From NCBI GenBank assembly GCA_028692875.1, contig JAQUWL010000008.1, positions 1-64,000 of the forward strand: a DNA stretch of 64,000 bases. The letters are read 5' to 3'. Each line of letters starts with the position of its first letter. The first letter of the stretch is position 1. Positions 1 to 64,000 of this stretch are shown here, piece by piece. Under the pieces are notes generated by a model. That model saw nothing but the letters and a program-made list of their open reading frames with translations. It ran no database searches and was not told where the DNA came from. Position numbers and translations under genes: made by a program. This DNA is from Sulfurospirillaceae bacterium. GTDB taxonomy: Bacteria; Campylobacterota; Campylobacteria; Campylobacterales; Sulfurospirillaceae.

Positions 1-133
1 AAAAATGGCTGATTGGCTCATTGATTACAACACCATAATCCCTCATCATGGTTTACATATGAAAACTCCTGTACAATACCTTCTAGAAACTAACCCTCAG
101 TGCCATATGTTATGGACTAATACAACTTCTTGA
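1..133 (+). pseudogene. 3' end of an integrase-core transposase (cut by window edge)
   Basis: An open frame runs from base 2 to the TGA at 131-133 and would end a DDE integrase-core transposase. The visible peptide contains ADWLIDYNTIIPHHGL and KTPVQYLLE, which match the usual C-terminal pattern of these enzymes (W-x-x-x-YN-x-x-x-PH followed by TP). The 5' part lies outside the window, so whether the gene is whole cannot be told. No terminal inverted repeat is visible before the tRNA promoter, whose -35 box overlaps the stop codon. It may be a working insertion sequence or a relic. The family (IS481- or IS3-like) cannot be assigned safely. Confidence 0.7.
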
Positions 134-158
134 CAAATGAAATTTTTTTCCCTATAAT
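130..158 (+). promoter_or_regulatory. Consensus sigma-70 promoter of the tRNA cluster
   Basis: TTGACA at 130-135 and TATAAT at 153-158 are separated by exactly 17 bases, a perfect consensus. The first tRNA begins at 193, about 28 bases after the expected start point. The -35 box shares bases with the stop codon of the upstream transposase frame. Confidence 0.85.
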
Positions 159-192
159 TTCAACCTCATTCGCAGAGTGAAATCAAGAGCTT

Positions 193-268
193 GACTCGTT
201 AGCTCAGCCGGTAGAGCATCTCCCTTTTAAGGAGGTGGTCGATGGTTCGAATCCATCACGGGTCACCA
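193..268 (+). tRNA. tRNA-Lys (anticodon TTT), copy 1
   Basis: 76 bases with encoded CCA. The acceptor stem pairs GACTCGT with ACGGGTC, discriminator A. The anticodon loop is CTTTTAA, giving TTT, and the T arm contains GGTTCGAATCC. The sequence is identical to the second Lys gene at 598-673. Confidence 0.97.
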
Positions 269-282
269 TTTATATTATGTGC

Positions 283-358
283 GACCCCATCGTCTAGTGG
301 TCCAGGATCCCGCCCTTTCACGGCGGTTACAGGGGTTCAAATCCCCTTGGGGTCGCCA
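283..358 (+). tRNA. tRNA-Glu (anticodon TTC)
   Basis: 76 bases with encoded CCA and the G discriminator typical of tRNA-Glu. The anticodon stem CCGCC/GGCGG encloses loop CTTTCAC, giving TTC. The acceptor GACCCCA pairs with TGGGGTC. It decodes GAA and, by wobble, GAG. Confidence 0.96.
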
Positions 359-380
359 TTTTTTCTTTCCTAATGTCATC

Positions 381-456
381 GGTCGTTTAGCTCAGTTGGT
401 AGAGCGCCACCCTTACAAGGTGGATGTCAGAAGTTCGAGTCTTCTAACGACCACCA
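381..456 (+). tRNA. tRNA-Val (anticodon TAC)
   Basis: 76 bases. Acceptor GGTCGTT pairs with AACGACC, discriminator A, CCA encoded. The anticodon stem CCACC/GGTGG encloses loop CTTACAA, giving TAC. Confidence 0.97.
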
Positions 457-466
457 TTTTTCGTGT

Positions 467-543
467 GCGGCGGTAGTTCAGTTGGTTAGAATATCGGCCT
501 GTCACGCCGGGGGTCGCGGGTTCGAGTCCCGTCCGCCGCGCCA
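467..543 (+). tRNA. tRNA-Asp (anticodon GTC)
   Basis: 77 bases. Acceptor GCGGCGG pairs with CCGCCGC, discriminator G, CCA encoded. The anticodon loop contains CTGTCAC, giving GTC, and the gene closely follows the usual bacterial tRNA-Asp pattern (GTAGTTCAGTTGGTTAGAAT). Confidence 0.97.
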
Positions 544-597
544 CGATTTTCTCAAGGTTGTTTTTTATTGTAAAGTGATTAACTCCCATGAGCGATT

Positions 598-673
598 GAC
601 TCGTTAGCTCAGCCGGTAGAGCATCTCCCTTTTAAGGAGGTGGTCGATGGTTCGAATCCATCACGGGTCACCA
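598..673 (+). tRNA. tRNA-Lys (anticodon TTT), copy 2
   Basis: Base-for-base identical to the tRNA-Lys at 193-268, including CCA. The 5' flank (ATTGACTCG against CTTGACTCG) and the following tRNA-Glu suggest that a Lys-Glu unit was duplicated in tandem. Confidence 0.97.
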
Positions 674-700
674 TTGTCCTAGTTGCAAACACACTTGTGC

Positions 701-775
701 GACCCCATCGTCTAGTGGTTAGGACACCGCCCTCTCAAGGCGGGAACAGGGGTTCAAATCCCCTTGGGGTCGCCA
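701..775 (+). tRNA. tRNA-Glu (anticodon CTC)
   Basis: 75 bases with CCA and G discriminator. Acceptor and T arm match the first tRNA-Glu. The anticodon stem CCGCC/GGCGG encloses loop CTCTCAA, giving CTC, which reads only GAG. The D loop is one base shorter than in the first Glu gene and the variable region differs (GGAAC against GTTAC). A dedicated GAG reader is not expected to be essential in an A/T-rich genome that already has the TTC species. Confidence 0.93.
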
Positions 776-780
776 TTTTT

Positions 781-1227
781 TTATATTCTATTTGCCCTTT
801 GTCTCAATCCCTCGTTTTCATATATATCTATCTCTGTTCTATAGTCTGGATTGTATTTTTTAAGCTCTTGATCCATAAATGCGATTAGTTTTGCATCAGC
901 GTTTTTATGACTTGCCACAAGCAATACAAAATTTAGATACACTTTTGCCTTATTTGGGGCTCTGCCTTTGCTTTTTTTCGGAAAAGGTATGTTTTTTGAA
1001 ACTTCCAAAACAGCATTAGTGAGCTCATTTTTAGAGGTTGTTCTCTTTGCAACAAGCTCCACAAAATACTCTATTCCTATGCTTTTCTTTGCATCTTCTT
1101 CGGCAATTTCTCTCTTTCTTTTTTCGCCTTCTGAATCACTTTTCAGACTAGCAAGAATAAGTGCTAGCAAAAAAACAACAAAGACTATCGTAGCAATAAT
1201 AACAATAACTAGATAATTTTCCTGCAT
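781..1227 (-). CDS. Small membrane-anchored protein of unknown function
   Basis: 148 residues. A single hydrophobic segment at about residues 6-27 (LVIVIIATIVFVVFLLALIL) is followed by a charged stretch and a soluble helical domain of about 110 residues with many Lys and Glu. I do not recognise a named domain. The layout suggests an inner-membrane protein with the bulk in the cytoplasm. It lies convergent to the tRNA cluster, with its stop only 6 bases after the last tRNA, and upstream of nothing on its own strand except ccsBA behind it. Start ATG has a weak GAAGG before it. Confidence 0.75.
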   Translation of the reverse strand: MQENYLVIVIIATIVFVVFLLALILASLKSDSEGEKRKREIAEEDAKKSIGIEYFVELVAKRTTSKNELTNAVLEVSKNIPFPKKSKGRAPNKAKVYLNFVLLVASHKNADAKLIAFMDQELKKYNPDYRTEIDIYENEGLRQRANRI

Positions 1228-1337
1228 TAAAAAGCCTTCACCAAAGCAATGTTGTACTGTTTTTTGTGCCTATTATAGCAAAAAGAGAGATAAAGAGGGT
1301 GCAAAAGAGATATTAAAACTCTTTTGCACTATTTAAA

Positions 1338-4300
1338 TTAGAGCGTTTTGTTAATGTTTCTATTTCGATATGAAAAAGCTATCAATGCAAAAACTATAAC
1401 GATAGTATAGTAAACAAATGAAGGAATTGGCACAGGATCTCCAGATGCGTATGAATGCATTCCAGATAGATAAAAATTTACACCAAAATAGGTCATAATA
1501 ATAGAGGCAAAAGATATAGTTGATGCCACAGCAAATGCGAACAAGGAGTTAATTTTTGGCACAAAACGCATATGCGCAACAGCCGCATAAATCAAAATAG
1601 AGACCAAAGACCAAGTCTCTTTTGGATCCCAACCCCAATATCTACCCCACGATTCATTTGCCCAAACACCACCTAAAAAGTTACCAATAGTTAGCAAACT
1701 AAGTCCCAATATCATAGACATCTCATTAATTCGAGTTGCCTCTACGATGTTACGGTCGATTTCAATATCTCTTTTGCTATTGCCTCCATTTTTACGCAAA
1801 GCAAACAAAATCAATGTAAAAAATCCCAAAAGCGAACACAATCCCAAAAATCCATAACTAGCCGTAATAACAGAAACGTGAATATTTAGCCAATAAGATT
1901 TCAGAACAGGAACAAGCGTTGTTATCTGAGGGTCCATCCAGCTAAGATGTGCCACAAACAAAGTAACGCCCGCCAAAATAGAGGTCAATGCCAAAGAGAC
2001 GATAGATTGTCTAGAGAAAAAGATTCCAGAAAGCGCAATAGCCCACGAAATATAAATCATCGACTCATATCCGTCACTCCAAGGTGCGTGCATAGATATA
2101 TACCATCTCAAACCAAGACCAGCGGTTTGGACAAGAAACGCCAATAAATTAATTCCAAAAACTATTTTAGTAACGGTTGAAAGATTTAGATTTGGCTTGA
2201 GCATTTTTGCAAAGATAAAAAATAGAAGCACCAGACCACTCAAAAGATAAAAAGGTGTCAATCTTTGAAAAATCTTTGCCTTATTAAAAAAGATTTCAGT
2301 GCTTACTCTGCTAGGGCTAGGGATTATATCAGATGCGTACTGCTGTTGGTAAGCCATAAGTTTTTCTACAGATTTGTCAGCATTTGTCCAAATATTCTTC
2401 TCTACACCCTCGCCGAGCGCTTCAAAATATCCAGCAAACAACGACCTAACCTCATCGCTCTCCTCTTTTGGAAATGTACCAATAGCTGTTTTTGGGCTAA
2501 ACCATCTTTTTGAAGCATCGTTTATCTTTGGAATTATCCTAAAAATTTCACCAGTATATACCAAGTAGCAAACATTTACTCTCTCGTCAACCTTGATAAC
2601 ATCTTTATCAAACTGATTTCTATTGGCTGGCTTTTTAAGATTTGCCTCATCAGCATACTTTGTTAGCTTATACTGTCTTGTACCACTTCTATCAAAAAAA
2701 TCATTAAAAGATGCATACTTTGCATCTGGCTTAAGTCCTAAAATCTTCTTCAACTCAGGATGAAAAACATTTATCATCGGTTGGGTTTGCCACTCGCCAG
2801 GAGAGCTCATCATGCCAAGCACTACTTGATTTGCACTTAGTCCTTGATATGATGTTTTTCGGTAGACTTTATTTAGCAACTCATCTACGACTGTGTCTAT
2901 CGGCTTGATTCTTCCATCGGCACTTTGTGTTAATATTTTTGCAAAATTATCCGCATGTGTCTTGTCGTACCTTTTAAAATACTCTAAATACTCATCATTT
3001 CCAACCGCATTTATAGCAGTAGGAGAGGATAGAGCCAATAAAACAAATATTGCGACAAATGCTGATTTTATTTTAACCATGTCTCTTTGTATCATAGAGG
3101 CCAATTTTCTAAATCTGCTTTTTGGATTAACAAGGTTGAAAAACAGACCAATACCCAACAAGATATATCCTATATATGTAGGCCATTTTCCTGGATCTTT
3201 ATTGACTGACAAAATAGTTCCTTTCTCATCTTGATCATACGATGATTGAAAAAATCTATACCCTCGATAATCCAAAACATGGTTCATGTAGACACGATAA
3301 GGCATATTAACGTTCATCTGTGCATCTACAACTTCTATTTCACTTGCATAAGACATTGGAGATTTTGAGCCAGGATATCTCTCAAGCTGAAACTCGTTTA
3401 GTTTTATCAAAAAAGGCAACCTTGAAACCATGGAACCCCACTCAAAAGCAAATTTAACATTACCGATCATAACTCTTTCGATATATCCTTGATAGTTTTT
3501 GCCCTTTCCGTACATTACAACTTCTTGTTTTTCCCCTTTAAACTCAACATCAACAACCAATGCGGACAAAACATCCCTATTGCTTTTAGCCATAGGATTC
3601 TTGTCCTCAACAACTTTTATTTTTCCTTTAAGCCCTATATATTTAGGGGCAAAATTAATACTTTCTATCGTATAAAGTTTTCCTGTTGTAAAATCATTTT
3701 TTGCCTCCGCCTCATAAACACCCCTACTATTTTCCGCCATCTTAAACCAAGATATTTGCTTTGGAGATTTTATGAAAAACTTGCCATCCTCAACCGTAAT
3801 AAAAACGGCGTTGTTATCTTTGTTTTCAGCCTTAGCATCAAAAATAAACTCTAAACCATCTATCGTTTTACTCTCCCCTCTAAAAAGACTAACCTCTTCA
3901 CTGCCTTTGTTAGAGCTAACAACCATACTAAGTGCTGGAAGACCAGAAGGATCATCAACCATTTTCTCTGTTGCATTTTTTATAAAGGATTTAAATTTAA
4001 TTTTTGCAATATCTCCATCAACATCCAAATCAAAAGAGAAGTTGTTGCCACCAAGTGACGATATCAATTGTTTTTTCTGAATTCCATATGTCTTTTCGTC
4101 TTTAACCGCCTCGACACGCACAAAAGGATCACTTGAAACAACACGATTGTCAGACTTTCCTTCTCTTACATGTAAAGAGCCTTCAAACCCATAATATCGA
4201 GTCATTCCAGAGCCAACAAGGATAAATAAAAAACCTATATGAAACAAAAAAGACGGAATACTATCTTTTCTGTACATTTTATAACGAAAAATGTTGTACA

Positions 4301-4484
4301 CCAATAAAATGCCCAATAAAATTTGAACTACCTCAAACCATGTCGAGTCATACACGGCAGCCCAACTTGTTTCAATACCAAAATCATTTTCAATAAACGT
4401 TGCTACTCCGCTTGCAGCACCAAAAATCAACAGTAAAATAACTACTGACCTCATTGATAAAAGCAGCTTGATTGCTGAGTTCAT
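1338..4484 (-). CDS. ccsBA: Cytochrome c biogenesis fusion protein CcsBA (ResB-CcsA)
   Basis: 1048 residues, the size expected for Campylobacterota system II fusions. It exports haem and attaches it to CXXCH motifs of periplasmic cytochromes c. The N-terminal half is ResB/CcsB-like, with membrane segments near residues 10-30, 50-65 and 80-95 and a long periplasmic domain. Another membrane segment lies near 475. The C-terminal CcsA part has about eight membrane segments and the haem-binding WWD motif, seen as WGRYWGWDPKETW near residue 950. Conserved His residues flank it. The gene stands alone, with nearly 300 non-coding bases upstream. Wolinella has specialised paralogues for different CXXCH variants; which type this is cannot be told here. 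One TACATGTA lies inside at 4167-4174. Confidence 0.93.
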   Translation of the reverse strand: MNSAIKLLLSMRSVVILLLIFGAASGVATFIENDFGIETSWAAVYDSTWFEVVQILLGILLVYNIFRYKMYRKDSIPSFLFHIGFLFILVGSGMTRYYGFEGSLHVREGKSDNRVVSSDPFVRVEAVKDEKTYGIQKKQLISSLGGNNFSFDLDVDGDIAKIKFKSFIKNATEKMVDDPSGLPALSMVVSSNKGSEEVSLFRGESKTIDGLEFIFDAKAENKDNNAVFITVEDGKFFIKSPKQISWFKMAENSRGVYEAEAKNDFTTGKLYTIESINFAPKYIGLKGKIKVVEDKNPMAKSNRDVLSALVVDVEFKGEKQEVVMYGKGKNYQGYIERVMIGNVKFAFEWGSMVSRLPFLIKLNEFQLERYPGSKSPMSYASEIEVVDAQMNVNMPYRVYMNHVLDYRGYRFFQSSYDQDEKGTILSVNKDPGKWPTYIGYILLGIGLFFNLVNPKSRFRKLASMIQRDMVKIKSAFVAIFVLLALSSPTAINAVGNDEYLEYFKRYDKTHADNFAKILTQSADGRIKPIDTVVDELLNKVYRKTSYQGLSANQVVLGMMSSPGEWQTQPMINVFHPELKKILGLKPDAKYASFNDFFDRSGTRQYKLTKYADEANLKKPANRNQFDKDVIKVDERVNVCYLVYTGEIFRIIPKINDASKRWFSPKTAIGTFPKEESDEVRSLFAGYFEALGEGVEKNIWTNADKSVEKLMAYQQQYASDIIPSPSRVSTEIFFNKAKIFQRLTPFYLLSGLVLLFFIFAKMLKPNLNLSTVTKIVFGINLLAFLVQTAGLGLRWYISMHAPWSDGYESMIYISWAIALSGIFFSRQSIVSLALTSILAGVTLFVAHLSWMDPQITTLVPVLKSYWLNIHVSVITASYGFLGLCSLLGFFTLILFALRKNGGNSKRDIEIDRNIVEATRINEMSMILGLSLLTIGNFLGGVWANESWGRYWGWDPKETWSLVSILIYAAVAHMRFVPKINSLFAFAVASTISFASIIMTYFGVNFYLSGMHSYASGDPVPIPSFVYYTIVIVFALIAFSYRNRNINKTL

Positions 4485-4589
4485 AAAGCTCTCCCTTTTG
4501 ACGAAAAAATTAAGTTTATATTACCCAATTAAAGTAAATACTTCATAAATAATTTTTAGAGCTTTTTAAGGGAATATAGTAGTTTTTTT

Positions 4590-4649
4590 ATTTTATAAAA
4601 AAGAAAGAAATCTCTGCATGTAGCAACGTTTTAAGCTAAATGCAGAGAT
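4590..4649 (-). terminator. Hairpin terminator downstream of the first porin; fills the 4485-4783 gap
   Basis: ATCTCTGCAT at 4610-4619 pairs with ATGCAGAGAT at 4640-4649, and inner TAGC/GCTA extends the stem past one mismatch. On the minus strand it is followed by TTTCTTTCTTTTTT. It lies 135 bases past the stop of the porin at 4784. The rest of the gap between ccsBA and this porin (4485-4783) is A/T-rich, with nothing else I can name. Confidence 0.7.
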
Positions 4650-4783
4650 ATTATAATTAATAACTTAAGTAGTTTTTTGATATAAAAACAATCTCTTGTT
4701 GTTCTGTTTAAAAGACGATTTATGGCGGTTTTTAAATTTTCTAAAACATATTCTATGCCAAAGCTATTATTCCATTAGCAAGC

Positions 4784-5947
4784 CTAAAATTTATAGTTTA
4801 CAATCAATCTTAAGTCATGTCCATCATTAGCTGTTGCTGTATCAAATTTTGTATCAGAATATCGAACTCTTACATCAAGCCCTTTAAGAGACCCTGCAAA
4901 TAAATATTTTACATCAATATCCCACTCTTTTGCATCGTTGGCAGGATTCACAGAGTTATCATAAACCGCATAGCGAGTAAATGCACTTAAGCCCTTAATG
5001 CCAACTTGTGAAAAATCATAAGAGACTTTACCTTGATATGACTCTGTTCCAGCCCAATATCCTGTCCACCACTCAACAGCATTATATGTCCAGTCTGTTC
5101 CTTGTCCATAGCCCACATTAACATCGTTGTCTTTGTCTGTTTTGTTATAGTAGGCTGACAAACCGATACCTGCTACTTTTGTACCAACCATCACGCCATA
5201 AAGTGCCGTATCTTCCTTGTTTGCACTACTATCAAAATATGTACCATAATACTGTGCACCAATGGTCAAAGGAAACGTTATTGGAAGAGTGTAAGCTACA
5301 TCCAAATAAACCAATGTGTCACTATCTGATTGTGTTGTTATTTGTCCTGTTAAGCCCAGTCCTTTTATAGAGCTATTTGTAGCATAAGCGGTATAGATAT
5401 GATTTTCATGGTCCGTTTCTGTTCCAGATCTGTCATACCACTTATCAACTGCACCAGCAAAGATTGTTGTATCTGCAAAGTAAGTATTGGTCAAAGTGAT
5501 GGCTTCAGCAGAGTCATTAATCAGCCTTATTGTATTTGTGTTTATCAAAGGTGTATCTATATACTGGCGACCAACTTTGATGAGTGATTTTGTCTTATCG
5601 CACTTGTAAGATAGGTAAGCTTCACTTAGCAATGTTTGAGAAATAGCAACATCTGTATCTACTTCTGCTAAATTATTGTCTTTAAGACCTAGCGTATGCG
5701 ATGTTTGAAAGGTCACACCAGCACCAAAACCATAAAACGTATCGGTCACATAGCCTAAATCGCCACCAACTGCAAAACCTGTCTTGTCAACTGCATTATA
5801 TACGCTCACATCCCTATAAAAAGATTTTAATGTTCCACTTAGTGTACCTTTTTTAAAAGCATCCTCAAGATTGTCTGCTGCTTTAGCACTTGAATAAATT
5901 GTTCCTGCCGTGATAATAGCTACCAAGACAAGCTTAGATAATTTCAT
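4784..5947 (-). CDS. OprD-like outer-membrane porin, copy 1 (divergent)
   Basis: 387 residues. A signal peptide (about 1-23, ending SAKA|AD) precedes the family start DNLEDAFKKGTLSGTLKSFY. The rest is alternating beta-strand sequence rich in Tyr, Gly and Thr and ends in NYKF, with the terminal Phe typical of outer-membrane barrels recognised by the BAM machinery. Compared with the next two porins it is shorter and has two Cys near residues 116, and only the signal peptide and the first 30 residues are clearly similar. It is expected to form a trimeric or monomeric channel for small solutes. Substrate unknown. Start ATG follows AAGGAG. Confidence 0.85.
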   Translation of the reverse strand: MKLSKLVLVAIITAGTIYSSAKAADNLEDAFKKGTLSGTLKSFYRDVSVYNAVDKTGFAVGGDLGYVTDTFYGFGAGVTFQTSHTLGLKDNNLAEVDTDVAISQTLLSEAYLSYKCDKTKSLIKVGRQYIDTPLINTNTIRLINDSAEAITLTNTYFADTTIFAGAVDKWYDRSGTETDHENHIYTAYATNSSIKGLGLTGQITTQSDSDTLVYLDVAYTLPITFPLTIGAQYYGTYFDSSANKEDTALYGVMVGTKVAGIGLSAYYNKTDKDNDVNVGYGQGTDWTYNAVEWWTGYWAGTESYQGKVSYDFSQVGIKGLSAFTRYAVYDNSVNPANDAKEWDIDVKYLFAGSLKGLDVRVRYSDTKFDTATANDGHDLRLIVNYKF

Positions 5948-6022
5948 ATATTCTCCTTAAAAAATTTAATCCTTTTTTATTCTACATAAAACTTTTAAAC
6001 AAGACAAATTCAGAAAAAGGGC

Positions 6023-6060
6023 ATAAAAAAAAGGGTGGACGCCAAAAAGACGCCCACCCT
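6023..6060 (-). terminator. Rho-independent terminator of porin 2
   Basis: On the minus strand AGGGTGGGCGTC and GGCGTCCACCCT form a 12-base-pair stem (two G-U pairs) around TTTTT, followed by eight T. It lies 24 bases past the porin stop. Confidence 0.93.
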
Positions 6061-6083
6061 GGGAAAAATATTAGCAAATTGGA

Positions 6084-7331
6084 TTAGAATTTGTAATTAA
6101 CCTTAAACCAAATATCACGACCTTCAGCATCTTTTGAATAACTTTGATAGTTTGCGCCAAGCGACAAACCTTTAAGCTGCTGAACTGTATAAGTTGCATA
6201 AAAATCTGTAATTCCAAATTTATCAGCCGTGGAAGCTGCATTGTCGTCTTTAACATCCGTATACCTAGCACCTGCCAAAAGACCGATAGCTTTGAAGTTA
6301 TAGTTTACGTCAACAGAGACTGACTTTGAATCATCATTGTAGTAACCAGCAAAATATGAAACACCTTTTGCATACATCGGTTGTGCCGCAGATCCTATAC
6401 CATTTACTACACTACCATCATCACTAACTGCTGAATATGCGATAAATCCTTTAAGATCTCCTATGCCCATGTTTGCCATTACGCCATACATTGTGCCTGA
6501 GTCTTTAGTGGAGAGATCATAGTTTGTGCTTAAGTAGTTAGCTGCCAATCCATAATCAAATGAACCTGCCTTGCTGGCATACGCTATCTCCAAATAAATA
6601 TCTTTGTATCCATCATCAGTCGCAGCTGTTCCTGAGTCGCCTATCGTCAAGTATTGAGCTGTCAAGGTTACGTTAGGGATTGATTTGTTTACAGCAAGAA
6701 TAGTATATGCTTTATCGTGCTCTGCACTCAACTCATCAAATTTACCTGGAGCACCGGCACCATCTGTTCTCGCAGCGAACTTCGTAACAACAGCTGCTGT
6801 TAATGTGGTTTGAGGAAGGTCGGTATTAACAACTGTTAAACCTTCAAATGACTGTACAATAATCCTTGAGCCACTACCTGCCAAAAGTGGAGTGCCGATA
6901 AATTGACGTCCTACTTTTACATTAGTCTTGCCAAATGCATAGTTAAGATATGCCTCGGAAAGTACCGAGCCAGCACTATACATGTCAGCACTAAAATCGT
7001 TCTTAGCAGTTCCGGCTGTTCCTATTGGACCATCTGCAAAAGGAGCTTGAGCAGCTTGAAAGGTTAAGCCCATCGTGAAGCCAAACAGTGGGTCGGTTAC
7101 ATAGTTTAACATAACACCTGGCGTAAAAATAGCAGAATCAACACCATTTGTTCCCATGGTGCCACTTGGCGCTCCTCCCGCACTATTTTCTCTATCAAAA
7201 TAGTAAGCTTTAAGCTCGCCGTTTAGTTTTCCATTTTTGAATGCATCTGCAAGATTGTCTGCTGCTTTAGCAGATGTTGCAAGAGCACCAACCGTCATGA
7301 TAGCTGCCAAGCTAAGTTTAACTAATTTCAT
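6084..7331 (-). CDS. OprD-like outer-membrane porin, copy 2
   Basis: 415 residues, exactly the length of copy 3. The signal peptide ends SAKA|ADNLADAF, and the family motif NGKLNGELKAYYFDRE follows. The body is beta-barrel-like and the C terminus is WFKVNYKF, ending in the Phe needed for barrel assembly. It shares long identical runs with copy 3 (for example the signal peptide and NYNFKAIGLLAGARYT), so the two arose by tandem duplication. Differences cluster in the segments expected to be loops. It is a general or anion/organic-acid porin by family; substrate unknown. It has its own terminator and a good ribosome site. Confidence 0.88.
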   Translation of the reverse strand: MKLVKLSLAAIMTVGALATSAKAADNLADAFKNGKLNGELKAYYFDRENSAGGAPSGTMGTNGVDSAIFTPGVMLNYVTDPLFGFTMGLTFQAAQAPFADGPIGTAGTAKNDFSADMYSAGSVLSEAYLNYAFGKTNVKVGRQFIGTPLLAGSGSRIIVQSFEGLTVVNTDLPQTTLTAAVVTKFAARTDGAGAPGKFDELSAEHDKAYTILAVNKSIPNVTLTAQYLTIGDSGTAATDDGYKDIYLEIAYASKAGSFDYGLAANYLSTNYDLSTKDSGTMYGVMANMGIGDLKGFIAYSAVSDDGSVVNGIGSAAQPMYAKGVSYFAGYYNDDSKSVSVDVNYNFKAIGLLAGARYTDVKDDNAASTADKFGITDFYATYTVQQLKGLSLGANYQSYSKDAEGRDIWFKVNYKF

Positions 7332-7462
7332 ACTTTTCTCCTTGAAAAAATTAGTTTCACTTGATTCTACATAAAACTTTTAATCAAGGCAATTCAAAAT
7401 GAAATTAAATAGTTATTTTTTATAAGAAGTAGAAAAATTTACACGAGAGATAAAAAAGGGCA

Positions 7463-7497
7463 TAAAAAAAGGGTGGATGCCAAAAGACACCCACCCT
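7463..7497 (-). terminator. Rho-independent terminator of porin 3
   Basis: On the minus strand AGGGTGGGTGTC, loop TTTT and GGCATCCACCCT are followed by a T run. It is nearly identical to the terminator of porin 2, including the following ATGCCC, so the duplication carried the terminator along. Confidence 0.93.
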
Positions 7498-7519
7498 AAA
7501 AAAGCGTTAACAAATTGGA

Positions 7520-8767
7520 TTAGAATTTGTAAGTAGCTTTAAACCAAATATCTCTACCATCAGCATCTTTGCCATAGCCTTGGTAATTTGCATCAAACTG
7601 TAGACCTTTAAGTTGTGCAACTTTGTAAGTCAAATAAAGATCTTGGATATCAAATTTATCTCTATCTGTTGCTGCATTGTCATCTTCAACGATTGTATAT
7701 CTAGCACCTGCCAAAAGACCGATAGCTTTGAAGTTATAGTTTACGTCAAGAGAGTATGCTTGTGAATCGTCATTAGTGTAGCTAACTGTTCTTGAAACAC
7801 CTTTTGCAAATTCAGGATGTGCACCATGTCCAAAACCATTCTTTACACCAGCACCTCCATTTTCACCAATCGCTGTATAAGCAACATATGTTTTAAGGTC
7901 GCCCATTCCAAAGCTAACTTTTGCACCATACATATCTCCAGACTCTATGTTTGCCTGCTCCCAGTTTGTATTCAAATAGTTCGCTGCAACACCATAGTTA
8001 AATGAACCCGCTTTGCCAGCATATGCTACTTCTGCATAAATATCTTGGAATCCGTTAGTTTTTGCTGCACCTTCGCCATCAAGTGTTAAATATTGAGCTG
8101 TCAATGTTAAGCCTGGAACTGATTTATTAACAACAAGTGCTGTGTATGCCATATCGTCATCAGCATTTAGGCTTTTAAACTGACCTATACCACCACTAGC
8201 ACCACCACCATCTGTTCTTGCTTGCCATTTAGTTATAGCACCAGCCATCAATGTAGTGTTAGGAACATCATTGCTTACAACTGTCAAAGCTTCAAAAGCA
8301 TCTTTAACCATTCTTGAGCCACTATTGTTAACCAATGGGCTAGCTATAAACTGGCGACCAATTTTGATGTTTGTTTTAGCTACAGCATAGTTTATATATG
8401 CCTGAGAAAGTTGTGCACCTGAGCCATACATATCGCCAGTAGCAGTAGAGCCACTAAAATCTGCTTTTGCATCTTCATCAGCAAATGGTGCATGGCTTGA
8501 CTGAAAAGTTAAGCCCATTGTTAAACCCATCAATGGATCAGTAACGTAGTTAAGCATAACACCTACGTTAAAAATCTCTGCATTAGAACCTGTAGTTCCA
8601 GAAGAAGCAGCGTTTCCGCCACCCTCTCTGTCAAAATAAAACGCTTTCAATTCGCCGTTTAGTTTTCCGTTTTTAAATGCATCTGCAAGATTGTCTGCTG
8701 CTGTAGCAGATGTTGCAAGAGCACCAACTGTCATGATAGCTGCCAAGCTAAGTTTAGCTAATTTCAT
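7520..8767 (-). CDS. OprD-like outer-membrane porin, copy 3
   Basis: 415 residues. The signal peptide ends ATSATA|ADNLADAF, then NGKLNGELKAFYFDRE. The barrel sequence ends WFKATYKF. It is the closest relative of copy 2 and is first in the minus-strand row. AAGGAG lies eight bases before the ATG. About 92 bases upstream of the start is a run of seven G on the plus strand (8859-8865). Because each copy ends in its own terminator, the three porins are probably separately transcribed and could be used under different conditions. Confidence 0.88.
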   Translation of the reverse strand: MKLAKLSLAAIMTVGALATSATAADNLADAFKNGKLNGELKAFYFDREGGGNAASSGTTGSNAEIFNVGVMLNYVTDPLMGLTMGLTFQSSHAPFADEDAKADFSGSTATGDMYGSGAQLSQAYINYAVAKTNIKIGRQFIASPLVNNSGSRMVKDAFEALTVVSNDVPNTTLMAGAITKWQARTDGGGASGGIGQFKSLNADDDMAYTALVVNKSVPGLTLTAQYLTLDGEGAAKTNGFQDIYAEVAYAGKAGSFNYGVAANYLNTNWEQANIESGDMYGAKVSFGMGDLKTYVAYTAIGENGGAGVKNGFGHGAHPEFAKGVSRTVSYTNDDSQAYSLDVNYNFKAIGLLAGARYTIVEDDNAATDRDKFDIQDLYLTYKVAQLKGLQFDANYQGYGKDADGRDIWFKATYKF

Positions 8768-8938
8768 ACTTTTCTCCTTAAGAAATTTTTTTACCTGAAA
8801 AGTTTACCACAAAATCACCATGTTAAAGATTAAATTTTTCTTAAAAGCGTGTATCTGTGGGGGGGTTTCTGAAAAAAGAGGGAAAAAACTAATTTTTTGC
8901 CATGCAAATTTTACTAAAAAAGCGATTTGCCAACTCTT

Positions 8939-9049
8939 TTAATGTGTTCTAAGTGCACGAGATCCAAAAATTTTGGCTGAGTTCACGCCTTGAGACCGTA
9001 AGATAGAGTGCAAAATATAAAGTTCTTTTTCGTTAAGACCGAACATCAT
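8939..9049 (-). pseudogene. Remnant of an MNT-type minimal nucleotidyltransferase
   Basis: A 36-residue frame starts MMFGLNEKEL and breaks off just after AKIFGSRAL, the GSRA motif that opens the active site of minimal nucleotidyltransferases (HI0073/MntA family). The catalytic Asp pair that should follow about 10 residues later is missing because of a stop codon. Its ATGA start overlaps the stop of the HEPT-like remnant upstream, the coupling normally seen in intact MNT/HEPT pairs. I read it as a decayed antitoxin gene. Confidence 0.7.
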
Positions 9050-9216
9050 TTTTCTTTCATGAGTTTCCATGCAAGCTCAAATGTTGTTTCAAAAAACTGA
9101 ATGACCCCTGCTTTTTCAACTATACTAGGAGTTTCGATATCCAAAGCATTTTTAAACAATAAAAATGACTTTTCAAAATTTTCAAACCGCTGTTTATAGC
9201 GAATATCTTCTTGCAT
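9046..9216 (-). pseudogene. Truncated HI0074/HEPT-like substrate-binding protein (toxin partner)
   Basis: A 56-residue frame starts MQEDIRYKQRFENFEKSF and contains GVIQFFETTFELAWKLMKEK. This matches the N-terminal half of the nucleotidyltransferase substrate-binding family (HI0074), where G-V-I-Q-x-F-E-x-x-x-E-L-A-W-K is the family signature. A stop then ends it at about 40 percent of the usual length of about 130-140 residues. Together with the following nucleotidyltransferase fragment it marks a dead toxin-antitoxin or defence pair. No other gene lies between 8768 and 9320. Confidence 0.72.
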
Positions 9217-9261
9217 TTAAACTCCCACAACTATCTGTTGGAAAATTATAACACAAAAGAA

Positions 9262-9300
9262 GAGATGAAGAAGTTGGAAGCAGTTTTGCCTACTTCCAAC
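9262..9300 (-). terminator. Terminator of the TRAP transporter operon
   Basis: On the minus strand GTTGGAAGTAG, loop GCAAAA and CTGCTTCCAAC form an 11-base-pair stem with one T-G pair, followed by a T-rich tail. It begins 20 bases past the dctM stop, with a TACATGTA (9306-9313) between. Confidence 0.8.
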
Positions 9301-9320
9301 ATGTCTACATGTAAAGAGTT

Positions 9321-10604
9321 TTACTTTCCAAACATTAAGTTTGGCAACCAAAGAGAGATCTCTGGCACATAAGTAATCAAAATCAATCCCACAAATAGCA
9401 CTGCTACCCATGGAAGAGCAGATACAACTACCTCTTTTAGACTTAATCCTGTCATGCCTGCTGCGACAAAGAGATTGAGTCCTACCGGAGGGGTTATCAT
9501 GCCTATCTCCATGTTAACAACCATAACAACACCAAAATGAATTGGATCAATTCCTAGTGCCATAACCAACGGCAAAAGCAAAGGCACCGTAATCATAACC
9601 ACCGAGCTAGGCTCCATAAACTGTCCCATCAAAAGCAACAATATATTGACGATGACCAAGAACATAATTGGCCCAACATTGGCATCCATAATCATCTTCG
9701 TAATTTGCTGAGGAATGGTTTCGTCCGTCAAGAAGTGTGCAAAAATCATCGCATTGGCAATAACAAAGAAAATCATAGCACTTGTTAAAGCCGCTTCAAC
9801 CAAGATAGGATATACGTCCTTTAACTTTAAGTCCTTATAGATAAAAACTGAAACAAAAAACGCATACACTGCACTCGCAGCTCCAGCCTCTGTTGGCGTA
9901 AAAAATCCGCCATAAATACCACCGATAACGATGACTATAAGCATCAATGCCCAAAACGCATCTTTAAATTTTATCAAACGCTCTTTAAAGCTGGCTGGGG
10001 TTTGGCGTTTAAATCCTAAACGAATAGCACCATAAAATGTATATGCCATCAACATAAAACCTATCAATATTCCTGGTACGACACCTGCCATAAAAAGTTT
10101 TCCAATAGACAAGTCTGCCGTAACTCCATAGACGATAAAAATGATAGAAGGCGGTATCAAAATCCCCAAACTTCCTGATGTTGCAATCGTACCAATCGCA
10201 TAACCTCTTGGATATCCCGCCTCTTTAATTGCACCAAACATAACCGAACCAATAGCCGCAACCGTTGCAGGAGAGCTTCCACTAACTGCTGCAAAAATCA
10301 TAGATGCGAAAATAGCCGATATAGGAAGTCCTCCAGGAAGGTGTCCAACGATTGACTTTGCAAACTCAATAATTCGTTTTGCTGAACCACCTTTTGAAAG
10401 AAAAGAGCCCGCCAAAATAAACATTGGTATCGCCATCAAGGAGTACTTGTTTAGTCCATCAAATACATGAGAAACAACTCCCATTAAATCCATTTCCGTA
10501 AAGAAAAAAGCCGTAATAAGCGTACTTGCTCCCAAAGAAACCGCCACAGGAACACCTAAAAACATCAATAAGAAGAGTATGCCAAATAGACTAAGCATCA
10601 ACAT
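9321..10604 (-). CDS. dctM: TRAP transporter large permease DctM
   Basis: 427 residues, the normal DctM length, with about 12 membrane segments. Family motifs are visible: SGSSPATVAAIGS near residue 95, PPSIIFIVYG near 150, and MGQFMEPSSVVMITVPLLLP near 310. It couples Na+ entry to uptake of the acid delivered by DctP. Its ATG overlaps the end of dctQ by 14 bases and has GAGGAG six bases upstream. With a Cache-domain sensor kinase next door the likely substrates are C4-dicarboxylates (fumarate, succinate, malate). That is inferred from context; the sequence does not prove it. Confidence 0.92.
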   Translation of the reverse strand: MLMLSLFGILFLLMFLGVPVAVSLGASTLITAFFFTEMDLMGVVSHVFDGLNKYSLMAIPMFILAGSFLSKGGSAKRIIEFAKSIVGHLPGGLPISAIFASMIFAAVSGSSPATVAAIGSVMFGAIKEAGYPRGYAIGTIATSGSLGILIPPSIIFIVYGVTADLSIGKLFMAGVVPGILIGFMLMAYTFYGAIRLGFKRQTPASFKERLIKFKDAFWALMLIVIVIGGIYGGFFTPTEAGAASAVYAFFVSVFIYKDLKLKDVYPILVEAALTSAMIFFVIANAMIFAHFLTDETIPQQITKMIMDANVGPIMFLVIVNILLLLMGQFMEPSSVVMITVPLLLPLVMALGIDPIHFGVVMVVNMEIGMITPPVGLNLFVAAGMTGLSLKEVVVSALPWVAVLFVGLILITYVPEISLWLPNLMFGK

Positions 10605-11154
10605 TTTTTGCTCCTCTTATCTCAAGCGAATCTTGAATAGCTTCTAGCTCGTGATTTACTACAACTTTATTGGCATCCATTGCTGCTACCTCAAATATCT
10701 TTTCTCCAGCACGAAACGATGCTCCTAAAAATGCCAATGGCAAAACCAAATGTGGTATCCACATAGGAATACGCAAATCAATGCTCATCTCGCCAAAATC
10801 AGCCAACATAAGAACAAGCGTATATCCTAGATAGGACATAAGGCCTAGATATAAAAAGCTAAAAAAGTGTGCAAACATCATAATTGCTTTGGCTAAATAT
10901 GTTGGCAAAAGCTCCAAAAGCATCGTTACTGATATATGAATACCTCTTTTAAACCCATAAGCCGCACCAAAAAGAGCCGACCACATAAAAAGATAGTTGG
11001 TCAACTCTCCTGCCCATGTCAAGCTCATGTCAAAAAAATAGCGAAGCACAACATTGGCAAACGCTAAAATAACTCCTAGAGCTATACCGAAAACTGCGAT
11101 ATTTTTATTTATCGCAGCTACCCCTAGATCTAGTATCGTAAAATATTTTCTCAT
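10591..11154 (-). CDS. dctQ: TRAP transporter small permease DctQ
   Basis: 187 residues with four predicted membrane segments and the family pattern VVLRYFFDMSLTWAGELTNYLFMW near residues 36-60. The cytoplasmic C-terminal tail is rather long and charged. DctQ joins DctM in the inner membrane to form the fused-function membrane unit. It sits between dctP (37 bases away) and dctM (overlapping). Confidence 0.9.
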   Translation of the reverse strand: MRKYFTILDLGVAAINKNIAVFGIALGVILAFANVVLRYFFDMSLTWAGELTNYLFMWSALFGAAYGFKRGIHISVTMLLELLPTYLAKAIMMFAHFFSFLYLGLMSYLGYTLVLMLADFGEMSIDLRIPMWIPHLVLPLAFLGASFRAGEKIFEVAAMDANKVVVNHELEAIQDSLEIRGAKNVDA

Positions 11155-11191
11155 ATTTTCTCTTTTAGATTAGATAGTTTTAAAAAAACCC

Positions 11192-12181
11192 TTATTTGAC
11201 AGCTTGTGCTTTTTTAATCAAATCTTCTCCGACTACTTTATAAAATTGTGGATAGATTTTCTCCATAGCTTTTTGCCATGCAACTTTTTGATCAGGTGTT
11301 AACTCATGAACAGCAAGTTTGCCAGATGTTTTTCCATACTCTTTGATTTTTGCCAATGTATCATCATCATCAGTAGCGGCTGCCTTTCTCTCAAATGCAG
11401 TTGCTTCTTTCATAGCTTGAATAACTTTTGGTTTCAAATCAGCTGGAAATTTTTTCCAAAAACTTTCACTCATAATAACAAGATAGCCTAGATATCCGTG
11501 TCCCGAAAGCGTCAAATCTGTTTGAACTTCGTTAAACTTTTTTGTATAAAAGTTTGAAAGCGGGTTTTCAGCACCATCTACAACACCTTGTTGAAGAGCT
11601 GAATAAACTTCTGAAAATGGAAGAACTTGAGGATTTGCACCGATAGCTTTAAACTGAGCCTCAAGAACGTGTGAGCTCATAATTCTAAATTTTTGACCTG
11701 CCGCATCTTCTGGCATCAAAATAGCTTTTTTGTTTGATGACATATGTTTAAATCCTGCATCCCAATAATCCAAAGCAATAAAACCTTTTGCTGATACCTT
11801 GTCTCTAATAATTTGACCAACTTCACCATCTAGAACCTTGTATAGATGGTCTTTATCTCTAAATAAAAATGGCAAGTCGAAAAGTTGCATCTCTGGAACA
11901 AGACTTGTAAATTTTGAAAAGCTTGGCATTGCAATATGAGCATTGCCCAACTTTAAAGCTTTCATCTCTTCACCATCACCATAAAGTTGTGAATTTGGGA
12001 AAACCACCACTTCAACCTTGCCGCCTGTTAACTCCGCAACTCTTTTTGCAAAGAAATCAGCACCTTGGCCCTTTGGGGTGTTTGGACTTACAACATGTGT
12101 TAGCTTAATGGTGTACTCCGCAGCAAGTGCAGAAGAGACCAAAAGTGCTGTAGCAGCAACTATCTTTATGAACTTAGTCAT
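11192..12181 (-). CDS. dctP: TRAP transporter periplasmic solute-binding protein DctP
   Basis: 329 residues with a signal peptide of about 20 residues (ending ALAAEYTIKL). The DctP fold is shown by SPNTPKGQGADFFAKRVAELTGGKVEVVVFPNSQLYGD near 34-70 (conserved in parts) and by RIMSSHVLEAQFKAIGANP with the substrate-carboxylate-binding Arg near 165. QQGVVDGAENPLSNFY near 205 is also typical. It captures organic acids in the periplasm for DctQM. It is first in the dctPQM operon, with AAGGAG before the ATG. Confidence 0.93.
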   Translation of the reverse strand: MTKFIKIVAATALLVSSALAAEYTIKLTHVVSPNTPKGQGADFFAKRVAELTGGKVEVVVFPNSQLYGDGEEMKALKLGNAHIAMPSFSKFTSLVPEMQLFDLPFLFRDKDHLYKVLDGEVGQIIRDKVSAKGFIALDYWDAGFKHMSSNKKAILMPEDAAGQKFRIMSSHVLEAQFKAIGANPQVLPFSEVYSALQQGVVDGAENPLSNFYTKKFNEVQTDLTLSGHGYLGYLVIMSESFWKKFPADLKPKVIQAMKEATAFERKAAATDDDDTLAKIKEYGKTSGKLAVHELTPDQKVAWQKAMEKIYPQFYKVVGEDLIKKAQAVK

Positions 12182-12346
12182 AATGTTCTCCTTGTTTTTT
12201 TATTTTTTCAGTTTTGATTATAATGGAAAGATATGTCTAAATTATGTACAAAACAGAGTGAGTAAAAAAAACAAAATGAAAAAGAGTTTAAAGTTACAAA
12301 AAGAAACAAAGCAGAGGATTTATTAAAAAAATATTAAAAAAATATG

Positions 12347-13021
12347 TTACATTTTGTAGCCAACACCTTGAATATTTTTCAAAACACCCTCTGGTAGTTT
12401 TTTTCTAAGGTTTTTAATCATCAATCGCAGAGCATTTAGGCTCATATATTCATCCCCCCAAAGCTCTCGTTCTATCTCTTCATAAGATATTATAGAATTC
12501 TTGCTCAATAAAATCTCTAAAAATCTTGCCTCTTTCTTAGTTAGCTCATAAAGTGTTTCATTGTGACATATGGCTTTCTTAAGATAATCATAAAACCAAC
12601 CATCTGCTATCTCTTTTCGATTTACTTTCTCTTTCGAATCTAAAAATTTTTCTAGGGCATCAAGAAGTTTTGGCTCGGTAATGGGCTTGACGATATAGCG
12701 TACTAAAAAAAGCTCAATTGCCTCCAGCATAAAATCTACTTCTGTATGTGCTGTAATAACAATAATTTGCGCTTGGTCATCTACATGTCGAATCTTTTTC
12801 GCCAAATCTATGCCATTGAGTCGTGGCATTTTTATGTCAGTTATAACAAGGTCAGGCTTGAGAGATATGTATTTTTCGTATGCTTCTTCGCCATCAACCG
12901 CCAAATAAACCTCTTTAAAAAGCATCGAGAGAAGCTCGTTGATATTTTTTCTAATACCGCTATCATCTTCTGCGTAAAGCACTGTGTAGTTAGAGAGTTG
13001 CTTTAGAAGTTTTTCGTTCAT
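12347..13021 (-). CDS. DctR-like OmpR-type response regulator
   Basis: 224 residues from the ATG preceded by AAGGA; a frame 13 codons longer has no ribosome site. The N-terminal receiver domain has the acidic pair in YAEDD, the phosphorylated Asp in PDLVITDIKMPRLNG (near residue 52) and the Lys in VKPITEPKL. The C-terminal winged helix (trans_reg_C) contains LTKKEARFLEILLSKN and NALRLMIKNLRKKL. The pair with the divergent kinase, next to dctPQM, suggests it switches on dicarboxylate uptake. Gene names dctR/dctS have been used for such neighbours in Campylobacterota; function here is inferred. Confidence 0.87.
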   Translation of the reverse strand: MNEKLLKQLSNYTVLYAEDDSGIRKNINELLSMLFKEVYLAVDGEEAYEKYISLKPDLVITDIKMPRLNGIDLAKKIRHVDDQAQIIVITAHTEVDFMLEAIELFLVRYIVKPITEPKLLDALEKFLDSKEKVNRKEIADGWFYDYLKKAICHNETLYELTKKEARFLEILLSKNSIISYEEIERELWGDEYMSLNALRLMIKNLRKKLPEGVLKNIQGVGYKM

Positions 13022-13105
13022 CTTGTTGATTTCCTTATTTTCTCTAATTTTGACATCCAATATAATAGTATAATTTATTTTTTGTTTTCATTAACAGGGG
13101 GTTTG

Positions 13106-14668
13106 ATGCAAATCATCAAAGAAAATAACATATCTACTATTATTATCGTCAGCACAATGCTTATCATAAGCTCTTTGATGATTTTTAATGGTTGGTTTTT
13201 TATCACAAAGCAGTACAACATACTCGATGCCCAAATAGAAGATAGCAAAAAAACATATGTAGAATCTCAAAAAAATATTATAAAAAGAGAAGTTGACTCC
13301 ATCATAGAGTACATTACATTTAAAAGAACTCTTATAAAAAATCAAGATCAAGAGAGGGCTTTTCAAGAGGAGCTTAAAAACTGGATACGATACATCTCCT
13401 TTGGGAAAGATAAACAAAACTATGTTTTTGTTTATGATGTGCAAAATTATGAAGGCGGGAACACCTTTGCTACAATGTTGGTTAATCCCAATAGACCAGA
13501 CATAGAGGGAAAGTTTATATCTGACTCTTATACGGACGAAAACGGAAAGGCTTTTAGGAAAATTTTTCTTAAAGATATAAGAGAGCAAGGCTCATCTTTT
13601 GTGCACTACATGTATAAAAAACAAAACGACACCAAAGCTAGACCCAAGGTCTCTTATTTTAAGGCGTATCCGCAGTGGAATTGGATTATTGCAGCAGGTG
13701 CTTATCTAGATGATATAGACGAAGAGATTGCTACCCAGAAGGCAAATCTAAATAAAAAAGTACGTCTTGATGTTAGTTCTGGAGTTGTTATATTTCTTCT
13801 TTTCTCTCTTGTGGCTAACTCATTTGCGATAATCTTGGGTAAGACTATTGAAAAATTTCTTAACGGCTATCATGCCCAGATTAAACAAAAAAATGACGAG
13901 CTGGAAGTGCTAAACAAAACGCTTGAAAACAGGGTAAAAGACGAGATAGAAAAAAACAGAGATCAAGAACAGTTACTTATCCAAAAATCAAAATTTATAG
14001 CACTAGGAGAGATGATAAGCAATATAGCTCACCAGTGGCGACAACCACTTTCACAGCTCTCTGCAATCATGATGACAGTTAAATTAAAATACAAACTAGG
14101 AAAGCTGGACAAACAAATCGTTGAAGAAAAAAGCAAAGAGGTACAAACCATACTGGAGTACATGTCAACAACGATTGATGACTTTAGAAACTTTTTTATG
14201 CCAAACAAAGACAAAAAACTTTTTAGCATCAAAGAGTCGATTGATGAGGTTTTGAGCATCATCGGCAAGTCCATCAGCAACCAAAACATCTTAATAGAGG
14301 TAAATACATCCAAAGATGAGAGTGTATTTGGCTATAAAAATGAGTACGAGCAAGTCTTGCTCAATCTTCTTTCAAATGCAAAAGATGCCATAATAGAATC
14401 TGGTGTGGCTCATGGCAAAATTACCATTTTCTTAAAATCTGACTCTCGCCATATAAAACTAAGCGTCAAAGACAATGGCGGTGGCATAAAGATAAGACCT
14501 ATTGAAAAAATATTTGAGCCATATGTTACTACCAAAGAAGATAGCAACGGCACAGGAATAGGTCTTTACATGTCAAAACTCATCATTGAAAAAAATATGG
14601 GTGGAACCCTTGAGGTTAAAAACGAAGATATCGGGGCAAAATTTACCATATCCCTCAGAAGGGCTTAG
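13106..14668 (+). CDS. Cache-domain sensor histidine kinase, DctS-like
   Basis: 520 residues from the ATG that follows AGGGGG; a TTG eight codons earlier is less likely. Membrane segments lie near residues 10-30 and about 230-250. Between them is a periplasmic single-Cache domain (YVFVYDVQNYEGG and KAYPQWNWIIAAGAYLDD). A coiled coil (DELEVLNKTLENRVKDEIEK) leads to the phosphorylation helix GEMISNIAHQWRQPLSQLSA, where His is the phosphate acceptor. The ATPase domain shows NLLSNAKDAI, DNGGG and GTGIGLYMSK. It is divergent from the regulator and would sense dicarboxylates outside the membrane. Confidence 0.88.
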   Translation: MQIIKENNISTIIIVSTMLIISSLMIFNGWFFITKQYNILDAQIEDSKKTYVESQKNIIKREVDSIIEYITFKRTLIKNQDQERAFQEELKNWIRYISFGKDKQNYVFVYDVQNYEGGNTFATMLVNPNRPDIEGKFISDSYTDENGKAFRKIFLKDIREQGSSFVHYMYKKQNDTKARPKVSYFKAYPQWNWIIAAGAYLDDIDEEIATQKANLNKKVRLDVSSGVVIFLLFSLVANSFAIILGKTIEKFLNGYHAQIKQKNDELEVLNKTLENRVKDEIEKNRDQEQLLIQKSKFIALGEMISNIAHQWRQPLSQLSAIMMTVKLKYKLGKLDKQIVEEKSKEVQTILEYMSTTIDDFRNFFMPNKDKKLFSIKESIDEVLSIIGKSISNQNILIEVNTSKDESVFGYKNEYEQVLLNLLSNAKDAIIESGVAHGKITIFLKSDSRHIKLSVKDNGGGIKIRPIEKIFEPYVTTKEDSNGTGIGLYMSKLIIEKNMGGTLEVKNEDIGAKFTISLRRA

Positions 14669-14719
14669 CTATCTTTGGGAATATGGTGGATTTTATATCT
14701 TGGTGAGTCGGAGAAAAGT

Positions 14720-14754
14720 TATGGGAGAGGTGCTTGGCATTTACCGCTCCCATA
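14720..14754. repeat. Inverted repeat between the kinase gene and the lipoprotein gene
   Basis: TATGGGAG at 14720-14727 pairs with CTCCCATA at 14747-14754, and GGT/ACC continues the stem after a mismatch. No T run follows on either side. It may be a terminator-like end for the kinase transcript or a processing site. Confidence 0.4.
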
Positions 14755-14818
14755 ATCATCTTATCTGTATTATGAAACTTGCTTAACGAAAGTATAATCC
14801 CAAACGGTAAACGATCGG

Positions 14819-15442
14819 TTAACGAATACCTAGAGTGATATTTTCCGTCTCAGGAACTCCAATCCACGGAGTTTGGCGACTTTTATCACGCTTGTGCGAA
14901 GTATTACTTGTGGACTTGGAAACCTTATGCTTTGGGCTTTTGAAGTATTGATTTGTCTTTTTATTACCACTTTTATATCCTTCTTGCACTATTGTCAACT
15001 CAATAAGAGCACCGCTAGAAAAGATAGCGTACACCAAATCTCCCTCTTGTGCCAAAACTTTGCTACTCACAAAATTTGCAAGTGGAACTTTATTGTTTGT
15101 CATATCTGTGCCTTTTATAACATACACCCAAAAACCCTTCTTTCCATCATATGCCAAAGAAGTAACAATGCCTTTTACTATCTCCGCCTTACTTGAATAA
15201 GCTATTTTAAAATCATTGATAGAAGCTTTGCCGGCAACAGATTGTGCTCTATAACTTACATCTTCCTTGTTTTCATCTTTTTTTGGCTTAAGGGATGGTT
15301 TATTTTGCTGCTCTTGTATATATTTTCCTTGAGTAACAATAGGGTCTTTCAACTCCGAAGAAGAGGATGTAACACATCCTTGTATTGCAAAAACCACAAG
15401 AAGTCCAACAAAAACCAAAACTACTTTTCTGCTACTTGTCAA
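14819..15442 (-). CDS. Probable lipoprotein of unknown function
   Basis: 207 residues. The N terminus (MTSSRKVVLVFVGLLVVFAIQGC) has a charged start, a hydrophobic core and a Cys at residue 23, fitting a lipoprotein signal although the Gln before Gly is unusual. A low-complexity Ser/Lys linker follows, then a compact domain of about 90 residues (TQ-rich beta sequence, WVYVIKGTDM), then a basic tail. No known domain is recognised. Start is TTG, supported by AAAGGA eight bases upstream and the lack of another start in frame. It lies convergent to the kinase gene and upstream-divergent from tmRNA. Confidence 0.68.
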   Translation of the reverse strand: MTSSRKVVLVFVGLLVVFAIQGCVTSSSSELKDPIVTQGKYIQEQQNKPSLKPKKDENKEDVSYRAQSVAGKASINDFKIAYSSKAEIVKGIVTSLAYDGKKGFWVYVIKGTDMTNNKVPLANFVSSKVLAQEGDLVYAIFSSGALIELTIVQEGYKSGNKKTNQYFKSPKHKVSKSTSNTSHKRDKSRQTPWIGVPETENITLGIR

Positions 15443-15540
15443 TATACATATCCTTTGCTATATTTTTAAAAAAATAAGTGTGTTGAAATTATAACAGAGA
15501 TTTGTAAACGCCCTTGCTTAGGAAGTTTGGACGAGAAAGA

Positions 15541-15569
15541 TTGACACTTTTTTGTCATTGTGATATAAT
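15541..15569 (+). promoter_or_regulatory. Sigma-70 promoter of ssrA
   Basis: TTGACA at 15541-15546 and TATAAT at 15564-15569, 17 bases apart, with TGA just before the -10 box as an extended -10. The mature RNA begins 20 bases downstream. Confidence 0.88.
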
Positions 15570-15588
15570 CCTTTTCCCTAAAAAGTAT

Positions 15589-15963
15589 GGGGTTGACATG
15601 GCTTCGACAGGAGTAGTTTTAGCTTATGACTGCATGTCGCGAGTGAGGGTCTTGCGTTACACAACCTTCAAACAATAACTGCTAACAACAGTAACTATCG
15701 TCCCGCTTACGCTGTAGCGTAAGTTTAACAAATAGCGGACTGCTCTCCCCTTTGATGCTATCTTAGGAGGTTTTGGAGAGTATCATAGAATTGATAGCTA
15801 TACTGCATGAACGCCTTTACATGTAGAGAAGTTAAAGGCTCGTCTTGTGTAGTTTTCTGATTGTTGTACGAAGCAAGATTAAAAAATATCAACAATATCT
15901 AAGCATGTAGACGTCATCGGTGGCTATTTTTGGACTGGGGTTCGATTCCCCACAACTCCACCA
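15589..15963 (+). ncRNA. ssrA: Transfer-messenger RNA (tmRNA)
   Basis: 375 bases. The 5' end GGGGTTGACATGGCTTCGACAGG and the 3' end GGTTCGATTCCCCACAACTCCACCA form the tRNA-Ala-like part; GGGGTTG pairs with CAACTCC. The tag reading frame starts at GCT 15681 and ends at TAA 15720-15722, encoding ANNSNYRPAYAVA, a typical Campylobacterota tag with a C-terminal degradation signal. It frees stalled ribosomes and marks the unfinished protein. A TACATGTA palindrome lies inside at 15818-15825, in the pseudoknot region. Confidence 0.97.
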
Positions 15964-16042
15964 TTTTTTCAATTCTCATCAAACTTAACATATTTTAACC
16001 ATACAGTTGATATCATTCCGACAAAAACCCTAAGGAGCAGTG

Positions 16043-17125
16043 ATGCATAGAGCAATCAATTTTGGAGCAGGTCCCTCTGCTATTCCATTGGATGTATTAA
16101 GAGAAGCACAAGAGCAATTTCTTGATTTTAACGGAAGCGGACTTTCTATTATGGAGGCCTCACATCGCTCTAAACTTTATGAAGATGTTCACAATGGAGC
16201 TATCGCTTTGATGCGTGAACTTTACGCTATTCCAGAGGATTATGATGTGCTTTTTCTGCAAGGTGGCGCTTCACTTCAGTTTGCTATGATTCCTATGAAT
16301 TTAAGCCTAGGTGGAAAAATTCAGTTTGCCGATACAGGCGTTTGGTCAAGCAAAGCTATCAAAGAGGCAAAAATACAAGGACTAAATGTTGAAATCGTAG
16401 CCTCTTCAAAAGAGAGCACCTACGACCATATACCTGAAAATATAGTATTTGATGATGATGCTGATTATGCTTACATTACTTCAAATAACACTATTTATGG
16501 CACACAGTACAAAAACTATCCATCCACAAAAGCACCTTTGGTTGTTGATGCGTCAAGTGATATTTTTTCCTACCCTATTGACTGGTCAAAAGTCGATATG
16601 ATGTTTGCGGGTGCTCAAAAAAACGCAGGACCATCAGGTTTAACTATTGTTATAATTAAAAAATCTCTTCAATCAAGAGTCAAAGAGAGTGTTCCAACAA
16701 TGCTTCGCTATTCAACATACTCTGCTGAAAACTCATTGTATAACACACCACCTACATTTGGTATCTACATGTTGGGACTAACCATGAAGTGGATTAAAAA
16801 ACAAGGTGGCATAAAAGCGGTACAAGCAAACAATGAAAAAAAAGCAAAACTTCTTTATGATGCTATCGACAACAGCAACGGATTTTATGTAGGACACTCT
16901 CAAAAATCTTCACGCTCTATGATGAATGTTTCATTTAACATCAAAGATAAAAATGCCGAACTAGAGGGAAAACTCATAAAACTTAGCACACAAAGAGACA
17001 TGATAGGACTAAAAGGTCATCGCTCAGTAGGAGGACTTCGTGCTTCCATTTATAACGCAATGAGTATTGAGGGCGTTCAAGCACTTGTAGACTTAATGCA
17101 AGAATTTGCAAACGAAAACAGATAG
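16043..17125 (+). CDS. serC: Phosphoserine aminotransferase
   Basis: 360 residues, the usual SerC length, starting at the ATG with AAGGAG five bases before it (a GTG just upstream is less likely). It turns 3-phosphohydroxypyruvate and glutamate into phosphoserine, in serine synthesis and, in many bacteria, also serves vitamin B6 synthesis. Visible motifs are NFGAGPSAIP at the start, LFLQGGASLQF near 75, the PLP Lys in FAGAQKNAGPSGLT near 195, and HRSVGGLRASIYN near 335. It is first in a two-gene unit with serA, 9 bases apart. Confidence 0.95.
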   Translation: MHRAINFGAGPSAIPLDVLREAQEQFLDFNGSGLSIMEASHRSKLYEDVHNGAIALMRELYAIPEDYDVLFLQGGASLQFAMIPMNLSLGGKIQFADTGVWSSKAIKEAKIQGLNVEIVASSKESTYDHIPENIVFDDDADYAYITSNNTIYGTQYKNYPSTKAPLVVDASSDIFSYPIDWSKVDMMFAGAQKNAGPSGLTIVIIKKSLQSRVKESVPTMLRYSTYSAENSLYNTPPTFGIYMLGLTMKWIKKQGGIKAVQANNEKKAKLLYDAIDNSNGFYVGHSQKSSRSMMNVSFNIKDKNAELEGKLIKLSTQRDMIGLKGHRSVGGLRASIYNAMSIEGVQALVDLMQEFANENR

Positions 17126-17134
17126 GAACTCTAC

Positions 17135-18307
17135 ATGTATAAAATCCAAACTCTAAATAAAATATCCCCAAAAGGACTAAATCTTTTTGGTCACGATAAC
17201 TACGAAGTGGCGAGTGAGCTTACCTCTGCTGATGCAATCATTCTAAGAAGTTTTAAAATGCACGACATGGAGCTACCAAAATCCTTAAAAGCTATCGGCA
17301 GAGCGGGTGCTGGAACAAATAATATACCAATCGATATATGCTCGGAGCGAGGCATTGTTGTTTTTAACACTCCAGGTGCAAATGCAAATGCTGTTAAAGA
17401 GTTGGTATTGGCCGGTATGCTTCTGTCTTCAAGAGATATTGTAGCTGGCGTAAATTGGGCACAAAGCCTAAAAAATGAGGGCGACAATGTTCCTCCACTT
17501 GTCGAAAAAGGTAAGAGTCAATTTGATGGTTGCGAACTTAAGGGAAAAACGCTAGGCGTTGTGGGACTTGGTGCTATCGGCGCACTTGTTGCAAATGATG
17601 CCTTGGCATTAGGAATGAAGGTTGTTGGATACGACCCTTATCTTTCTGTTGAAGCTGCGTGGCAGATCTCTAGCAGAGTTGAAAAAGCAAGCGGTCTTGA
17701 AGATTTGCTTGGAAAGGTTGATTATCTAACTATACATGTACCACTTTTGGATAGCACTAAGGGCATGTATAACGCAGAAAAATTTGCCATGATGAAACAG
17801 GGTATAAAAATTATGAATTTTGCTAGAGGCGAGCTTATAAATAATGCTGATATAATAAAGGCTCTTCAAAGTGGCAAGGTTTCAACCTATGTGACGGATT
17901 TTCCGAGTGCAGATTTGCTAGGCATGAAAGGAGTTATCCCAATACCTCACCTAGGAGCTTCTACTCAAGAGTCTGAGGAAAATTGTGCCATAATGGCATC
18001 TTCTCAACTAAAAGACTTTTTGGAAACAGGCAATATAATTAACTCGGTTAATTTTCCAAATTGCGTATTGCCATTTCGTCCAAATCTTAAAAGATTGCTG
18101 ATTGCAAATAAAAATATTCCAAATATGATAAGCGAGATAACTTCTCTGTTGGCAAAAAATGGCATCAATATATATGACATGCTAAACAAAAGCAAAGGGG
18201 ATATTGCATACACAATCATAGACACGGAAGATAACTTACAAGAAGCTATTATTGAACAAATTAGTGGTATCGCTGGCATTAAGATGGTAAGAATGATTAA
18301 ATCTTAA
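17135..18307 (+). CDS. serA: D-3-phosphoglycerate dehydrogenase, short ACT form
   Basis: 390 residues. It oxidises 3-phosphoglycerate with NAD, the first step of serine synthesis. The order is a catalytic N-terminal part (IGRAGAGTNNIPID), a Rossmann segment with GVVGLGAIGALVANDA near 145 and YDPYLS, then FARGELIN with the catalytic Arg and PHLGAST with the catalytic His near 270, and an ACT domain over the last 75 residues. The length is that of the type paired with serC in clostridia and Bacteroidetes; it is not the long (about 525-residue) form. The start ATG lies inside a TACATGTA palindrome (17132-17139). Confidence 0.92.
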   Translation: MYKIQTLNKISPKGLNLFGHDNYEVASELTSADAIILRSFKMHDMELPKSLKAIGRAGAGTNNIPIDICSERGIVVFNTPGANANAVKELVLAGMLLSSRDIVAGVNWAQSLKNEGDNVPPLVEKGKSQFDGCELKGKTLGVVGLGAIGALVANDALALGMKVVGYDPYLSVEAAWQISSRVEKASGLEDLLGKVDYLTIHVPLLDSTKGMYNAEKFAMMKQGIKIMNFARGELINNADIIKALQSGKVSTYVTDFPSADLLGMKGVIPIPHLGASTQESEENCAIMASSQLKDFLETGNIINSVNFPNCVLPFRPNLKRLLIANKNIPNMISEITSLLAKNGINIYDMLNKSKGDIAYTIIDTEDNLQEAIIEQISGIAGIKMVRMIKS

Positions 18308-18310
18308 AAG

Positions 18311-18350
18311 ATAAAAGTCTGCTAGGAGTCCTATTTTAGCAGACTTTTAT
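18311..18350 (+). terminator. Terminator of the serC-serA operon
   Basis: ATAAAAGTCTGCTA at 18311-18324 pairs perfectly with TAGCAGACTTTTAT at 18337-18350 around a 12-base loop, and starts 4 bases past the serA stop. Confidence 0.85.
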
Positions 18351-18402
18351 ATGACTTAGGATAATATTTGTACATTTTCAATATAACACAAAAAGGTTTT
18401 TA

Positions 18403-19182
18403 GTGCGAGTTTTGTTTGCCATTTTCTTACTTGTATCGTCAATATATGCCGTTGAAAACATTGGTACATCAACTTATATAGGAACATCTTCTGTCAACAA
18501 TAGTGCAACAGAATACAACAGTTTCGATGAAGAGTTTTCTGTTAAAAACACAGAAGAAGAGATAGACCCACTCTCTGGATACAATAGACTAATGACCGAA
18601 TTTAACGATGTTTTTTATATCTATCTTTTAAATCCAACAGCAAAAGGCTACTCTTGTGTGGCTCCCAAAGAAGCTCGTTTGGCAATCTCTAACTTTTTTG
18701 AAAATCTTTTTTTCCCAATAAGACTTATAAACAATCTTTTGCAGTTTAAGTTTCAAAATTCACTTGAAGAGACCGAAAGATTTGTCATCAATTCAACCAT
18801 TGGAATTCTTGGTTTTATGGATGTTGCCAAAGATCAATACAACATCAATCCGCACAATGAAGATTTTGGACAAACACTGGGATATTATGGCGTAGGTTCT
18901 GGCTTTCATGTTGTTCTTCCATTTCTAGGACCATCAAATCTTCGTGATATGGTAGGTATTTTTGGAGATTCTTGGGCAAATCCTATTAGCTACATTGATT
19001 CACGCAGTGCAAATCTTTTGGATAGCGATGAAGAATCCATATATGCAACCTCCTTTCATGTTATCAACAAAGCTTCACTACACCTAAACGAATATGAAAA
19101 CATCAAAAAAGATGCTGTTGACCTCTATCCTTTCTTGAAAAATTTCTACGAATCAAGACGTGAAAAATTGATAAAGGAATAG
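18403..19182 (+). CDS. mlaA: MlaA/VacJ family phospholipid-transport protein
   Basis: 259 residues from a GTG start. A signal peptide of about 17 residues is followed by an acidic linker and the MlaA core: DPLSGYNRLMTEFNDVFY near 56, SNFFENLFFPIRLINNLLQ near 93, NSTIGILGFMDVA near 128, EDFGQTLGYYGVGSGFHVVLPFLGPSNLRD near 150. Classical MlaA is a lipoprotein, but no lipobox Cys is visible here. It takes mislocated phospholipids from the outer leaflet of the outer membrane and passes them to MlaC, encoded one base downstream. Confidence 0.9.
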   Translation: MRVLFAIFLLVSSIYAVENIGTSTYIGTSSVNNSATEYNSFDEEFSVKNTEEEIDPLSGYNRLMTEFNDVFYIYLLNPTAKGYSCVAPKEARLAISNFFENLFFPIRLINNLLQFKFQNSLEETERFVINSTIGILGFMDVAKDQYNINPHNEDFGQTLGYYGVGSGFHVVLPFLGPSNLRDMVGIFGDSWANPISYIDSRSANLLDSDEESIYATSFHVINKASLHLNEYENIKKDAVDLYPFLKNFYESRREKLIKE

Positions 19183-19183
19183 C

Positions 19184-19768
19184 ATGAGATATTTTTGGAT
19201 TGTTTGTCTTACTGCACTTTTGCTAGCTCAACACGCTAGTGCCCTTGAAGAGTCTGCTATTGAGCCTTTTATGAAAAAAAATGTAGAAGTGGTTGCATCC
19301 ATCATAAGAGATAAAGCACTTAAAGAAGATATAAAAGCAACTAAAATTTTCGGTATTTTTGATCAAGTTTTTGACTATACCACAATGTCAAAAATAAGCT
19401 TGGGAAGTGTCAAATGGAAAGAGTTAAATAAAAGTCAGCAAGATGAGTTCTCAAGGGCTTTTGAACAAAAGCTAAAAAACTCTTATATGAGCAAGCTCAA
19501 TCTCTACACGGATGAGAAAATTGTTCTTGGCGGTATGCAAAAAATAAACAATACACGCATTCAGCTTTTAATGACACTTTTCAAAAACAATGAAAAATAT
19601 GAAGTGATTTACAAATTTTACAAAACAAACAACAATGAGTGGCTAATCTACGATGTTGATGTGTTGGGCGTAAGTATTATCCAAACTTATAAAATACAAT
19701 TTGCTGAATTTTTACAAAAAGAACCCTTTGAAAAACTTCTAGAAAAGCTTAAAAACAAAGAGTCTTAA
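19184..19768 (+). CDS. mlaC: MlaC-type periplasmic phospholipid carrier
   Basis: 194 residues with a signal peptide of about 20 residues (ALLLAQHASA|LEES). The body has the MlaC pattern: IFDQVFDYTTMSKISLG near 62, then WKELNKSQQDEFSRAFEQKLKNSY and, near the end, NEWLIYDVDVLGVSIIQTYKIQF. It would ferry phospholipid between MlaA and an inner-membrane MlaFEDB complex, which is not in this window. It overlaps the end of the convergent trpA by 4 bases. Confidence 0.88.
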   Translation: MRYFWIVCLTALLLAQHASALEESAIEPFMKKNVEVVASIIRDKALKEDIKATKIFGIFDQVFDYTTMSKISLGSVKWKELNKSQQDEFSRAFEQKLKNSYMSKLNLYTDEKIVLGGMQKINNTRIQLLMTLFKNNEKYEVIYKFYKTNNNEWLIYDVDVLGVSIIQTYKIQFAEFLQKEPFEKLLEKLKNKES

Positions 19769-20505
19769 GAGTTAATTTTCTCTTTTATCTCTTTGGCAAG
19801 AGATGAGATTTTAGTTATTTTTTCACCGTTTTTCAGTGTTCCATCTAGCAAAATTTCCACAAAAGCACTACCAACAATAACACCGTCCACGCCTTTGGCT
19901 TTTTCTTGAGCTGTTTTTGCATTAACCCCAAAACCAACAAAAAGTGGTGTTTTGCTTACCTCTTTTATATACCCTATCGTTTGAGTCAAATCTTCGCTTG
20001 TACCTGAGCCTGTTATGCCAGCATATGCAACTAGATAAATAAATTTTTGTGCATTTTTTATGATTTTTTCAATACGCTCTTTGCTATCAGTCGGAGCAAC
20101 AAAACTTACAAGTGCGACATTGTGCTCTTTTGCAGTTGAAAGATATGGCAATGTCTCCTCGTGGGGCAAATCTGGAATAATAAATCCGCTTACACCTAAA
20201 TCTTGAGCTTTTTTCGCCATAAAATCAAAACCTTTGTGGTAAAAAGGGTTAAAATATCCCATCCAAAGAGTATCAATATTTTTGCTGATAGCTTGCGAAA
20301 TATCAAAAACAGTATTGAGACTAAAACCATTTTGTAACGCTTTTAGATTTGCTGCTTCAATAATCGGACCATCTGCTACTGGATCAGAAAAAGGAATGCC
20401 CAACTCTAGCATATCTGCACCTGATTCTTTAAGCGAAAGTGCAACGTCTATTGAAAAATTTTTGTCTGGAAATCCTGACGTAATATAAGCGACTAGTTGC
20501 TTCAA
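19765..20505 (-). CDS. trpA: Tryptophan synthase alpha chain
   Basis: 246 residues. It cleaves indole-3-glycerol phosphate to indole, used by TrpB. Motifs: catalytic Glu in MLELGIPFSDPVADGP near residue 35 and catalytic Asp in that same segment, GFIIPDLPHEE near 115, and LFVGFGVNAKTAQE near 200 with GVIVGSAFVEIL. Start is TTG, overlapping the stop of the Hpt gene as TTGA; no ATG is available. It stands away from other trp genes, none of which is in the window. Confidence 0.93.
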   Translation of the reverse strand: MKQLVAYITSGFPDKNFSIDVALSLKESGADMLELGIPFSDPVADGPIIEAANLKALQNGFSLNTVFDISQAISKNIDTLWMGYFNPFYHKGFDFMAKKAQDLGVSGFIIPDLPHEETLPYLSTAKEHNVALVSFVAPTDSKERIEKIIKNAQKFIYLVAYAGITGSGTSEDLTQTIGYIKEVSKTPLFVGFGVNAKTAQEKAKGVDGVIVGSAFVEILLDGTLKNGEKITKISSLAKEIKEKINS

Positions 20506-20912
20506 TGTTTCTCCAAATGCGTTGGTAATTTTATAATAAGAGGCTCTAAAATACTAAAATATTCGGCGTCATTTTCAATATCTTGTCGGTATTTTTCAAA
20601 TTGGTCACTTACAAGCAGTAGCCAATCAATAAACTCTTCAGTAGCAGGTCCCTTAACAGTTCTAGCCTCCTCCGCAACCTCTTCGCACAAAGTTGCAAGT
20701 TTTACAATAGGCATAAGTTTTAAAAAACCACTTGCAGACTTTATATTATGGAAAATTCTAAACAATTCGCCTATATTTTCGACATATTTCTCTTTTTTGC
20801 CTAATCCTATTACGAGTGGCTCTATATTTTCGCACATAATCGCATAATGAGAAACGAAATCTTCCACTAGCTCAAGGTCAAAATCCACTTCCATCTGTGC
20901 TAGAATACCCAT
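20502..20912 (-). CDS. Histidine phosphotransfer (Hpt) domain protein
   Basis: 136 residues, single domain. The Hpt signature is FRIFHNIKSASGFLKLMPIVKLA near residues 50-72, where the first His would carry phosphate. The remainder is helical, as in other Hpt bundles. AGGAGG precedes the ATG. It is coupled to trpA by a 4-base overlap, a pairing I cannot explain functionally. It could relay phosphate between a hybrid kinase and a regulator elsewhere. Confidence 0.82.
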   Translation of the reverse strand: MGILAQMEVDFDLELVEDFVSHYAIMCENIEPLVIGLGKKEKYVENIGELFRIFHNIKSASGFLKLMPIVKLATLCEEVAEEARTVKGPATEEFIDWLLLVSDQFEKYRQDIENDAEYFSILEPLIIKLPTHLEKH

Positions 20913-21000
20913 AAAAGAACCTCCTCAATAAGCGAGATTGTACCATTTTTTAGATAAAATCTCCTTAGACGCAAGTAAACAGACAAAGGCTTATAGCACA

Positions 21001-21783
21001 ATGAGAACTATTACATCCATTAAAAATGCCAAGGGCAAACCACCTTTAACAGTCATCACAGCATACGATGCCCTCTTTGCATCTTTGTTTGATAAAAAGG
21101 TAGATATGATTTTGGTTGGGGATAGCCTAAATATGAGCTTTAATGCACAACAAGACACTCTATCAGCGAGTATGGAGATTATGCTTTACCATACTAAGGC
21201 GGTTTGTTCTGGTGCTAAAGATACATTTATCATCTGCGATATGCCTTTTGGAACGTACACGGACGAGAGTATTGCACTCAAAAATGCCTCGCTTGTCTAC
21301 TCACAAACAAATGCCCACGCCGTCAAGATAGAGGGCGGAGTTGAAAGAGCACATATCATCAAGGCTTTGACTCAAAACTCTATCGCCGTAATGGGACACA
21401 TAGGCTTGATGCCACAATTTGTGCGAAGCGAAGGTGGTTACAAAGTGCGAGGCAAAACCGAAGAAGATGTTTTAAAACTTATCGAGGATGCTAAAGCAGT
21501 TGAAAAAGCTGGTGCATTTAGTCTGGTTATCGAGGGTGTTGTTGCAAGTGCGGCTAAACGAATTTCACAAGCCATAAGTATCCCGACCATTGGTATCGGC
21601 TCAGGCGTAGATACAGATGGTCAAGTGCTGGTTTGGAGTGACATGTTGGGATTTTTCAACGAATTTCAACCAAAATTTGTTAAGCGTTATTTAGAAGGTG
21701 CGACCTTGGTTCAAAACGCACTTGATGAGTACATTAAGGATGTTCAAAATCGCTCATTTCCGAGCATTGAACATACCTACTAG
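21001..21783 (+). CDS. panB: 3-methyl-2-oxobutanoate hydroxymethyltransferase (pantothenate synthesis)
   Basis: 260 residues from the ATG at 21001; a frame 21 codons longer exists, but family members begin at this point. It adds a hydroxymethyl group from methylene-tetrahydrofolate to ketoisovalerate, the first pantothenate step. Visible motifs are TAYDALFASLFD near 22, ILVGDSLNMSF near 43 (Mg ligand Asp), DMPFGTY near 80, KIEGG near 112, and GHIGLMPQ near 135. The gene is followed 9 bases later by ruvB. Confidence 0.95.
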   Translation: MRTITSIKNAKGKPPLTVITAYDALFASLFDKKVDMILVGDSLNMSFNAQQDTLSASMEIMLYHTKAVCSGAKDTFIICDMPFGTYTDESIALKNASLVYSQTNAHAVKIEGGVERAHIIKALTQNSIAVMGHIGLMPQFVRSEGGYKVRGKTEEDVLKLIEDAKAVEKAGAFSLVIEGVVASAAKRISQAISIPTIGIGSGVDTDGQVLVWSDMLGFFNEFQPKFVKRYLEGATLVQNALDEYIKDVQNRSFPSIEHTY

Positions 21784-21792
21784 GCAAACACG

Positions 21793-22818
21793 ATGGAAAG
21801 AGTAGTGGAGATAGAAAAATTTGCCTTTGAAAATGAGTACGAAAAAAGTCTTCGTCCACAAAATTGGAATGACTATATCGGACAAGAGAAAATCAAAAAA
21901 AATCTGCAAGTATTTATACAAGCCGCCAGAAAAAGGGGCGAAAGCTTAGACCACGTTCTGTTTTTCGGCCCTCCGGGGCTTGGAAAAACAACGCTAGCAC
22001 ATATCATATCCAACGAGATGCTTGCAAATATGAAGATAACTTCTGCTCCAATGATAGAAAAAAGTGGGGATTTGGCGGCGATATTGACAAATCTTCAAGA
22101 GGGCGACATACTATTTATAGATGAGATTCATCGCCTCTCTCCTGCTATTGAAGAGATACTTTATCCTGCCATGGAAGATTTTAGGCTTGATATCATCATC
22201 GGAAGTGGACCAGCAGCTCAAACCATCAAAATCGACCTGCCCTCATTTACACTTATTGGTGCAACTACTAGAGCCGGCATGATAAGCTCACCGCTTCGAG
22301 ATAGATTTGGCATGCACTTTAGATTGCAATTTTACAGTAAAGATGAGCTTTCTAAAATCATAAAAAAAGCATCTACAACACTTGAAAAACCATGCATTGA
22401 TGAGGCTGCTTTTGAGATGGCAAGACGCTCCAGAGGCACTCCTAGAATAGCGCTAAGACTGCTTAAGAGGATTCGTGATTATGCTGATGTAAATGACGAA
22501 ACGACCATATCGCACTCAACTTGTTGCTACGGATTAAATGAACTAGGCGTGAATGATTTGGGCTTTGATGAGCTGGATTTGAGCTATCTTAAGTTGCTAA
22601 TTGACTCCAAAGGAAGACCGCTTGGACTTAGCACTATCGCTGCCGCACTTAGTGAAGATGAGGGTACCATCGAAGATGTGATTGAACCGTATCTTTTAGC
22701 AAATAACTACATAGAAAAAACAGCTAGGGGGCGGATTGTGACTCCAAAAACATATGAGCTATTTAAACTAACACCTCCTGCTAGAGCAGAAAACAGCCTA
22801 TTTGAGGAAAACCAATGA
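21793..22818 (+). CDS. ruvB: Holliday junction branch-migration ATPase RuvB
   Basis: 341 residues. Motifs: [19 protein letters not shown] near the start, Walker [13 protein letters not shown] near 57, Walker [12 protein letters not shown] near 105, and sensor/Arg-finger [19 protein letters not shown] near 155. A C-terminal winged helix contains [17 protein letters not shown]. As a hexamer it drives branch migration with RuvA. It overlaps the next gene by 4 bases. Confidence 0.97.
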
Positions 22819-23855
22819 GCGAGCATAGACTCTTTTTGACAGCATTTTTTTTGGCAGTTGGATATTTTATTATAAGACTTTATGAGCCTTTCATTATGGT
22901 TATTGCGATATCTTCTTTACTTGCCATCGCAACACATAAGATACATGTAAAGATAGAAAGGCTTATTAAAAATCGCATCGCATCAGCACTTTTATCGACT
23001 ATTCTTCTATCTTTGCTTTTTTTCGCACCAATAGTCTATACACTTACCTCTATAGGCGGAATTGTTCATGACTTTGACCCAGCTATTGTCAATAAAACAG
23101 TAGAATATGTCAAAAATTTTGACTATCAACTTCCTGATTCGATTGCCTTTTTACAACCAAAAATAAGTGAGTTGCTTGACGAGTTAAGGCTTGGAAACCT
23201 TATGAACTCAGCAATGTCCTATGCTGGCTCTATCGGCAAAAATAGTGCTGGATTTTTGAAAGATATGCTTCTGATAGTTATCTTTTTCTTCTTTATTTTG
23301 CTTAATGGAAAAGAGTTAAGTGAATACATAAAAAGCGTTATGCCAATGCAATCAGACGAGGTTAATTTTATCTTCACAGAAGTTACAAATGTTATGAGTG
23401 TTGTTTTTTACTCCATCTTGGTAACAGCAATTTTCGAAGGAGCTTTATTTGCAGTTTTAGGTATGCACTTTGGATATAACGGTCTATTTTTAGGCATTCT
23501 TTACGGTTTTGCGTCACTTATTCCTATCGTTGGTGGAGCTTTGATGTGGATTCCATTGTGTGCGTATGAACTTGCAAATGGAAACGTAATGGAGGCGATA
23601 GTTATCGCTCTTTATTCTATTATCGTCATCTCTATCGTCGCCGATACATTTATAAAGCCTATGATTATCAAATACATAAACACCAAATTGGTAAAAATTC
23701 CAACCGTTATAAACGAAATGCTTATCTTTTTTGCTATCTTGGCTGGTCTTTCGACATTTGGTTTTTGGGGAATGATACTAGGACCTGCGATAACAACGCT
23801 ATTTATATCGCTCTTAAAGCTTTACAAACTACTCAAAGAAAAACACTACATGTAA
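22815..23855 (+). CDS. AI-2E family (PerM-like) membrane transporter
   Basis: 346 residues with about eight membrane segments and the AI-2E/UPF0118 pattern, including [21 protein letters not shown] near 225 and [13 protein letters not shown] near 320. Members of the family include an autoinducer-2 exporter and Na+/H+ antiporters, so the substrate is open. It overlaps ruvB by ATGA. A TACATGTA at 23847-23854 covers the last codons. Confidence 0.85.
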
Positions 23856-23859
23856 GGCT

Positions 23860-24753
23860 TTAGCTCTTTTGTTTTGCCACAACGATACCACTAGCAACAA
23901 CGAGAAATATGCCAAAAAGACCTAAGATATCTGGCATTGCATCACCTAGCATAACGCCTATGATAAGCGAAAAGAAGATGATGGAATACCCTGCTGCTCC
24001 TACGATGCCAGCCTTCTCAACGCTAAAAGACTTTGTCATAAAAACTTGACCGATAGCACCAAAAACACCCATGCAGAGTATATAAAACCATAAAAGTCCA
24101 CTAGGCATAATAAATCCATTACTTACCATACCATCTAACTCAAATGAGCTATATTTTGAAGCAATCATCATCATCAATGGCACAATACTTCCTAGCCCCA
24201 CAAATGCCATAACGATACTTCTGGTATCGTAAAACTTGCCCAATTCTCGCACGCTCGTATACGCCAGTGCCGCACCGACACCGCTATAAAGCCCCAAAAT
24301 ATCTGTTATTTCAAACATAAGCCCATCTGGCTTCATAATGCAAACAACCCCAACAAAACCGACCAAAACAGCTAACCAACCCTTAAATCCTATCTTTTCT
24401 TTTAAAAACAAAAAGGCAAAAACTGCTGTAAAAATAGGTGCTGTTCTAGAAAATGTCATAGCATCAGCAAATGAGATATGGGCGATATTGTAAAAAAATG
24501 CCATCATGGCAGAAAGCCCGATGAAAGCACGAAAAATAAGCAAAAATACTCTGCCACCGATTTGGTGTATCGGTTTTCTAAAAAGAGTTGCTCCGACCAA
24601 AAATAGTCCTATAGTATTTCTAAAAAAGACCACTTCGACAGGCTCCATATGTTCACTCAATATCTTAGCAAATGCCCCATCTATGGCAAAACAGAGCGAG
24701 GATATCACCATAAACAAAACGCCTTTATTGACATTGGCTACTATTTTTTGCAC
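23860..24753 (-). CDS. EamA/DMT family transporter
   Basis: 297 residues from the GTG preceded by AAAGGAAG; an upstream TTG would add 11 residues. Ten membrane segments are arranged as two EamA repeats; the first repeat contains SLCFAIDGAFAKILSEHMEPVEVVFFRN and SFADAMTFSRTAPIFTAVFAFLFLKEKI. It is a drug/metabolite-type exporter with unknown substrate. It lies convergent to the AI-2E gene, only 4 bases apart. Confidence 0.85.
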   Translation of the reverse strand: MQKIVANVNKGVLFMVISSLCFAIDGAFAKILSEHMEPVEVVFFRNTIGLFLVGATLFRKPIHQIGGRVFLLIFRAFIGLSAMMAFFYNIAHISFADAMTFSRTAPIFTAVFAFLFLKEKIGFKGWLAVLVGFVGVVCIMKPDGLMFEITDILGLYSGVGAALAYTSVRELGKFYDTRSIVMAFVGLGSIVPLMMMIASKYSSFELDGMVSNGFIMPSGLLWFYILCMGVFGAIGQVFMTKSFSVEKAGIVGAAGYSIIFFSLIIGVMLGDAMPDILGLFGIFLVVASGIVVAKQKS

Positions 24754-24827
24754 CGTTACTTCCTTTAAAACAAGAATCTTAATCAACTCTGTGTTAAAAT
24801 CTGTTGATTTTTATAACCAAAGGATAA

Positions 24828-25904
24828 ATGATGGATATACAAACAATATTAAATTATAAGCTATTTGGAGTAAATATCACCTCTGTCGCAATAGCTATTT
24901 TTATCGTCTCTTTTTCATTTTTACTAAAGAACATCATTGCAAAGATTGTTCTTCAAGGCTCAAGAAAAATAGCATCTAAAACAAAAACAACCGCCGATGA
25001 CAAAATCATAGACGCAATCGAAGAACCCTTGAAGATGGGTATAGTATTGGCTGGTTTTTATTTTGCAAAGATGTGGCTACCATTTGAAAAATTTGATAAC
25101 TTTTTAGACATGGCTATGAAATCATTTTTTATCTTTCTTCTTTTTTGGCTTATCTACCGTATCGCCGATCGCTTTTCAACTGTTTTTACTATTTTTTCGT
25201 CAAAATTTGGCAAAGAATTAAGCAAAGATATAGAAAATTTTATAAAAAAGACGATTCGATTGATTGTTATTATTTTGGGTGTTATGGCGATTTTGCAGGA
25301 GTGGGGCATCAACGTCAGCGCTTTTGTCGCCTCTTTGGGCCTTGGAGGACTTGCTTTTGCACTTGCCGCTAAAGATACCGTTGCCAACCTTTTTGGCTCA
25401 CTTGTTATATTTACCGATAGACCTTTCAAGGTTGATGACTGGATACAGACACCCGATATTGAGGGAAATGTAGAAGAGATTGGAATCCGCTCAACAAAAA
25501 TACGCACATTTTCACAAGCACTTGTGAGTATTCCAAATGCTACAATCGCAAATGTTGCTATTACAAATTGGTCGCAAATGGGCAAAAGGCGAATTAGAAC
25601 ACGTATCGGACTTACCTATGGAACAACAGCAAGTCAAATGGAGAACATTTTGCAAGAGATTTCAAATATGCTCAAAAACCATCCAGACGTTCATCAAGAT
25701 ACGATTATTGTAAGTTTTGATGAGTTTGAGAGTAGCTCTCTTAGTATTTTGCTTAACTTTTTTACCAAAACGATTGACACGATTGAGTATCTAAAAGTAA
25801 GAGAATCAGTCAATTTTGAAATTATAAAAATAGTTGAAAAAGCAGGTGCAACATTTGCATTTCCTAGCCAATCGCTTTATATAGAGAGTATGCCTAAGAG
25901 TTAA
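24828..25904 (+). CDS. Small-conductance mechanosensitive channel (MscS family)
   Basis: 358 residues. Four or so N-terminal membrane segments precede the pore helix, seen as SAFVASLGLGGLAFALAAKDTVANLFGS near 165-192 with the Ala/Gly pattern of MscS TM3. The beta domain follows (IFTDRPFKVDDWI, GNVEEIGIRSTKIRTF). It opens on membrane tension to release solutes. AAAGGA precedes two adjacent ATGs. Its end overlaps the convergent dynamin-like gene by 11 bases. Confidence 0.92.
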   Translation: MMDIQTILNYKLFGVNITSVAIAIFIVSFSFLLKNIIAKIVLQGSRKIASKTKTTADDKIIDAIEEPLKMGIVLAGFYFAKMWLPFEKFDNFLDMAMKSFFIFLLFWLIYRIADRFSTVFTIFSSKFGKELSKDIENFIKKTIRLIVIILGVMAILQEWGINVSAFVASLGLGGLAFALAAKDTVANLFGSLVIFTDRPFKVDDWIQTPDIEGNVEEIGIRSTKIRTFSQALVSIPNATIANVAITNWSQMGKRRIRTRIGLTYGTTASQMENILQEISNMLKNHPDVHQDTIIVSFDEFESSSLSILLNFFTKTIDTIEYLKVRESVNFEIIKIVEKAGATFAFPSQSLYIESMPKS

Positions 25905-27912
25905 AATCTGTTATCTGGGCTATGATATTGCGATGTCTCTCCTGTTGTTCTTTGACAAATTGTTGTTTTTGAGCATAGATAGTTTTAAATTTTTCAATCA
26001 ATCTATCGTAGTCCTTGTGCAAAAAAGTGGTGCGTGAATTCATCATATTTTCGAGTTCGTACAGATGAAAATTTGTACGCAAACGATCTTTTATCTCCTC
26101 TATCTTGGGCGAGTAGAGCGAAAATTTTGTTGGATTTTGCTCATAAAGTTGAACCGATTTTTCAATCTTGTTTTCCAAAAATGCCACGCAAACTTCAGTC
26201 GCATTTTGATAATTAAAACTTACGGCACTTGAGAGATGATTGAAATGAGAGCTTACTTTTGCGTATGAGTCAAGAGTTTCGTCATTAAAGGGTTTTAGTA
26301 TATTTTCATACACTTTAGAGGCAAATTTTCGCATATTTGCAAACTCAAGGTCTGAATAAATCGCCTCGTTTTTGCGGATATTTTCATAAGGAATCTGCCA
26401 CTGCCGAACTTTTTCTTCAAGCTTTTGATAAATCTCTCTGTTTTTATGATTGACCTCATCTTGTATGGTGTTTAGATTTTTGACGTATTGTTTAAACATC
26501 TTGCCGATAAGATTGTCATCATAAAAAAGCACCTTATAGATAGAGTCTGATTCTATTTTTGGGGCTTCATAAGCGATAGGCATATAGCTTTTTTTGGATT
26601 TTAAAAGTCCTTTTTTTTGCTCACTATAACGTATGCGTTGAAAAGTTTTTATCTGTTTGAAAATCTCTTGAGCAATAACTTCAATAATAGTTTCAATCTC
26701 AAAAAAAGCGTTTTTAAGCTGTTTTGAAAAATGTTCTTGAAGATAATAAAATCCACTTTGTGCCTCTTTTTGAAAATCATCCAAACATACCAACAATTCA
26801 TCATATATGGACATTAAAAGCTCGTGCTGTGAAGATATCATCTGTGCTATGTGTTTCGTCTCTTTCGTGATGGCAAACTCTTTTGCAGACATTGCACGTG
26901 GGCGAATCTCATCGTTTATGAAAGTCAACACCTTGCTTATATTTGAAAGCTCAAGTAGTCTAATATTTTCGCTCAAGTCTTGCTGTAAAATATCCTTCAT
27001 TTTTTGCTTATGCTCATAAATCGCCTCACACAACAAAGCATCATCCACTTTTTCAGGACTTAACCCCATTTTTTCTTCAAGTTGTTTCAGGAAAGACTTT
27101 GTTTGAGATTTTGCTAGTTGCATCTTGTCGTGACTTCTAGACTCCAAAGCCTGAGATGCCGAAATAGCAACTATATCGCTAAAAAACTCTCCCAAAGCAC
27201 CCTTGACGTAGTGCATAGCACTCTCAATCTGCTCATCCGTAAACCTATCTTTTTGATTCAAAACGCACAAAGATTTGTTCTGATATGCCCCCAAATAATC
27301 CTTAAGAGCCTCAACTTCACTTAGTTTTCCAGCATTGTCCATCAGGCTCAACCAGATGATGCCATCCACTTCTTGCAAAACGGTTTTGGTGGTTTGTGTA
27401 TCTGTTTGAACCTGAGAATTAAGCCCTGGAGTATCGACAAAAACGATATCTTTAAGCATCTCAAGTGGAGCATATAGTGTCAAATACGCTATGTCTTCTA
27501 CCTCGCCCCTTTGGTCTGTAAAACGATTGATTGAGCTTATATCACGATACTCATCTCTACCATCTTTGTATCTGATGCGGATTTTTATCTCATCTGCATA
27601 ACGAATATAATTAACCTTTGAAGTTACTGGCGTGATGCCTGTTGGCAAAATCTTTTGAGCCAAAAGAGCGTTTAAAAAAGTTGATTTGCCACTAGAAAAC
27701 TGACCTACGATAGCCACTTTCATCGGCTCCTCTGCTCTCATTTTTAGCCTATTTAGTGCCTCTTTTAACTCCAAAGAAGGACGCATTGCCTCATCAAGCA
27801 AAAGATGTTTTGCCTTTTTCAAAAAGCCAACAAGATTTTCATCAAATACCACTGATGTATTTTGATTTAGTTCTTGATAATGCTTTATAAAACTCTTTAA
27901 TATTTTTTTCAC
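25894..27912 (-). CDS. Dynamin-like GTPase, second of a tandem pair (DLP2-like)
   Basis: 672 residues. G1 is GQFSSGKSTFLNALL near residue 68, G2 a Thr in PTGITPVTSK, G3 DTPGL near 160, and G4 NQKD near 218. Long helical regions follow, as in the stalk of bacterial dynamins, with a possible membrane-contact stretch in the middle. The start is GTG, overlapping the first gene as GTGA. In C. jejuni the pair Cj0411/Cj0412 has the same order and similar sizes, and the two proteins form a mixed tetramer that tethers membranes. Role here inferred from that. Confidence 0.9.
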   Translation of the reverse strand: MKKILKSFIKHYQELNQNTSVVFDENLVGFLKKAKHLLLDEAMRPSLELKEALNRLKMRAEEPMKVAIVGQFSSGKSTFLNALLAQKILPTGITPVTSKVNYIRYADEIKIRIRYKDGRDEYRDISSINRFTDQRGEVEDIAYLTLYAPLEMLKDIVFVDTPGLNSQVQTDTQTTKTVLQEVDGIIWLSLMDNAGKLSEVEALKDYLGAYQNKSLCVLNQKDRFTDEQIESAMHYVKGALGEFFSDIVAISASQALESRSHDKMQLAKSQTKSFLKQLEEKMGLSPEKVDDALLCEAIYEHKQKMKDILQQDLSENIRLLELSNISKVLTFINDEIRPRAMSAKEFAITKETKHIAQMISSQHELLMSIYDELLVCLDDFQKEAQSGFYYLQEHFSKQLKNAFFEIETIIEVIAQEIFKQIKTFQRIRYSEQKKGLLKSKKSYMPIAYEAPKIESDSIYKVLFYDDNLIGKMFKQYVKNLNTIQDEVNHKNREIYQKLEEKVRQWQIPYENIRKNEAIYSDLEFANMRKFASKVYENILKPFNDETLDSYAKVSSHFNHLSSAVSFNYQNATEVCVAFLENKIEKSVQLYEQNPTKFSLYSPKIEEIKDRLRTNFHLYELENMMNSRTTFLHKDYDRLIEKFKTIYAQKQQFVKEQQERHRNIIAQITDFNS

Positions 27913-30278
27913 GCTCTCTCCTCAAGTTGCTTCACAACTTCTAAAAGGTCGTTTAGCGTTACTAGTTTTTGCTTTAAAAAAGTTGCCCTATCTGCCAACT
28001 CCTCGGCACTTTTTTGGCTATTTTTCATCATCTCTTTTATGATGCTTTCTTGATGCAAAATCTCTCCTCTTGTCATCTCCAAAGGCTCTTTACATGTAAG
28101 GGCAAAATCCTCTAAAAGATTTGTATTTACATGTAAAATCTTATCTTGCAAGAAAGAGTTTATCTGCCCAAACTCTTCACTCATCAGCATGTCAAGCTTT
28201 ATATCGAGTTTTTCTATCTCATTTTTCCTACATGTAGCAATATTGTTTTTTACCTGTTCTATAAAGATAGAGTGATTTTTACTAACCACAAAAGAGCCAA
28301 AATGCTTGTCAAAAAACTCTTTGCTATCGTATGAGCCTTGCTCTTTATTTTCTGGCGAAAATGTCTCATATTTGTTTTTTACAGACTCCATAAAAACTTC
28401 AAGTTTTTTAAAAAACAAATATCTATATTCTCGAACCACATCAATCAGCATATCTTTAATGCCAAGACAGAGCATCGTCTCAATGCGAGTTGGTGCAGGT
28501 TTTTTGTTATTCTTTTGAAGCTCATAAGAGACATCCTCAACTAGGCGTCTTTTGAGCACATTTTTTGAACTAACTATCTTTTGAAAGAGTACTTTCGCAA
28601 GTGTGACAAAATACTCTTCTAACTCTTTTTGGGCTTTAAAAATAGAGCTGTTAATATCATCCATCAGCATATCAAATGCCTTTTTACGCTCTACATGTAA
28701 AGAGTAAGAGAGCTCTAACTGCTCTTTTGTTTTTCCTAAAAACTCTTTTTCTTGCTCAAACATCTTCAAAGCATGGCGAATTAGAGAATCTAGCTCTTTT
28801 GCATTTGAAGCGATGATTAGTGATGATTTTTCACTACTTGAGCCAAAAAGCACCTTTTTAAGATATGCCTCCACCTCAAAAAGTCCGCATCTTTGCTCAT
28901 CAAAACCCAGCGCTAAAGCCTCTTTGGCTTTTCCCATCTTGTGCCATAGGGCATACTTTGCACTTATGGGTATAAAATCCAATTTTGAAATAATAGCCTC
29001 ATACCCAAAAATACGCTCTTGCTCTTCCATTCGAGCCTTTATGCTACTTTTAACATAGGCGATAACCTCTTCAAGCTCGCTGGCATCGACCGCATCAATA
29101 CGAGTGATAACAATCAAAAGCCTTGCAACATTTCGATATGTCAGTGCATCAATAATAAAATCAATATCTTTTTGTGTGGCGGATTGCTTAACATTCATCA
29201 AGTGAATCAACAAATCACATGTTTGAAGATAATTAAGCGTTATCTCTTCACGCTGAATCACGGGGTCATCAAGCCCTGGGGTATCGACTATACATACGCC
29301 ATCTTTTAAAAATTCCAAATCACTAAATAGCTCAACACTTTTAACTAGATTGCACTTTTTATTTGAGTGTTCGACTGAAGTATAAAACGGCAAATCCTTT
29401 ATCTCGATGGTTTCACTTCGACCCTCAAGGGTTATAAAATCCGACAAACGCTCTTTAAAAATCGTATGAGTTTCATCCACAAAAGCCTTTATATAAGAGG
29501 ATTTTTCAGCACTTTTTTCAATCTCGCTCCACTCTAAAGCATCCCAAAAATGCACTATCGCATTTGCCTTTTCGCCATATTTTATAACAGTCAAATTGGC
29601 AGTTTCTGGCACAACAGAAGTTCCTAAAATCTCACTGCCTAAAAGAGCATTGAGCATGGTTGATTTGCCTGCATTCATAACTCCTGTAACGCCTATGGAG
29701 AAGGACTGAGCTACGAGTTTTTGGGATATTTTTTCAGCCATTTGTATATATGTAGGCTCTTTTACGCAGTGCTTAAAACGCTCTATTGCCTCTTGCAATA
29801 TACCCACTTTATCGTGATAGCCTTCAGCTGTTTTTGGCTTTTTGTCAATCTCTACATGTAAAGGTTTATTCTCACTTTTGACAACATCCATAAGCTCAAT
29901 AATGCTGGAGAGTTTTCTAGCCATATCATAACTTATCACACCGCCTGCTCGAAGCATCTCAAAACGATTCAAAAGAGCTTTTTTAACCTTTTCGCTAGCC
30001 TCTTTTTTAAGCCACAAGATTGCCCTCATCTGTGCTTGTTGAACGCTTTGTTTCTCGATATCAAACACACCAAAATACTCAACCATAACCCTCTTGAACT
30101 CATCAACTAAAAAAACTTTGGAAAAATTTTCGCTATTTACAGATAGCACTATACTCAAAACATCATACGCCATCTCGTCTGTTGCTACATTTGGTATACA
30201 AAACGCATAGTTATCGCTATTGGCAAAGCTCTTTTTCTCACTCCATAAAGACAAAAAAAAGTCATTGATTGTGTTCAT
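27909..30278 (-). CDS. Dynamin-like GTPase, first of a tandem pair (DLP1-like)
   Basis: 789 residues. An N-terminal helical extension of about 190 residues comes before the GTPase domain: G1 GVMNAGKSTMLNALLG near 198, G2 Thr in SVVPETANLT, G3 DTPGLDDP near 335, G4 TRID near 390. A long helical stalk follows. It corresponds to the larger partner in C. jejuni, which supplies the tether helices. Five TACATGTA sites lie in this one gene (28091, 28128, 28229, 28692, 29853), the densest cluster in the window. Its upstream region holds an 18-base-pair inverted repeat. Confidence 0.9.
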   Translation of the reverse strand: MNTINDFFLSLWSEKKSFANSDNYAFCIPNVATDEMAYDVLSIVLSVNSENFSKVFLVDEFKRVMVEYFGVFDIEKQSVQQAQMRAILWLKKEASEKVKKALLNRFEMLRAGGVISYDMARKLSSIIELMDVVKSENKPLHVEIDKKPKTAEGYHDKVGILQEAIERFKHCVKEPTYIQMAEKISQKLVAQSFSIGVTGVMNAGKSTMLNALLGSEILGTSVVPETANLTVIKYGEKANAIVHFWDALEWSEIEKSAEKSSYIKAFVDETHTIFKERLSDFITLEGRSETIEIKDLPFYTSVEHSNKKCNLVKSVELFSDLEFLKDGVCIVDTPGLDDPVIQREEITLNYLQTCDLLIHLMNVKQSATQKDIDFIIDALTYRNVARLLIVITRIDAVDASELEEVIAYVKSSIKARMEEQERIFGYEAIISKLDFIPISAKYALWHKMGKAKEALALGFDEQRCGLFEVEAYLKKVLFGSSSEKSSLIIASNAKELDSLIRHALKMFEQEKEFLGKTKEQLELSYSLHVERKKAFDMLMDDINSSIFKAQKELEEYFVTLAKVLFQKIVSSKNVLKRRLVEDVSYELQKNNKKPAPTRIETMLCLGIKDMLIDVVREYRYLFFKKLEVFMESVKNKYETFSPENKEQGSYDSKEFFDKHFGSFVVSKNHSIFIEQVKNNIATCRKNEIEKLDIKLDMLMSEEFGQINSFLQDKILHVNTNLLEDFALTCKEPLEMTRGEILHQESIIKEMMKNSQKSAEELADRATFLKQKLVTLNDLLEVVKQLEERA

Positions 30279-30302
30279 CGGCAGAGTCTTTTATTAAAAT
30301 TG

Positions 30303-30381
30303 GATTTATTTCAAAACTATTTCGTGAGGCTCAGACCAACGGGAGGATTTGTCCTCTAAGAATATAGTTTTGGAATAAATC
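30303..30381. repeat. Long inverted repeat with an inner hairpin, between frdB and the dynamin-like genes
   Basis: GATTTATTTCAAAACTAT (30303-30320) is the reverse complement, with one wobble, of ATAGTTTTGGAATAAATC (30364-30381). The 43-base loop contains a second hairpin, GAGGA-TTTG-TCCTC (30343-30356). It is separate from the frdB terminator. No homologous copy is visible in the window. It might be a small structured RNA, a leader element of the dynamin-like operon or a miniature element. Confidence 0.6.
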
Positions 30382-30413
30382 TATTAGCACTTGGTTTTAT
30401 TCGACATAAATAT

Positions 30414-30448
30414 AAAGCACAAAAAGAGTAAAACCCTTTTTGTGCTTT
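30414..30448 (-). terminator. Terminator of the frdCAB operon
   Basis: AAAGCACAAAAAG at 30414-30426 pairs with CTTTTTGTGCTTT at 30436-30448 around a 9-base loop, 10 bases past the frdB stop. The T tail on the minus strand is only moderate (TATATTTATG). Confidence 0.75.
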
Positions 30449-30457
30449 TTGATATAT

Positions 30458-31177
30458 TTATCGAAGTGCTGCGAGTTTTCTTCTCATATAAGCGATTTTG
30501 GATTGAAGTGGTAAGTGTTTTGGACAGTTGTCTTCACATGCCAAAAGACTCATACATCCAAAGATGCCATCATCGTCACCAACAAGCTCATAAAAATCCT
30601 CATCAGTTCTGTTGTCATGTGGGTCCATCGCAAAACGAGCTACCCTATTAAGTCCAACTGCACCGATAAAGTTTGGTCGCATAAGTTTTGTGCCACATGC
30701 CGCTACACAGATGCCACACTCGATGCATCTATCAAGCTCAAATGTCTCATCTGCAAGCTTTGGCTCCATTGGTGCCTCAAGCTTAGAGATATCTGGCTGA
30801 TGATTTGTATGAATCCAGCTCTCTACACGTTTGCTCATCTCGTTCATCCAGTTTCCTGTATCGACTGAGAGGTCTTTTAAAAGTTTAAAAGCTGGTAATG
30901 GCATCAACTGAATAACACCATCAGGAAAATCTTTTGTTAGAGTTCTACATGCAAGCTTTGGCGTGCCATTGACCATCATACCGCAACTTCCACAGATGCC
31001 CGCTCTACACACAAAGTCAAAAGACAAATCCGCATCCAATGTTTCACGAATCTTTGTCAATGCGATAAAAAGCGTCATACCGTCCGTCTCTTCGAGTTTG
31101 TACTCCGCAAAATGTGGTTTAGAAATCTTTGAATTTGGGTTATATTTCATCGCCCTTATAGTTATTGTTCTACTCAT
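30458..31177 (-). CDS. frdB: Fumarate reductase iron-sulfur subunit
   Basis: 239 residues. It passes electrons from FrdC haem to FAD in FrdA through three clusters. The [2Fe-2S] ligands are in [15 protein letters not shown] near 62 with a further Cys near 82. The [4Fe-4S] motif is [12 protein letters not shown] near 150 and the [3Fe-4S] motif is [13 protein letters not shown] near 208. The length and motifs match the Wolinella quinol:fumarate reductase. It overlaps frdA by ATGA. Confidence 0.96.
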
Positions 31178-33159
31178 TTTGCATCTCCAAATCTCTCGTT
31201 TTTAGCTTTATAGTACGCTTGCAAAGTAAAAGGCATCAACGCCTCTTGTATCTCATATCTATCTTTGCCTGAAGCTTCCATCTCTTCACGCATTTTATCC
31301 ACTTGCTCTTGACGTTGTGTGCTCAAAGGATTTTCGATAATGTTGCCTTTGACGCCATAACCGCGAAACGCTGGTGGCATCTCCATCTTCATAATATCCA
31401 ACTCCTCATAACTTACCGTCGGCAATGTATCGCCCTCTTTCCAAGAAGTAAGTGTTCGCTTTAGCCAATTTACATCATCACGTTTCAAGAAATCCTCTCG
31501 ATAATGTGCTCCACGACTCTCGGTTCTCTCTCTTGCTCCGATAGCCACACACAATGCGATTTTCAGCATCATAGGCACTCGATATGCCTCTTCAAGCTCT
31601 GGATTGCCAGAGAGTACTTTGGACTTTACTGTCACGTCGTGGGATTTTTTTAGCAAATCTTCAAGCTCATCAACCGCCTCAGCCAAACCTTTGCCATCTC
31701 GGAAGATTCCCACTTTATCCCACATAATCTCTTTCATACAATTTTTGATTTCAAATATATTGTTTTTGCCCTCATTTGTTAGCAAATGGTCGATAAAATC
31801 ACGCTGTTTTTTCAATGCTTTTTCGACTGTTGCGGTACTTACGCTAATCTCATTTTTTTGACAAAAATCCGCAAAATAATCACCAACAATCATACCTGCA
31901 ACAACGGTTTCGCTTACAGAGTTACCGCCCAAACGGTTAAATCCATGCATATCCCAACATGCCGCTTCGCCTGCACTAAAAAGTCCTTTAAGTGTTGGCG
32001 ATTCACCTGTTGGCTTTGTTCTAATACCGCCCATTGAGTAGTGTTGCATTGGAAGAACTGGCGCCCAACCTTTTGGACCCTCATCTGCTGGATCAATGCC
32101 GTTAAAAATTTGGCAAATCTCTTGAACATCTCTTAGGTTTCTCTCGATATGTGCTCGTCCCAAAATAGAGATATCAAGCCATAAATGGTCGCCATAAGGA
32201 GACTTCACGCCTTTGCCTTTTCGGATATGCTCCATCATACGGCGACTTACAACGTCACGACTTGCAAGCTCTTTTTTCTCTGGCTCATAATCTGGCATAA
32301 AGCGGTGACCATCAACATCACGAAGGATTCCGCCATCCCCTCGACAACCTTCAGTCAAAAGGATACCTGAGGGAACTATTGGAGTTGGGTGAAACTGCAC
32401 GGCTTCCATATTTCCCAACATCGCAACGCCAGTCTCAAGTGCTATTGCTGCACCTGTTCCTTCACATATAACTGCATTGGTTGTCTGCTTATAAACTCTT
32501 CCGTATCCACCCGTTGCGATAAGAGTTCCTTTTGACACATAAGCACAAAGCTCTCCGCTCACAAGGTCACGTACGATAGCACCGTAACAGCGGTTGTTTT
32601 CATGGATTAACGCAATTGCCTCTTTTCTATCTTCTATATTTACATTGTGTTTTAACGCTTCATTGGCAACACCAAAAAGCATCGTATGACCTGTCGCATC
32701 TGCGGTATAACATGTACGCCATTTTTTTGTACCACCAAAATCTCTTGAGTGGATATATCCATGAACCTCATCATCTTCAACGATAGTTGTTCTCTCGGCG
32801 TTCATAACCGCCTCTCTTGAACCCTTTGAGATACGAGTCCACGGCACACCCCAGCCAGCCAACTCACGAATCGCTTTTGGAGCAACGGTTACAAACATAC
32901 GAGCCACTTCTTGATCGCATCCCCAGTCACTTCCCTTAACCGTATCTGCAAAATGCACATCCTCGTTGTCACCTCTACTCATCTTTGAGTTGCCTAGACT
33001 TGCTTGCATACCGCCTTGTGCTGCCGCAGAGTGCGACCTCTTGACAGGACAAAGACTCAAAACTGTTGTACTTAAACCTTTGGACTGCGTTGCTACTGCC
33101 GCTCTAAGACCAGCAAGTCCGCCACCGATGACCAATGCATCACAATATTTTATATTCAT
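31174..33159 (-). CDS. frdA: Fumarate reductase flavoprotein subunit
   Basis: 661 residues from the ATG at 33159, which gives the same N terminus as Wolinella FrdA (about 656 residues); a TTG four codons upstream is less likely. It reduces fumarate to succinate on the cytoplasmic side. Visible are the FAD dinucleotide fold [16 protein letters not shown], the His for covalent FAD in [12 protein letters not shown] near 47, [21 protein letters not shown] near 255, and the catalytic segment around [12 protein letters not shown] with the active-site Arg near 300. HYSMGGI and GGNSVSE come later. Confidence 0.97.
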
Positions 33160-33160
33160 G

Positions 33161-33937
33161 TTATTTTCCAACCTTTAGAAACTTCTCAATTTGTGTAGCA
33201 GAGTTGTATTTATCGACCAATCCATTGCTATATTCGTACCCGTATTTAACATACGCTCCCAATGTCAATAGACCCAGCCCTAAAAAGAAAACCGTTATCG
33301 CCCATTTTACTTTTTTGAGTTTTGCTCTTGTCTGCTTCGCATTGTCGCCCTCAAACCATCCCCACTTAACACATAAACGATACAATCCTATGCTTCCATG
33401 TAGCTCAACCGCAAAGAGCAATACAAGATAAAAAGGCCACATAAAATCGCTATACATTCTATCAGATGAGCCAAAAGGTCCTATCTCATCGGCTTTTGTC
33501 ATCATCATAAAAAGATGGGCTGAACCTAAAAAGAACATCGCAAAACCAGTTACGGCTTGAATAAACCACATCGTTGTTTCATCGTGTTTCATCATCTGCA
33601 TATGCGTTCTGTACGCTTGAAACTGTCTAAAATTTGAAGGAAGTTTTCTCATTCCCAGCATTGCATGGACAATAAAAATAGCAAATACCAAAGCCACCAC
33701 GCCAGAAACAAGTAGTGGCTGAGGAGTCTGTAAAAACATACTACCCTCAAACATTTTTGTTACCGTATGCATAAAATCTTTGCTAACCAATATACTTGAG
33801 ACAAAAAACATATGTCCCCACATAAATAGCCCCAAAAATAGCCCTGTTGCACTCTGATAATAATCAAGCTTTGCTGGCAGTCTACTCTTTTTACCATCCA
33901 CGGTTTTTCCCAAAAAACCTTCAATAAGGTCGCTCAC
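33161..33937 (-). CDS. frdC: Fumarate reductase dihaem cytochrome b subunit
   Basis: 258 residues with five membrane segments, the Wolinella-type single membrane anchor with two haems b. Conserved histidines are seen in [12 protein letters not shown] near 44, VHAMLGMRK near 92, and GSAHLFMMM and [11 protein letters not shown] further on. It oxidises menaquinol and passes electrons to FrdB. Start GTG, with AAAGGA upstream. The order frdC-frdA-frdB and the overlaps show one operon. Confidence 0.95.
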
Positions 33938-34064
33938 GCCACATCCTTTAAGTGAATTTTTACTTATTTTACTTTTTAAAAACGGTATTTATGATACAAC
34001 TTTTCCAATTAAATAAGAATTATGTAATTTTTATACATAATAAATATTTAAGCAAAAACATTTT

Positions 34065-34127
34065 GCCCCTACGATGAAATTGTAATCCATCAGATGGAAT
34101 TTAAAAGGGGCTTTTTTCTCTTTTTTT
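34065..34127 (+). terminator. Possible plus-strand terminator between frdC and lgt
   Basis: GCCCCT (34065-34070) pairs with AGGGGC (34106-34111), followed on the plus strand by TTTTTTCTCTTTTTTT. A smaller CCAT/ATGG hairpin lies in the loop. The T run overlaps the last codons of the minus-strand lgt, and the stem also comes just after the lgt stop in its own direction. The better T tail is on the plus strand, where no gene is known to need it. Confidence 0.45.
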
Positions 34128-34931
34128 GAGTTTTAACAGCACCACATAAAGAGCGATGGAAACCAATGCCATCAACAAAGAGAGTGACTGCCCCCTACTC
34201 ATCCAGCCCCCATAAACAAAGCCTATTTGAAAGTCTGGCTCTCGCCAAAATTCGGCAATAAAACGAGCAATGGCATATAAAAACCCATACAAAGCGATGA
34301 GTTCGCCATCAAATTTTTTGAAGCGTCTGTACATGTAAAGCAGAACAAAAACCACAACCCCTTCTAGCAATGCTTCATAAAGTTGTGATGGGTGACGAAA
34401 GATACCATCTACGTAGATTCCCCATGGAATATCCGTGTGTCTGCCGACCAATTCTTTATTTAAAAAATTTCCAATTCTTCCAAAAACGTAACCTATAGGA
34501 ACACTTATGGCTACCAAATCCAATAGCCCCCAAACATTTACCCTTTTTTTGAGCCAAAACAGCCACGTCGCAAGCACAAAACCAAAAACCGCACCGTGAT
34601 AACTCATCCCTCTAATACCTACAAAAGTGCCGTCCATAAAAGGGTTGAACATCTGCCACGGATGAGTCATATAATAACTCAGATGTGAGTCGTAAAAAAG
34701 GATGTATCCTATGCGAGCTCCTAAAATAACACCTATCTCAACCCAGATAAAATAACTATCCAAAACACTCTCACTAATGCCCATATTGTCTTTTTTTGCG
34801 AAATATTTTGCCGCAAATAACGCACTTAAGAGTGCCAAAACGTACATCATTCCGTACCAATGAACTTTGATACTGCCTAGTGAAAAGGCTATGGGGTTAA
34901 ACTGCGAGTAGATGTTGTTCCAAAACTCCAT
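34101..34931 (-). CDS. lgt: Prolipoprotein diacylglyceryl transferase
   Basis: 276 residues, about seven membrane segments. It transfers diacylglycerol from phosphatidylglycerol to the lipobox Cys. Motifs: [17 protein letters not shown] near 18, [13 protein letters not shown] near 108 with the conserved HG, the Lgt signature [17 protein letters not shown] near 152, and [12 protein letters not shown] near 182. The gene is alone between frdC and the diguanylate cyclase. A TACATGTA lies inside at 34330 and another 11 bases upstream of its start (34942-34949). Confidence 0.95.
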
Positions 34932-35094
34932 TTTTATTCCTTACATGTAATGGCGTATTGTAATGTAGCTTTGATTATAGTTGGGTTATAGGAGTGTTTC
35001 ATTTTGGCACGCTCATCTTTTTTAAAGTAGCCATCAAAAAAATATCCTTTATTTGTCATACGTTTTTGATAACCTTTTTTTCACAAGCTATGTT

Positions 35095-37929
35095 TTAAAC
35101 AACCCTATTTCTGCCACTATTTTTTGCTTGGTAAAGTGCTTTGTCCACCTTGTCGAACACTTTTTCTATGGTTTCGCCTTTTTCAAATTCTGCTACGCCA
35201 AAACTTGCTGTTATGGAGAGTTTTTTGGGAAATTCATAATCTTGAATAACTTTTCTAAATTTTTCTGCCAAAGCCCTAACGCCAGCTACATCTGTTTCGC
35301 GGCAAACAAGCAAAAACTCCTCTCCTCCCCATCTTCCAAAGGAATCCGTGTCTCTTTTATGCTCCTCGATAATCCTAGCTATCGCCTTCAGCACATCATC
35401 GCCCACTTTGTGTCCATAAGTATCATTAACTTTTTTGAAATGGTCAATATCTAGCATAATAACAGATAAAGGTCTTCCAAATCTATCAAAAAGTTTTTTC
35501 TCATAATCTAGAATATCATCCAGCTTCAAACGGTTATAAATTCCAGTTAGCTTATCTGTGTTTGATAGAACCTCAAGCTTTTGGCTATATAGTTTAAGCT
35601 CATGCTGTCGATACAACAAAAACAAAACTACCAAAAATACAAAAAACAAAATTACGTACATGTATGTATAATTTGGTCTTCCCTCATAGCTTACCAAAAT
35701 CCATTTATCAAGTATCTCTTGAGACTCTTTTTTGCCAATAGAATCTATCGCTTTGCTAAAAATATCACGCAACAAAGGCTCGTCACTTCTAATGCCAACT
35801 CGAAAATCCAGCTTTTCATCAAATTTGCCTATGATTTTTAAGGAGCCAAAAAACTCGTTTTGTATCTCATATGCCACCGTTGCGAGCGTGCCAATAGTTG
35901 CAAAAATCTTGCCCTCTTGAACTTGCTCAAGTCCCTCTTTTTCATTTTTAACTTCTACCAATCTTATATCTGGATATCGAACTTTCAAAATATCTGCGTA
36001 TTCAGAGTCCTTAGCTATGCCGATAGGTTTATTTGTGATGCTACCTATATCGTGATAAAAATCCTTATCCAACCTGCCCACCAACACAAGTGGCATATCC
36101 ATGTATGGCTTAGTAAAATTCATAAATAATTTTTGTTTTGGAGTCTCCAAAGCAAGAGATAAAATATCGCACTTTTTTTCTCTAACATAGCTTAAAGATT
36201 CAGCTCTGGTGCTTGTATCAACCAATGTTATCGGCACCCCAATAAACTTCTCCATCAGTTTTATATACTCTGCGACCATTCCTACATGTTTGCCATTGTC
36301 GTTCATCTCAAAAGGCATCCAATCTGGGTCAATACACATTGAAATATTTTTTTTAGAAGATAGATAGAGTTGCTCTTCCATGGTAAATAAAAGTCGCTCC
36401 TCTTTAGTGGTTAGAGCGTCTAAATATTTTGCTTTAAGTGCGTCCATTTCCTCTTTCAAGACATTTTTTAAAGCTTTATTAAAAAGACTTTTCAAAAGCT
36501 CATTGTCTTTATGAAATGCAAGATAGAAGTTTTTATCCTTGAGTTGGTTAAGCTCTATCTTTGTGACAATTCGCAAGTTGGCAAGCATCTCTTTGGAGAT
36601 AATATAATTTGCCGTAAAAAAATCCTCCACACACGCATCCACCAAACCAAAAGCAACCGCTTCAAGCATCTCTTTTGAGGTGGCATACTCAACAACATTA
36701 ATATCGAGATACTGCTCTTTTAAAAATCCTGTACTAGCCCAGTCTTTCAACGCACCGACTGATTTGCCCCTTAAATCTTCAAGCGAAGCGATATCATCTC
36801 TTTTCGAGCGTGTAACCAAAGATAGCTCCATAGTCATAAACTTATCGCTAAATAAAAAACGCTCTCTTCGTTCATCTGATGAAACAAAAGCCAGTGCAAT
36901 GTCAATTTGTCTATCTTTAAACTTTTCATAAAGTTCTGACCAAGCACCACTTACAAACTCTACATGTAGACCTATTTTTTGCGCCAAAAGCTTTAAATAA
37001 TCTACCGCATATCCCATAGCTACGCCGTTTTCATTAAAATCATAAGGATAAAAATCTAATTCGTTGGTTGCGGTAACGGTTGGATTTTTAGAGATATAGC
37101 TTTTTTCTTCATCCGTAAGAACAATCTCTTGCACTGGCTTAAAGGTCGTATCTTCTTTTAAAAAAGGGACGTACTTGCGTTTTATCTTTACATGTAGCTC
37201 TTGAGGCATAGCATCTAGCATCTTATTAAACAAAGATATAAACTCAGACCAATCTTTGCTCGTAACAAAGGACTGCCCTTCGCCAACATAGCGATTGAAG
37301 TTGGATATGGTCACATTTTTAAGCCCCAACTCCTTAGCCATAATCGACATAATCGCAATATCGCCAATATATCCATCAGCCTTGCCCTCATCCACAGCTC
37401 TCATTGCATCCAGATTGGTTTCGTATGTGGCATAAGTAAAATGAGGATAGTCCATCTTTAGCTTTTCATTTATCACATAGTTTTTTGCCAATGCGATAGT
37501 TTTAGGTTTATCGAAAAAGCTATCCAGAGGTTTTGCGCTATTGGAAAGCAGAGAAAAAGGAAAAGCAACGTAAGGTTTACTAAAGAGCATATCTTGAGCT
37601 CTTTGCTCATTAGTTGTGGCTTTTAAAATCACATCGAAACCGTCTCGTGTTTTGATATGCTCCAAAGCCTCCGCCCACGTGTATTTTGGGACATAAGTGA
37701 TGTCAAGATTGAATATCTTAGCAAAATATTTTATATACTCTACGCTGATGCCTGAGTATTCGCCATCTTTGTATATTTGAAATGGGGGGAGATTTTTTAC
37801 GACTCGCACACGCAAAGTTTTGTTTTTATCTAGCCACGCCTGTTCTTTCGGAGTAACGCTGATATCAAACGCACTTAGCAAAGTTGAAAAGAAAACAAGA
37901 ATAAACAGTATATATTTCAAGCTTTTCAC
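35095..37929 (-). CDS. Diguanylate cyclase with three periplasmic amino-acid-type binding domains
   Basis: 944 residues from the GTG with GAGG six bases before it; a TTG four codons earlier is possible. A signal anchor leads into three consecutive SBP_bac_3 domains (near 25-255, 270-495 and 505-735), each starting with a K-x-x-x-x-x-D/N-P-x-PF-type segment. One membrane helix (YMYVILFFVFLVVLFLLY) near 752 and a short coiled coil connect to a GGDEF domain with RWGGEEFLLVC near 865, an active-type signature. It would make cyclic-di-GMP in response to ligands such as amino acids. Three TACATGTA sites lie in it. Confidence 0.9.
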   Translation of the reverse strand: MKSLKYILFILVFFSTLLSAFDISVTPKEQAWLDKNKTLRVRVVKNLPPFQIYKDGEYSGISVEYIKYFAKIFNLDITYVPKYTWAEALEHIKTRDGFDVILKATTNEQRAQDMLFSKPYVAFPFSLLSNSAKPLDSFFDKPKTIALAKNYVINEKLKMDYPHFTYATYETNLDAMRAVDEGKADGYIGDIAIMSIMAKELGLKNVTISNFNRYVGEGQSFVTSKDWSEFISLFNKMLDAMPQELHVKIKRKYVPFLKEDTTFKPVQEIVLTDEEKSYISKNPTVTATNELDFYPYDFNENGVAMGYAVDYLKLLAQKIGLHVEFVSGAWSELYEKFKDRQIDIALAFVSSDERRERFLFSDKFMTMELSLVTRSKRDDIASLEDLRGKSVGALKDWASTGFLKEQYLDINVVEYATSKEMLEAVAFGLVDACVEDFFTANYIISKEMLANLRIVTKIELNQLKDKNFYLAFHKDNELLKSLFNKALKNVLKEEMDALKAKYLDALTTKEERLLFTMEEQLYLSSKKNISMCIDPDWMPFEMNDNGKHVGMVAEYIKLMEKFIGVPITLVDTSTRAESLSYVREKKCDILSLALETPKQKLFMNFTKPYMDMPLVLVGRLDKDFYHDIGSITNKPIGIAKDSEYADILKVRYPDIRLVEVKNEKEGLEQVQEGKIFATIGTLATVAYEIQNEFFGSLKIIGKFDEKLDFRVGIRSDEPLLRDIFSKAIDSIGKKESQEILDKWILVSYEGRPNYTYMYVILFFVFLVVLFLLYRQHELKLYSQKLEVLSNTDKLTGIYNRLKLDDILDYEKKLFDRFGRPLSVIMLDIDHFKKVNDTYGHKVGDDVLKAIARIIEEHKRDTDSFGRWGGEEFLLVCRETDVAGVRALAEKFRKVIQDYEFPKKLSITASFGVAEFEKGETIEKVFDKVDKALYQAKNSGRNRVV

Positions 37930-38040
37930 ATCACACCTCAAGGATAAGTGACCTTGCGTTAGTATACTAAAATTTTACTAAGGGATGTTTTGAAAAGCAG
38001 TGAAAACTAGGAGAGAAGATGCCCTCTCCTATAAAAGTCT

Positions 38041-38469
38041 CTATTTAACTTGAATTTTTTTGATTTCGGCTTTTTCGGATTTGAGTTTTGGCAATACTAC
38101 CTCCAAAACACCATCCGAGCTTGAGGCTTCAATATTTTCGATATCGACATTTTCTGGCAAAGCAAAAAGGCGTTGAAACTTGCCATAACTACTCTCTACT
38201 TTATAGTAGTCTTTCTCTTTACGCTCTTCTTTAAAACTTCGCTCACCAGAGATAACAATCTGACCGTCTTTGATATCTATGCTGATATCCTCTTTTTTCA
38301 CTCCGGGCAAATCAACCTCAATGTGATATGCAAACTCGCCCTCGCGAGTACTTACGCTTGGCTTAAATGTCGAAATACCACTCTCTTGCTCCAATGACGG
38401 ATAGTAGTTGAAAAACTTACTTTCCAAATCCTTCAACTCTTTCAGTGGGTTAAATCGTGTAATCATCAT
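38041..38469 (-). CDS. Small heat-shock protein (Hsp20/alpha-crystallin family)
   Basis: 142 residues from the first of two ATGs after AAAGGAG; a frame 20 codons longer lacks support. The N-terminal MMITRFNPLKELKDLE pattern and the crystallin domain (AYHIEVDLPGVKKEDISIDIKDGQIVISGER, ending GVLEVVLPK) are typical. It binds unfolding proteins without ATP. The C-terminal IKKIQVK resembles the I-x-I/V docking tail. Confidence 0.93.
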   Translation of the reverse strand: MMITRFNPLKELKDLESKFFNYYPSLEQESGISTFKPSVSTREGEFAYHIEVDLPGVKKEDISIDIKDGQIVISGERSFKEERKEKDYYKVESSYGKFQRLFALPENVDIENIEASSSDGVLEVVLPKLKSEKAEIKKIQVK

Positions 38470-38542
38470 CTTGAACTCCTTTGTTTTTTGAAAGAAGTTT
38501 AATACATGTGAAGATTTTTTGTCTGCCACTTAAGTAGCACAA

Positions 38543-39199
38543 TCAAGCATCTGGCAAATGTTCTAGGATATTTTGAAAGTCTTTTAGGCATATCTCTTTG
38601 CGTTTAACATCAATCAGTCCATCTTCTTTGAGTTTCTGAAGGTTTCGATTGAGCACTTTTCGCACCGTACCTACTAAAGAGGCTATCTCTTCGTGCGAAA
38701 GATTGTTGATAAGTTTTAGAGTTTGCTTTGCACCTTTTTTTTCGATATTGCGAGAAATAAGTTTAATAAGGCGAGTTGTGACATCATACAAAGAGAGATC
38801 CGTTGCCAAAGTCTCCACATCTCGCAATTGTTTGGCGACATATGGAAGAAAAAGTTTATTAAACGAGGGTTTTGTCTCAATCCACTCACGAAATAGCTCA
38901 ATAGGGAAAACCAACAATTTTACATCATCAAGTGCCAAAACGATATTTTCGTGCTCTTTGGCATCTAAAAGTGTAACGACATCGTACATATCGCCTTTTG
39001 AAAGCAGATAAAGTATCTGTTCTTTCCCTGTTTCAAAATTAACCTGAGATACTTTAACACGCCCCTCCAAAATGACAAAAAAATGACTCAACGTCTCTTC
39101 TGGACGCATTAAGGTTTCGCCTTTTTTAAAATGCGTTACTCTGCCAAAACGCTCAATATCCTCTTTCAACTCTTTTTGAATTACATCAAGTGCGTACAT
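38543..39199 (-). CDS. Crp/Fnr family transcription regulator
   Basis: 218 residues. An N-terminal cyclic-nucleotide-type beta barrel (HFKKGETLMRPEETLSHFFVILEGRVKVSQ) is followed by a dimer helix and a C-terminal helix-turn-helix (LSHEEIASLVGTVRKVLNRNLQKLKEDGLI). No Fnr-type Cys cluster is seen, so it is not an iron-sulfur oxygen sensor of the Fnr kind. The ligand is unknown; some relatives respond to nitrosative stress or phosphate-rich signals. It starts immediately after the stop of the YchJ-like gene, so the two are cotranscribed. Confidence 0.88.
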   Translation of the reverse strand: MYALDVIQKELKEDIERFGRVTHFKKGETLMRPEETLSHFFVILEGRVKVSQVNFETGKEQILYLLSKGDMYDVVTLLDAKEHENIVLALDDVKLLVFPIELFREWIETKPSFNKLFLPYVAKQLRDVETLATDLSLYDVTTRLIKLISRNIEKKGAKQTLKLINNLSHEEIASLVGTVRKVLNRNLQKLKEDGLIDVKRKEICLKDFQNILEHLPDA

Positions 39200-39601
39200 C
39201 TACCCCTCAACTTTTCCATCCACATACATCCACGCTTTTATAAAACGCCTAAAGCGAGAATGCTCTACATGTAAGCCTTTTTTGCCATCTTGAACGAAAG
39301 ATGCACGAAAACTTACCTTGCCAACTTTGTCTTTCTCGCCACCTTGCCACACACTTAAAACCTCTAACTTTGTCCACGCCAAACCTTTACATGTAGAGGC
39401 GATCTCCTCTTTGAGGTTATTGTTTCGATGGTTTGGATGCGTTGTTTCATAAAGATAATCAACAAGCCCAAAAACAAATGCTGAGTAACGAGAACGCATC
39501 AAATCCTCACATGTAGGGGCGTTTTTGCTTCTATGATATGGTTCGCAACACTGCTCGTAAGGTTTGCCACTATCGCATGGGCAAGAAGAGTGCTTAGACA
39601 T
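39200..39601 (-). CDS. YchJ-like (UPF0225) SEC-C motif protein
   Basis: 133 residues. The N-terminal zinc-binding motif CPCDSGKPYEQCCEPYH is the SEC-C pattern of YchJ proteins, then LMRSRYSAFVFGLVDYLYETTHP, an NTF2-like fold. Function unknown; other SEC-C motifs contact SecB or ribosomes. Two TACATGTA sites lie inside. It is followed without a gap by the Crp/Fnr gene. Confidence 0.88.
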   Translation of the reverse strand: MSKHSSCPCDSGKPYEQCCEPYHRSKNAPTCEDLMRSRYSAFVFGLVDYLYETTHPNHRNNNLKEEIASTCKGLAWTKLEVLSVWQGGEKDKVGKVSFRASFVQDGKKGLHVEHSRFRRFIKAWMYVDGKVEG

Positions 39602-39614
39602 TATTTTCCTCTAT

Positions 39615-40256
39615 TCAACAATATTGCTCTATTTCTTCAACAATAGCTGGAAATTCTCTCTCAAAGTTAGTCAAAAAATCTCCATCAACAAGCTGGATAG
39701 TACCCATAAGTGACTTTGGAAAGCTCTTGAGTCTTACAATAAGGTCGTCATCGCTAAACTCTGCTTTTTCGTGTGCTGATTGGAGTATCTCACTCCATGA
39801 AAAAGTATTAAATTTTGCGATTAAGTAGATATCAAAAATATCTTTAGGGTTGTCACGTCCGATGATGGCGGTCAATTTATTGCTCAATATATTTTCAAGC
39901 GTATCTACAATATAGCCATTTTCTAACACCAAAAGCTCTTTATAGCGTGGCGACATGTCATTGACAAAATTAATTTGCAATGCATCTTCTACTAAAAAAC
40001 GCATAAAATCTTTTGACTCCACCTCTGCTTTGAGCTTAAAGTGTTTTTGCAATGCAACTTTGATATTTTTAACTGCGAAACCGTATCTAACAGAACGATT
40101 GGTAAAAAAATCCAAGTCATCTGAATAACGTTTTTCGTAATAAAATCTACTTACACATGTACCGCCGGTAAGGTAAAACTCTTTTTCGGTTTCAAAGACT
40201 ATTTTTAAGACCTTGTCTTGCAAGGCGTACAGTTTGTCATAAATTATGCTATCCAT
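39615..40256 (-). CDS. AbiEii/AbiGii-type nucleotidyltransferase (toxin of a type IV-like pair)
   Basis: 213 residues. The catalytic core is FYLTGGTCVSRFYYEKRYSDDLDFF near residues 27-51: GG, then a D-x-D pair (DLDFF), as in AbiEii toxins. KLTAIIGRDNPKDIFDIYLI near 127 matches the conserved K-x-x-x-x-x-R-x-x-x-D-x-x-D segment. Such enzymes modify tRNA or other targets and can stop growth during phage attack. It overlaps the 101-residue partner upstream by 13 bases. It is shorter than classical AbiEii (about 290-300 residues). Confidence 0.85.
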   Translation of the reverse strand: MDSIIYDKLYALQDKVLKIVFETEKEFYLTGGTCVSRFYYEKRYSDDLDFFTNRSVRYGFAVKNIKVALQKHFKLKAEVESKDFMRFLVEDALQINFVNDMSPRYKELLVLENGYIVDTLENILSNKLTAIIGRDNPKDIFDIYLIAKFNTFSWSEILQSAHEKAEFSDDDLIVRLKSFPKSLMGTIQLVDGDFLTNFEREFPAIVEEIEQYC

Positions 40257-40549
40257 TTTAACTCATCTATTAAAATAGGTTTATCGAAAAAATACACCTC
40301 AGCGATGTTTTTTCTTCTAAAAATATAGTCGTGATTGAAAGTAGGAATTTTAAAATTTTCAAGAAGATAGAGCAACTCATTTGTATCAAAAAGTTTCAAA
40401 TCTGCCAATAAATGTGTACTGTTTAATAATATTTTTTCAAATAAAAAAGCTTTTTGTCGCTCATCATCACTTTTGATAATTTTTTCAATATCATTTGTCG
40501 TGATGTTCAAGTCCCAAAAACACTCCTTAACGATACGCTCTAGTGCCAT
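40244..40549 (-). CDS. Putative partner/antitoxin of the AbiEii-type enzyme
   Basis: 101 residues, helical and acidic, starting MALERIVKECFWDLNITTND. I do not see the winged-helix AbiEi antitoxin fold. The FWD-start pattern followed by a helical LLADLKLFDTNELLYLLENF stretch reminds me of the small proteins (DUF6922-like) found next to AbiEii enzymes, but this is by eye only. Good ribosome site (AAAGGAG). The 13-base overlap with the enzyme gene supports a two-gene system. Confidence 0.72.
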   Translation of the reverse strand: MALERIVKECFWDLNITTNDIEKIIKSDDERQKAFLFEKILLNSTHLLADLKLFDTNELLYLLENFKIPTFNHDYIFRRKNIAEVYFFDKPILIDELKWIA

Positions 40550-40631
40550 TAAAACTCCTTTTTTTGCTCTCCCATTTTAGCATTATTATGCAAAATCGCT
40601 ACGCAAAGAAAAATGTACATGTAAAGATGTT

Positions 40632-40922
40632 CTACTTGTCAAAACGAGCATAAAGTGCATTATAGACTTTATTGTTTTCTCGTTTGCCAACACTTAAAAC
40701 CAAAATAACAACTTTTTCATCCATAACTTCATAAGCCAATCTATATCCAACTGTTTTTAACTTTATTTTGTACACATTCTCAAATCCAACCAATTTATCT
40801 TTGGGAACTTTCGGATTAATAAGTCGCTCTCCCAGCTTCTTTTTAAACTGCTCCTTGATAGTCTCGCCCAAATGTTTCCACTCTTTGAGTGCCAATGGAT
40901 GAAACTCTAATTCATAGCTCAT
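40632..40922 (-). CDS. RelE-family toxin
   Basis: 96 residues from the ATG overlapping the antitoxin gene by 11 bases. The RelE fold shows in YELEFHPLALKEWKHLGETIKEQFKKKL near the start and in YKIKLKTVGYRLAYEVMDEKVVILVLSVGKREN near 52-84, with the basic residues used for mRNA cleavage on the ribosome. A TACATGTA lies just downstream (40616-40623). Confidence 0.93.
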   Translation of the reverse strand: MSYELEFHPLALKEWKHLGETIKEQFKKKLGERLINPKVPKDKLVGFENVYKIKLKTVGYRLAYEVMDEKVVILVLSVGKRENNKVYNALYARFDK

Positions 40923-41163
40923 CAAGCGTCACTTTGATAGGAGTGTAAGCTTCGCTTTGTCTGCTGGTAACTTCTTTTGATAACATATAATCATCCAACA
41001 TTTCTATCATCTTTTCATACGTTTTGGAAGGAACAAGGTAAGCACTTGCCACATTGTGATTGAGTATAGCAACAACCTCATCCCCCGCATTTTCAAGAAT
41101 TTGTGTAGGTGATTTTTTAAGCTCTGTGATACTTGCTGTGTAGTTTGATAAAATAGGTTGCAT
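40912..41163 (-). CDS. Phd/YefM-family antitoxin of the RelE toxin
   Basis: 83 residues. The N-terminal DNA-binding part (YTASITELKKSPTQILENAGDEVVAILNHNVASAYLVP) is typical of Phd/YefM; the C-terminal tail (EVTSRQSEAYTPIKVTLDEL) would wrap the toxin. It probably represses its own operon. It precedes and overlaps relE. Confidence 0.93.
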   Translation of the reverse strand: MQPILSNYTASITELKKSPTQILENAGDEVVAILNHNVASAYLVPSKTYEKMIEMLDDYMLSKEVTSRQSEAYTPIKVTLDEL

Positions 41164-41223
41164 TTTAGATACCTTTTTTAGTACTTTATTTGATGTTTAT
41201 TATACTCTGATGACATTGGCTTG

Positions 41224-41448
41224 TCAAATAGAGTATTTACATGTAATTTTAGACAAAGAAAATATGATATCATTTATAGCAAGACGCTGGATGGTAGATA
41301 GTGAATAGCCAAAAGAACTTTTTGTTTGTTCATTGACAAAAGAAATCGTTTTAAATAAGTTGAGGGATATAATGCAAGAAGAAAGATTCTCAGATACTCT
41401 TTGTAAATAGTGTTTTAGTTTCTCTTGCTCAGTTGATAACTCATTCAC
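41224..41448 (-). pseudogene. Truncated helical protein, possibly an AbiU2/HEPN-like remnant
   Basis: 74 residues, with a good ribosome site (AAGGAG) but an abrupt end. The segment SLSTIQRLAINDIIFSLSKI resembles the N-terminal part of AbiU2/HEPN-type proteins, where similar sequence is followed by F-D and a long domain. Here the frame runs into TCKYSI and stops, across a TACATGTA (41238-41245). I read it as a deletion remnant, though a genuine short gene cannot be excluded. Confidence 0.5.
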
Positions 41449-41475
41449 AATAAACTCCTTTACATGTAAACCTAT

Positions 41476-42738
41476 TTACCCCCCTCTCAACGCCTCCGCT
41501 ATCAACTCTATCGGATTTTTAAACACCACATCGACTTTTTGTTGATACAAAGCATCGCTAAGCTGCATTCTGCAAGCACTACATTCAGCACTCACAAACT
41601 GTGCACCACTCTCTTGTATCATCGCAGCTTTTGGGAGTCCTGCGGCTTTAGCAAAGTGGTATTTCTCAGTTTGCATCGTTACACCACCGAAACCGCAACA
41701 GCGGTTCGGGTCGCTCATCTCTTTCATTACATAATTTTGAGAAAGCAAGTTTCTAGGCTCTTTCCATAGCCCTTGCATTTTTCTGGCGTGGCAAGGGTCG
41801 TGGTAGGTGACAACATCCGTTTGCTTGGCTCTAGTTGCCAAAATCTCAGCTAGATTGGTCTTTTTTTCTAGGTATTCTGTCGCCATAAATATTTTTGGTT
41901 TAATGGCAAGCGCTCTTTGTCTCCATTGCTCTTGGTCGTGGAAAAAGTGTGCGTAGTCTTCTTTGATCATAGCGCTACATGTAGCTTCAGGAATGATGAT
42001 AGCATCAAGCTCGTTTACGAAACTTTCGATATATTCGATATTAAATTTTGCCAAAACATCAACGCTATCAAAATCGCCCGTAAAATAATGCGGTGCACCA
42101 CAGCATTTTTGTTGTTTTATAAGATATGCGTCTATCTGCAAAACCTTCAATATCTCCAAAAGTGCCTTGCCGATATCGGTGTACATGTAGTTTGCCAAAC
42201 AGCCGATAAAGATACCCACTTTGCCTTTTCCACCGTTATAGATGATGTCTGGATGTGAATTTAAAAAGCTTTTTTTCTTCAAGCTTGGAAGAAGTCTATC
42301 TATCTTCAAAAGGGGTATTTTTCTAAGGCTCATCGAGCTTTGTTTTTCCACCATCTTAAACCCGCAGGTTTGAAACATATAGCCAAAACGTGCAACGATG
42401 TCCATGATAGAGCGATTGCGTAGCAAAAAGAAGGCTAGTTTTTTATACCACGCAAGTCCAAATTTTTTAGCGATGTCATTTCTGGCTTGCTCGATAAGCA
42501 TATCCACAGGCAAGTCATTTGGGCAGACATCAACGCAGTTGGTACACAAAAAACAGCTCTCAAAGATATCTTTTACATTTCTGTCTAGCTCAAGCTCGCC
42601 TCGCTGATACGCCCCCAAAAGGTCTAAAAAACCTCTAGGACTCGTTACCTCATCGCTATTGACACTATGAATCGTACATGTAGGAATACATTTCCCACAC
42701 TTGATGCAAGCATCGCTCGTTAAGTTAAAATTAAACAT
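41476..42738 (-). CDS. GlcF/LutA-like iron-sulfur oxidoreductase subunit
   Basis: 420 residues. Two N-terminal [4Fe-4S] motifs are CIKCGKCIPTC near residue 11 and CFLCTNCVDVCPN near 62. Two C-terminal CCG domains are seen as GCLANYMYTDIGKA with QKCCGAPHYF near 210, and YHDPCHARKM with NRCCGFGGV near 350. This is the layout of glycolate oxidase GlcF and of anaerobic glycerol-3-phosphate or lactate dehydrogenase subunits. No flavoprotein partner (GlcD) is adjacent in the window. It is last in the hemB-argF-DUF2603-hemN operon, 2 bases after hemN. Substrate unknown. Confidence 0.85.
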   Translation of the reverse strand: MFNFNLTSDACIKCGKCIPTCTIHSVNSDEVTSPRGFLDLLGAYQRGELELDRNVKDIFESCFLCTNCVDVCPNDLPVDMLIEQARNDIAKKFGLAWYKKLAFFLLRNRSIMDIVARFGYMFQTCGFKMVEKQSSMSLRKIPLLKIDRLLPSLKKKSFLNSHPDIIYNGGKGKVGIFIGCLANYMYTDIGKALLEILKVLQIDAYLIKQQKCCGAPHYFTGDFDSVDVLAKFNIEYIESFVNELDAIIIPEATCSAMIKEDYAHFFHDQEQWRQRALAIKPKIFMATEYLEKKTNLAEILATRAKQTDVVTYHDPCHARKMQGLWKEPRNLLSQNYVMKEMSDPNRCCGFGGVTMQTEKYHFAKAAGLPKAAMIQESGAQFVSAECSACRMQLSDALYQQKVDVVFKNPIELIAEALRGG

Positions 42739-42740
42739 AT

Positions 42741-44117
42741 TTAAACCGTTTTACTAAATCGTCTTTTGCTCTCTGGAATTTTTTGCAAATAGGCATCAAA
42801 AGGCATAACAATATTTCGTATCAAAAGCGTTCCAGTTGTACTTACAGTTATCTTTTTACCCTCTTTATCTACTTGCACTAACTCCTCTGCTACAAATGGC
42901 TCCAATGCTTGAATCGCATCGGCAAAATAGTCAAAAAAATCAATTTCAAAAGTGGCTTCGATATTTGCGATGTTAAGCTTGAAGTTGCTCATCATCTCCA
43001 TAATAACAGCCTTTCTCAACACATCATCATCACTTAAAGTCAACCCTCTATGCACAGGCAAAAGTCCGTTGTCAATCGCCTCTTCATAGGCTTCCATCTC
43101 TTTAAAATTTTGAACATAGTGTCTTATGCCTTCACCTATGCTTGTTAAACCTATACCTATCAAATCCGCTCCACCTTTTGTGGTATAGCCTTGAAAGTTG
43201 CGGTGCAGCTCTCCTTTTTCAATCGCCAAAAACAGCTCATCATCAGGCTTAGCAAAGTGATCCATACCTATCATCTGATAGCCGTTACTTTGAAGATAAT
43301 CAATCGTGTATTTCATAATAGCAAGCTTTTCGCTAGGGTGTGGTAAAGTCGTCTCATCAATCTTTCGCATCGTCTTTTTCATCCACGGCACATGAGCATA
43401 GTTAAAAACGGCAAAACGGCTTGGCTGAAGCGTAAGGGCAAGTTCGAGCGTCTTTTTAAAAGTGTCCAAACTCTGATATGGCAAACCATAAATCAAATCC
43501 ATATTGACTGATTCGATGCCAGCACTTCGAGCCATCTCAACAGCACGCTTTGTTGTTTCATACGGCTGAATACGATGTATCGCTTTTTGCACCTCATCAT
43601 TAAAATCTTGCACTCCGTAGCTGATACGATTAAATCCGCCTTTAACCAAAACATCCAACTGCTCTTGTGTTAAAAAACGTGGGTCTATCTCGCAACTTAT
43701 TTCAGCTTCCTTGCTAAAATTTTTAAAATAACTTCGTATAAGAGCGATGATGCGTTGCAACTGCTCAGCACTAAAAAATGTAGGCGTGCCTCCACCAAAG
43801 TGCATTTGAAGGACTTCTCTGCTCATATCTAAGTGTTTTGAAAGTATCTTTAGCTCTTTTTCAAGATAATCAATATATCTGTCTTTTTTATCCTCTTTGC
43901 TAGTGAACACGACATTGCATCCACAAAAGTAACAAGCACTTCGACAAAATGGCAAGTGAAAATACAAAGAAAGTTTTCTATTTTTATCTTGGTTTTTAAG
44001 TATCTGCACGTAGCTCTCTTGCGTAAAAGCCTCGTTAAACTCAGGTGCGGTCGGATAGCTCGTATAACGAGGTCCGGGCTTGGAGTATTTGGAAAACTGG
44101 TCAAAATTTATCATCAT
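42741..44117 (-). CDS. hemN: Oxygen-independent coproporphyrinogen III oxidase
   Basis: 458 residues, the normal HemN length. A radical-SAM enzyme converting coproporphyrinogen III to protoporphyrinogen IX without oxygen. Visible are GPRYTSYPTAPEF at the start, the cluster motif CRSACYFCGC near residue 59 (C-x3-C-x2-C-x-C), GGGTPTFFSAEQL near 108, and the family DLIYGLPYQSL near 210. It starts 9 bases after the DUF2603 gene. Confidence 0.96.
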   Translation of the reverse strand: MMINFDQFSKYSKPGPRYTSYPTAPEFNEAFTQESYVQILKNQDKNRKLSLYFHLPFCRSACYFCGCNVVFTSKEDKKDRYIDYLEKELKILSKHLDMSREVLQMHFGGGTPTFFSAEQLQRIIALIRSYFKNFSKEAEISCEIDPRFLTQEQLDVLVKGGFNRISYGVQDFNDEVQKAIHRIQPYETTKRAVEMARSAGIESVNMDLIYGLPYQSLDTFKKTLELALTLQPSRFAVFNYAHVPWMKKTMRKIDETTLPHPSEKLAIMKYTIDYLQSNGYQMIGMDHFAKPDDELFLAIEKGELHRNFQGYTTKGGADLIGIGLTSIGEGIRHYVQNFKEMEAYEEAIDNGLLPVHRGLTLSDDDVLRKAVIMEMMSNFKLNIANIEATFEIDFFDYFADAIQALEPFVAEELVQVDKEGKKITVSTTGTLLIRNIVMPFDAYLQKIPESKRRFSKTV

Positions 44118-44126
44118 TTACCTTTC

Positions 44127-44669
44127 TTATATCTCTTCTTCGTCATCGTCATCATTTTCGTCAGATTGAGCAAGGTCTACATAATTTGGCAGATAAAAAT
44201 CTTTCAAATTCAAAAAGAGATTTGGATGCTCTTGCTTAATCTTGCCAACCAATTTTTCTAAATCTATATTTATAGCTTTTGCTTCTGGCTGTGCCGAAGC
44301 AATAGAGCGTATCTCTTCCATGGCAACCGTCCACACATCCAAAAAATCAATAGGAACGTGTTGTAAAATTGTCTTTTCAAGCTTAAGATTAAACGTCTCT
44401 TGTTGCATTTTTCTAAAATTTTCTATCATCTTGGTTAGCGAATCTATCGAGATAACCGTATGGAGTTTTTGGTCATCATCAATGATAAACCAAGGCTCTG
44501 CACCACTCCAACTTCCACTTTTTAAGCTTAGTGTTTTAACGTCTGGGTTGTCCGTGTGTTGCATCTCTAAAATAGTCTGCTCTCTAGCATTTAAAAGTCC
44601 TAGCTCTTTAGAAATCTGGTCTATCTTTTCAAAAACACTTATCTCTTTACTGTTTTCATTCTCTATCAT
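44127..44669 (-). CDS. DUF2603-like protein restricted to Campylobacterota
   Basis: 180 residues, soluble and helical, with WSGAEPWFIIDDDQKLHTVISIDSL near 55 and a strongly acidic C terminus (DENDDDDEEEI). It corresponds in place to C. jejuni Cj0993c, between argF and hemN. No function is known to me. It is 2 bases after argF. Confidence 0.85.
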   Translation of the reverse strand: MIENENSKEISVFEKIDQISKELGLLNAREQTILEMQHTDNPDVKTLSLKSGSWSGAEPWFIIDDDQKLHTVISIDSLTKMIENFRKMQQETFNLKLEKTILQHVPIDFLDVWTVAMEEIRSIASAQPEAKAINIDLEKLVGKIKQEHPNLFLNLKDFYLPNYVDLAQSDENDDDDEEEI

Positions 44670-44671
44670 TA

Positions 44672-45598
44672 CTACTCTTCTTTATTTCTATCTAGCCAAA
44701 CCATAACGCCTTTTTGTGCGTGAAGTCTATTTTCGGCTTCATCAAAAATCTCATCAGCGTGTGACTCAAAAACCTCTTCACTTACCTCGTATCCTCTGTA
44801 CGCTGGTAAACAATGCAAGAAAATAGCATCTTTTTGTGCCAAACTCATCATCTTGACATTGACCATATAGCCTTTAAAATCTTTTACCTTTTTCTCTTTG
44901 TCGCCTTCTTGACCCATAGAAACCCAAGTATCGGTTGTCACTACATTCGCACCTTTGATGGCCTCTTTAGGGTCATTTCCGATTTTGATAACCGCACCGC
45001 TACTGCTAGCAAACGTCAAAGCTTCCTCTAAAATCGTACTATCAACCTCATAGCCCTTTGGCGTTGCTATTCGTAACTCAAATCCCAACTTTGAAGCCAA
45101 CATAAGCCATGAGTGTGCCATGTTATTTCCATCACCAACGTATGCCACGATAGGATTTTTATCTTTTCCATACTCTCTCATCGTCAAATAATCTGCCATC
45201 AGCTGAACAGGATGATAAGAGTCGCTCAGACCATTTATTACAGGAACTCTTGAATACTCTGCAAACTCTTCGAGTGTGTTTTGTGCATAGGTTCGTATCA
45301 TTACCATATCAACCATACGACTAATAACTCTTGCGGTATCTTTCATCGGCTCACCTCGTCCCAGCTGAAGGTCGTTTGAAGATAAAAACAACCCCTTGCC
45401 TCCGAGTTGATGAATACCTACTTCAAAACTTACACGAGTTCTTGTGGAGCTTTTTTCAAAAATCATCCCCAATGTTTGGTCTTTAAGGTAATGCTTAAAA
45501 TCCCCTTTTTTGGCTTTTTTCTTAATCTTTTCTGCCAAATCAATAATCTCTAAAATCTCTTCTTTACTAAAATCTTTCAGTGTTAAAAAATGTCGCAT
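44672..45598 (-). CDS. argF: Ornithine carbamoyltransferase
   Basis: 308 residues. It makes citrulline from ornithine and carbamoyl phosphate. The carbamoyl-phosphate loop is [12 protein letters not shown] near 51, [11 protein letters not shown] near 130, DTWVSMGQE near 222, and the active-site Cys in LHCLPAYRG near 262. It lies between hemB (1 base away) and the DUF2603 gene. Confidence 0.96.
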
Positions 45599-45599
45599 A

Positions 45600-46574
45600 T
45601 TATCCTCTCCTTAAAATCTCTGCTACCTCTTTAGCATGATAACTGATAATGATATCCGCACCGGCTCGCTTAAATGCTATCATCGTCTCCATCATCACAC
45701 GCTCATAGTCGATAACTCCGGCTTTTGCAGCAGCTTTTAGCATCGCATACTCGCCACTGACATTGTAAACTGCCAAAGGAGTCGAAGTGGCATTTCGCAC
45801 ATCACGGATAATATCAAGATACGCTAAAGCAGGTTTTACCATCAAGATATCCGCACCTTGCAGCTCATCTTCTACCGACTCAGCAATCGCCTCACGCCTA
45901 TTGGCTGGGTCCATCTGATATGTTTTTCTATCGCCAAAACTTGGGGCTGATTCGGCAACGTCACGAAAAGGTCCATAATAAGCACTTGCAAACTTTGTTG
46001 AATAGCTCATAATCGGCAAGTTTACGAACCCCTCTTCATCCAACGCCTCTCTTAGTATCTCGATAGTTCCGTCCATCATTCCACTTGGAGCTATCATATC
46101 CACGCCAGCCTTTGCATGTATAACTGCTTGTTTTGCCAAAATCTCCAAAGTTGCATCGTTATCTACTGTTTCGTGCTCCATATCCAAAATCCCACAATGT
46201 CCGTGGTCGGTAAATTCACAAAAACACAAATCGCTTACAACAAACATCTTTGGATAGGCTTTTTTAATCGCTTTAATCGCACTTGCAATAATGCCATGCT
46301 CGCAAAGTGCGTCACTTCCAATACTATCTTTAACCTCTGGAATGCCAAATAAAATTATAGAATTAATACCCAAATCTTCAAGAATCTGACACTCTTTTAA
46401 AATCTCATCGATGCTCATCTGAAAAACACCCGGCATTGAGCCTATCTCTTTTTTAAATCCCTTGCCACTTTTAACAAACAGAGGATAGATAAAATCATCA
46501 ACACTTAGGCTGTTTTCTCGAACAAGCGTCCTTAAATGCGAATTCATTCTTAATCTTCTAAATCTTTTAAACAT
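45600..46574 (-). CDS. hemB: Delta-aminolevulinic acid dehydratase (porphobilinogen synthase)
   Basis: 324 residues. It condenses two aminolevulinates. The metal segment [14 protein letters not shown] near 118 keeps three Cys of a zinc-type enzyme. The catalytic Lys residues are in [15 protein letters not shown] near 195 and [13 protein letters not shown] near 247. First gene of the five-gene operon ending with the GlcF-like gene. Divergent from ribA. Confidence 0.96.
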
Positions 46575-46664
46575 TCTCTTTCCTTGTTTTGGTTAAAATC
46601 ACGCAGTGCATAATTCTTTTAAAAAGAAGCCATTTTACCATAACTTAACCGGATAGAAAAGAAA

Positions 46665-47228
46665 ATGAAAATAGAAATCTCAAACATCGCCAACCTTCCC
46701 TCTCGTTTTGGAAACTATAAAATCCAATCTTTCAAAGAGGGCGTTAAAGAACATTTAGTAATTTTCAAAGAGCCTTTGGGCGATACTCCTTTGGTTCGAA
46801 TCCATAGCGAGTGCCTTACGGGAGACACTATAGGAAGTCTTAAATGTGACTGTCGAGACCAGCTGGAGTTTGCTTTAGAGGCGATTGAAAAAAACGGTGG
46901 TATGGTTATATATCTTAGGCAAGAGGGAAGAAATATCGGACTTCTAAACAAGGTAAACGCATACGCTTTACAAGATGTTGGATTTAATACCGTAGAGGCA
47001 AATCACCAACTAGGCTTTGCAGATGATGAGCGAACGTACGAAATGGTAGAGACTATTTTAAACCACTTTGGTATCAAAAAAATCAGACTGCTAACAAACA
47101 ATCCAAAAAAAATAGAGAGTCTTAAAAATATTGAAATAATAGAAAGATTGCCAGTTATCATCACACCAAACAAACACAATAAAAATTATCTAAAAACAAA
47201 AAAAGAGCAAATGGGACATATGCTCTAA
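46665..47228 (+). CDS. ribA: GTP cyclohydrolase II
   Basis: 187 residues, the stand-alone RibA form without RibB. First step of riboflavin synthesis. Zinc Cys residues are in HSECLTGDTIGSLKCDCRDQL near 46-66, and YLRQEGRNIGL near 88 holds the catalytic and GTP-contact residues. LLTNNPKK near 145 is also typical. Followed by mscL 15 bases later. Confidence 0.95.
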   Translation: MKIEISNIANLPSRFGNYKIQSFKEGVKEHLVIFKEPLGDTPLVRIHSECLTGDTIGSLKCDCRDQLEFALEAIEKNGGMVIYLRQEGRNIGLLNKVNAYALQDVGFNTVEANHQLGFADDERTYEMVETILNHFGIKKIRLLTNNPKKIESLKNIEIIERLPVIITPNKHNKNYLKTKKEQMGHML

Positions 47229-47243
47229 ATCAAAGGAGAACAG

Positions 47244-47675
47244 ATGTTAAAAGAGTTTAAGAATTTTCTTATCAAAGGAAATGTTGTCGACATGGCAGTA
47301 GGTTTTATCTTCGGTGCTGCTTTTGCAACCGTGGTCAAATCGCTTGTTTCCAACATTATTATGCCTCCGGTTGGACTATTGCTTGGAAATGTAGACTTTT
47401 CTTCGCTATTTATACCGCTTGATGGTAAAGAGTATGTTTCATTGGCGGATTTGGACAAAGCAGGGGCGCCTGCGATTAAGCTAGGTGTTTTTGCAAATGA
47501 TGTTATCTCATTTGTGATTTTGGGTTTTGTGATGTTTATGATGATAAAAGGGTACGCCAAAATATCTCCAAAAGAGACACCTCCAGCAACCACAAAAGCA
47601 TGTCCAGAATGTGCAATGAGCATTCCACTAGAAGCTAAAAAATGTCCTCACTGCTTAACGCAACAAGGGATTTAG
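47244..47675 (+). CDS. mscL: Large-conductance mechanosensitive channel with a C-terminal zinc ribbon
   Basis: 143 residues. The N-terminal part is MscL: KEFKNFLIKGNVVDMAVGFIFGAAFATVVKSLV, then the second membrane helix near 82-100. The tail continues past the channel domain into CPECAMSIPLEAKKCPHCL (two C-x2-C pairs), which should bind zinc. Plain MscL from E. coli (136 residues) has a helical bundle here. It releases solutes on strong downshock. Good AAAGGAG site. Confidence 0.93.
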   Translation: MLKEFKNFLIKGNVVDMAVGFIFGAAFATVVKSLVSNIIMPPVGLLLGNVDFSSLFIPLDGKEYVSLADLDKAGAPAIKLGVFANDVISFVILGFVMFMMIKGYAKISPKETPPATTKACPECAMSIPLEAKKCPHCLTQQGI

Positions 47676-47730
47676 TTTATATCCTTACATGTAAGGATGC
47701 TTGGACACTCTTGTCGAGAAGAACCCAGTT

Positions 47731-47770
47731 TAAATATAGTCTTTAGAACAAAGCTCTAAAGACTATATTA
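47731..47770. terminator. Bidirectional terminator between mscL and sodX
   Basis: AATATAGTCTTTAG (47733-47746) pairs perfectly with CTAAAGACTATATT (47756-47769) around a 9-base loop. It sits between two convergent genes. A TACATGTA inside a larger palindrome (ATCCTTACATGTAAGGAT) lies just before it at 47682-47699. T tails are weak on both sides. Confidence 0.6.
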
Positions 47771-47787
47771 AGAGTTTGAGCTAAAAC

Positions 47788-48066
47788 TCAAAAAAGTTTA
47801 AAAAGAACTTTGTGCGTGATGATACAAGAGGGTATAAGACCGAAAGTGCGACTATCAGCACTATAAGGTGAAGTACCCTCTACAAAAACTCCATCTTTTT
47901 CTATGCGTTTTACCTTTTTCATCATCGCTTTTCCATCTTTTTCAAAAATAACGATATTACCTATTTTGAAAGAAAAAAAAGAGGTCACCTTGAGAGCAAG
48001 AATGACCTCCTTATCCTTAAGTAATGGATAAAGAGAGTCGCCTTTTACTTTAAAAAGTTTTATCAC
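47788..48066 (-). CDS. sodX: Nickel-SOD maturation protease (S26-type), SodX-like
   Basis: 92 residues. It resembles a minimal S24/S26 signal-peptidase-type enzyme: catalytic Ser in VKGDSLYPLLKD (residue 11) and catalytic Lys in AMMKKVKRI (about 50-51), then GTSPYSADSRTFG near the end. Adjacent to sodN, it should remove the 15-residue leader to free His1 of the nickel hook. Overlaps sodN by 4 bases. No membrane anchor, so it acts in the cytoplasm. Confidence 0.88.
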   Translation of the reverse strand: MIKLFKVKGDSLYPLLKDKEVILALKVTSFFSFKIGNIVIFEKDGKAMMKKVKRIEKDGVFVEGTSPYSADSRTFGLIPSCIITHKVLFKLF

Positions 48067-48542
48067 AAAACGGGATAAACCACGATTTCATTTGGAAGAT
48101 AAGGAGCTTTTGCACTCTTTGTTGGAACACCTTTTATAGCCCAAAAAATCTCAGCAAATTTATTTACCTCTTGAAGCAATTCAAGGGCTTTTTCCCTTGA
48201 TACATGTTGCTTAGAAGCTCCACCTAACGCCATAATGTTATGCACTATCGTATGTATTTCAGGATATTTTTCAAGATGTGCAGGCTTGATAAAATCGCCC
48301 CAAATAATGCGTATCTCATCCTTACACTTTATCGCCTCAGACTCTTTAACCGCAATATATCTTGAAAGTGTGTTAAAGTAACTAACTTCATCGTCGCCTT
48401 TTACCAAGGCTTTGATTTGGTCAACCATACGAATCACACTAAGAGCAGCTATCTGCGCAACAATTGGGTCATAAATGCCACACGGCACATCACAATGAGC
48501 ACTCACGCTTTGAGGCTTCAAGATTTCAAATATTTTTTTCAT
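48063..48542 (-). CDS. sodN: Nickel-containing superoxide dismutase precursor
   Basis: 159 residues. The nickel hook HCDVPCGIYDP begins at residue 16, after a 15-residue leader ending SVSA. His1, Cys2 and Cys6 of the mature enzyme are present, with Asp3 and Tyr9. Helical bundle sequence follows, as in NiSOD (DQIKALVKGDDEVSYFNTLSRYIAVKESEAIKCKDEIRIIWGDF, in part). It dismutates superoxide to oxygen and peroxide. Leader removal by SodX is needed to expose His1. This family is not the usual SOD of Campylobacterota (FeSOD, SodB). Confidence 0.93.
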   Translation of the reverse strand: MKKIFEILKPQSVSAHCDVPCGIYDPIVAQIAALSVIRMVDQIKALVKGDDEVSYFNTLSRYIAVKESEAIKCKDEIRIIWGDFIKPAHLEKYPEIHTIVHNIMALGGASKQHVSREKALELLQEVNKFAEIFWAIKGVPTKSAKAPYLPNEIVVYPVL

Positions 48543-48610
48543 AGCGTTACATCCTTTGTTGAATTACAAAAGAATTATAATTTAAGTTTGGACACTTGTC
48601 AATTGCAAGC

Positions 48611-48648
48611 AAAAATAAAAGAAGACCGATTTAAATCAGTCTTCTTTT
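48611..48648 (-). terminator. Terminator of the chemoreceptor gene
   Basis: AAAAGAAGACCGATTT (48617-48632) and AAATCAGTCTTCTTTT (48633-48648) are complementary except for one wobble. On the minus strand it directly follows the chemoreceptor stop and runs into ATTTTTGC. Confidence 0.8.
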
Positions 48649-48654
48649 GATGTT

Positions 48655-50637
48655 TTAGTTTGAAGTCTTAAACTGCTTAGCCCTTTCACTAAGCTCATCA
48701 GCTGCGACTTTAAGGTTTTTGGAAGAAATAGCAACTGTGGCTATCTCCTGATTGTTTTCATTCGAGATATTAGTTATTTCATCCATTTGGGAAACAAATT
48801 TTTGCATTCTCTCGGATGCATCATTAAGTCTTTGCGTAGATTGAATAACGCTTTTCTCAGCATTTACCATAACGCTTTCTACGGACTCTATTATAGATTT
48901 TGCTGCATCGGAATCTTTGCAAAGCAACTTGACCTTATCGACGTTTTTATTCATTTGGTCGCTACTATCAAGGATAGACTGCACGATAACATTGACTGTG
49001 GCATTGATCTCTTGCAGGGAGTGCTGAGTTTTTTCCGCCAATTTTCTAACCTCATCAGCAACAACAGCAAAACCTCTACCATGCTCACCTGCCCTTGCAG
49101 CTTCGATAGCAGCATTAAGTGCTAAAAGATTTGTCTGGTCAGCAATATCATTAATGACACTCAAGATATTTTTAACTTGTTCGGCCTCGTTGCTAAGGAT
49201 ATTAAGTTTTTCACTCAAAGATATCTCTCTGTCGCTATTAAGAACGATTTGTCCAACCATGTCCGCTATTTTAACACTCGCATTTTTCAAATCTCGCCCT
49301 GCTAAGTTCATCTCTTCTTGAGTTTTTTTGGCCTCTAATGCCGAATTTTTCATCAATGATTCAACATCTTTTGCATCCCTTGATGCACTTAAGATAATAT
49401 CAGATTCTTTTAAAATATTTTTTGACATCTTTTCAAAAACAGCCTCAATATCTTTAACACTTTGCATGTTCCCAGAAGCCCCGCTTTTTATACTTGACAT
49501 AATATTGTCAAGAATTAACACAAACTCCCGTAACGCCTTTCTAATACCACCGAACTCATCATCATCATAGATGGTAATCTGTGTCGTAAAATCTTTTGAA
49601 TTGGCAATATTTGAAATAATAAAATCCAATGATGAAACTCTTTTTTTGATATCTCTGTCGATTATATAAGAGACAAGCAAAAGAACAAAAATAACAAAGC
49701 CACCAAAGGTTGCATCGATAATAGCTGTCGACTCAATAGAATCAAGCTTATAATGAATTTCTTTTGCTATATCATCATCTATGGACTTCAAAGTATTTAT
49801 CTTTTTCGTAATCGTATCAAACCAAACCTCACCATTAATGCCAAAACCTTCCATTTTTTCCACTGCAATTTGACGCATATTTGTCACTTCTTTAAAGGAT
49901 TTCTCCTCTTGTGCATCTTTATAGGCAATGCCGAGCTCTTTAGTTCCCAGAGCCAAAGCTTGAGATAGAAGCAAATCTTGCTCCGCAATCAATTTTATAA
50001 AATTTGAATACATGCTAGGAGCGAATTTGTCAGCTGAAAAAGTATTGGACAAAACAGCTCTTTCGATACCAGCTCGCTCTTTTGCTTTCAAAAAAGAGCT
50101 ATAAGAAACAAGGAGCTTAGTAATATCATTGTCAACAGAAAGTTTTGCCGAAAGTGCGGTAACATCAAGAAGCATTGTGTTAAGATCCGTGTAGTAAGCA
50201 ACTTGCTCTTTTGCAGAAATAGAAAGATCATCAACTCGACTTCTTATTGATTCCATAGAGGAGTATTTTTGGTCTATTTTTTCCAAAGAAGCTTTAAACA
50301 TAGCATCAAAATCTGAAAACTTTATCTTTTTAACAAACGCTACATACTCTTTATGTCTTTCGTCAGTCAACTTTCTTTGAGGAGCCAATTTGTCCCCAAA
50401 CTTCTGCCCTTTACTTCCCAGATATCCAGCACTTGCACCTCTCTCTTTTTGAGTTTCATGCACCAATAAACTTATCTTTTCGCTAAGATTTACAAGTACG
50501 TTAACCTGCTCAATTCTTTGCTGGTACTTTATGTCTTCAATCACTTTACTGCCAGTAAAATAAAGTAGTGCCACCAATGGCAATATGGCCAAAACAAATA
50601 ACTTCCCACGAATACTTAGCTTATAAAAAAAATCCAT
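48655..50637 (-). CDS. Methyl-accepting chemotaxis protein with a NIT sensory domain
   Basis: 660 residues from the ATG with AAAAGGAG nearby; the longer frame upstream lacks support. A membrane segment near 12-30 leads to a helical periplasmic NIT domain ([18 protein letters not shown] near 65, a mark of nitrate/nitrite-sensing domains), a second membrane segment near 318-338, a HAMP-like linker and the signalling domain with [20 protein letters not shown] near 560. The ligand is probably nitrate or nitrite, by family only. It would steer swimming through CheA/CheW. Confidence 0.9.
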
Positions 50638-50734
50638 TAAGCCACTCCTTTTATGAAAATCAAACCCACTGTTCGATAAAATACAAGCAATTCTAACAAA
50701 AAATAGATAAAAATAGACAAAAATAGGGAAAATC

Positions 50735-51280
50735 GTGAAAAGCCTAGAAGAAAAGCAAATCTTGTTTACCTCACTTGTTCTCAAATATAACAAAACACAC
50801 AATATCACTGGTGCAAAAAACACTAACGACATAGAGAAAAATATACAAGATAGTCTTTTCCCATTAACTTTCTTGGAAACAAAAAGTACTCAAAAAATCG
50901 TTGATATTGGAAGTGGAGCTGGTTTTCCAGGACTTGTTTTGGCTATGGCTTTGCCCGATACACATTTTTATCTATTCGAACCAATAGCTAAAAAAAGTGC
51001 TTTTTTGCATCTTGCCAAAACTGTTATAGAACTCAACAATGTCTCCATTTTCACCCAACGAATCGAAGATGCAGAGCCATTTGAAGCTGACATTATATGT
51101 TCCCGTGCAGTTACTCAGACGCAAACGCTTATAAATTTGTGTCAAAAATTTATAAGCAAAAAAACTATACTTTTGCTCTACAAGGGGGAGCGTGTTGTAG
51201 ACGAATTGCCAAAAAATGGAGAATACGAAATACACAAAAAAGACAAACGAAACTATCTCACAATCAAGGGGCTTTTATGA
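50735..51280 (+). CDS. rsmG: 16S rRNA (guanine-N7) methyltransferase RsmG
   Basis: 181 residues from GTG. It methylates G527 of 16S rRNA. The SAM-binding motif is [16 protein letters not shown] near 55 and [11 protein letters not shown] near 84. NITG near the start is typical. It is somewhat shorter than E. coli RsmG (207). It overlaps the next small gene by ATGA. Confidence 0.95.
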
Positions 51281-51480
51281 TAATGAAAATATTGATTTTT
51301 ATTGCTATTTTAGTGATAATATACATGGTATTTTTTAAAAAAACAAAGGGAAAAGAGAAGAAAATAGAAGGGGAAGCAATGGTTGAGTGCGAAAAATGTT
51401 CAACATTTGTTAGTGACAAAGAGGCTATAATTAAAGATGGTCATTTTTACTGCTCAAAAGAGTGTGCGGGAGTCAAATAG
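51277..51480 (+). CDS. Small membrane-anchored zinc-finger protein (PP0621-like)
   Basis: 67 residues. One membrane helix (MKILIFIAILVIIYMVFF) is followed by a basic linker and CEKCSTFVSDKEAIIKDGHFYCSKEC, a four-Cys zinc site of the PP0621-like kind. Function unknown. ATGA overlap with rsmG and direct abutment with the next gene show one operon. Confidence 0.85.
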   Translation: MIMKILIFIAILVIIYMVFFKKTKGKEKKIEGEAMVECEKCSTFVSDKEAIIKDGHFYCSKECAGVK

Positions 51481-51864
51481 ATGATACTAATAGGTCATGA
51501 TATTGTTCCATTTCAGCCTCTTTTTTTGGTTTCAACCAAAGAGGATATTGCCAACACTCCTTCAAATGCAAATATTTTATTTATATTTAACAAAGCGTTG
51601 CTTGGATATTGCGTAGAACAAAAAATACCTTTTAGCCTACATGTAGAAGATATAAAAGAGCTCGTTATAGGAAATGCTTTGGGAGCTTCTTATCTTTTGG
51701 TATCTAAAAAATTTGCAAAGCAGGCACAAAAGATAGCAGAGGAGTATTTTTTTGACTCAAAGATTTTGCTTCTTGGAAAAAAAGAGGATGACATTGAGTT
51801 TGCAGCATTTCAAGGTATAGATGGCATTATTTTCAAAAAAGGCATCCGTCATGAAGATATTTAA
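51481..51864 (+). CDS. Conserved hypothetical protein, Campylobacterota-type
   Basis: 127 residues, soluble, mixed alpha/beta ([18 protein letters not shown] at the start, [33 protein letters not shown] near 70). No named domain recognised. Its start follows the previous stop without a gap and its end overlaps htpX by 14 bases, so it belongs to the rsmG-htpX operon. A TACATGTA lies inside at 51638-51645 and encodes LHV. Confidence 0.8.
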
Positions 51865-52708
51865 CACTATATTTTTACTTACACTTTTAACGCTTTTGTT
51901 TGTTTTCATTGGAAACTATTTTGGTGGCAAATCAGGGATGCTTATAGCTCTTGGCCTAGCTGGTGTTATGAATTTTATCAGCTATTTTTACTCCGACAAA
52001 ATTGTTTTAAGCCACTATAATGCCATAGAGGTAAATCCAAAAAGTGCTCAAGGGCTTTTTGAGATAGTCGAAAAACTCACAACAAAATCAAACCTTCCAA
52101 TGCCAAAAGTCTATATTGTTCCTGATGACATACCAAATGCTTTTGCAACAGGACGAAATCCTCAAAATGGTGCAGTTGCAGTAACCGAGGGGCTTTTAAA
52201 TCTACTTGATAAGGATGAGATTGAGGCAGTTATCGCGCACGAGCTTAGCCACGTTAAAAATTATGATATCTTGATTGGAACGATTGCAGCAACAATGGCT
52301 GGGGCTATTGCTATGATAGCCAATATGATGCAATTTGGTGCTATGTTTTCAAGGGATTCTCAAAATAGGTCAAATCCTATTGTGCTAATTGTTTTGGCGA
52401 TTGTTCTACCTTTGGCGGCATCCATTATCCAAATGGCAGTTAGTCGAAACAGGGAGTATGAGGCGGATGAAGGCTCGGCCTATATGACTGGCAAGCCGGA
52501 GTCACTTCAAAGTGCATTGATAAAGCTTCAAAATTATAATGCACAAGGCATCGTCCACGAGGCAACCCCACAGAGTGCTCATATGTTTATCATCAACCCT
52601 TTCTCGGGAAAGGATATCTCTTTTGCCTCTTTGTTTTCAACACACCCCTCAACACAAGATAGGGTTGAGAGATTAGAGTCGATAAAGCGATACATAAACA
52701 AAAGATAA
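51851..52708 (+). CDS. htpX: Membrane zinc metalloprotease HtpX
   Basis: 285 residues from the ATG at 51851. Membrane segments near 5-22 and 25-45, then the family [22 protein letters not shown] near 87 and the active site [12 protein letters not shown] near 135 (HExxH), and the third zinc ligand Glu in [11 protein letters not shown] near 208. It degrades damaged membrane proteins. It overlaps the preceding gene by 14 bases. Confidence 0.96.
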
Positions 52709-52712
52709 AAAA

Positions 52713-53948
52713 ATGAAAAAAAATAGACACATTATGCTTGCGACAATAGCGGTTTTTCTATATTGGATTATAGACACGTATCATAGTCTGACAGTTCGCA
52801 AAAGCACTTTTACGGCAGAGCTTTTTAACACTCAAGATGCAGACCTTTTTTATAGAATTTTAATCTGTGCGATTATCTTTTCCTGTATACTTCTAGCACA
52901 CAACAAAGCAACCAAACATATACAGACACAATATGTCAATACATGTGAAGATTTAGCAAAAATGTCTGACATCATATTTTCACCACTTCCACTTCAAAGC
53001 ATTATTGAGAGAACAGCAGAAAAATTAAAAACAATATTCGGTCTTGAAGGAGCAACACTATTTTTCTATGAGAAAGATAAAATCATTATAAAAAATGAGA
53101 CGCTTTTTAGCTTGGAAAATATAGGCTCTCAATATGTTTTACCATTTAAGCCATCAACATCTCAAAACCCTCTTGAGAGTATCATCTCTAGAAACTATAT
53201 TGAAAAAAGAGAGTTTTCAAAAGATGCCTATCAAAATAAAGAGTCGCAAGAGATGTTTTATGCTTTCTCTTTTGCACTACAAGACAAAAAAGAGAGTCCA
53301 AAAATAGGCTCTTTTTTTCTTGTAACAAAAAACTCAGAGATTATTGAGCAAAATATGGGCTTTATAAACAAAACATGTGAGCTACTCACCCTTGTTATAT
53401 CTTTGGCTTCCAAAAGAGAAAGACTCCTTGTTATAAACGAAGGTCAAATTCAAGAGAGTAGCGGTTTTGATAAAACATTGCTCATTATAAATCACTCAAA
53501 ATTAGAAGAGTATATAAATCTATATATGAAAAAACATAAACGCTATCACATAGAAACATCAATGATGCTTATCGAGATCAATCTCTTTAAAAACCTAGCA
53601 AATATTTTTCCAGAAGATAGCATAGTTGGTTTGCAAAAAGAGTTTATAAGGTTGATTAAAAACATCATTAGAGATACGGATATTTTTGCAAAATACTCTA
53701 CTGAGGGAACTTTTGCCCTACTTTGTGACAATGTAGGCTTTAGAGGATTGCAACAACTTGCAAAAAAACTACAGGATGCTTTGGATAAAACTAGATTTCA
53801 AAAAATTGGAAAGATTACATGTAGCTTTGGCATCACATCTGTTTCCCCAAAAGATACGATAGGAAGCTTTAGAGGCAGATGCGAAAGTGCACTGCACGAG
53901 TGTTCTCGAAAAGGTGGAAGCGGCATTGAGGTAAAACTTTTAAACTAA
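52713..53948 (+). CDS. Membrane protein with GAF-like and degenerate GGDEF domains
   Basis: 411 residues. Two N-terminal membrane segments (near 7-24 and 47-62), a GAF-like region (near 85-230) and a C-terminal GGDEF fold. The catalytic signature is replaced by YSTEGTFALLC near 325-338, so neither the two Gly nor the Asp-Glu pair of GGDEF is present and it should not make cyclic-di-GMP. It may bind GTP or cyclic-di-GMP as a regulator. It follows htpX by 4 bases. Confidence 0.8.
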   Translation: MKKNRHIMLATIAVFLYWIIDTYHSLTVRKSTFTAELFNTQDADLFYRILICAIIFSCILLAHNKATKHIQTQYVNTCEDLAKMSDIIFSPLPLQSIIERTAEKLKTIFGLEGATLFFYEKDKIIIKNETLFSLENIGSQYVLPFKPSTSQNPLESIISRNYIEKREFSKDAYQNKESQEMFYAFSFALQDKKESPKIGSFFLVTKNSEIIEQNMGFINKTCELLTLVISLASKRERLLVINEGQIQESSGFDKTLLIINHSKLEEYINLYMKKHKRYHIETSMMLIEINLFKNLANIFPEDSIVGLQKEFIRLIKNIIRDTDIFAKYSTEGTFALLCDNVGFRGLQQLAKKLQDALDKTRFQKIGKITCSFGITSVSPKDTIGSFRGRCESALHECSRKGGSGIEVKLLN

Positions 53949-54976
53949 AAACTCTCTTCGACTCTTTTGATGCTTGTTGAAAGTTTTGATAAAACATCAT
54001 AACTGATAGTTTTAAAAAATTCTGCCAATTCTTGTGCGCAAGGAATTAGGCGGATTTTTTCATCTTCGCCTTCAACACAGAGGCTATCCATAGACAATCG
54101 CCCAATAACAGTTTTTCCATCACAAAACGCAAGCTCTCCTAGCCCATCATAACGAAAAAATCCATCGCCATAACCGATGTCATAAGTCGATACAATCTGG
54201 CTTTTTGGTGATTCATAAACACCTCCATAACCGACTTTTTCGCCCTTTTTGATATATCTACTGCTTAAGCGTTCTGCCCATAAAGTCATAACTGGTCTTA
54301 AGTCAAACAAACCCAAAAGAGGGTCTATCGCACAATAGCCAAATGTTGCTATACCGCACCTTGCATAATCCTCATCAAACATCTCACTTCTAAGCAAGGA
54401 GGATGAATTGCATGAGTGAAATTTCGGCATAGAAAGAGAGTTTTTTTCAACAAAATAGCGTACTTCGGACTTAACCTTTGCAAAAAGCTCTCTCTGCCAA
54501 TAAAATTCGCTATTTAGATCATCAGAGCTTCGATAGTGTGTAAAGACACCTTTAAGATTTAGTTTATGTTTTAAAATGTACTGCAAGCACTTTTGCACCT
54601 CATCTAGCCCAACACCATCGCGTCTCATTCCTGTATCGACATTTAGATGAATAGGCATATCTTTGGGAAGTTTTTGTAATAATTCATAAGAGTGCACAGA
54701 CATAGATATATTTTGGGCAAAAACTTGAAAACACGACTGGTCCGCAAGAATTAAAACCTCTTCAAAAAGATGATGAATCGCCAACGCCTCGCTAAGATTT
54801 TTAACCGCTACTTTTGTAATGCCAAAATCTTTTGCAAAACCTGCCATTATCTCTATACCATGACCATATGCATTGTCTTTCAAAACTGCCATTATCTTAC
54901 TTTTATCGCCCGCTTTTTGGCTTAAAATATCAAGGTTGTGGTAGTAGTTTGCTCTATTTAGTGTTATATAAGACAT
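53945..54976 (-). CDS. alr: Alanine racemase
   Basis: 343 residues. It converts L- to D-alanine for peptidoglycan. The PLP Lys is in IMAVLKDNAYGHG near 33, and NVDTGMRRDGV near 113, HSCNSSSLLRS near 185, and the catalytic Tyr region KVGYGGVYESP near 235 match the family. A little shorter than E. coli Alr (359). It begins one base inside the end of the small gene upstream. Confidence 0.95.
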   Translation of the reverse strand: MSYITLNRANYYHNLDILSQKAGDKSKIMAVLKDNAYGHGIEIMAGFAKDFGITKVAVKNLSEALAIHHLFEEVLILADQSCFQVFAQNISMSVHSYELLQKLPKDMPIHLNVDTGMRRDGVGLDEVQKCLQYILKHKLNLKGVFTHYRSSDDLNSEFYWQRELFAKVKSEVRYFVEKNSLSMPKFHSCNSSSLLRSEMFDEDYARCGIATFGYCAIDPLLGLFDLRPVMTLWAERLSSRYIKKGEKVGYGGVYESPKSQIVSTYDIGYGDGFFRYDGLGELAFCDGKTVIGRLSMDSLCVEGEDEKIRLIPCAQELAEFFKTISYDVLSKLSTSIKRVEESF

Positions 54977-55209
54977 TAGGGATTAAGCTCCATTTTTTCA
55001 ACTATAAAACCTCTTATTTTGCGAGCTTGATAATCAAGCTTATAAAAATACTCATAAACCTCTTTGGCATCTAGCAAAGGGTGTGAAGAAAAATCAAACA
55101 TCGCACCACTTGAATCTTTAGGTATATTCGCATCAAGATAAGCTAAAAAATATTCTCTACATGTAATAAGTTTTTCAAGCTCTCTCTCAATGTACTCTTT
55201 TTCTTCCAA
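54976..55209 (-). CDS. Small hypothetical protein next to alr
   Basis: 77 residues from a TTG start with a purine-rich ribosome site. Helical and charged (MEEKEYIERELEKLITCREYFLAYLDANIPKDSS in part). No domain recognised. Linked by position to the csd6-like gene (2 bases) and alr (1-base overlap, TAATG), so it may be part of a cell-wall operon. Confidence 0.7.
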   Translation of the reverse strand: MEEKEYIERELEKLITCREYFLAYLDANIPKDSSGAMFDFSSHPLLDAKEVYEYFYKLDYQARKIRGFIVEKMELNP

Positions 55210-55211
55210 TT

Positions 55212-56300
55212 TTATCTCTCCGCCAAAATCAACAATTTATCTTTTTTCAGCTCAACATAAAGCTCTTTTTCGCCATTGTACTTAAAACTATTACTCTTGT
55301 ATATCTCATAAAAAGAGATTTTAAACAACTTTCGCCCGTCAAGACTAGGATAAGGGGAGATGTTAACATCTTTAAACTTTATCTCTTTTTTCTCTTTTTT
55401 TGAAAAAATCCTCTTTTTCATCTTGGAAAAATCTGATTTTTTCATACCATCAAATCTTATAAAATTATCTGAGTAAAAAGCCAGATACTTGTTTGCATCG
55501 TGCCCTTTCCACGCATGTTGCCATTTATAAAACTCACTTAGTATGATAGCCAAACTCTCTTTTGAAGTCTTTGGAATCTCATCTTCGCCGATAATGGTCA
55601 ACGCACTTTTAGGATCGATTTCAGTATCAAGGGAGGTAATAATAGGGTTGTCCATAACTATACACCCTTTGCTAGACTCGCCCCTAGGACCTCCATCAAG
55701 TGGAGAGCCGTGAATCCATATTCCATTGCCATTTTTCCCTCTGAGTTTATCGTAGACATTTGGGTAGGATAGTGAAAATGCCAAAGGTCCATAAAATTGG
55801 TCGCTAGGCTTAAAACGTCTTGTAATCTCGTAAACACCCACGGGGGTCTTTAAGTCGCCCTCTTTTAACTTATCGCCATTTTTTCCAACTATAACATCGT
55901 GAGCCTTGACAAACTTGATACCATCTTCGCCATTTTTATAGACTTCAAGTCGCTTTTTCTCTTTTTCGCAAATCAGTAGAGTGTTGAGATTTTCATAATA
56001 TCCATACTGAACATTTTTATCTTTTAGGTATTTGCTCCAAAAATCTTTAGATTGTGCCTCTTTTGGGGTTATGTCATCAAGCGACTTAAGAACAACTCTC
56101 TCTTTTTTTTCTACTTTTAACTCTTTAGCTTTAGTCTCTTTTGCCTTGGCAATCTCTTTGGCTTGAAACTCTTTGATCAAATAATCTTCAACGGCTTTAA
56201 TACCCTTGCTTTTATAAATAGCATAAACATCTTCAGCTGTTACCACTTTATTGGCATACAAAACGACAAGCAGAAGTGACAAAACGACAAAATACCTCAT
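55212..56300 (-). CDS. csd6: Csd6/Pgp3-like L,D-carboxypeptidase (YkuD domain plus NTF2-like tail)
   Basis: 362 residues. A signal peptide of about 16 residues, a charged helical stretch, the YkuD catalytic domain with IWIHGSPLDGGPRG and SSKGCIVMDNP near 195-215 (HG and SxGC, Cys nucleophile), and an NTF2-like C-terminal domain (FYKWQHAWKGHDANKYLAFYSDNF). This order matches Helicobacter Csd6, a peptidoglycan L,D-carboxypeptidase needed for helical shape. So it probably trims tetrapeptides to tripeptides; transpeptidase activity cannot be excluded. Confidence 0.88.
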   Translation of the reverse strand: MRYFVVLSLLLVVLYANKVVTAEDVYAIYKSKGIKAVEDYLIKEFQAKEIAKAKETKAKELKVEKKERVVLKSLDDITPKEAQSKDFWSKYLKDKNVQYGYYENLNTLLICEKEKKRLEVYKNGEDGIKFVKAHDVIVGKNGDKLKEGDLKTPVGVYEITRRFKPSDQFYGPLAFSLSYPNVYDKLRGKNGNGIWIHGSPLDGGPRGESSKGCIVMDNPIITSLDTEIDPKSALTIIGEDEIPKTSKESLAIILSEFYKWQHAWKGHDANKYLAFYSDNFIRFDGMKKSDFSKMKKRIFSKKEKKEIKFKDVNISPYPSLDGRKLFKISFYEIYKSNSFKYNGEKELYVELKKDKLLILAER

Positions 56301-56436
56301 CCATTCCTCGCAATATTCTTATTTTGAGTGAGTATTGTATATAAAAATCTCTTAGAACTTGATTTTATAATGGCACTACTTTAATTTGTATTTACAATAT
56401 TTTTGTTATTATAAAAGAAACTTATTAAGAGTCTAA

Positions 56437-56799
56437 ATGTCAGCTCAACTTGTGCTATCTTTGTCAGTCGTTTTAATCTTAGCGCTCGGCGTTCCAGTTC
56501 TTTTTTTACTTAGTAGCAAACTAGGACCTCAAGAATCAACAAAAAACAGCAAAAACATTCCTTATGAAAGTGGCATCACTCACTGCGTTGGTGGTTGTGA
56601 CAATCGTTTTAGTGTCAAATTTTATCTTGTTGCAATTTTATTTGTGCTTTTTGATGTGGAGATAGTCTTTATGTTTCCGTGGGCGGTTAGGGTTAGAGAA
56701 CTGGGCTATTTTGGGCTATTTGAGATGTTTGCTTTTATCGCACTTTTGGTTTTAGGGCTTATCTATATTTATCGCTCAGGAGCACTAAAATGGCAGTAG
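56437..56799 (+). CDS. nuoA: NADH-quinone oxidoreductase subunit A
   Basis: 120 residues with three membrane segments. The family core PYESGITHCVGGCDNRFSVKFYLVAILFVLFDVEIVFMFPWA (in part) near 42-82 is clear, with DVEIVF as the usual acidic loop. It helps join the hydrophilic and membrane arms of complex I. It overlaps nuoB by 10 bases. Confidence 0.95.
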   Translation: MSAQLVLSLSVVLILALGVPVLFLLSSKLGPQESTKNSKNIPYESGITHCVGGCDNRFSVKFYLVAILFVLFDVEIVFMFPWAVRVRELGYFGLFEMFAFIALLVLGLIYIYRSGALKWQ

Positions 56800-57323
56800 G
56801 AGCAGAGGCTATTTTTGGAAATAGCGTTATAACAACAAAATTAGACAGTGCCATCTCTTGGGCAAGAGAGTCCTCCATGTGGCCTTATGTTTTTGGAACT
56901 GCTTGTTGTGCTATTGAGTTTATGAGTGTTGCTAGTAGCCAATATGACATATCTCGATTTGGTGCCGAAGTGGTAAGATTTTCACCTAGACAAGCTGATT
57001 TGATGATTGTTGCAGGAACCATATCATACAAACAAGCACCCGTGCTTAAGCGTATTTACGACCAAATGACCGAGCCAAAATGGGTCATCAGTGCTGGAGC
57101 GTGTGCGTGTAGTGGAGGCTTTTACGATAACTACACCACCGTTCAAGGGATTGACTCCATCATCCCTGTAGATGTCTACATCGCTGGTTGTCCGCCACGA
57201 CCAGAAGCGTTTTTGGACGCACTTATAAAGATTCAAGAACTTCAAGCAAAAAAAGAAAGCATCATAAAAGATAGAGTGGTTAAAAATTTCAAGGGCAAAT
57301 TAGATGACAGTAAAAAACTTTAA
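56790..57323 (+). CDS. nuoB: NADH-quinone oxidoreductase subunit B
   Basis: 177 residues. It holds cluster N2, the last cluster before quinone. Ligands are the adjacent Cys in [10 protein letters not shown] near 37, the Cys in [13 protein letters not shown] near 105, and GCPPRPEAF near 137. The gene is overlapped by nuoCD over 20 bases. Confidence 0.96.
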
Positions 57324-58974
57324 AACACTCTTTGAAAACCGATACTTTATCGAGGATTCGGGTGCTTTTATTGTCGAAAAATCAAATATTTTAGATGCTC
57401 TACATGTAATAAAAAATAGAGATAATTACACTTTATTGCTTGATATGACAGCGGTTGATTATCTTAAAAAAGATAGCTCAAAAGCTAGATTTGCAGTAAT
57501 TTATATTTTGCGACACAGTGATTTTTCTCAAATACTTATGCTAAAAGTCTATCTTGATGCAACACTTACACTTCCAAGCGTTACCTCGCTTTTCAAATCA
57601 GCAAATTGGGCGGAGAGAGAGATTTGGGATCAGTATGGCATACAGTTTCAAAATCATCCAAACCTAAAGAGAATTTTAAATCACAAAGAGTTTATTGGGC
57701 ATCCTTTATGCAAAGACTATCCCATAACACAAGGGCAACTTTGTACAAAAACAGATGACTTGATGGATGAAATGACACCTCTGCTCAAATCAAAAGGTTA
57801 TGAAAATTTTGAAGATTTAATGTTTTTAAATCTAGGCCCTGCTCATCCTGCAAGCCATGGCACTATAAGAAACTTTGTTGCATTAGAGGGCGAAACTATT
57901 GTTTCGACAGTTAGCGAGATAGGTTATCTGCATAGAGGTTTTGAAAAATCTTGCGAAAATCATACCTACAATCAAATCATCCCATACACCGATAGACTAA
58001 ATTATTGCTCTGCGATTTTGAACAATATCGCTTTTGCCCATACTGTCGAGGGGATGCTAGGCGTTGAAATACCCCAAAGAGCACAGTATATCAGAGTGAT
58101 AATTGGCGAGCTTTCTAGGGCGATTGACCATCTCGTCTGCTTAGCGGCAATGCTAGTCGATATGGGTGCATTAACAAATTATTGGTACTTATACAACCCT
58201 AGAGAGAGTGTTTATACACTTCTTTCAAAACTCACAGGCGCAAGACTTACCAACTCTTATATGCGTATTGGTGGCGTAAGTAGAGATTTTTATGAGGGCT
58301 TTGAAGAGGACTTAAGATACTCTCTTAAGGATATACAAAAAGGTGTTGGTGACACTTTAAAACTCATTGCCCACAATAGAATTTTTCACGATAGAACTCA
58401 AAATGTGGGTATTATCAAAAAAGATGAAGCATTAAATAGAGGCATAACAGGGCCGAATTTAAGGGCATGCGGTATCGCTTACGATTTGCGAGTAGCCAAA
58501 CCATACTACGGATACGATACATTTGATTTTAACATTCCTATTGGTAGTACAGGAGATGTGTACGATAGGATGATGGTGCGTTTTGAGGAGATTGAGCAGA
58601 GCATCTACATCATCAAACAAGCTATGAAGCGTATTCCAAAGGGCGATATAATGCTAAACAATCACAGCATAGCCCTTCCTTCAAAACAGAGCGTTTACAC
58701 CAGCATTGAAGGGGTAATGAATCAATTTAAACTAATATATGAAGGCGTTAAAGTGCCCTCCAAAGAGTATTATGATGCCATCGAAGGAGCCAATGGAGAG
58801 TTGGGCTTTTTCATAGTAAGCGATGGTAGCGGAACACCATATAAAGTCAAAGTTCGCCCTCCTTGTTTTTACGCCATGTCAGCACTTCCTAGCATGATAG
58901 AAGGTGGTATGATTGCCGATGCTGTTTTAAGTCTAGGGAGTTTAAATATTATCGCGGGGGAGCTAGATAGATGA
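57304..58974 (+). CDS. nuoCD: Fused NADH-quinone oxidoreductase subunits C and D
   Basis: 556 residues. The NuoC part (1 to about 165) has [29 protein letters not shown] near 100-128. The NuoD part follows a short linker with [18 protein letters not shown] near 178, [15 protein letters not shown] near 205 and [12 protein letters not shown] near 423. NuoD lines the quinone site; the fusion is also known from E. coli and relatives. GADYR-type tail ends in [22 protein letters not shown] is at 57401-57408. Confidence 0.95.
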
Positions 58975-59450
58975 GTGGCTTTACTTTTAGCAAAGAAAAT
59001 GAAAAATACTTTGAAAATCTTTTAAAAAGATACCCCGAAAAATCCTCGCTAACTCTTCCTTGCTTGTGGATGGCTCAGTATCAAGAGGGGTGGATTTCGC
59101 CAGAAGTTATGGAGTATCTTGCAAACAAACTGGAGACTTCGCCAATGGAGATTTACAGTGTTGCTTCATTTTATACAATGTTCAATCTCAAACCTATCGG
59201 CACTTATCATATACAAATTTGCAAAACGCTCTCATGTGCCCTAAGGGGTAGTGAGCAGATTAAACGTCATTTGGTGCAAAAGCTCGGCATAAATGTTGGA
59301 CAAAGCACCAAAGATATGCGTTTTACTCTTAGCGAAGTGGAGTGTCTAGGCTCTTGCGGAACGGCTCCTTGCGTCTGCATAAACGAGGATTATGTCCAAA
59401 ATGCAACAACACAAAAGCTAGATGAGCTTCTGGATGGGCTTTCAAAATGA
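58971..59450 (+). CDS. nuoE: NADH-quinone oxidoreductase subunit E
   Basis: 159 residues. It carries the [2Fe-2S] cluster N1a, with ligands in [12 protein letters not shown] near 81-90 and in [17 protein letters not shown] near 124-137. [22 protein letters not shown] near 29 is the usual thioredoxin-like start. Its presence means NADH-type input, unlike the complex I of C. jejuni, which lacks nuoE/nuoF. Overlaps nuoCD by 4 bases. Confidence 0.95.
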
Positions 59451-60697
59451 TAGTAAAAATAGTAAGTAAAAATTTTGATATTCCTAACGCTCACTTGCTT
59501 GATGTTGCACTACAAAATGGCAGATATGGCTCTTTAAAAAGACTTTTTTCACTCTCAAGTCAAGCCGTTATAGATGAGATAGACAAAAGCAAACTAAGAG
59601 GCAAAGGTGGAGGTGGAGCACTAACCGGCGAAAAATGGAAACTTATCCCAAAAGAGTGCGACAAGCCCATCTATCTAGTTGTAAATGGCGATGAGAGCGA
59701 GCCAGGAACATTTAAAGATAGGCAGATTTTGGAATTTGACCCGCATTTGCTTATAGAAGGTATTATCTGCACCTCTTATGCCATCAAGTCACACCATGCC
59801 TATATTTACATAAGGGGCGAGTACGTTTTTTGGGCAAAAAGAGTTCAAAACGCTATTGATGAGGCGTACAAAGCAAATCTTTTAGGTGCAAACGTTGGCG
59901 GATACGGCTATGCACTTGATGTTACCTTGCATCGTGGTGCTGGTGCATATATCTGCGGAGAAAAGTCAGCCCTTTTGGAATCTTTAGAGGGAAAACGTGG
60001 ACACCCTAGACTTAAGCCTCAAGCAAAAGAGCCGGAGTGGTTTTTTGGAAATCCTACTGTTGTGAACAATGTCGAGACTATTGCAAGTGTGCCTTTTATT
60101 GTCGAAAATGGAGCCGATGCATATCTTGCTTATGGAACCGAAAAAAGCCCTGGAACAATGCTTTTTGGACTAAGTGGACATATCGAAAAACCTGGCATTT
60201 ACGAACTACCTTATGGCGTGAAAATGATAGAAGTTATAGAGCAAATCGGTGGAGGGGTTTTGGGCGGTAAAAAACTCAAGGCAGTCATTCCAGGAGGTGC
60301 CTCTTCGCATATCTTAAAGGCGGACGAGATTGAATCCATCACATTGGATTATGAGTCGTTAAAGGAAAATGGCTCGGAATTGGGAACGGGAGGGATGATT
60401 GTTCTTGATGAGAGCGTTAGCATACCAAAGGCTATGAAAAATCTTTTTGAGTTTTTCCATCACGAATCTTGCGGTCAATGCACACCTTGTCGTGAAGGCA
60501 CGGGCTGGGTTGATAAAATTTTAGGAAAGATACTAGATGGAAATGGCACAAAAAAGGATTTGGAGACGATTTTGGATGTGTGCGATATGCTTGATGGCAA
60601 AACCATCTGCGTTTTTGCACCTTCAGTTGCGTACATAGCACGAAGTTATATTAAAAAATTTAGAAGCGAATTTGACGCGCTTTGCACAAAAGGTTAA
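59447..60697 (+). CDS. nuoF: NADH-quinone oxidoreductase subunit F
   Basis: 416 residues. NADH and FMN site and cluster N3. Motifs: LRGKGGGGALTGEKWKLIP near 50-68, NGDESEPGTFKDR near 80, GAGAYICGEKSALLESLEG near 165, and cluster ligands in ESCGQCTPCREGT near 342 plus Cys in GKTICVFAPS near 385. All four cysteines are present. Last gene of the plus-strand nuo group in the window; nuoG does not follow. Confidence 0.95.
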   Translation: MIVKIVSKNFDIPNAHLLDVALQNGRYGSLKRLFSLSSQAVIDEIDKSKLRGKGGGGALTGEKWKLIPKECDKPIYLVVNGDESEPGTFKDRQILEFDPHLLIEGIICTSYAIKSHHAYIYIRGEYVFWAKRVQNAIDEAYKANLLGANVGGYGYALDVTLHRGAGAYICGEKSALLESLEGKRGHPRLKPQAKEPEWFFGNPTVVNNVETIASVPFIVENGADAYLAYGTEKSPGTMLFGLSGHIEKPGIYELPYGVKMIEVIEQIGGGVLGGKKLKAVIPGGASSHILKADEIESITLDYESLKENGSELGTGGMIVLDESVSIPKAMKNLFEFFHHESCGQCTPCREGTGWVDKILGKILDGNGTKKDLETILDVCDMLDGKTICVFAPSVAYIARSYIKKFRSEFDALCTKG

Positions 60698-60703
60698 AAA
60701 CAT

Positions 60704-61357
60704 ATGCCACTTCAAAAGCTAAATGAGATTTGTCTATTTGCCTCTTTGGGCAAAGAACAGTTAGAAAAAATCGCAAAAATTGCAACCATAAAAACCTTAA
60801 AATCAAAAAATATTTTATACTACGAGGGCGACAAGTCCGATATGCTCTACTTTTTACTTGATGGCGTTATCAAGTTATATAAATACAACCAGCACGACAA
60901 AGAGATTGTTTTAGGATATTTTTATACACAAACATTGATTGGGGAAGTATCAGCACTAAGCGGAAAACCTCATCAAGCAACTGCCGAAGCAGAAACACAG
61001 TGTAGTATACTTTGCGTTGCTCTTGAGCCTTTTAAGAAGGATTTTTTGAAAGATCCAAACATCTCTACACAACTGATTGCTCAACTTATATCCAAAGTAA
61101 GAACTTTGATGAACAACACCGTTCAAACAACATCAGCCCAAAAACTTGCTCGCTTTATCTATGAAAACAGCTCTCTTTTTGGCAAAATTAAAAAATACAA
61201 AATCGCTCAGATTATCAATATGCGACCAGAGACATTTTCAAGAAATCTTAAACAGTTGCAAAAAAAAGGCATCATCGCTTACAATAAAAACAACTTTGAG
61301 ATTTTGGACAAAGAGGCTCTTAAAGCTATGTTTGCATGTGAAATCTATCTTACCTAA
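60704..61357 (+). CDS. Crp/Fnr family regulator beside the nuo genes
   Basis: 217 residues. The cyclic-nucleotide-type barrel (KNILYYEGDKSDMLYFLLDGVIKLYK near 34-60) and C-terminal helix-turn-helix (YKIAQIINMRPETFSRNLKQLQKKGII near 165-190) are clear. No N-terminal Cys cluster. The ligand is unknown. It starts 6 bases after nuoF, so it is cotranscribed with nuoA-F and may tune respiration. It is convergent to nuoN at 17 bases. Confidence 0.9.
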   Translation: MPLQKLNEICLFASLGKEQLEKIAKIATIKTLKSKNILYYEGDKSDMLYFLLDGVIKLYKYNQHDKEIVLGYFYTQTLIGEVSALSGKPHQATAEAETQCSILCVALEPFKKDFLKDPNISTQLIAQLISKVRTLMNNTVQTTSAQKLARFIYENSSLFGKIKKYKIAQIINMRPETFSRNLKQLQKKGIIAYNKNNFEILDKEALKAMFACEIYLT

Positions 61358-61374
61358 AACAGTTTCGCAAGGCT

Positions 61375-62868
61375 CTACTGCAAAAAAAGCGACCTATGAG
61401 ATAGCTTTGCAACATCTATCAAGAAGTCTATACTAGGGAAAAATGCAATAAACGTATTGCCTATACCGCCCCACAGAACTGCTATTGCGATAAATCCTAT
61501 AAAAATAGGTGGCAGTCCTTTGAGTGGTGGCACGTTGCTCAAAATTGGGCTAGGATAAAAATACATCAATGCGATTAGTTTAAAATAGTAGTAGATAGAG
61601 ATAAATGTTGCCAAAATAGCAGATGTTGCCAAGACTGTATATCCTGCTTCTATTGCGCCACTAAAGATATAAAACTTGCCGATAAACCCAATCGTTCCAG
61701 GAAGTCCAGCAAGTGAGAGCATAAAGATACTTAGCATTGCTGACATGTAGGGTCTAACATGTGAAAAGCCCTTAAAATCCTCGTAAGTCAAACGCAACTT
61801 ATCACTCGAAGAGATATACGAGATAAGTCCAAATGCACCCATCGCAGATAGAAAATAGGCAATCAAATAGTAGATAATAGAAGATGAAGCACTCTCTCCG
61901 ATGATATCAATAGAGACAAAAGCGATAAGCAGATATCCTGTATGAACGATACTAGAAGATGCTAACATACGTTTTAGATTGTTTTGAGCCAATGCCAAAA
62001 ACGTACCGTATGCCAAAGTCAAGATGATAACGCCCATCAGCAAGCCATCCCAATAATCTTTGATATATCCCAAGTCCATCGCCACAAAACGCAACATAAA
62101 CGCAAAAACAGCCACTTTAAAAGTTGATGCCATGTAGGCACTTACTGGCAATGGCGAACCATCATACACATCTATCGTCCAATTTTGAAAAGGAAAAGCT
62201 GAAATCTTAAATAAAAAAGTGATTAGAATCAATGTTGCTCCGCCTATAGCAAGAGAGATATCTTTTCCCGTTTGGGGCAAAAGCTCTACACCAATGTTGC
62301 CCAAAAATGTTGTTTTAGTACTTGCATATATCAACGCAGTTCCAAAAAGAAACAAGACTCCAGATAGTGAGCCGAGCACCAAATAACGATAGCTTGCCTC
62401 AACTCTTCGTATATTGTCCGTTTGAAATCCTATCATCACATATAGCGACAATGAGGCTATTTCAAGAGCTATAAAAGCACTTAAAAGCTCTGCAGATTGA
62501 ACCAATAACATCATCCCAAAAGTTGAAAAAAGAAGTAGTGAAAAAAACTCCCCAGTAAATCTTCTATCTGGGCGAAAATAGTCCCAACCTATAAGTATAG
62601 TTGCGATAGCACCAACTAGCAAAATAGAGTTAAAATAGACCGAATAGGTATCTGATACAATCATCCCGAAAAATACATTTTCATAAGGATATACTTTATG
62701 CAACTCTCCAAAATAATAGACGTTTGAGATAAAAGCCAAAACCAAAAAGCCCAATGCAATTTTTGCGATACTGCTTATAGACAAGCTCTTAGTATAACTT
62801 AACAGCATAAGAACAACCGCCCCAACACCAACAAAAAGCAGAGGCAAAAGATAGCTTATATCGCCCAT
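61375..62868 (-). CDS. nuoN: NADH-quinone oxidoreductase subunit N
   Basis: 497 residues, about 14 membrane segments; antiporter-type proton channel. Motifs: ALEIASLSLYVMIGFQ near 132 with the key Glu, LFKISAFPFQNWTIDVYDGSPLPVSAYMAS near 220-250 with the key Lys and the channel stretch, and SLAGLPGTIGFIGKFYIFSGAI near 390. It lies 3 bases after nuoM on the minus strand, facing the nuoA-F group. Confidence 0.95.
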   Translation of the reverse strand: MGDISYLLPLLFVGVGAVVLMLLSYTKSLSISSIAKIALGFLVLAFISNVYYFGELHKVYPYENVFFGMIVSDTYSVYFNSILLVGAIATILIGWDYFRPDRRFTGEFFSLLLFSTFGMMLLVQSAELLSAFIALEIASLSLYVMIGFQTDNIRRVEASYRYLVLGSLSGVLFLFGTALIYASTKTTFLGNIGVELLPQTGKDISLAIGGATLILITFLFKISAFPFQNWTIDVYDGSPLPVSAYMASTFKVAVFAFMLRFVAMDLGYIKDYWDGLLMGVIILTLAYGTFLALAQNNLKRMLASSSIVHTGYLLIAFVSIDIIGESASSSIIYYLIAYFLSAMGAFGLISYISSSDKLRLTYEDFKGFSHVRPYMSAMLSIFMLSLAGLPGTIGFIGKFYIFSGAIEAGYTVLATSAILATFISIYYYFKLIALMYFYPSPILSNVPPLKGLPPIFIGFIAIAVLWGGIGNTFIAFFPSIDFLIDVAKLSHRSLFLQ

Positions 62869-62871
62869 TTA

Positions 62872-64000
62872 TCACATCCCCACTTTCAAAATATCAAACA
62901 AATAGTGTTGAATGGTTGGCTCTATTTTTGCCAAAAACCAATCTGGATAGATGCCCATCACAAAAATCAAAACCGAGAGTGGAAAAAGTGCCAAAATCTC
63001 CTTCTTGCCCAAATCCACCATTTTAGAGACATCATTATCGCTATCTTGCAAAATCGCTCGCTGAAACATCCAAAGCATAAAACTTGCTGCAACCAAAACC
63101 GTTAAGGTCGACACAATGCCAACGATATAGTTAAATTTAAAAATACCTAATATAATCAAAAGCTCTGAGACAAAACCATTTGTAGATGGAAGCCCTACGA
63201 TACAAAACATCATAATCGCAAAATACACGGTAAAAAATGGTGCTTTTTTGGCTATGCCGCCAAGTGCACTAATGGCTTTTATGCCCATATTTCGCTCCAT
63301 CACGCCAACCAACAAAAAGAGTCCGCCAGTTGCCATCGCATGTGCTACTATCAAAAAAACACTTCCGCTCATACCGTACATGTTGAGCGAAAAAACGCCT
63401 GCGACAATAAAGCCAAGATGCGACGCAGATGAGTAGGCAAACATTTTTTTGATGTTGTATTGCATTATGGCTGCGATTCCAAAGTAGATGAGTCCAAAAA
63501 CACCTATTCCCACAAAATATGGTGCGGATAGAACAAATATATCTGGAAAGATAGGCAACACAAAACGCAAAATACCATAAACTCCTAGCTTTGCCATGAT
63601 GGACGAGAAGATAAAAACGCCACCAGTTGGGGCATTTGAGTAGGTTTCAAGCAACCAAGTATGAAATGGAAAAAGCGGGATTTTAATGGCAAATGCCAAC
63701 ATAAATCCTACAAAAAGAAAAACTCTGTAACCATCTCTAATAGATGTAATATTTACAATATCGCTTAATTCAAAACTCCAAACTCCAAACTCATAATAAT
63801 ACGACACTCCCAAATACAAAATACAAACAAACATAAAAAGCGAACCAAACATAGTATATACGGTCACTTTGAGCGTTGAATAAATACGATTGCCGCTGCC
63901 AAAAAGCCCGATAATCATAAAAACAGGAAGCAACATAGCCTCCCAAAAAAAGTAAAACAGTATCAAATCTAGCGAAAAAAGCGTTCCGCAAATGCCAGAT
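62872..64000 (-). CDS. nuoM: NADH-quinone oxidoreductase subunit M (5' end outside window)
   Basis: At least 376 residues are visible and the frame stays open to the window edge (SGICGTLFSLDLILFYFFWEAMLLP); NuoM is usually about 490-500 residues, so about 120 are missing. The key Glu lies in FYFFWEAMLLPVF, the key Lys in FAIKIPLFPFHTWLLETYSNAPTGGVF, and SASHLGFIVAGVF follows. Several membrane segments. Proton channel of the membrane arm. Precedes nuoN by 3 bases in the same direction. Confidence 0.95.
   Translation of the reverse strand, partial: SGICGTLFSLDLILFYFFWEAMLLPVFMIIGLFGSGNRIYSTLKVTVYTMFGSLFMFVCILYLGVSYYYEFGVWSFELSDIVNITSIRDGYRVFLFVGFMLAFAIKIPLFPFHTWLLETYSNAPTGGVFIFSSIMAKLGVYGILRFVLPIFPDIFVLSAPYFVGIGVFGLIYFGIAAIMQYNIKKMFAYSSASHLGFIVAGVFSLNMYGMSGSVFLIVAHAMATGGLFLLVGVMERNMGIKAISALGGIAKKAPFFTVYFAIMMFCIVGLPSTNGFVSELLIILGIFKFNYIVGIVSTLTVLVAASFMLWMFQRAILQDSDNDVSKMVDLGKKEILALFPLSVLIFVMGIYPDWFLAKIEPTIQHYLFDILKVGM

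Follow-up and report, generated by a model that had tools for sequence, protein, structure and literature searches.

The 64,000-nucleotide stretch of a Sulfurospirillaceae genome analysed here (the window) encodes on its minus strand a nickel superoxide dismutase (NiSOD) precursor, sodN (48063..48542, 159 aa), and a small S26-type maturation protease, sodX (47788..48066, 92 aa, GTG start), whose open reading frames overlap by 4 nt (GTGA). SodN matches the Pfam Sod_Ni model (PF09055) at 157.2 bits (cut-off 25) and the NCBIfam sodN model TIGR02753 at 163.2 bits (cut-off 90). Its 15-residue leader, MKKIFEILKPQSVSA (48498..48542, minus strand), is followed immediately by the nickel hook HCDVPCGIYDP (48465..48497, minus strand), of the form HCxxPCGxYxP, whose ligands His1, Cys2 and Cys6 were placed from the sequence and by alignment with PDB 1t6i. 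The leader is predicted to be cleaved before His1; position -1 is Ala in all 12 aligned SodN sequences, and the hook is unchanged across them. An AlphaFold model (pLDDT 88.5) has the four-helix NiSOD fold, all 16 of its PDB matches at E <= 0.001 are NiSODs, and its TM (target) against NiSOD structures 1q0d and 1t6i is 0.87-0.92.

Judged by profile and predicted fold, SodN appears to be an ordinary member of the NiSOD family. It shares with the Streptomyces and cyanobacterial enzymes the HCDxPCGxYDP hook after a short leader, the four-helix fold and a downstream SodX partner, and can be aligned with the Streptomyces structures from the hook onward. However, it is only ~30% identical to the Streptomyces NiSOD structure, and it differs from both groups in a C-terminal extension of ~20 residues with predicted strands. 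Where the Streptomyces enzyme has Glu17 and Arg47, the alignment shows Ala and Glu; these are second-sphere residues that vary among other NiSODs, and thus we do not take the changes as loss of function. Hook variation was also seen elsewhere: in three Colwelliaceae sequences (L055, L056 and L076) the glycine of the hook is replaced by Lys (HCDIPCKIYDP).

SodX scores 29.5 bits against Pfam Peptidase_S26 (cut-off 22.9) and 27.9 against S24 (cut-off 23.3). The Ser11/Lys50 dyad is invariant and the S-x-DSR box conserved among 13 aligned SodX sequences, the best structural match of the SodX model is signal peptidase SpsB (4wvg), and a sodX-like reading frame lies 3' of sodN at every hook-type campylobacterotal locus examined. 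The protein thus resembles the NiSOD proteases of equivalog TIGR02754 in its adjacency to and overlap with sodN, its length, its S26 Ser-Lys dyad and its S-x-DSR box, but reaches only 35.3 bits against that model, below the cut-off of 63.25, and most of its relatives differ in having Leu rather than Met after the catalytic Ser. The sequence-only reading had claimed a complete sodN-sodX unit at 47788-48542, with this hook after a 15-residue leader, in a Campylobacterota-like genome. Those coordinates are correct and both reading frames are real; profile matches and the overlap of the two genes bear out the unit, the hook is where it was said to be, and Campylobacterota is the right phylum, the family being one that includes Sulfurospirillum arcachonense.

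Upstream of sodN, and on its strand, are a ribosome-binding site, AAAGGA (48552..48557), and a perfect sigma-70 consensus promoter, TTGACA-17-TATAAT (48574..48602), an element expected 0.00 times in shuffles of the window. A 15-bp perfect inverted repeat read directly between mscL and sodX (47733..47769) is a possible terminator. The motif AAAGGATGTAAC is common to the sodN leaders of the window and of Sulfurospirillum sp. UBA6810, though the loci differ, which hints that a moving unit may start at the ribosome-binding site. We saw no foreign base composition, the GC content of sodN (38.5%) and sodX (33.7%) being near that of the window (37.3%).

The 1.94-Mb genome that contains the window (99.87% complete, 0.85% contamination) yielded neither an Fe/Mn-SOD nor a Cu/Zn-SOD anywhere; as a control, the Fe/Mn-SOD search was positive in 12 of 14 known genomes. 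No redundant SodB or SodC was thus found, which supports the non-redundancy on which the sequence-only reading hinged. Contamination of the contig was also rejected, given the low genome-wide value and the position of the unit within conserved Sulfurospirillaceae gene order. Like nearly all relatives, the genome keeps one superoxide-reductase-like gene (C32:4962-5234), a homologue of the iron-dependent enzyme. It also encodes a [NiFe]-hydrogenase, and therefore the cell already handles nickel. The nickel uptake that had been implied found no counterpart in a NicO importer, for which the Pfam model gave no match in this genome, and the suggested sparing of iron is hypothetical. In Arcobacter-like and Thiotrichaceae genomes, genes for NicO-like nickel/cobalt transporters (HAFGPDH-type motif; weak Pfam scores) adjoin sodN at five loci (L036, L037, L041, L136 and L014), and lend supporting evidence for the nickel link.

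Profile searches of 399 genomes of the order detected Sod_Ni in 11 genomes and Fe/Mn-SOD in 217. The hook type HCDVPCGIYDP accounts for nine of the 11 (9 of 399 sampled), two of which (G107 and G397) also encode an Fe/Mn-SOD, as does one of 20 further Campylobacterota sodN genomes added by sequence search. Fe/Mn-SOD therefore occurs in 3 of the 29 genomes that have hook-type sodN and in 215 of the 390 that do not (Fisher p 1.4e-6; p 0.052 in the order sample alone). These p-values are only a guide, since the counts lack phylogenetic independence and include many metagenome-assembled genomes. NiSOD is rare yet widespread in Campylobacterota, and mostly substitutes for the iron enzyme instead of being added to it. 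With 29 such genomes in hand, the idea that a nickel enzyme is new to the phylum is not supported. Within Sulfurospirillaceae, sodN is present in 4 of 44 genomes, including S. arcachonense; the window's genus is represented in the sample by the window's own genome. Additionally, two genomes (G002 and G308; loci L010 and L012) encode NiSOD-like proteins in which HCQIPCGIYDD comes straight after a Sec-type signal peptide; these would represent an exported variant that does not need SodX.

The location of the unit is informative. In the window, hemN-argF-hemB is followed by ribA (GTP cyclohydrolase II, PF00925; 46665..47228, plus strand), mscL (PF01741; 47244..47675, plus strand), sodX-sodN (minus strand), a methyl-accepting chemotaxis protein (MCP) gene (48655-50832) and rsmG (PF02527; 50735..51280, plus strand). 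The slot is anchored by ribA and rsmG, which are collinear in relatives, and mscL bounds it on the left. In the nearest relatives, genus g2, regarded here as Sulfurospirillum proper, the genes run hemN-argF-hemB (minus), ribA and mscL (plus), sodB (minus in most) and rsmG, with sodB adjoining mscL. A five-gene tree of the locus places the window genome as sister to the 19 sampled g2 genomes (100/99). The nickel unit therefore has the same flanking genes, position and strand as sodB in the sister genus, and the resident gene is absent, a replacement that the sequence-only reading had missed; neither a sodB remnant nor a repeat marking the exchange was found in the window's slot. The MscL encoded beside the unit carries a zinc-ribbon-like C-terminal tail, CPECAMSIPLEAKKCPHC, with a UPF0547 match below cut-off.

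Which enzyme came first can be addressed from the SodB tree. The SodB proteins of g2 and of genus g5 cluster together (90/86), and therefore sodB is probably ancestral and older than the g1/g2 split, so that the direction of change at the ribA slot would have been from sodB to sodN. The reverse, in which sodN-sodX was the first occupant and sodB its replacement in the sister genus, draws on two observations. Relatives beyond g1 and g2 have ribA and rsmG and lack the mscL-SOD segment, and therefore do not fix the first occupant. Occupants also turn over, because four g2 genomes (G258, G139, G161 and G020) hold a second SodB lineage in the slot, which at loci L087, L088, L094 and L126 lies in the opposite orientation, with a Tat-type superoxide reductase gene after it. 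However, we consider this order of events unlikely in view of the g2/g5 SodB group, the presence of sodB in g5, and a third locus, described below, where the genome with sodN branches from within those with sodB. In G241, the slot contains mscL and no sodB.

The same swap is seen at two other chromosomal places. In genus g5, Sulfurospirillum sp. UBA6810 (G385) has the order fbp-mobB-lipoprotein-sodN-sodX-dsbA-dsbB (flanking gene names from our own reading of the sequences), and its congeners G128 and G250 have sodB at that position, between the lipoprotein gene and dsbA. G385 and G250 share homologous DNA up to a point 7 bp short of each start codon and again from immediately beyond sodX and sodB, respectively, and a TATAAT-like -10 region lies within the DNA retained in all three genomes. 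In family f9, G253 carries a 1,636-bp ank-sodN-sodX segment where G226 has an 868-bp sodB segment, between two genes common to both, in flanks that are 75-87% identical in DNA, and G253 is nested among sodB-bearing congeners. A possible intermediate of the exchange is G417, which encodes the sister of the G253 SodN: its third slot is still occupied by sodB, and its ank-sodN-sodX lies elsewhere. An ankyrin-repeat gene lies directly 5' of sodN-sodX at several loci (L037:4404-4997, L042:4400-5005, L128 and many Sulfurovum loci), and the related ankyrin gene precedes sodB, not sodN, at L130 and L131; its product is perhaps a helper in metal loading.

Seven hook-type sodN genomes of the order sample lack sodB, three of them have close sodB-bearing kin, and in all three the unit occupies the sodB slot. 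For the remaining four (G091, G232, G291 and G308), the sample contains no congener with sodB, and their sodN lies outside all tested sodB slots. With the swap repeated at two other places, this looks like repeated in-place exchange of metal enzymes. Three cases are few, and the ribA slot also shows insertions of other kinds, among them MCP and GNAT, so one might suppose that sodN-sodX had landed where relatives keep sodB by coincidence, simply because such spots tolerate insertions. We regard this as extremely unlikely, as all three testable genomes agree at three different loci, on the same strand and with sodB always missing, and by our own estimate a random landing beside a given gene among ~2,000 has a chance of roughly 1 in 1,000 each time. 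We hold with considerable confidence that sodN-sodX provides the sole superoxide dismutase of this cell and that it replaced sodB in place, an exchange also made in other genera at two further loci.

The source of the unit appears to lie within the phylum. A 67-row tree of SodN places the window protein in a 35-row clade (97/89) of Campylobacterota with six nested Gammaproteobacteria, mostly Thiotrichales, and transfer from another phylum is thus not supported. The four Sulfurospirillaceae sodN genes sit at four different loci, and the AU test rejects their grouping as one clade (p 0.0003, or 0.035 when BB15, whose SodN clusters with Arcobacteraceae, is left out). Vertical descent of sodN within the family, followed by loss in most lineages, would fit the weak pairing of the window and S. 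arcachonense proteins (62/79) and their ~80% identity, comparable to housekeeping genes, but is made highly unlikely by the different locus in each member, the rejected clade and the placement of BB15. As the family's SodN proteins are not one clade and the genes flanking the window's slot were inherited vertically, arrival by transfer, which the sequence-only reading had suggested, is likely. The SodN tree and the loci are most simply explained by transfer within the phylum, and the donor looks to have been another member of Campylobacterota.

We can outline how such an exchange may work. On family knowledge, SodX, a Ser/Lys mini signal peptidase, would cut the 15-residue leader and free His1, and His1, Cys2 and Cys6 would then bind nickel in a four-helix protein that dismutates superoxide. 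The window lineage would have lost the sodB of its relatives, leaving sodN-sodX between ribA-mscL and rsmG on the same strand, and the same exchange would have arisen independently in the other genera. The mobile unit may comprise ~0.8 kb (ribosome-binding site, sodN and sodX, once with the ankyrin gene), moving mainly among Campylobacterota and entering probably through recombination within conserved flanking DNA, or else by inserting next to sodB, which is subsequently lost. The sequences themselves show the gene content, the positions, the exclusivity and, to the level of genes, the breakpoints, whereas nickel binding, catalysis, leader cleavage by SodX and flank recombination are the steps that we infer here. 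More broadly, and tentatively, the iron and nickel genes might be regarded as non-homologous alleles of one slot, with sodB and sodN-sodX swapped repeatedly by homologous recombination in the flanks, perhaps through natural transformation; lineages would thereby change the metal of the dismutase while keeping the locus and sometimes the promoter. We find this generalization plausible, if somewhat less probable than not.

A separate feature of these genomes is the palindrome TTACATGTAA, with seven copies in the window (47685-47694, and at 4166, 28090, 28127, 34941, 41237 and 41460) against 0.1 expected. Sister-genus DNA totalling 339 kb contains 147 copies (0.5 expected), 68 of them within open reading frames, and no other 10-mer there is more over-represented. 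The palindrome is present in g5 and g4, is absent from g3, f9 and f6, and may serve in DNA uptake or as another signal that acts genome-wide.

These findings have implications for understanding how bacteria retool their metal economy. They suggest that enzymes without common ancestry can repeatedly replace each other in place. Additionally, they offer a natural experiment for metal choice: one dismutase is exactly substituted for another at the same place among close kin, and the costs and benefits of using nickel or iron can therefore be examined in relation to the nickel and iron of the habitat. The literature that we searched contained no report of NiSOD in Campylobacterota. The enzyme family itself is known; what is new is the location of sodN, and the interest lies in the apparent repeated in-place swap of metals.

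Reliance on NiSOD alone is known from some cyanobacteria, and transfer of sodN from one phylum to another has occurred (PMC8346466). In Streptomyces coelicolor, iron and nickel enzymes are likewise alternatives in one role, sodF and sodN both being present in one genome and inversely regulated by Nur (PMC3919588). In contrast to that arrangement, here a genome has one dismutase or the other, in the same slot. The process also resembles xenologous gene displacement, already known and so termed in PMC1274311, in that a transferred gene takes the place of a resident one. Unlike displacement in that sense, however, the genes exchanged here are non-homologous and encode enzymes of different folds and metals, and yet they occupy the same position at three loci.
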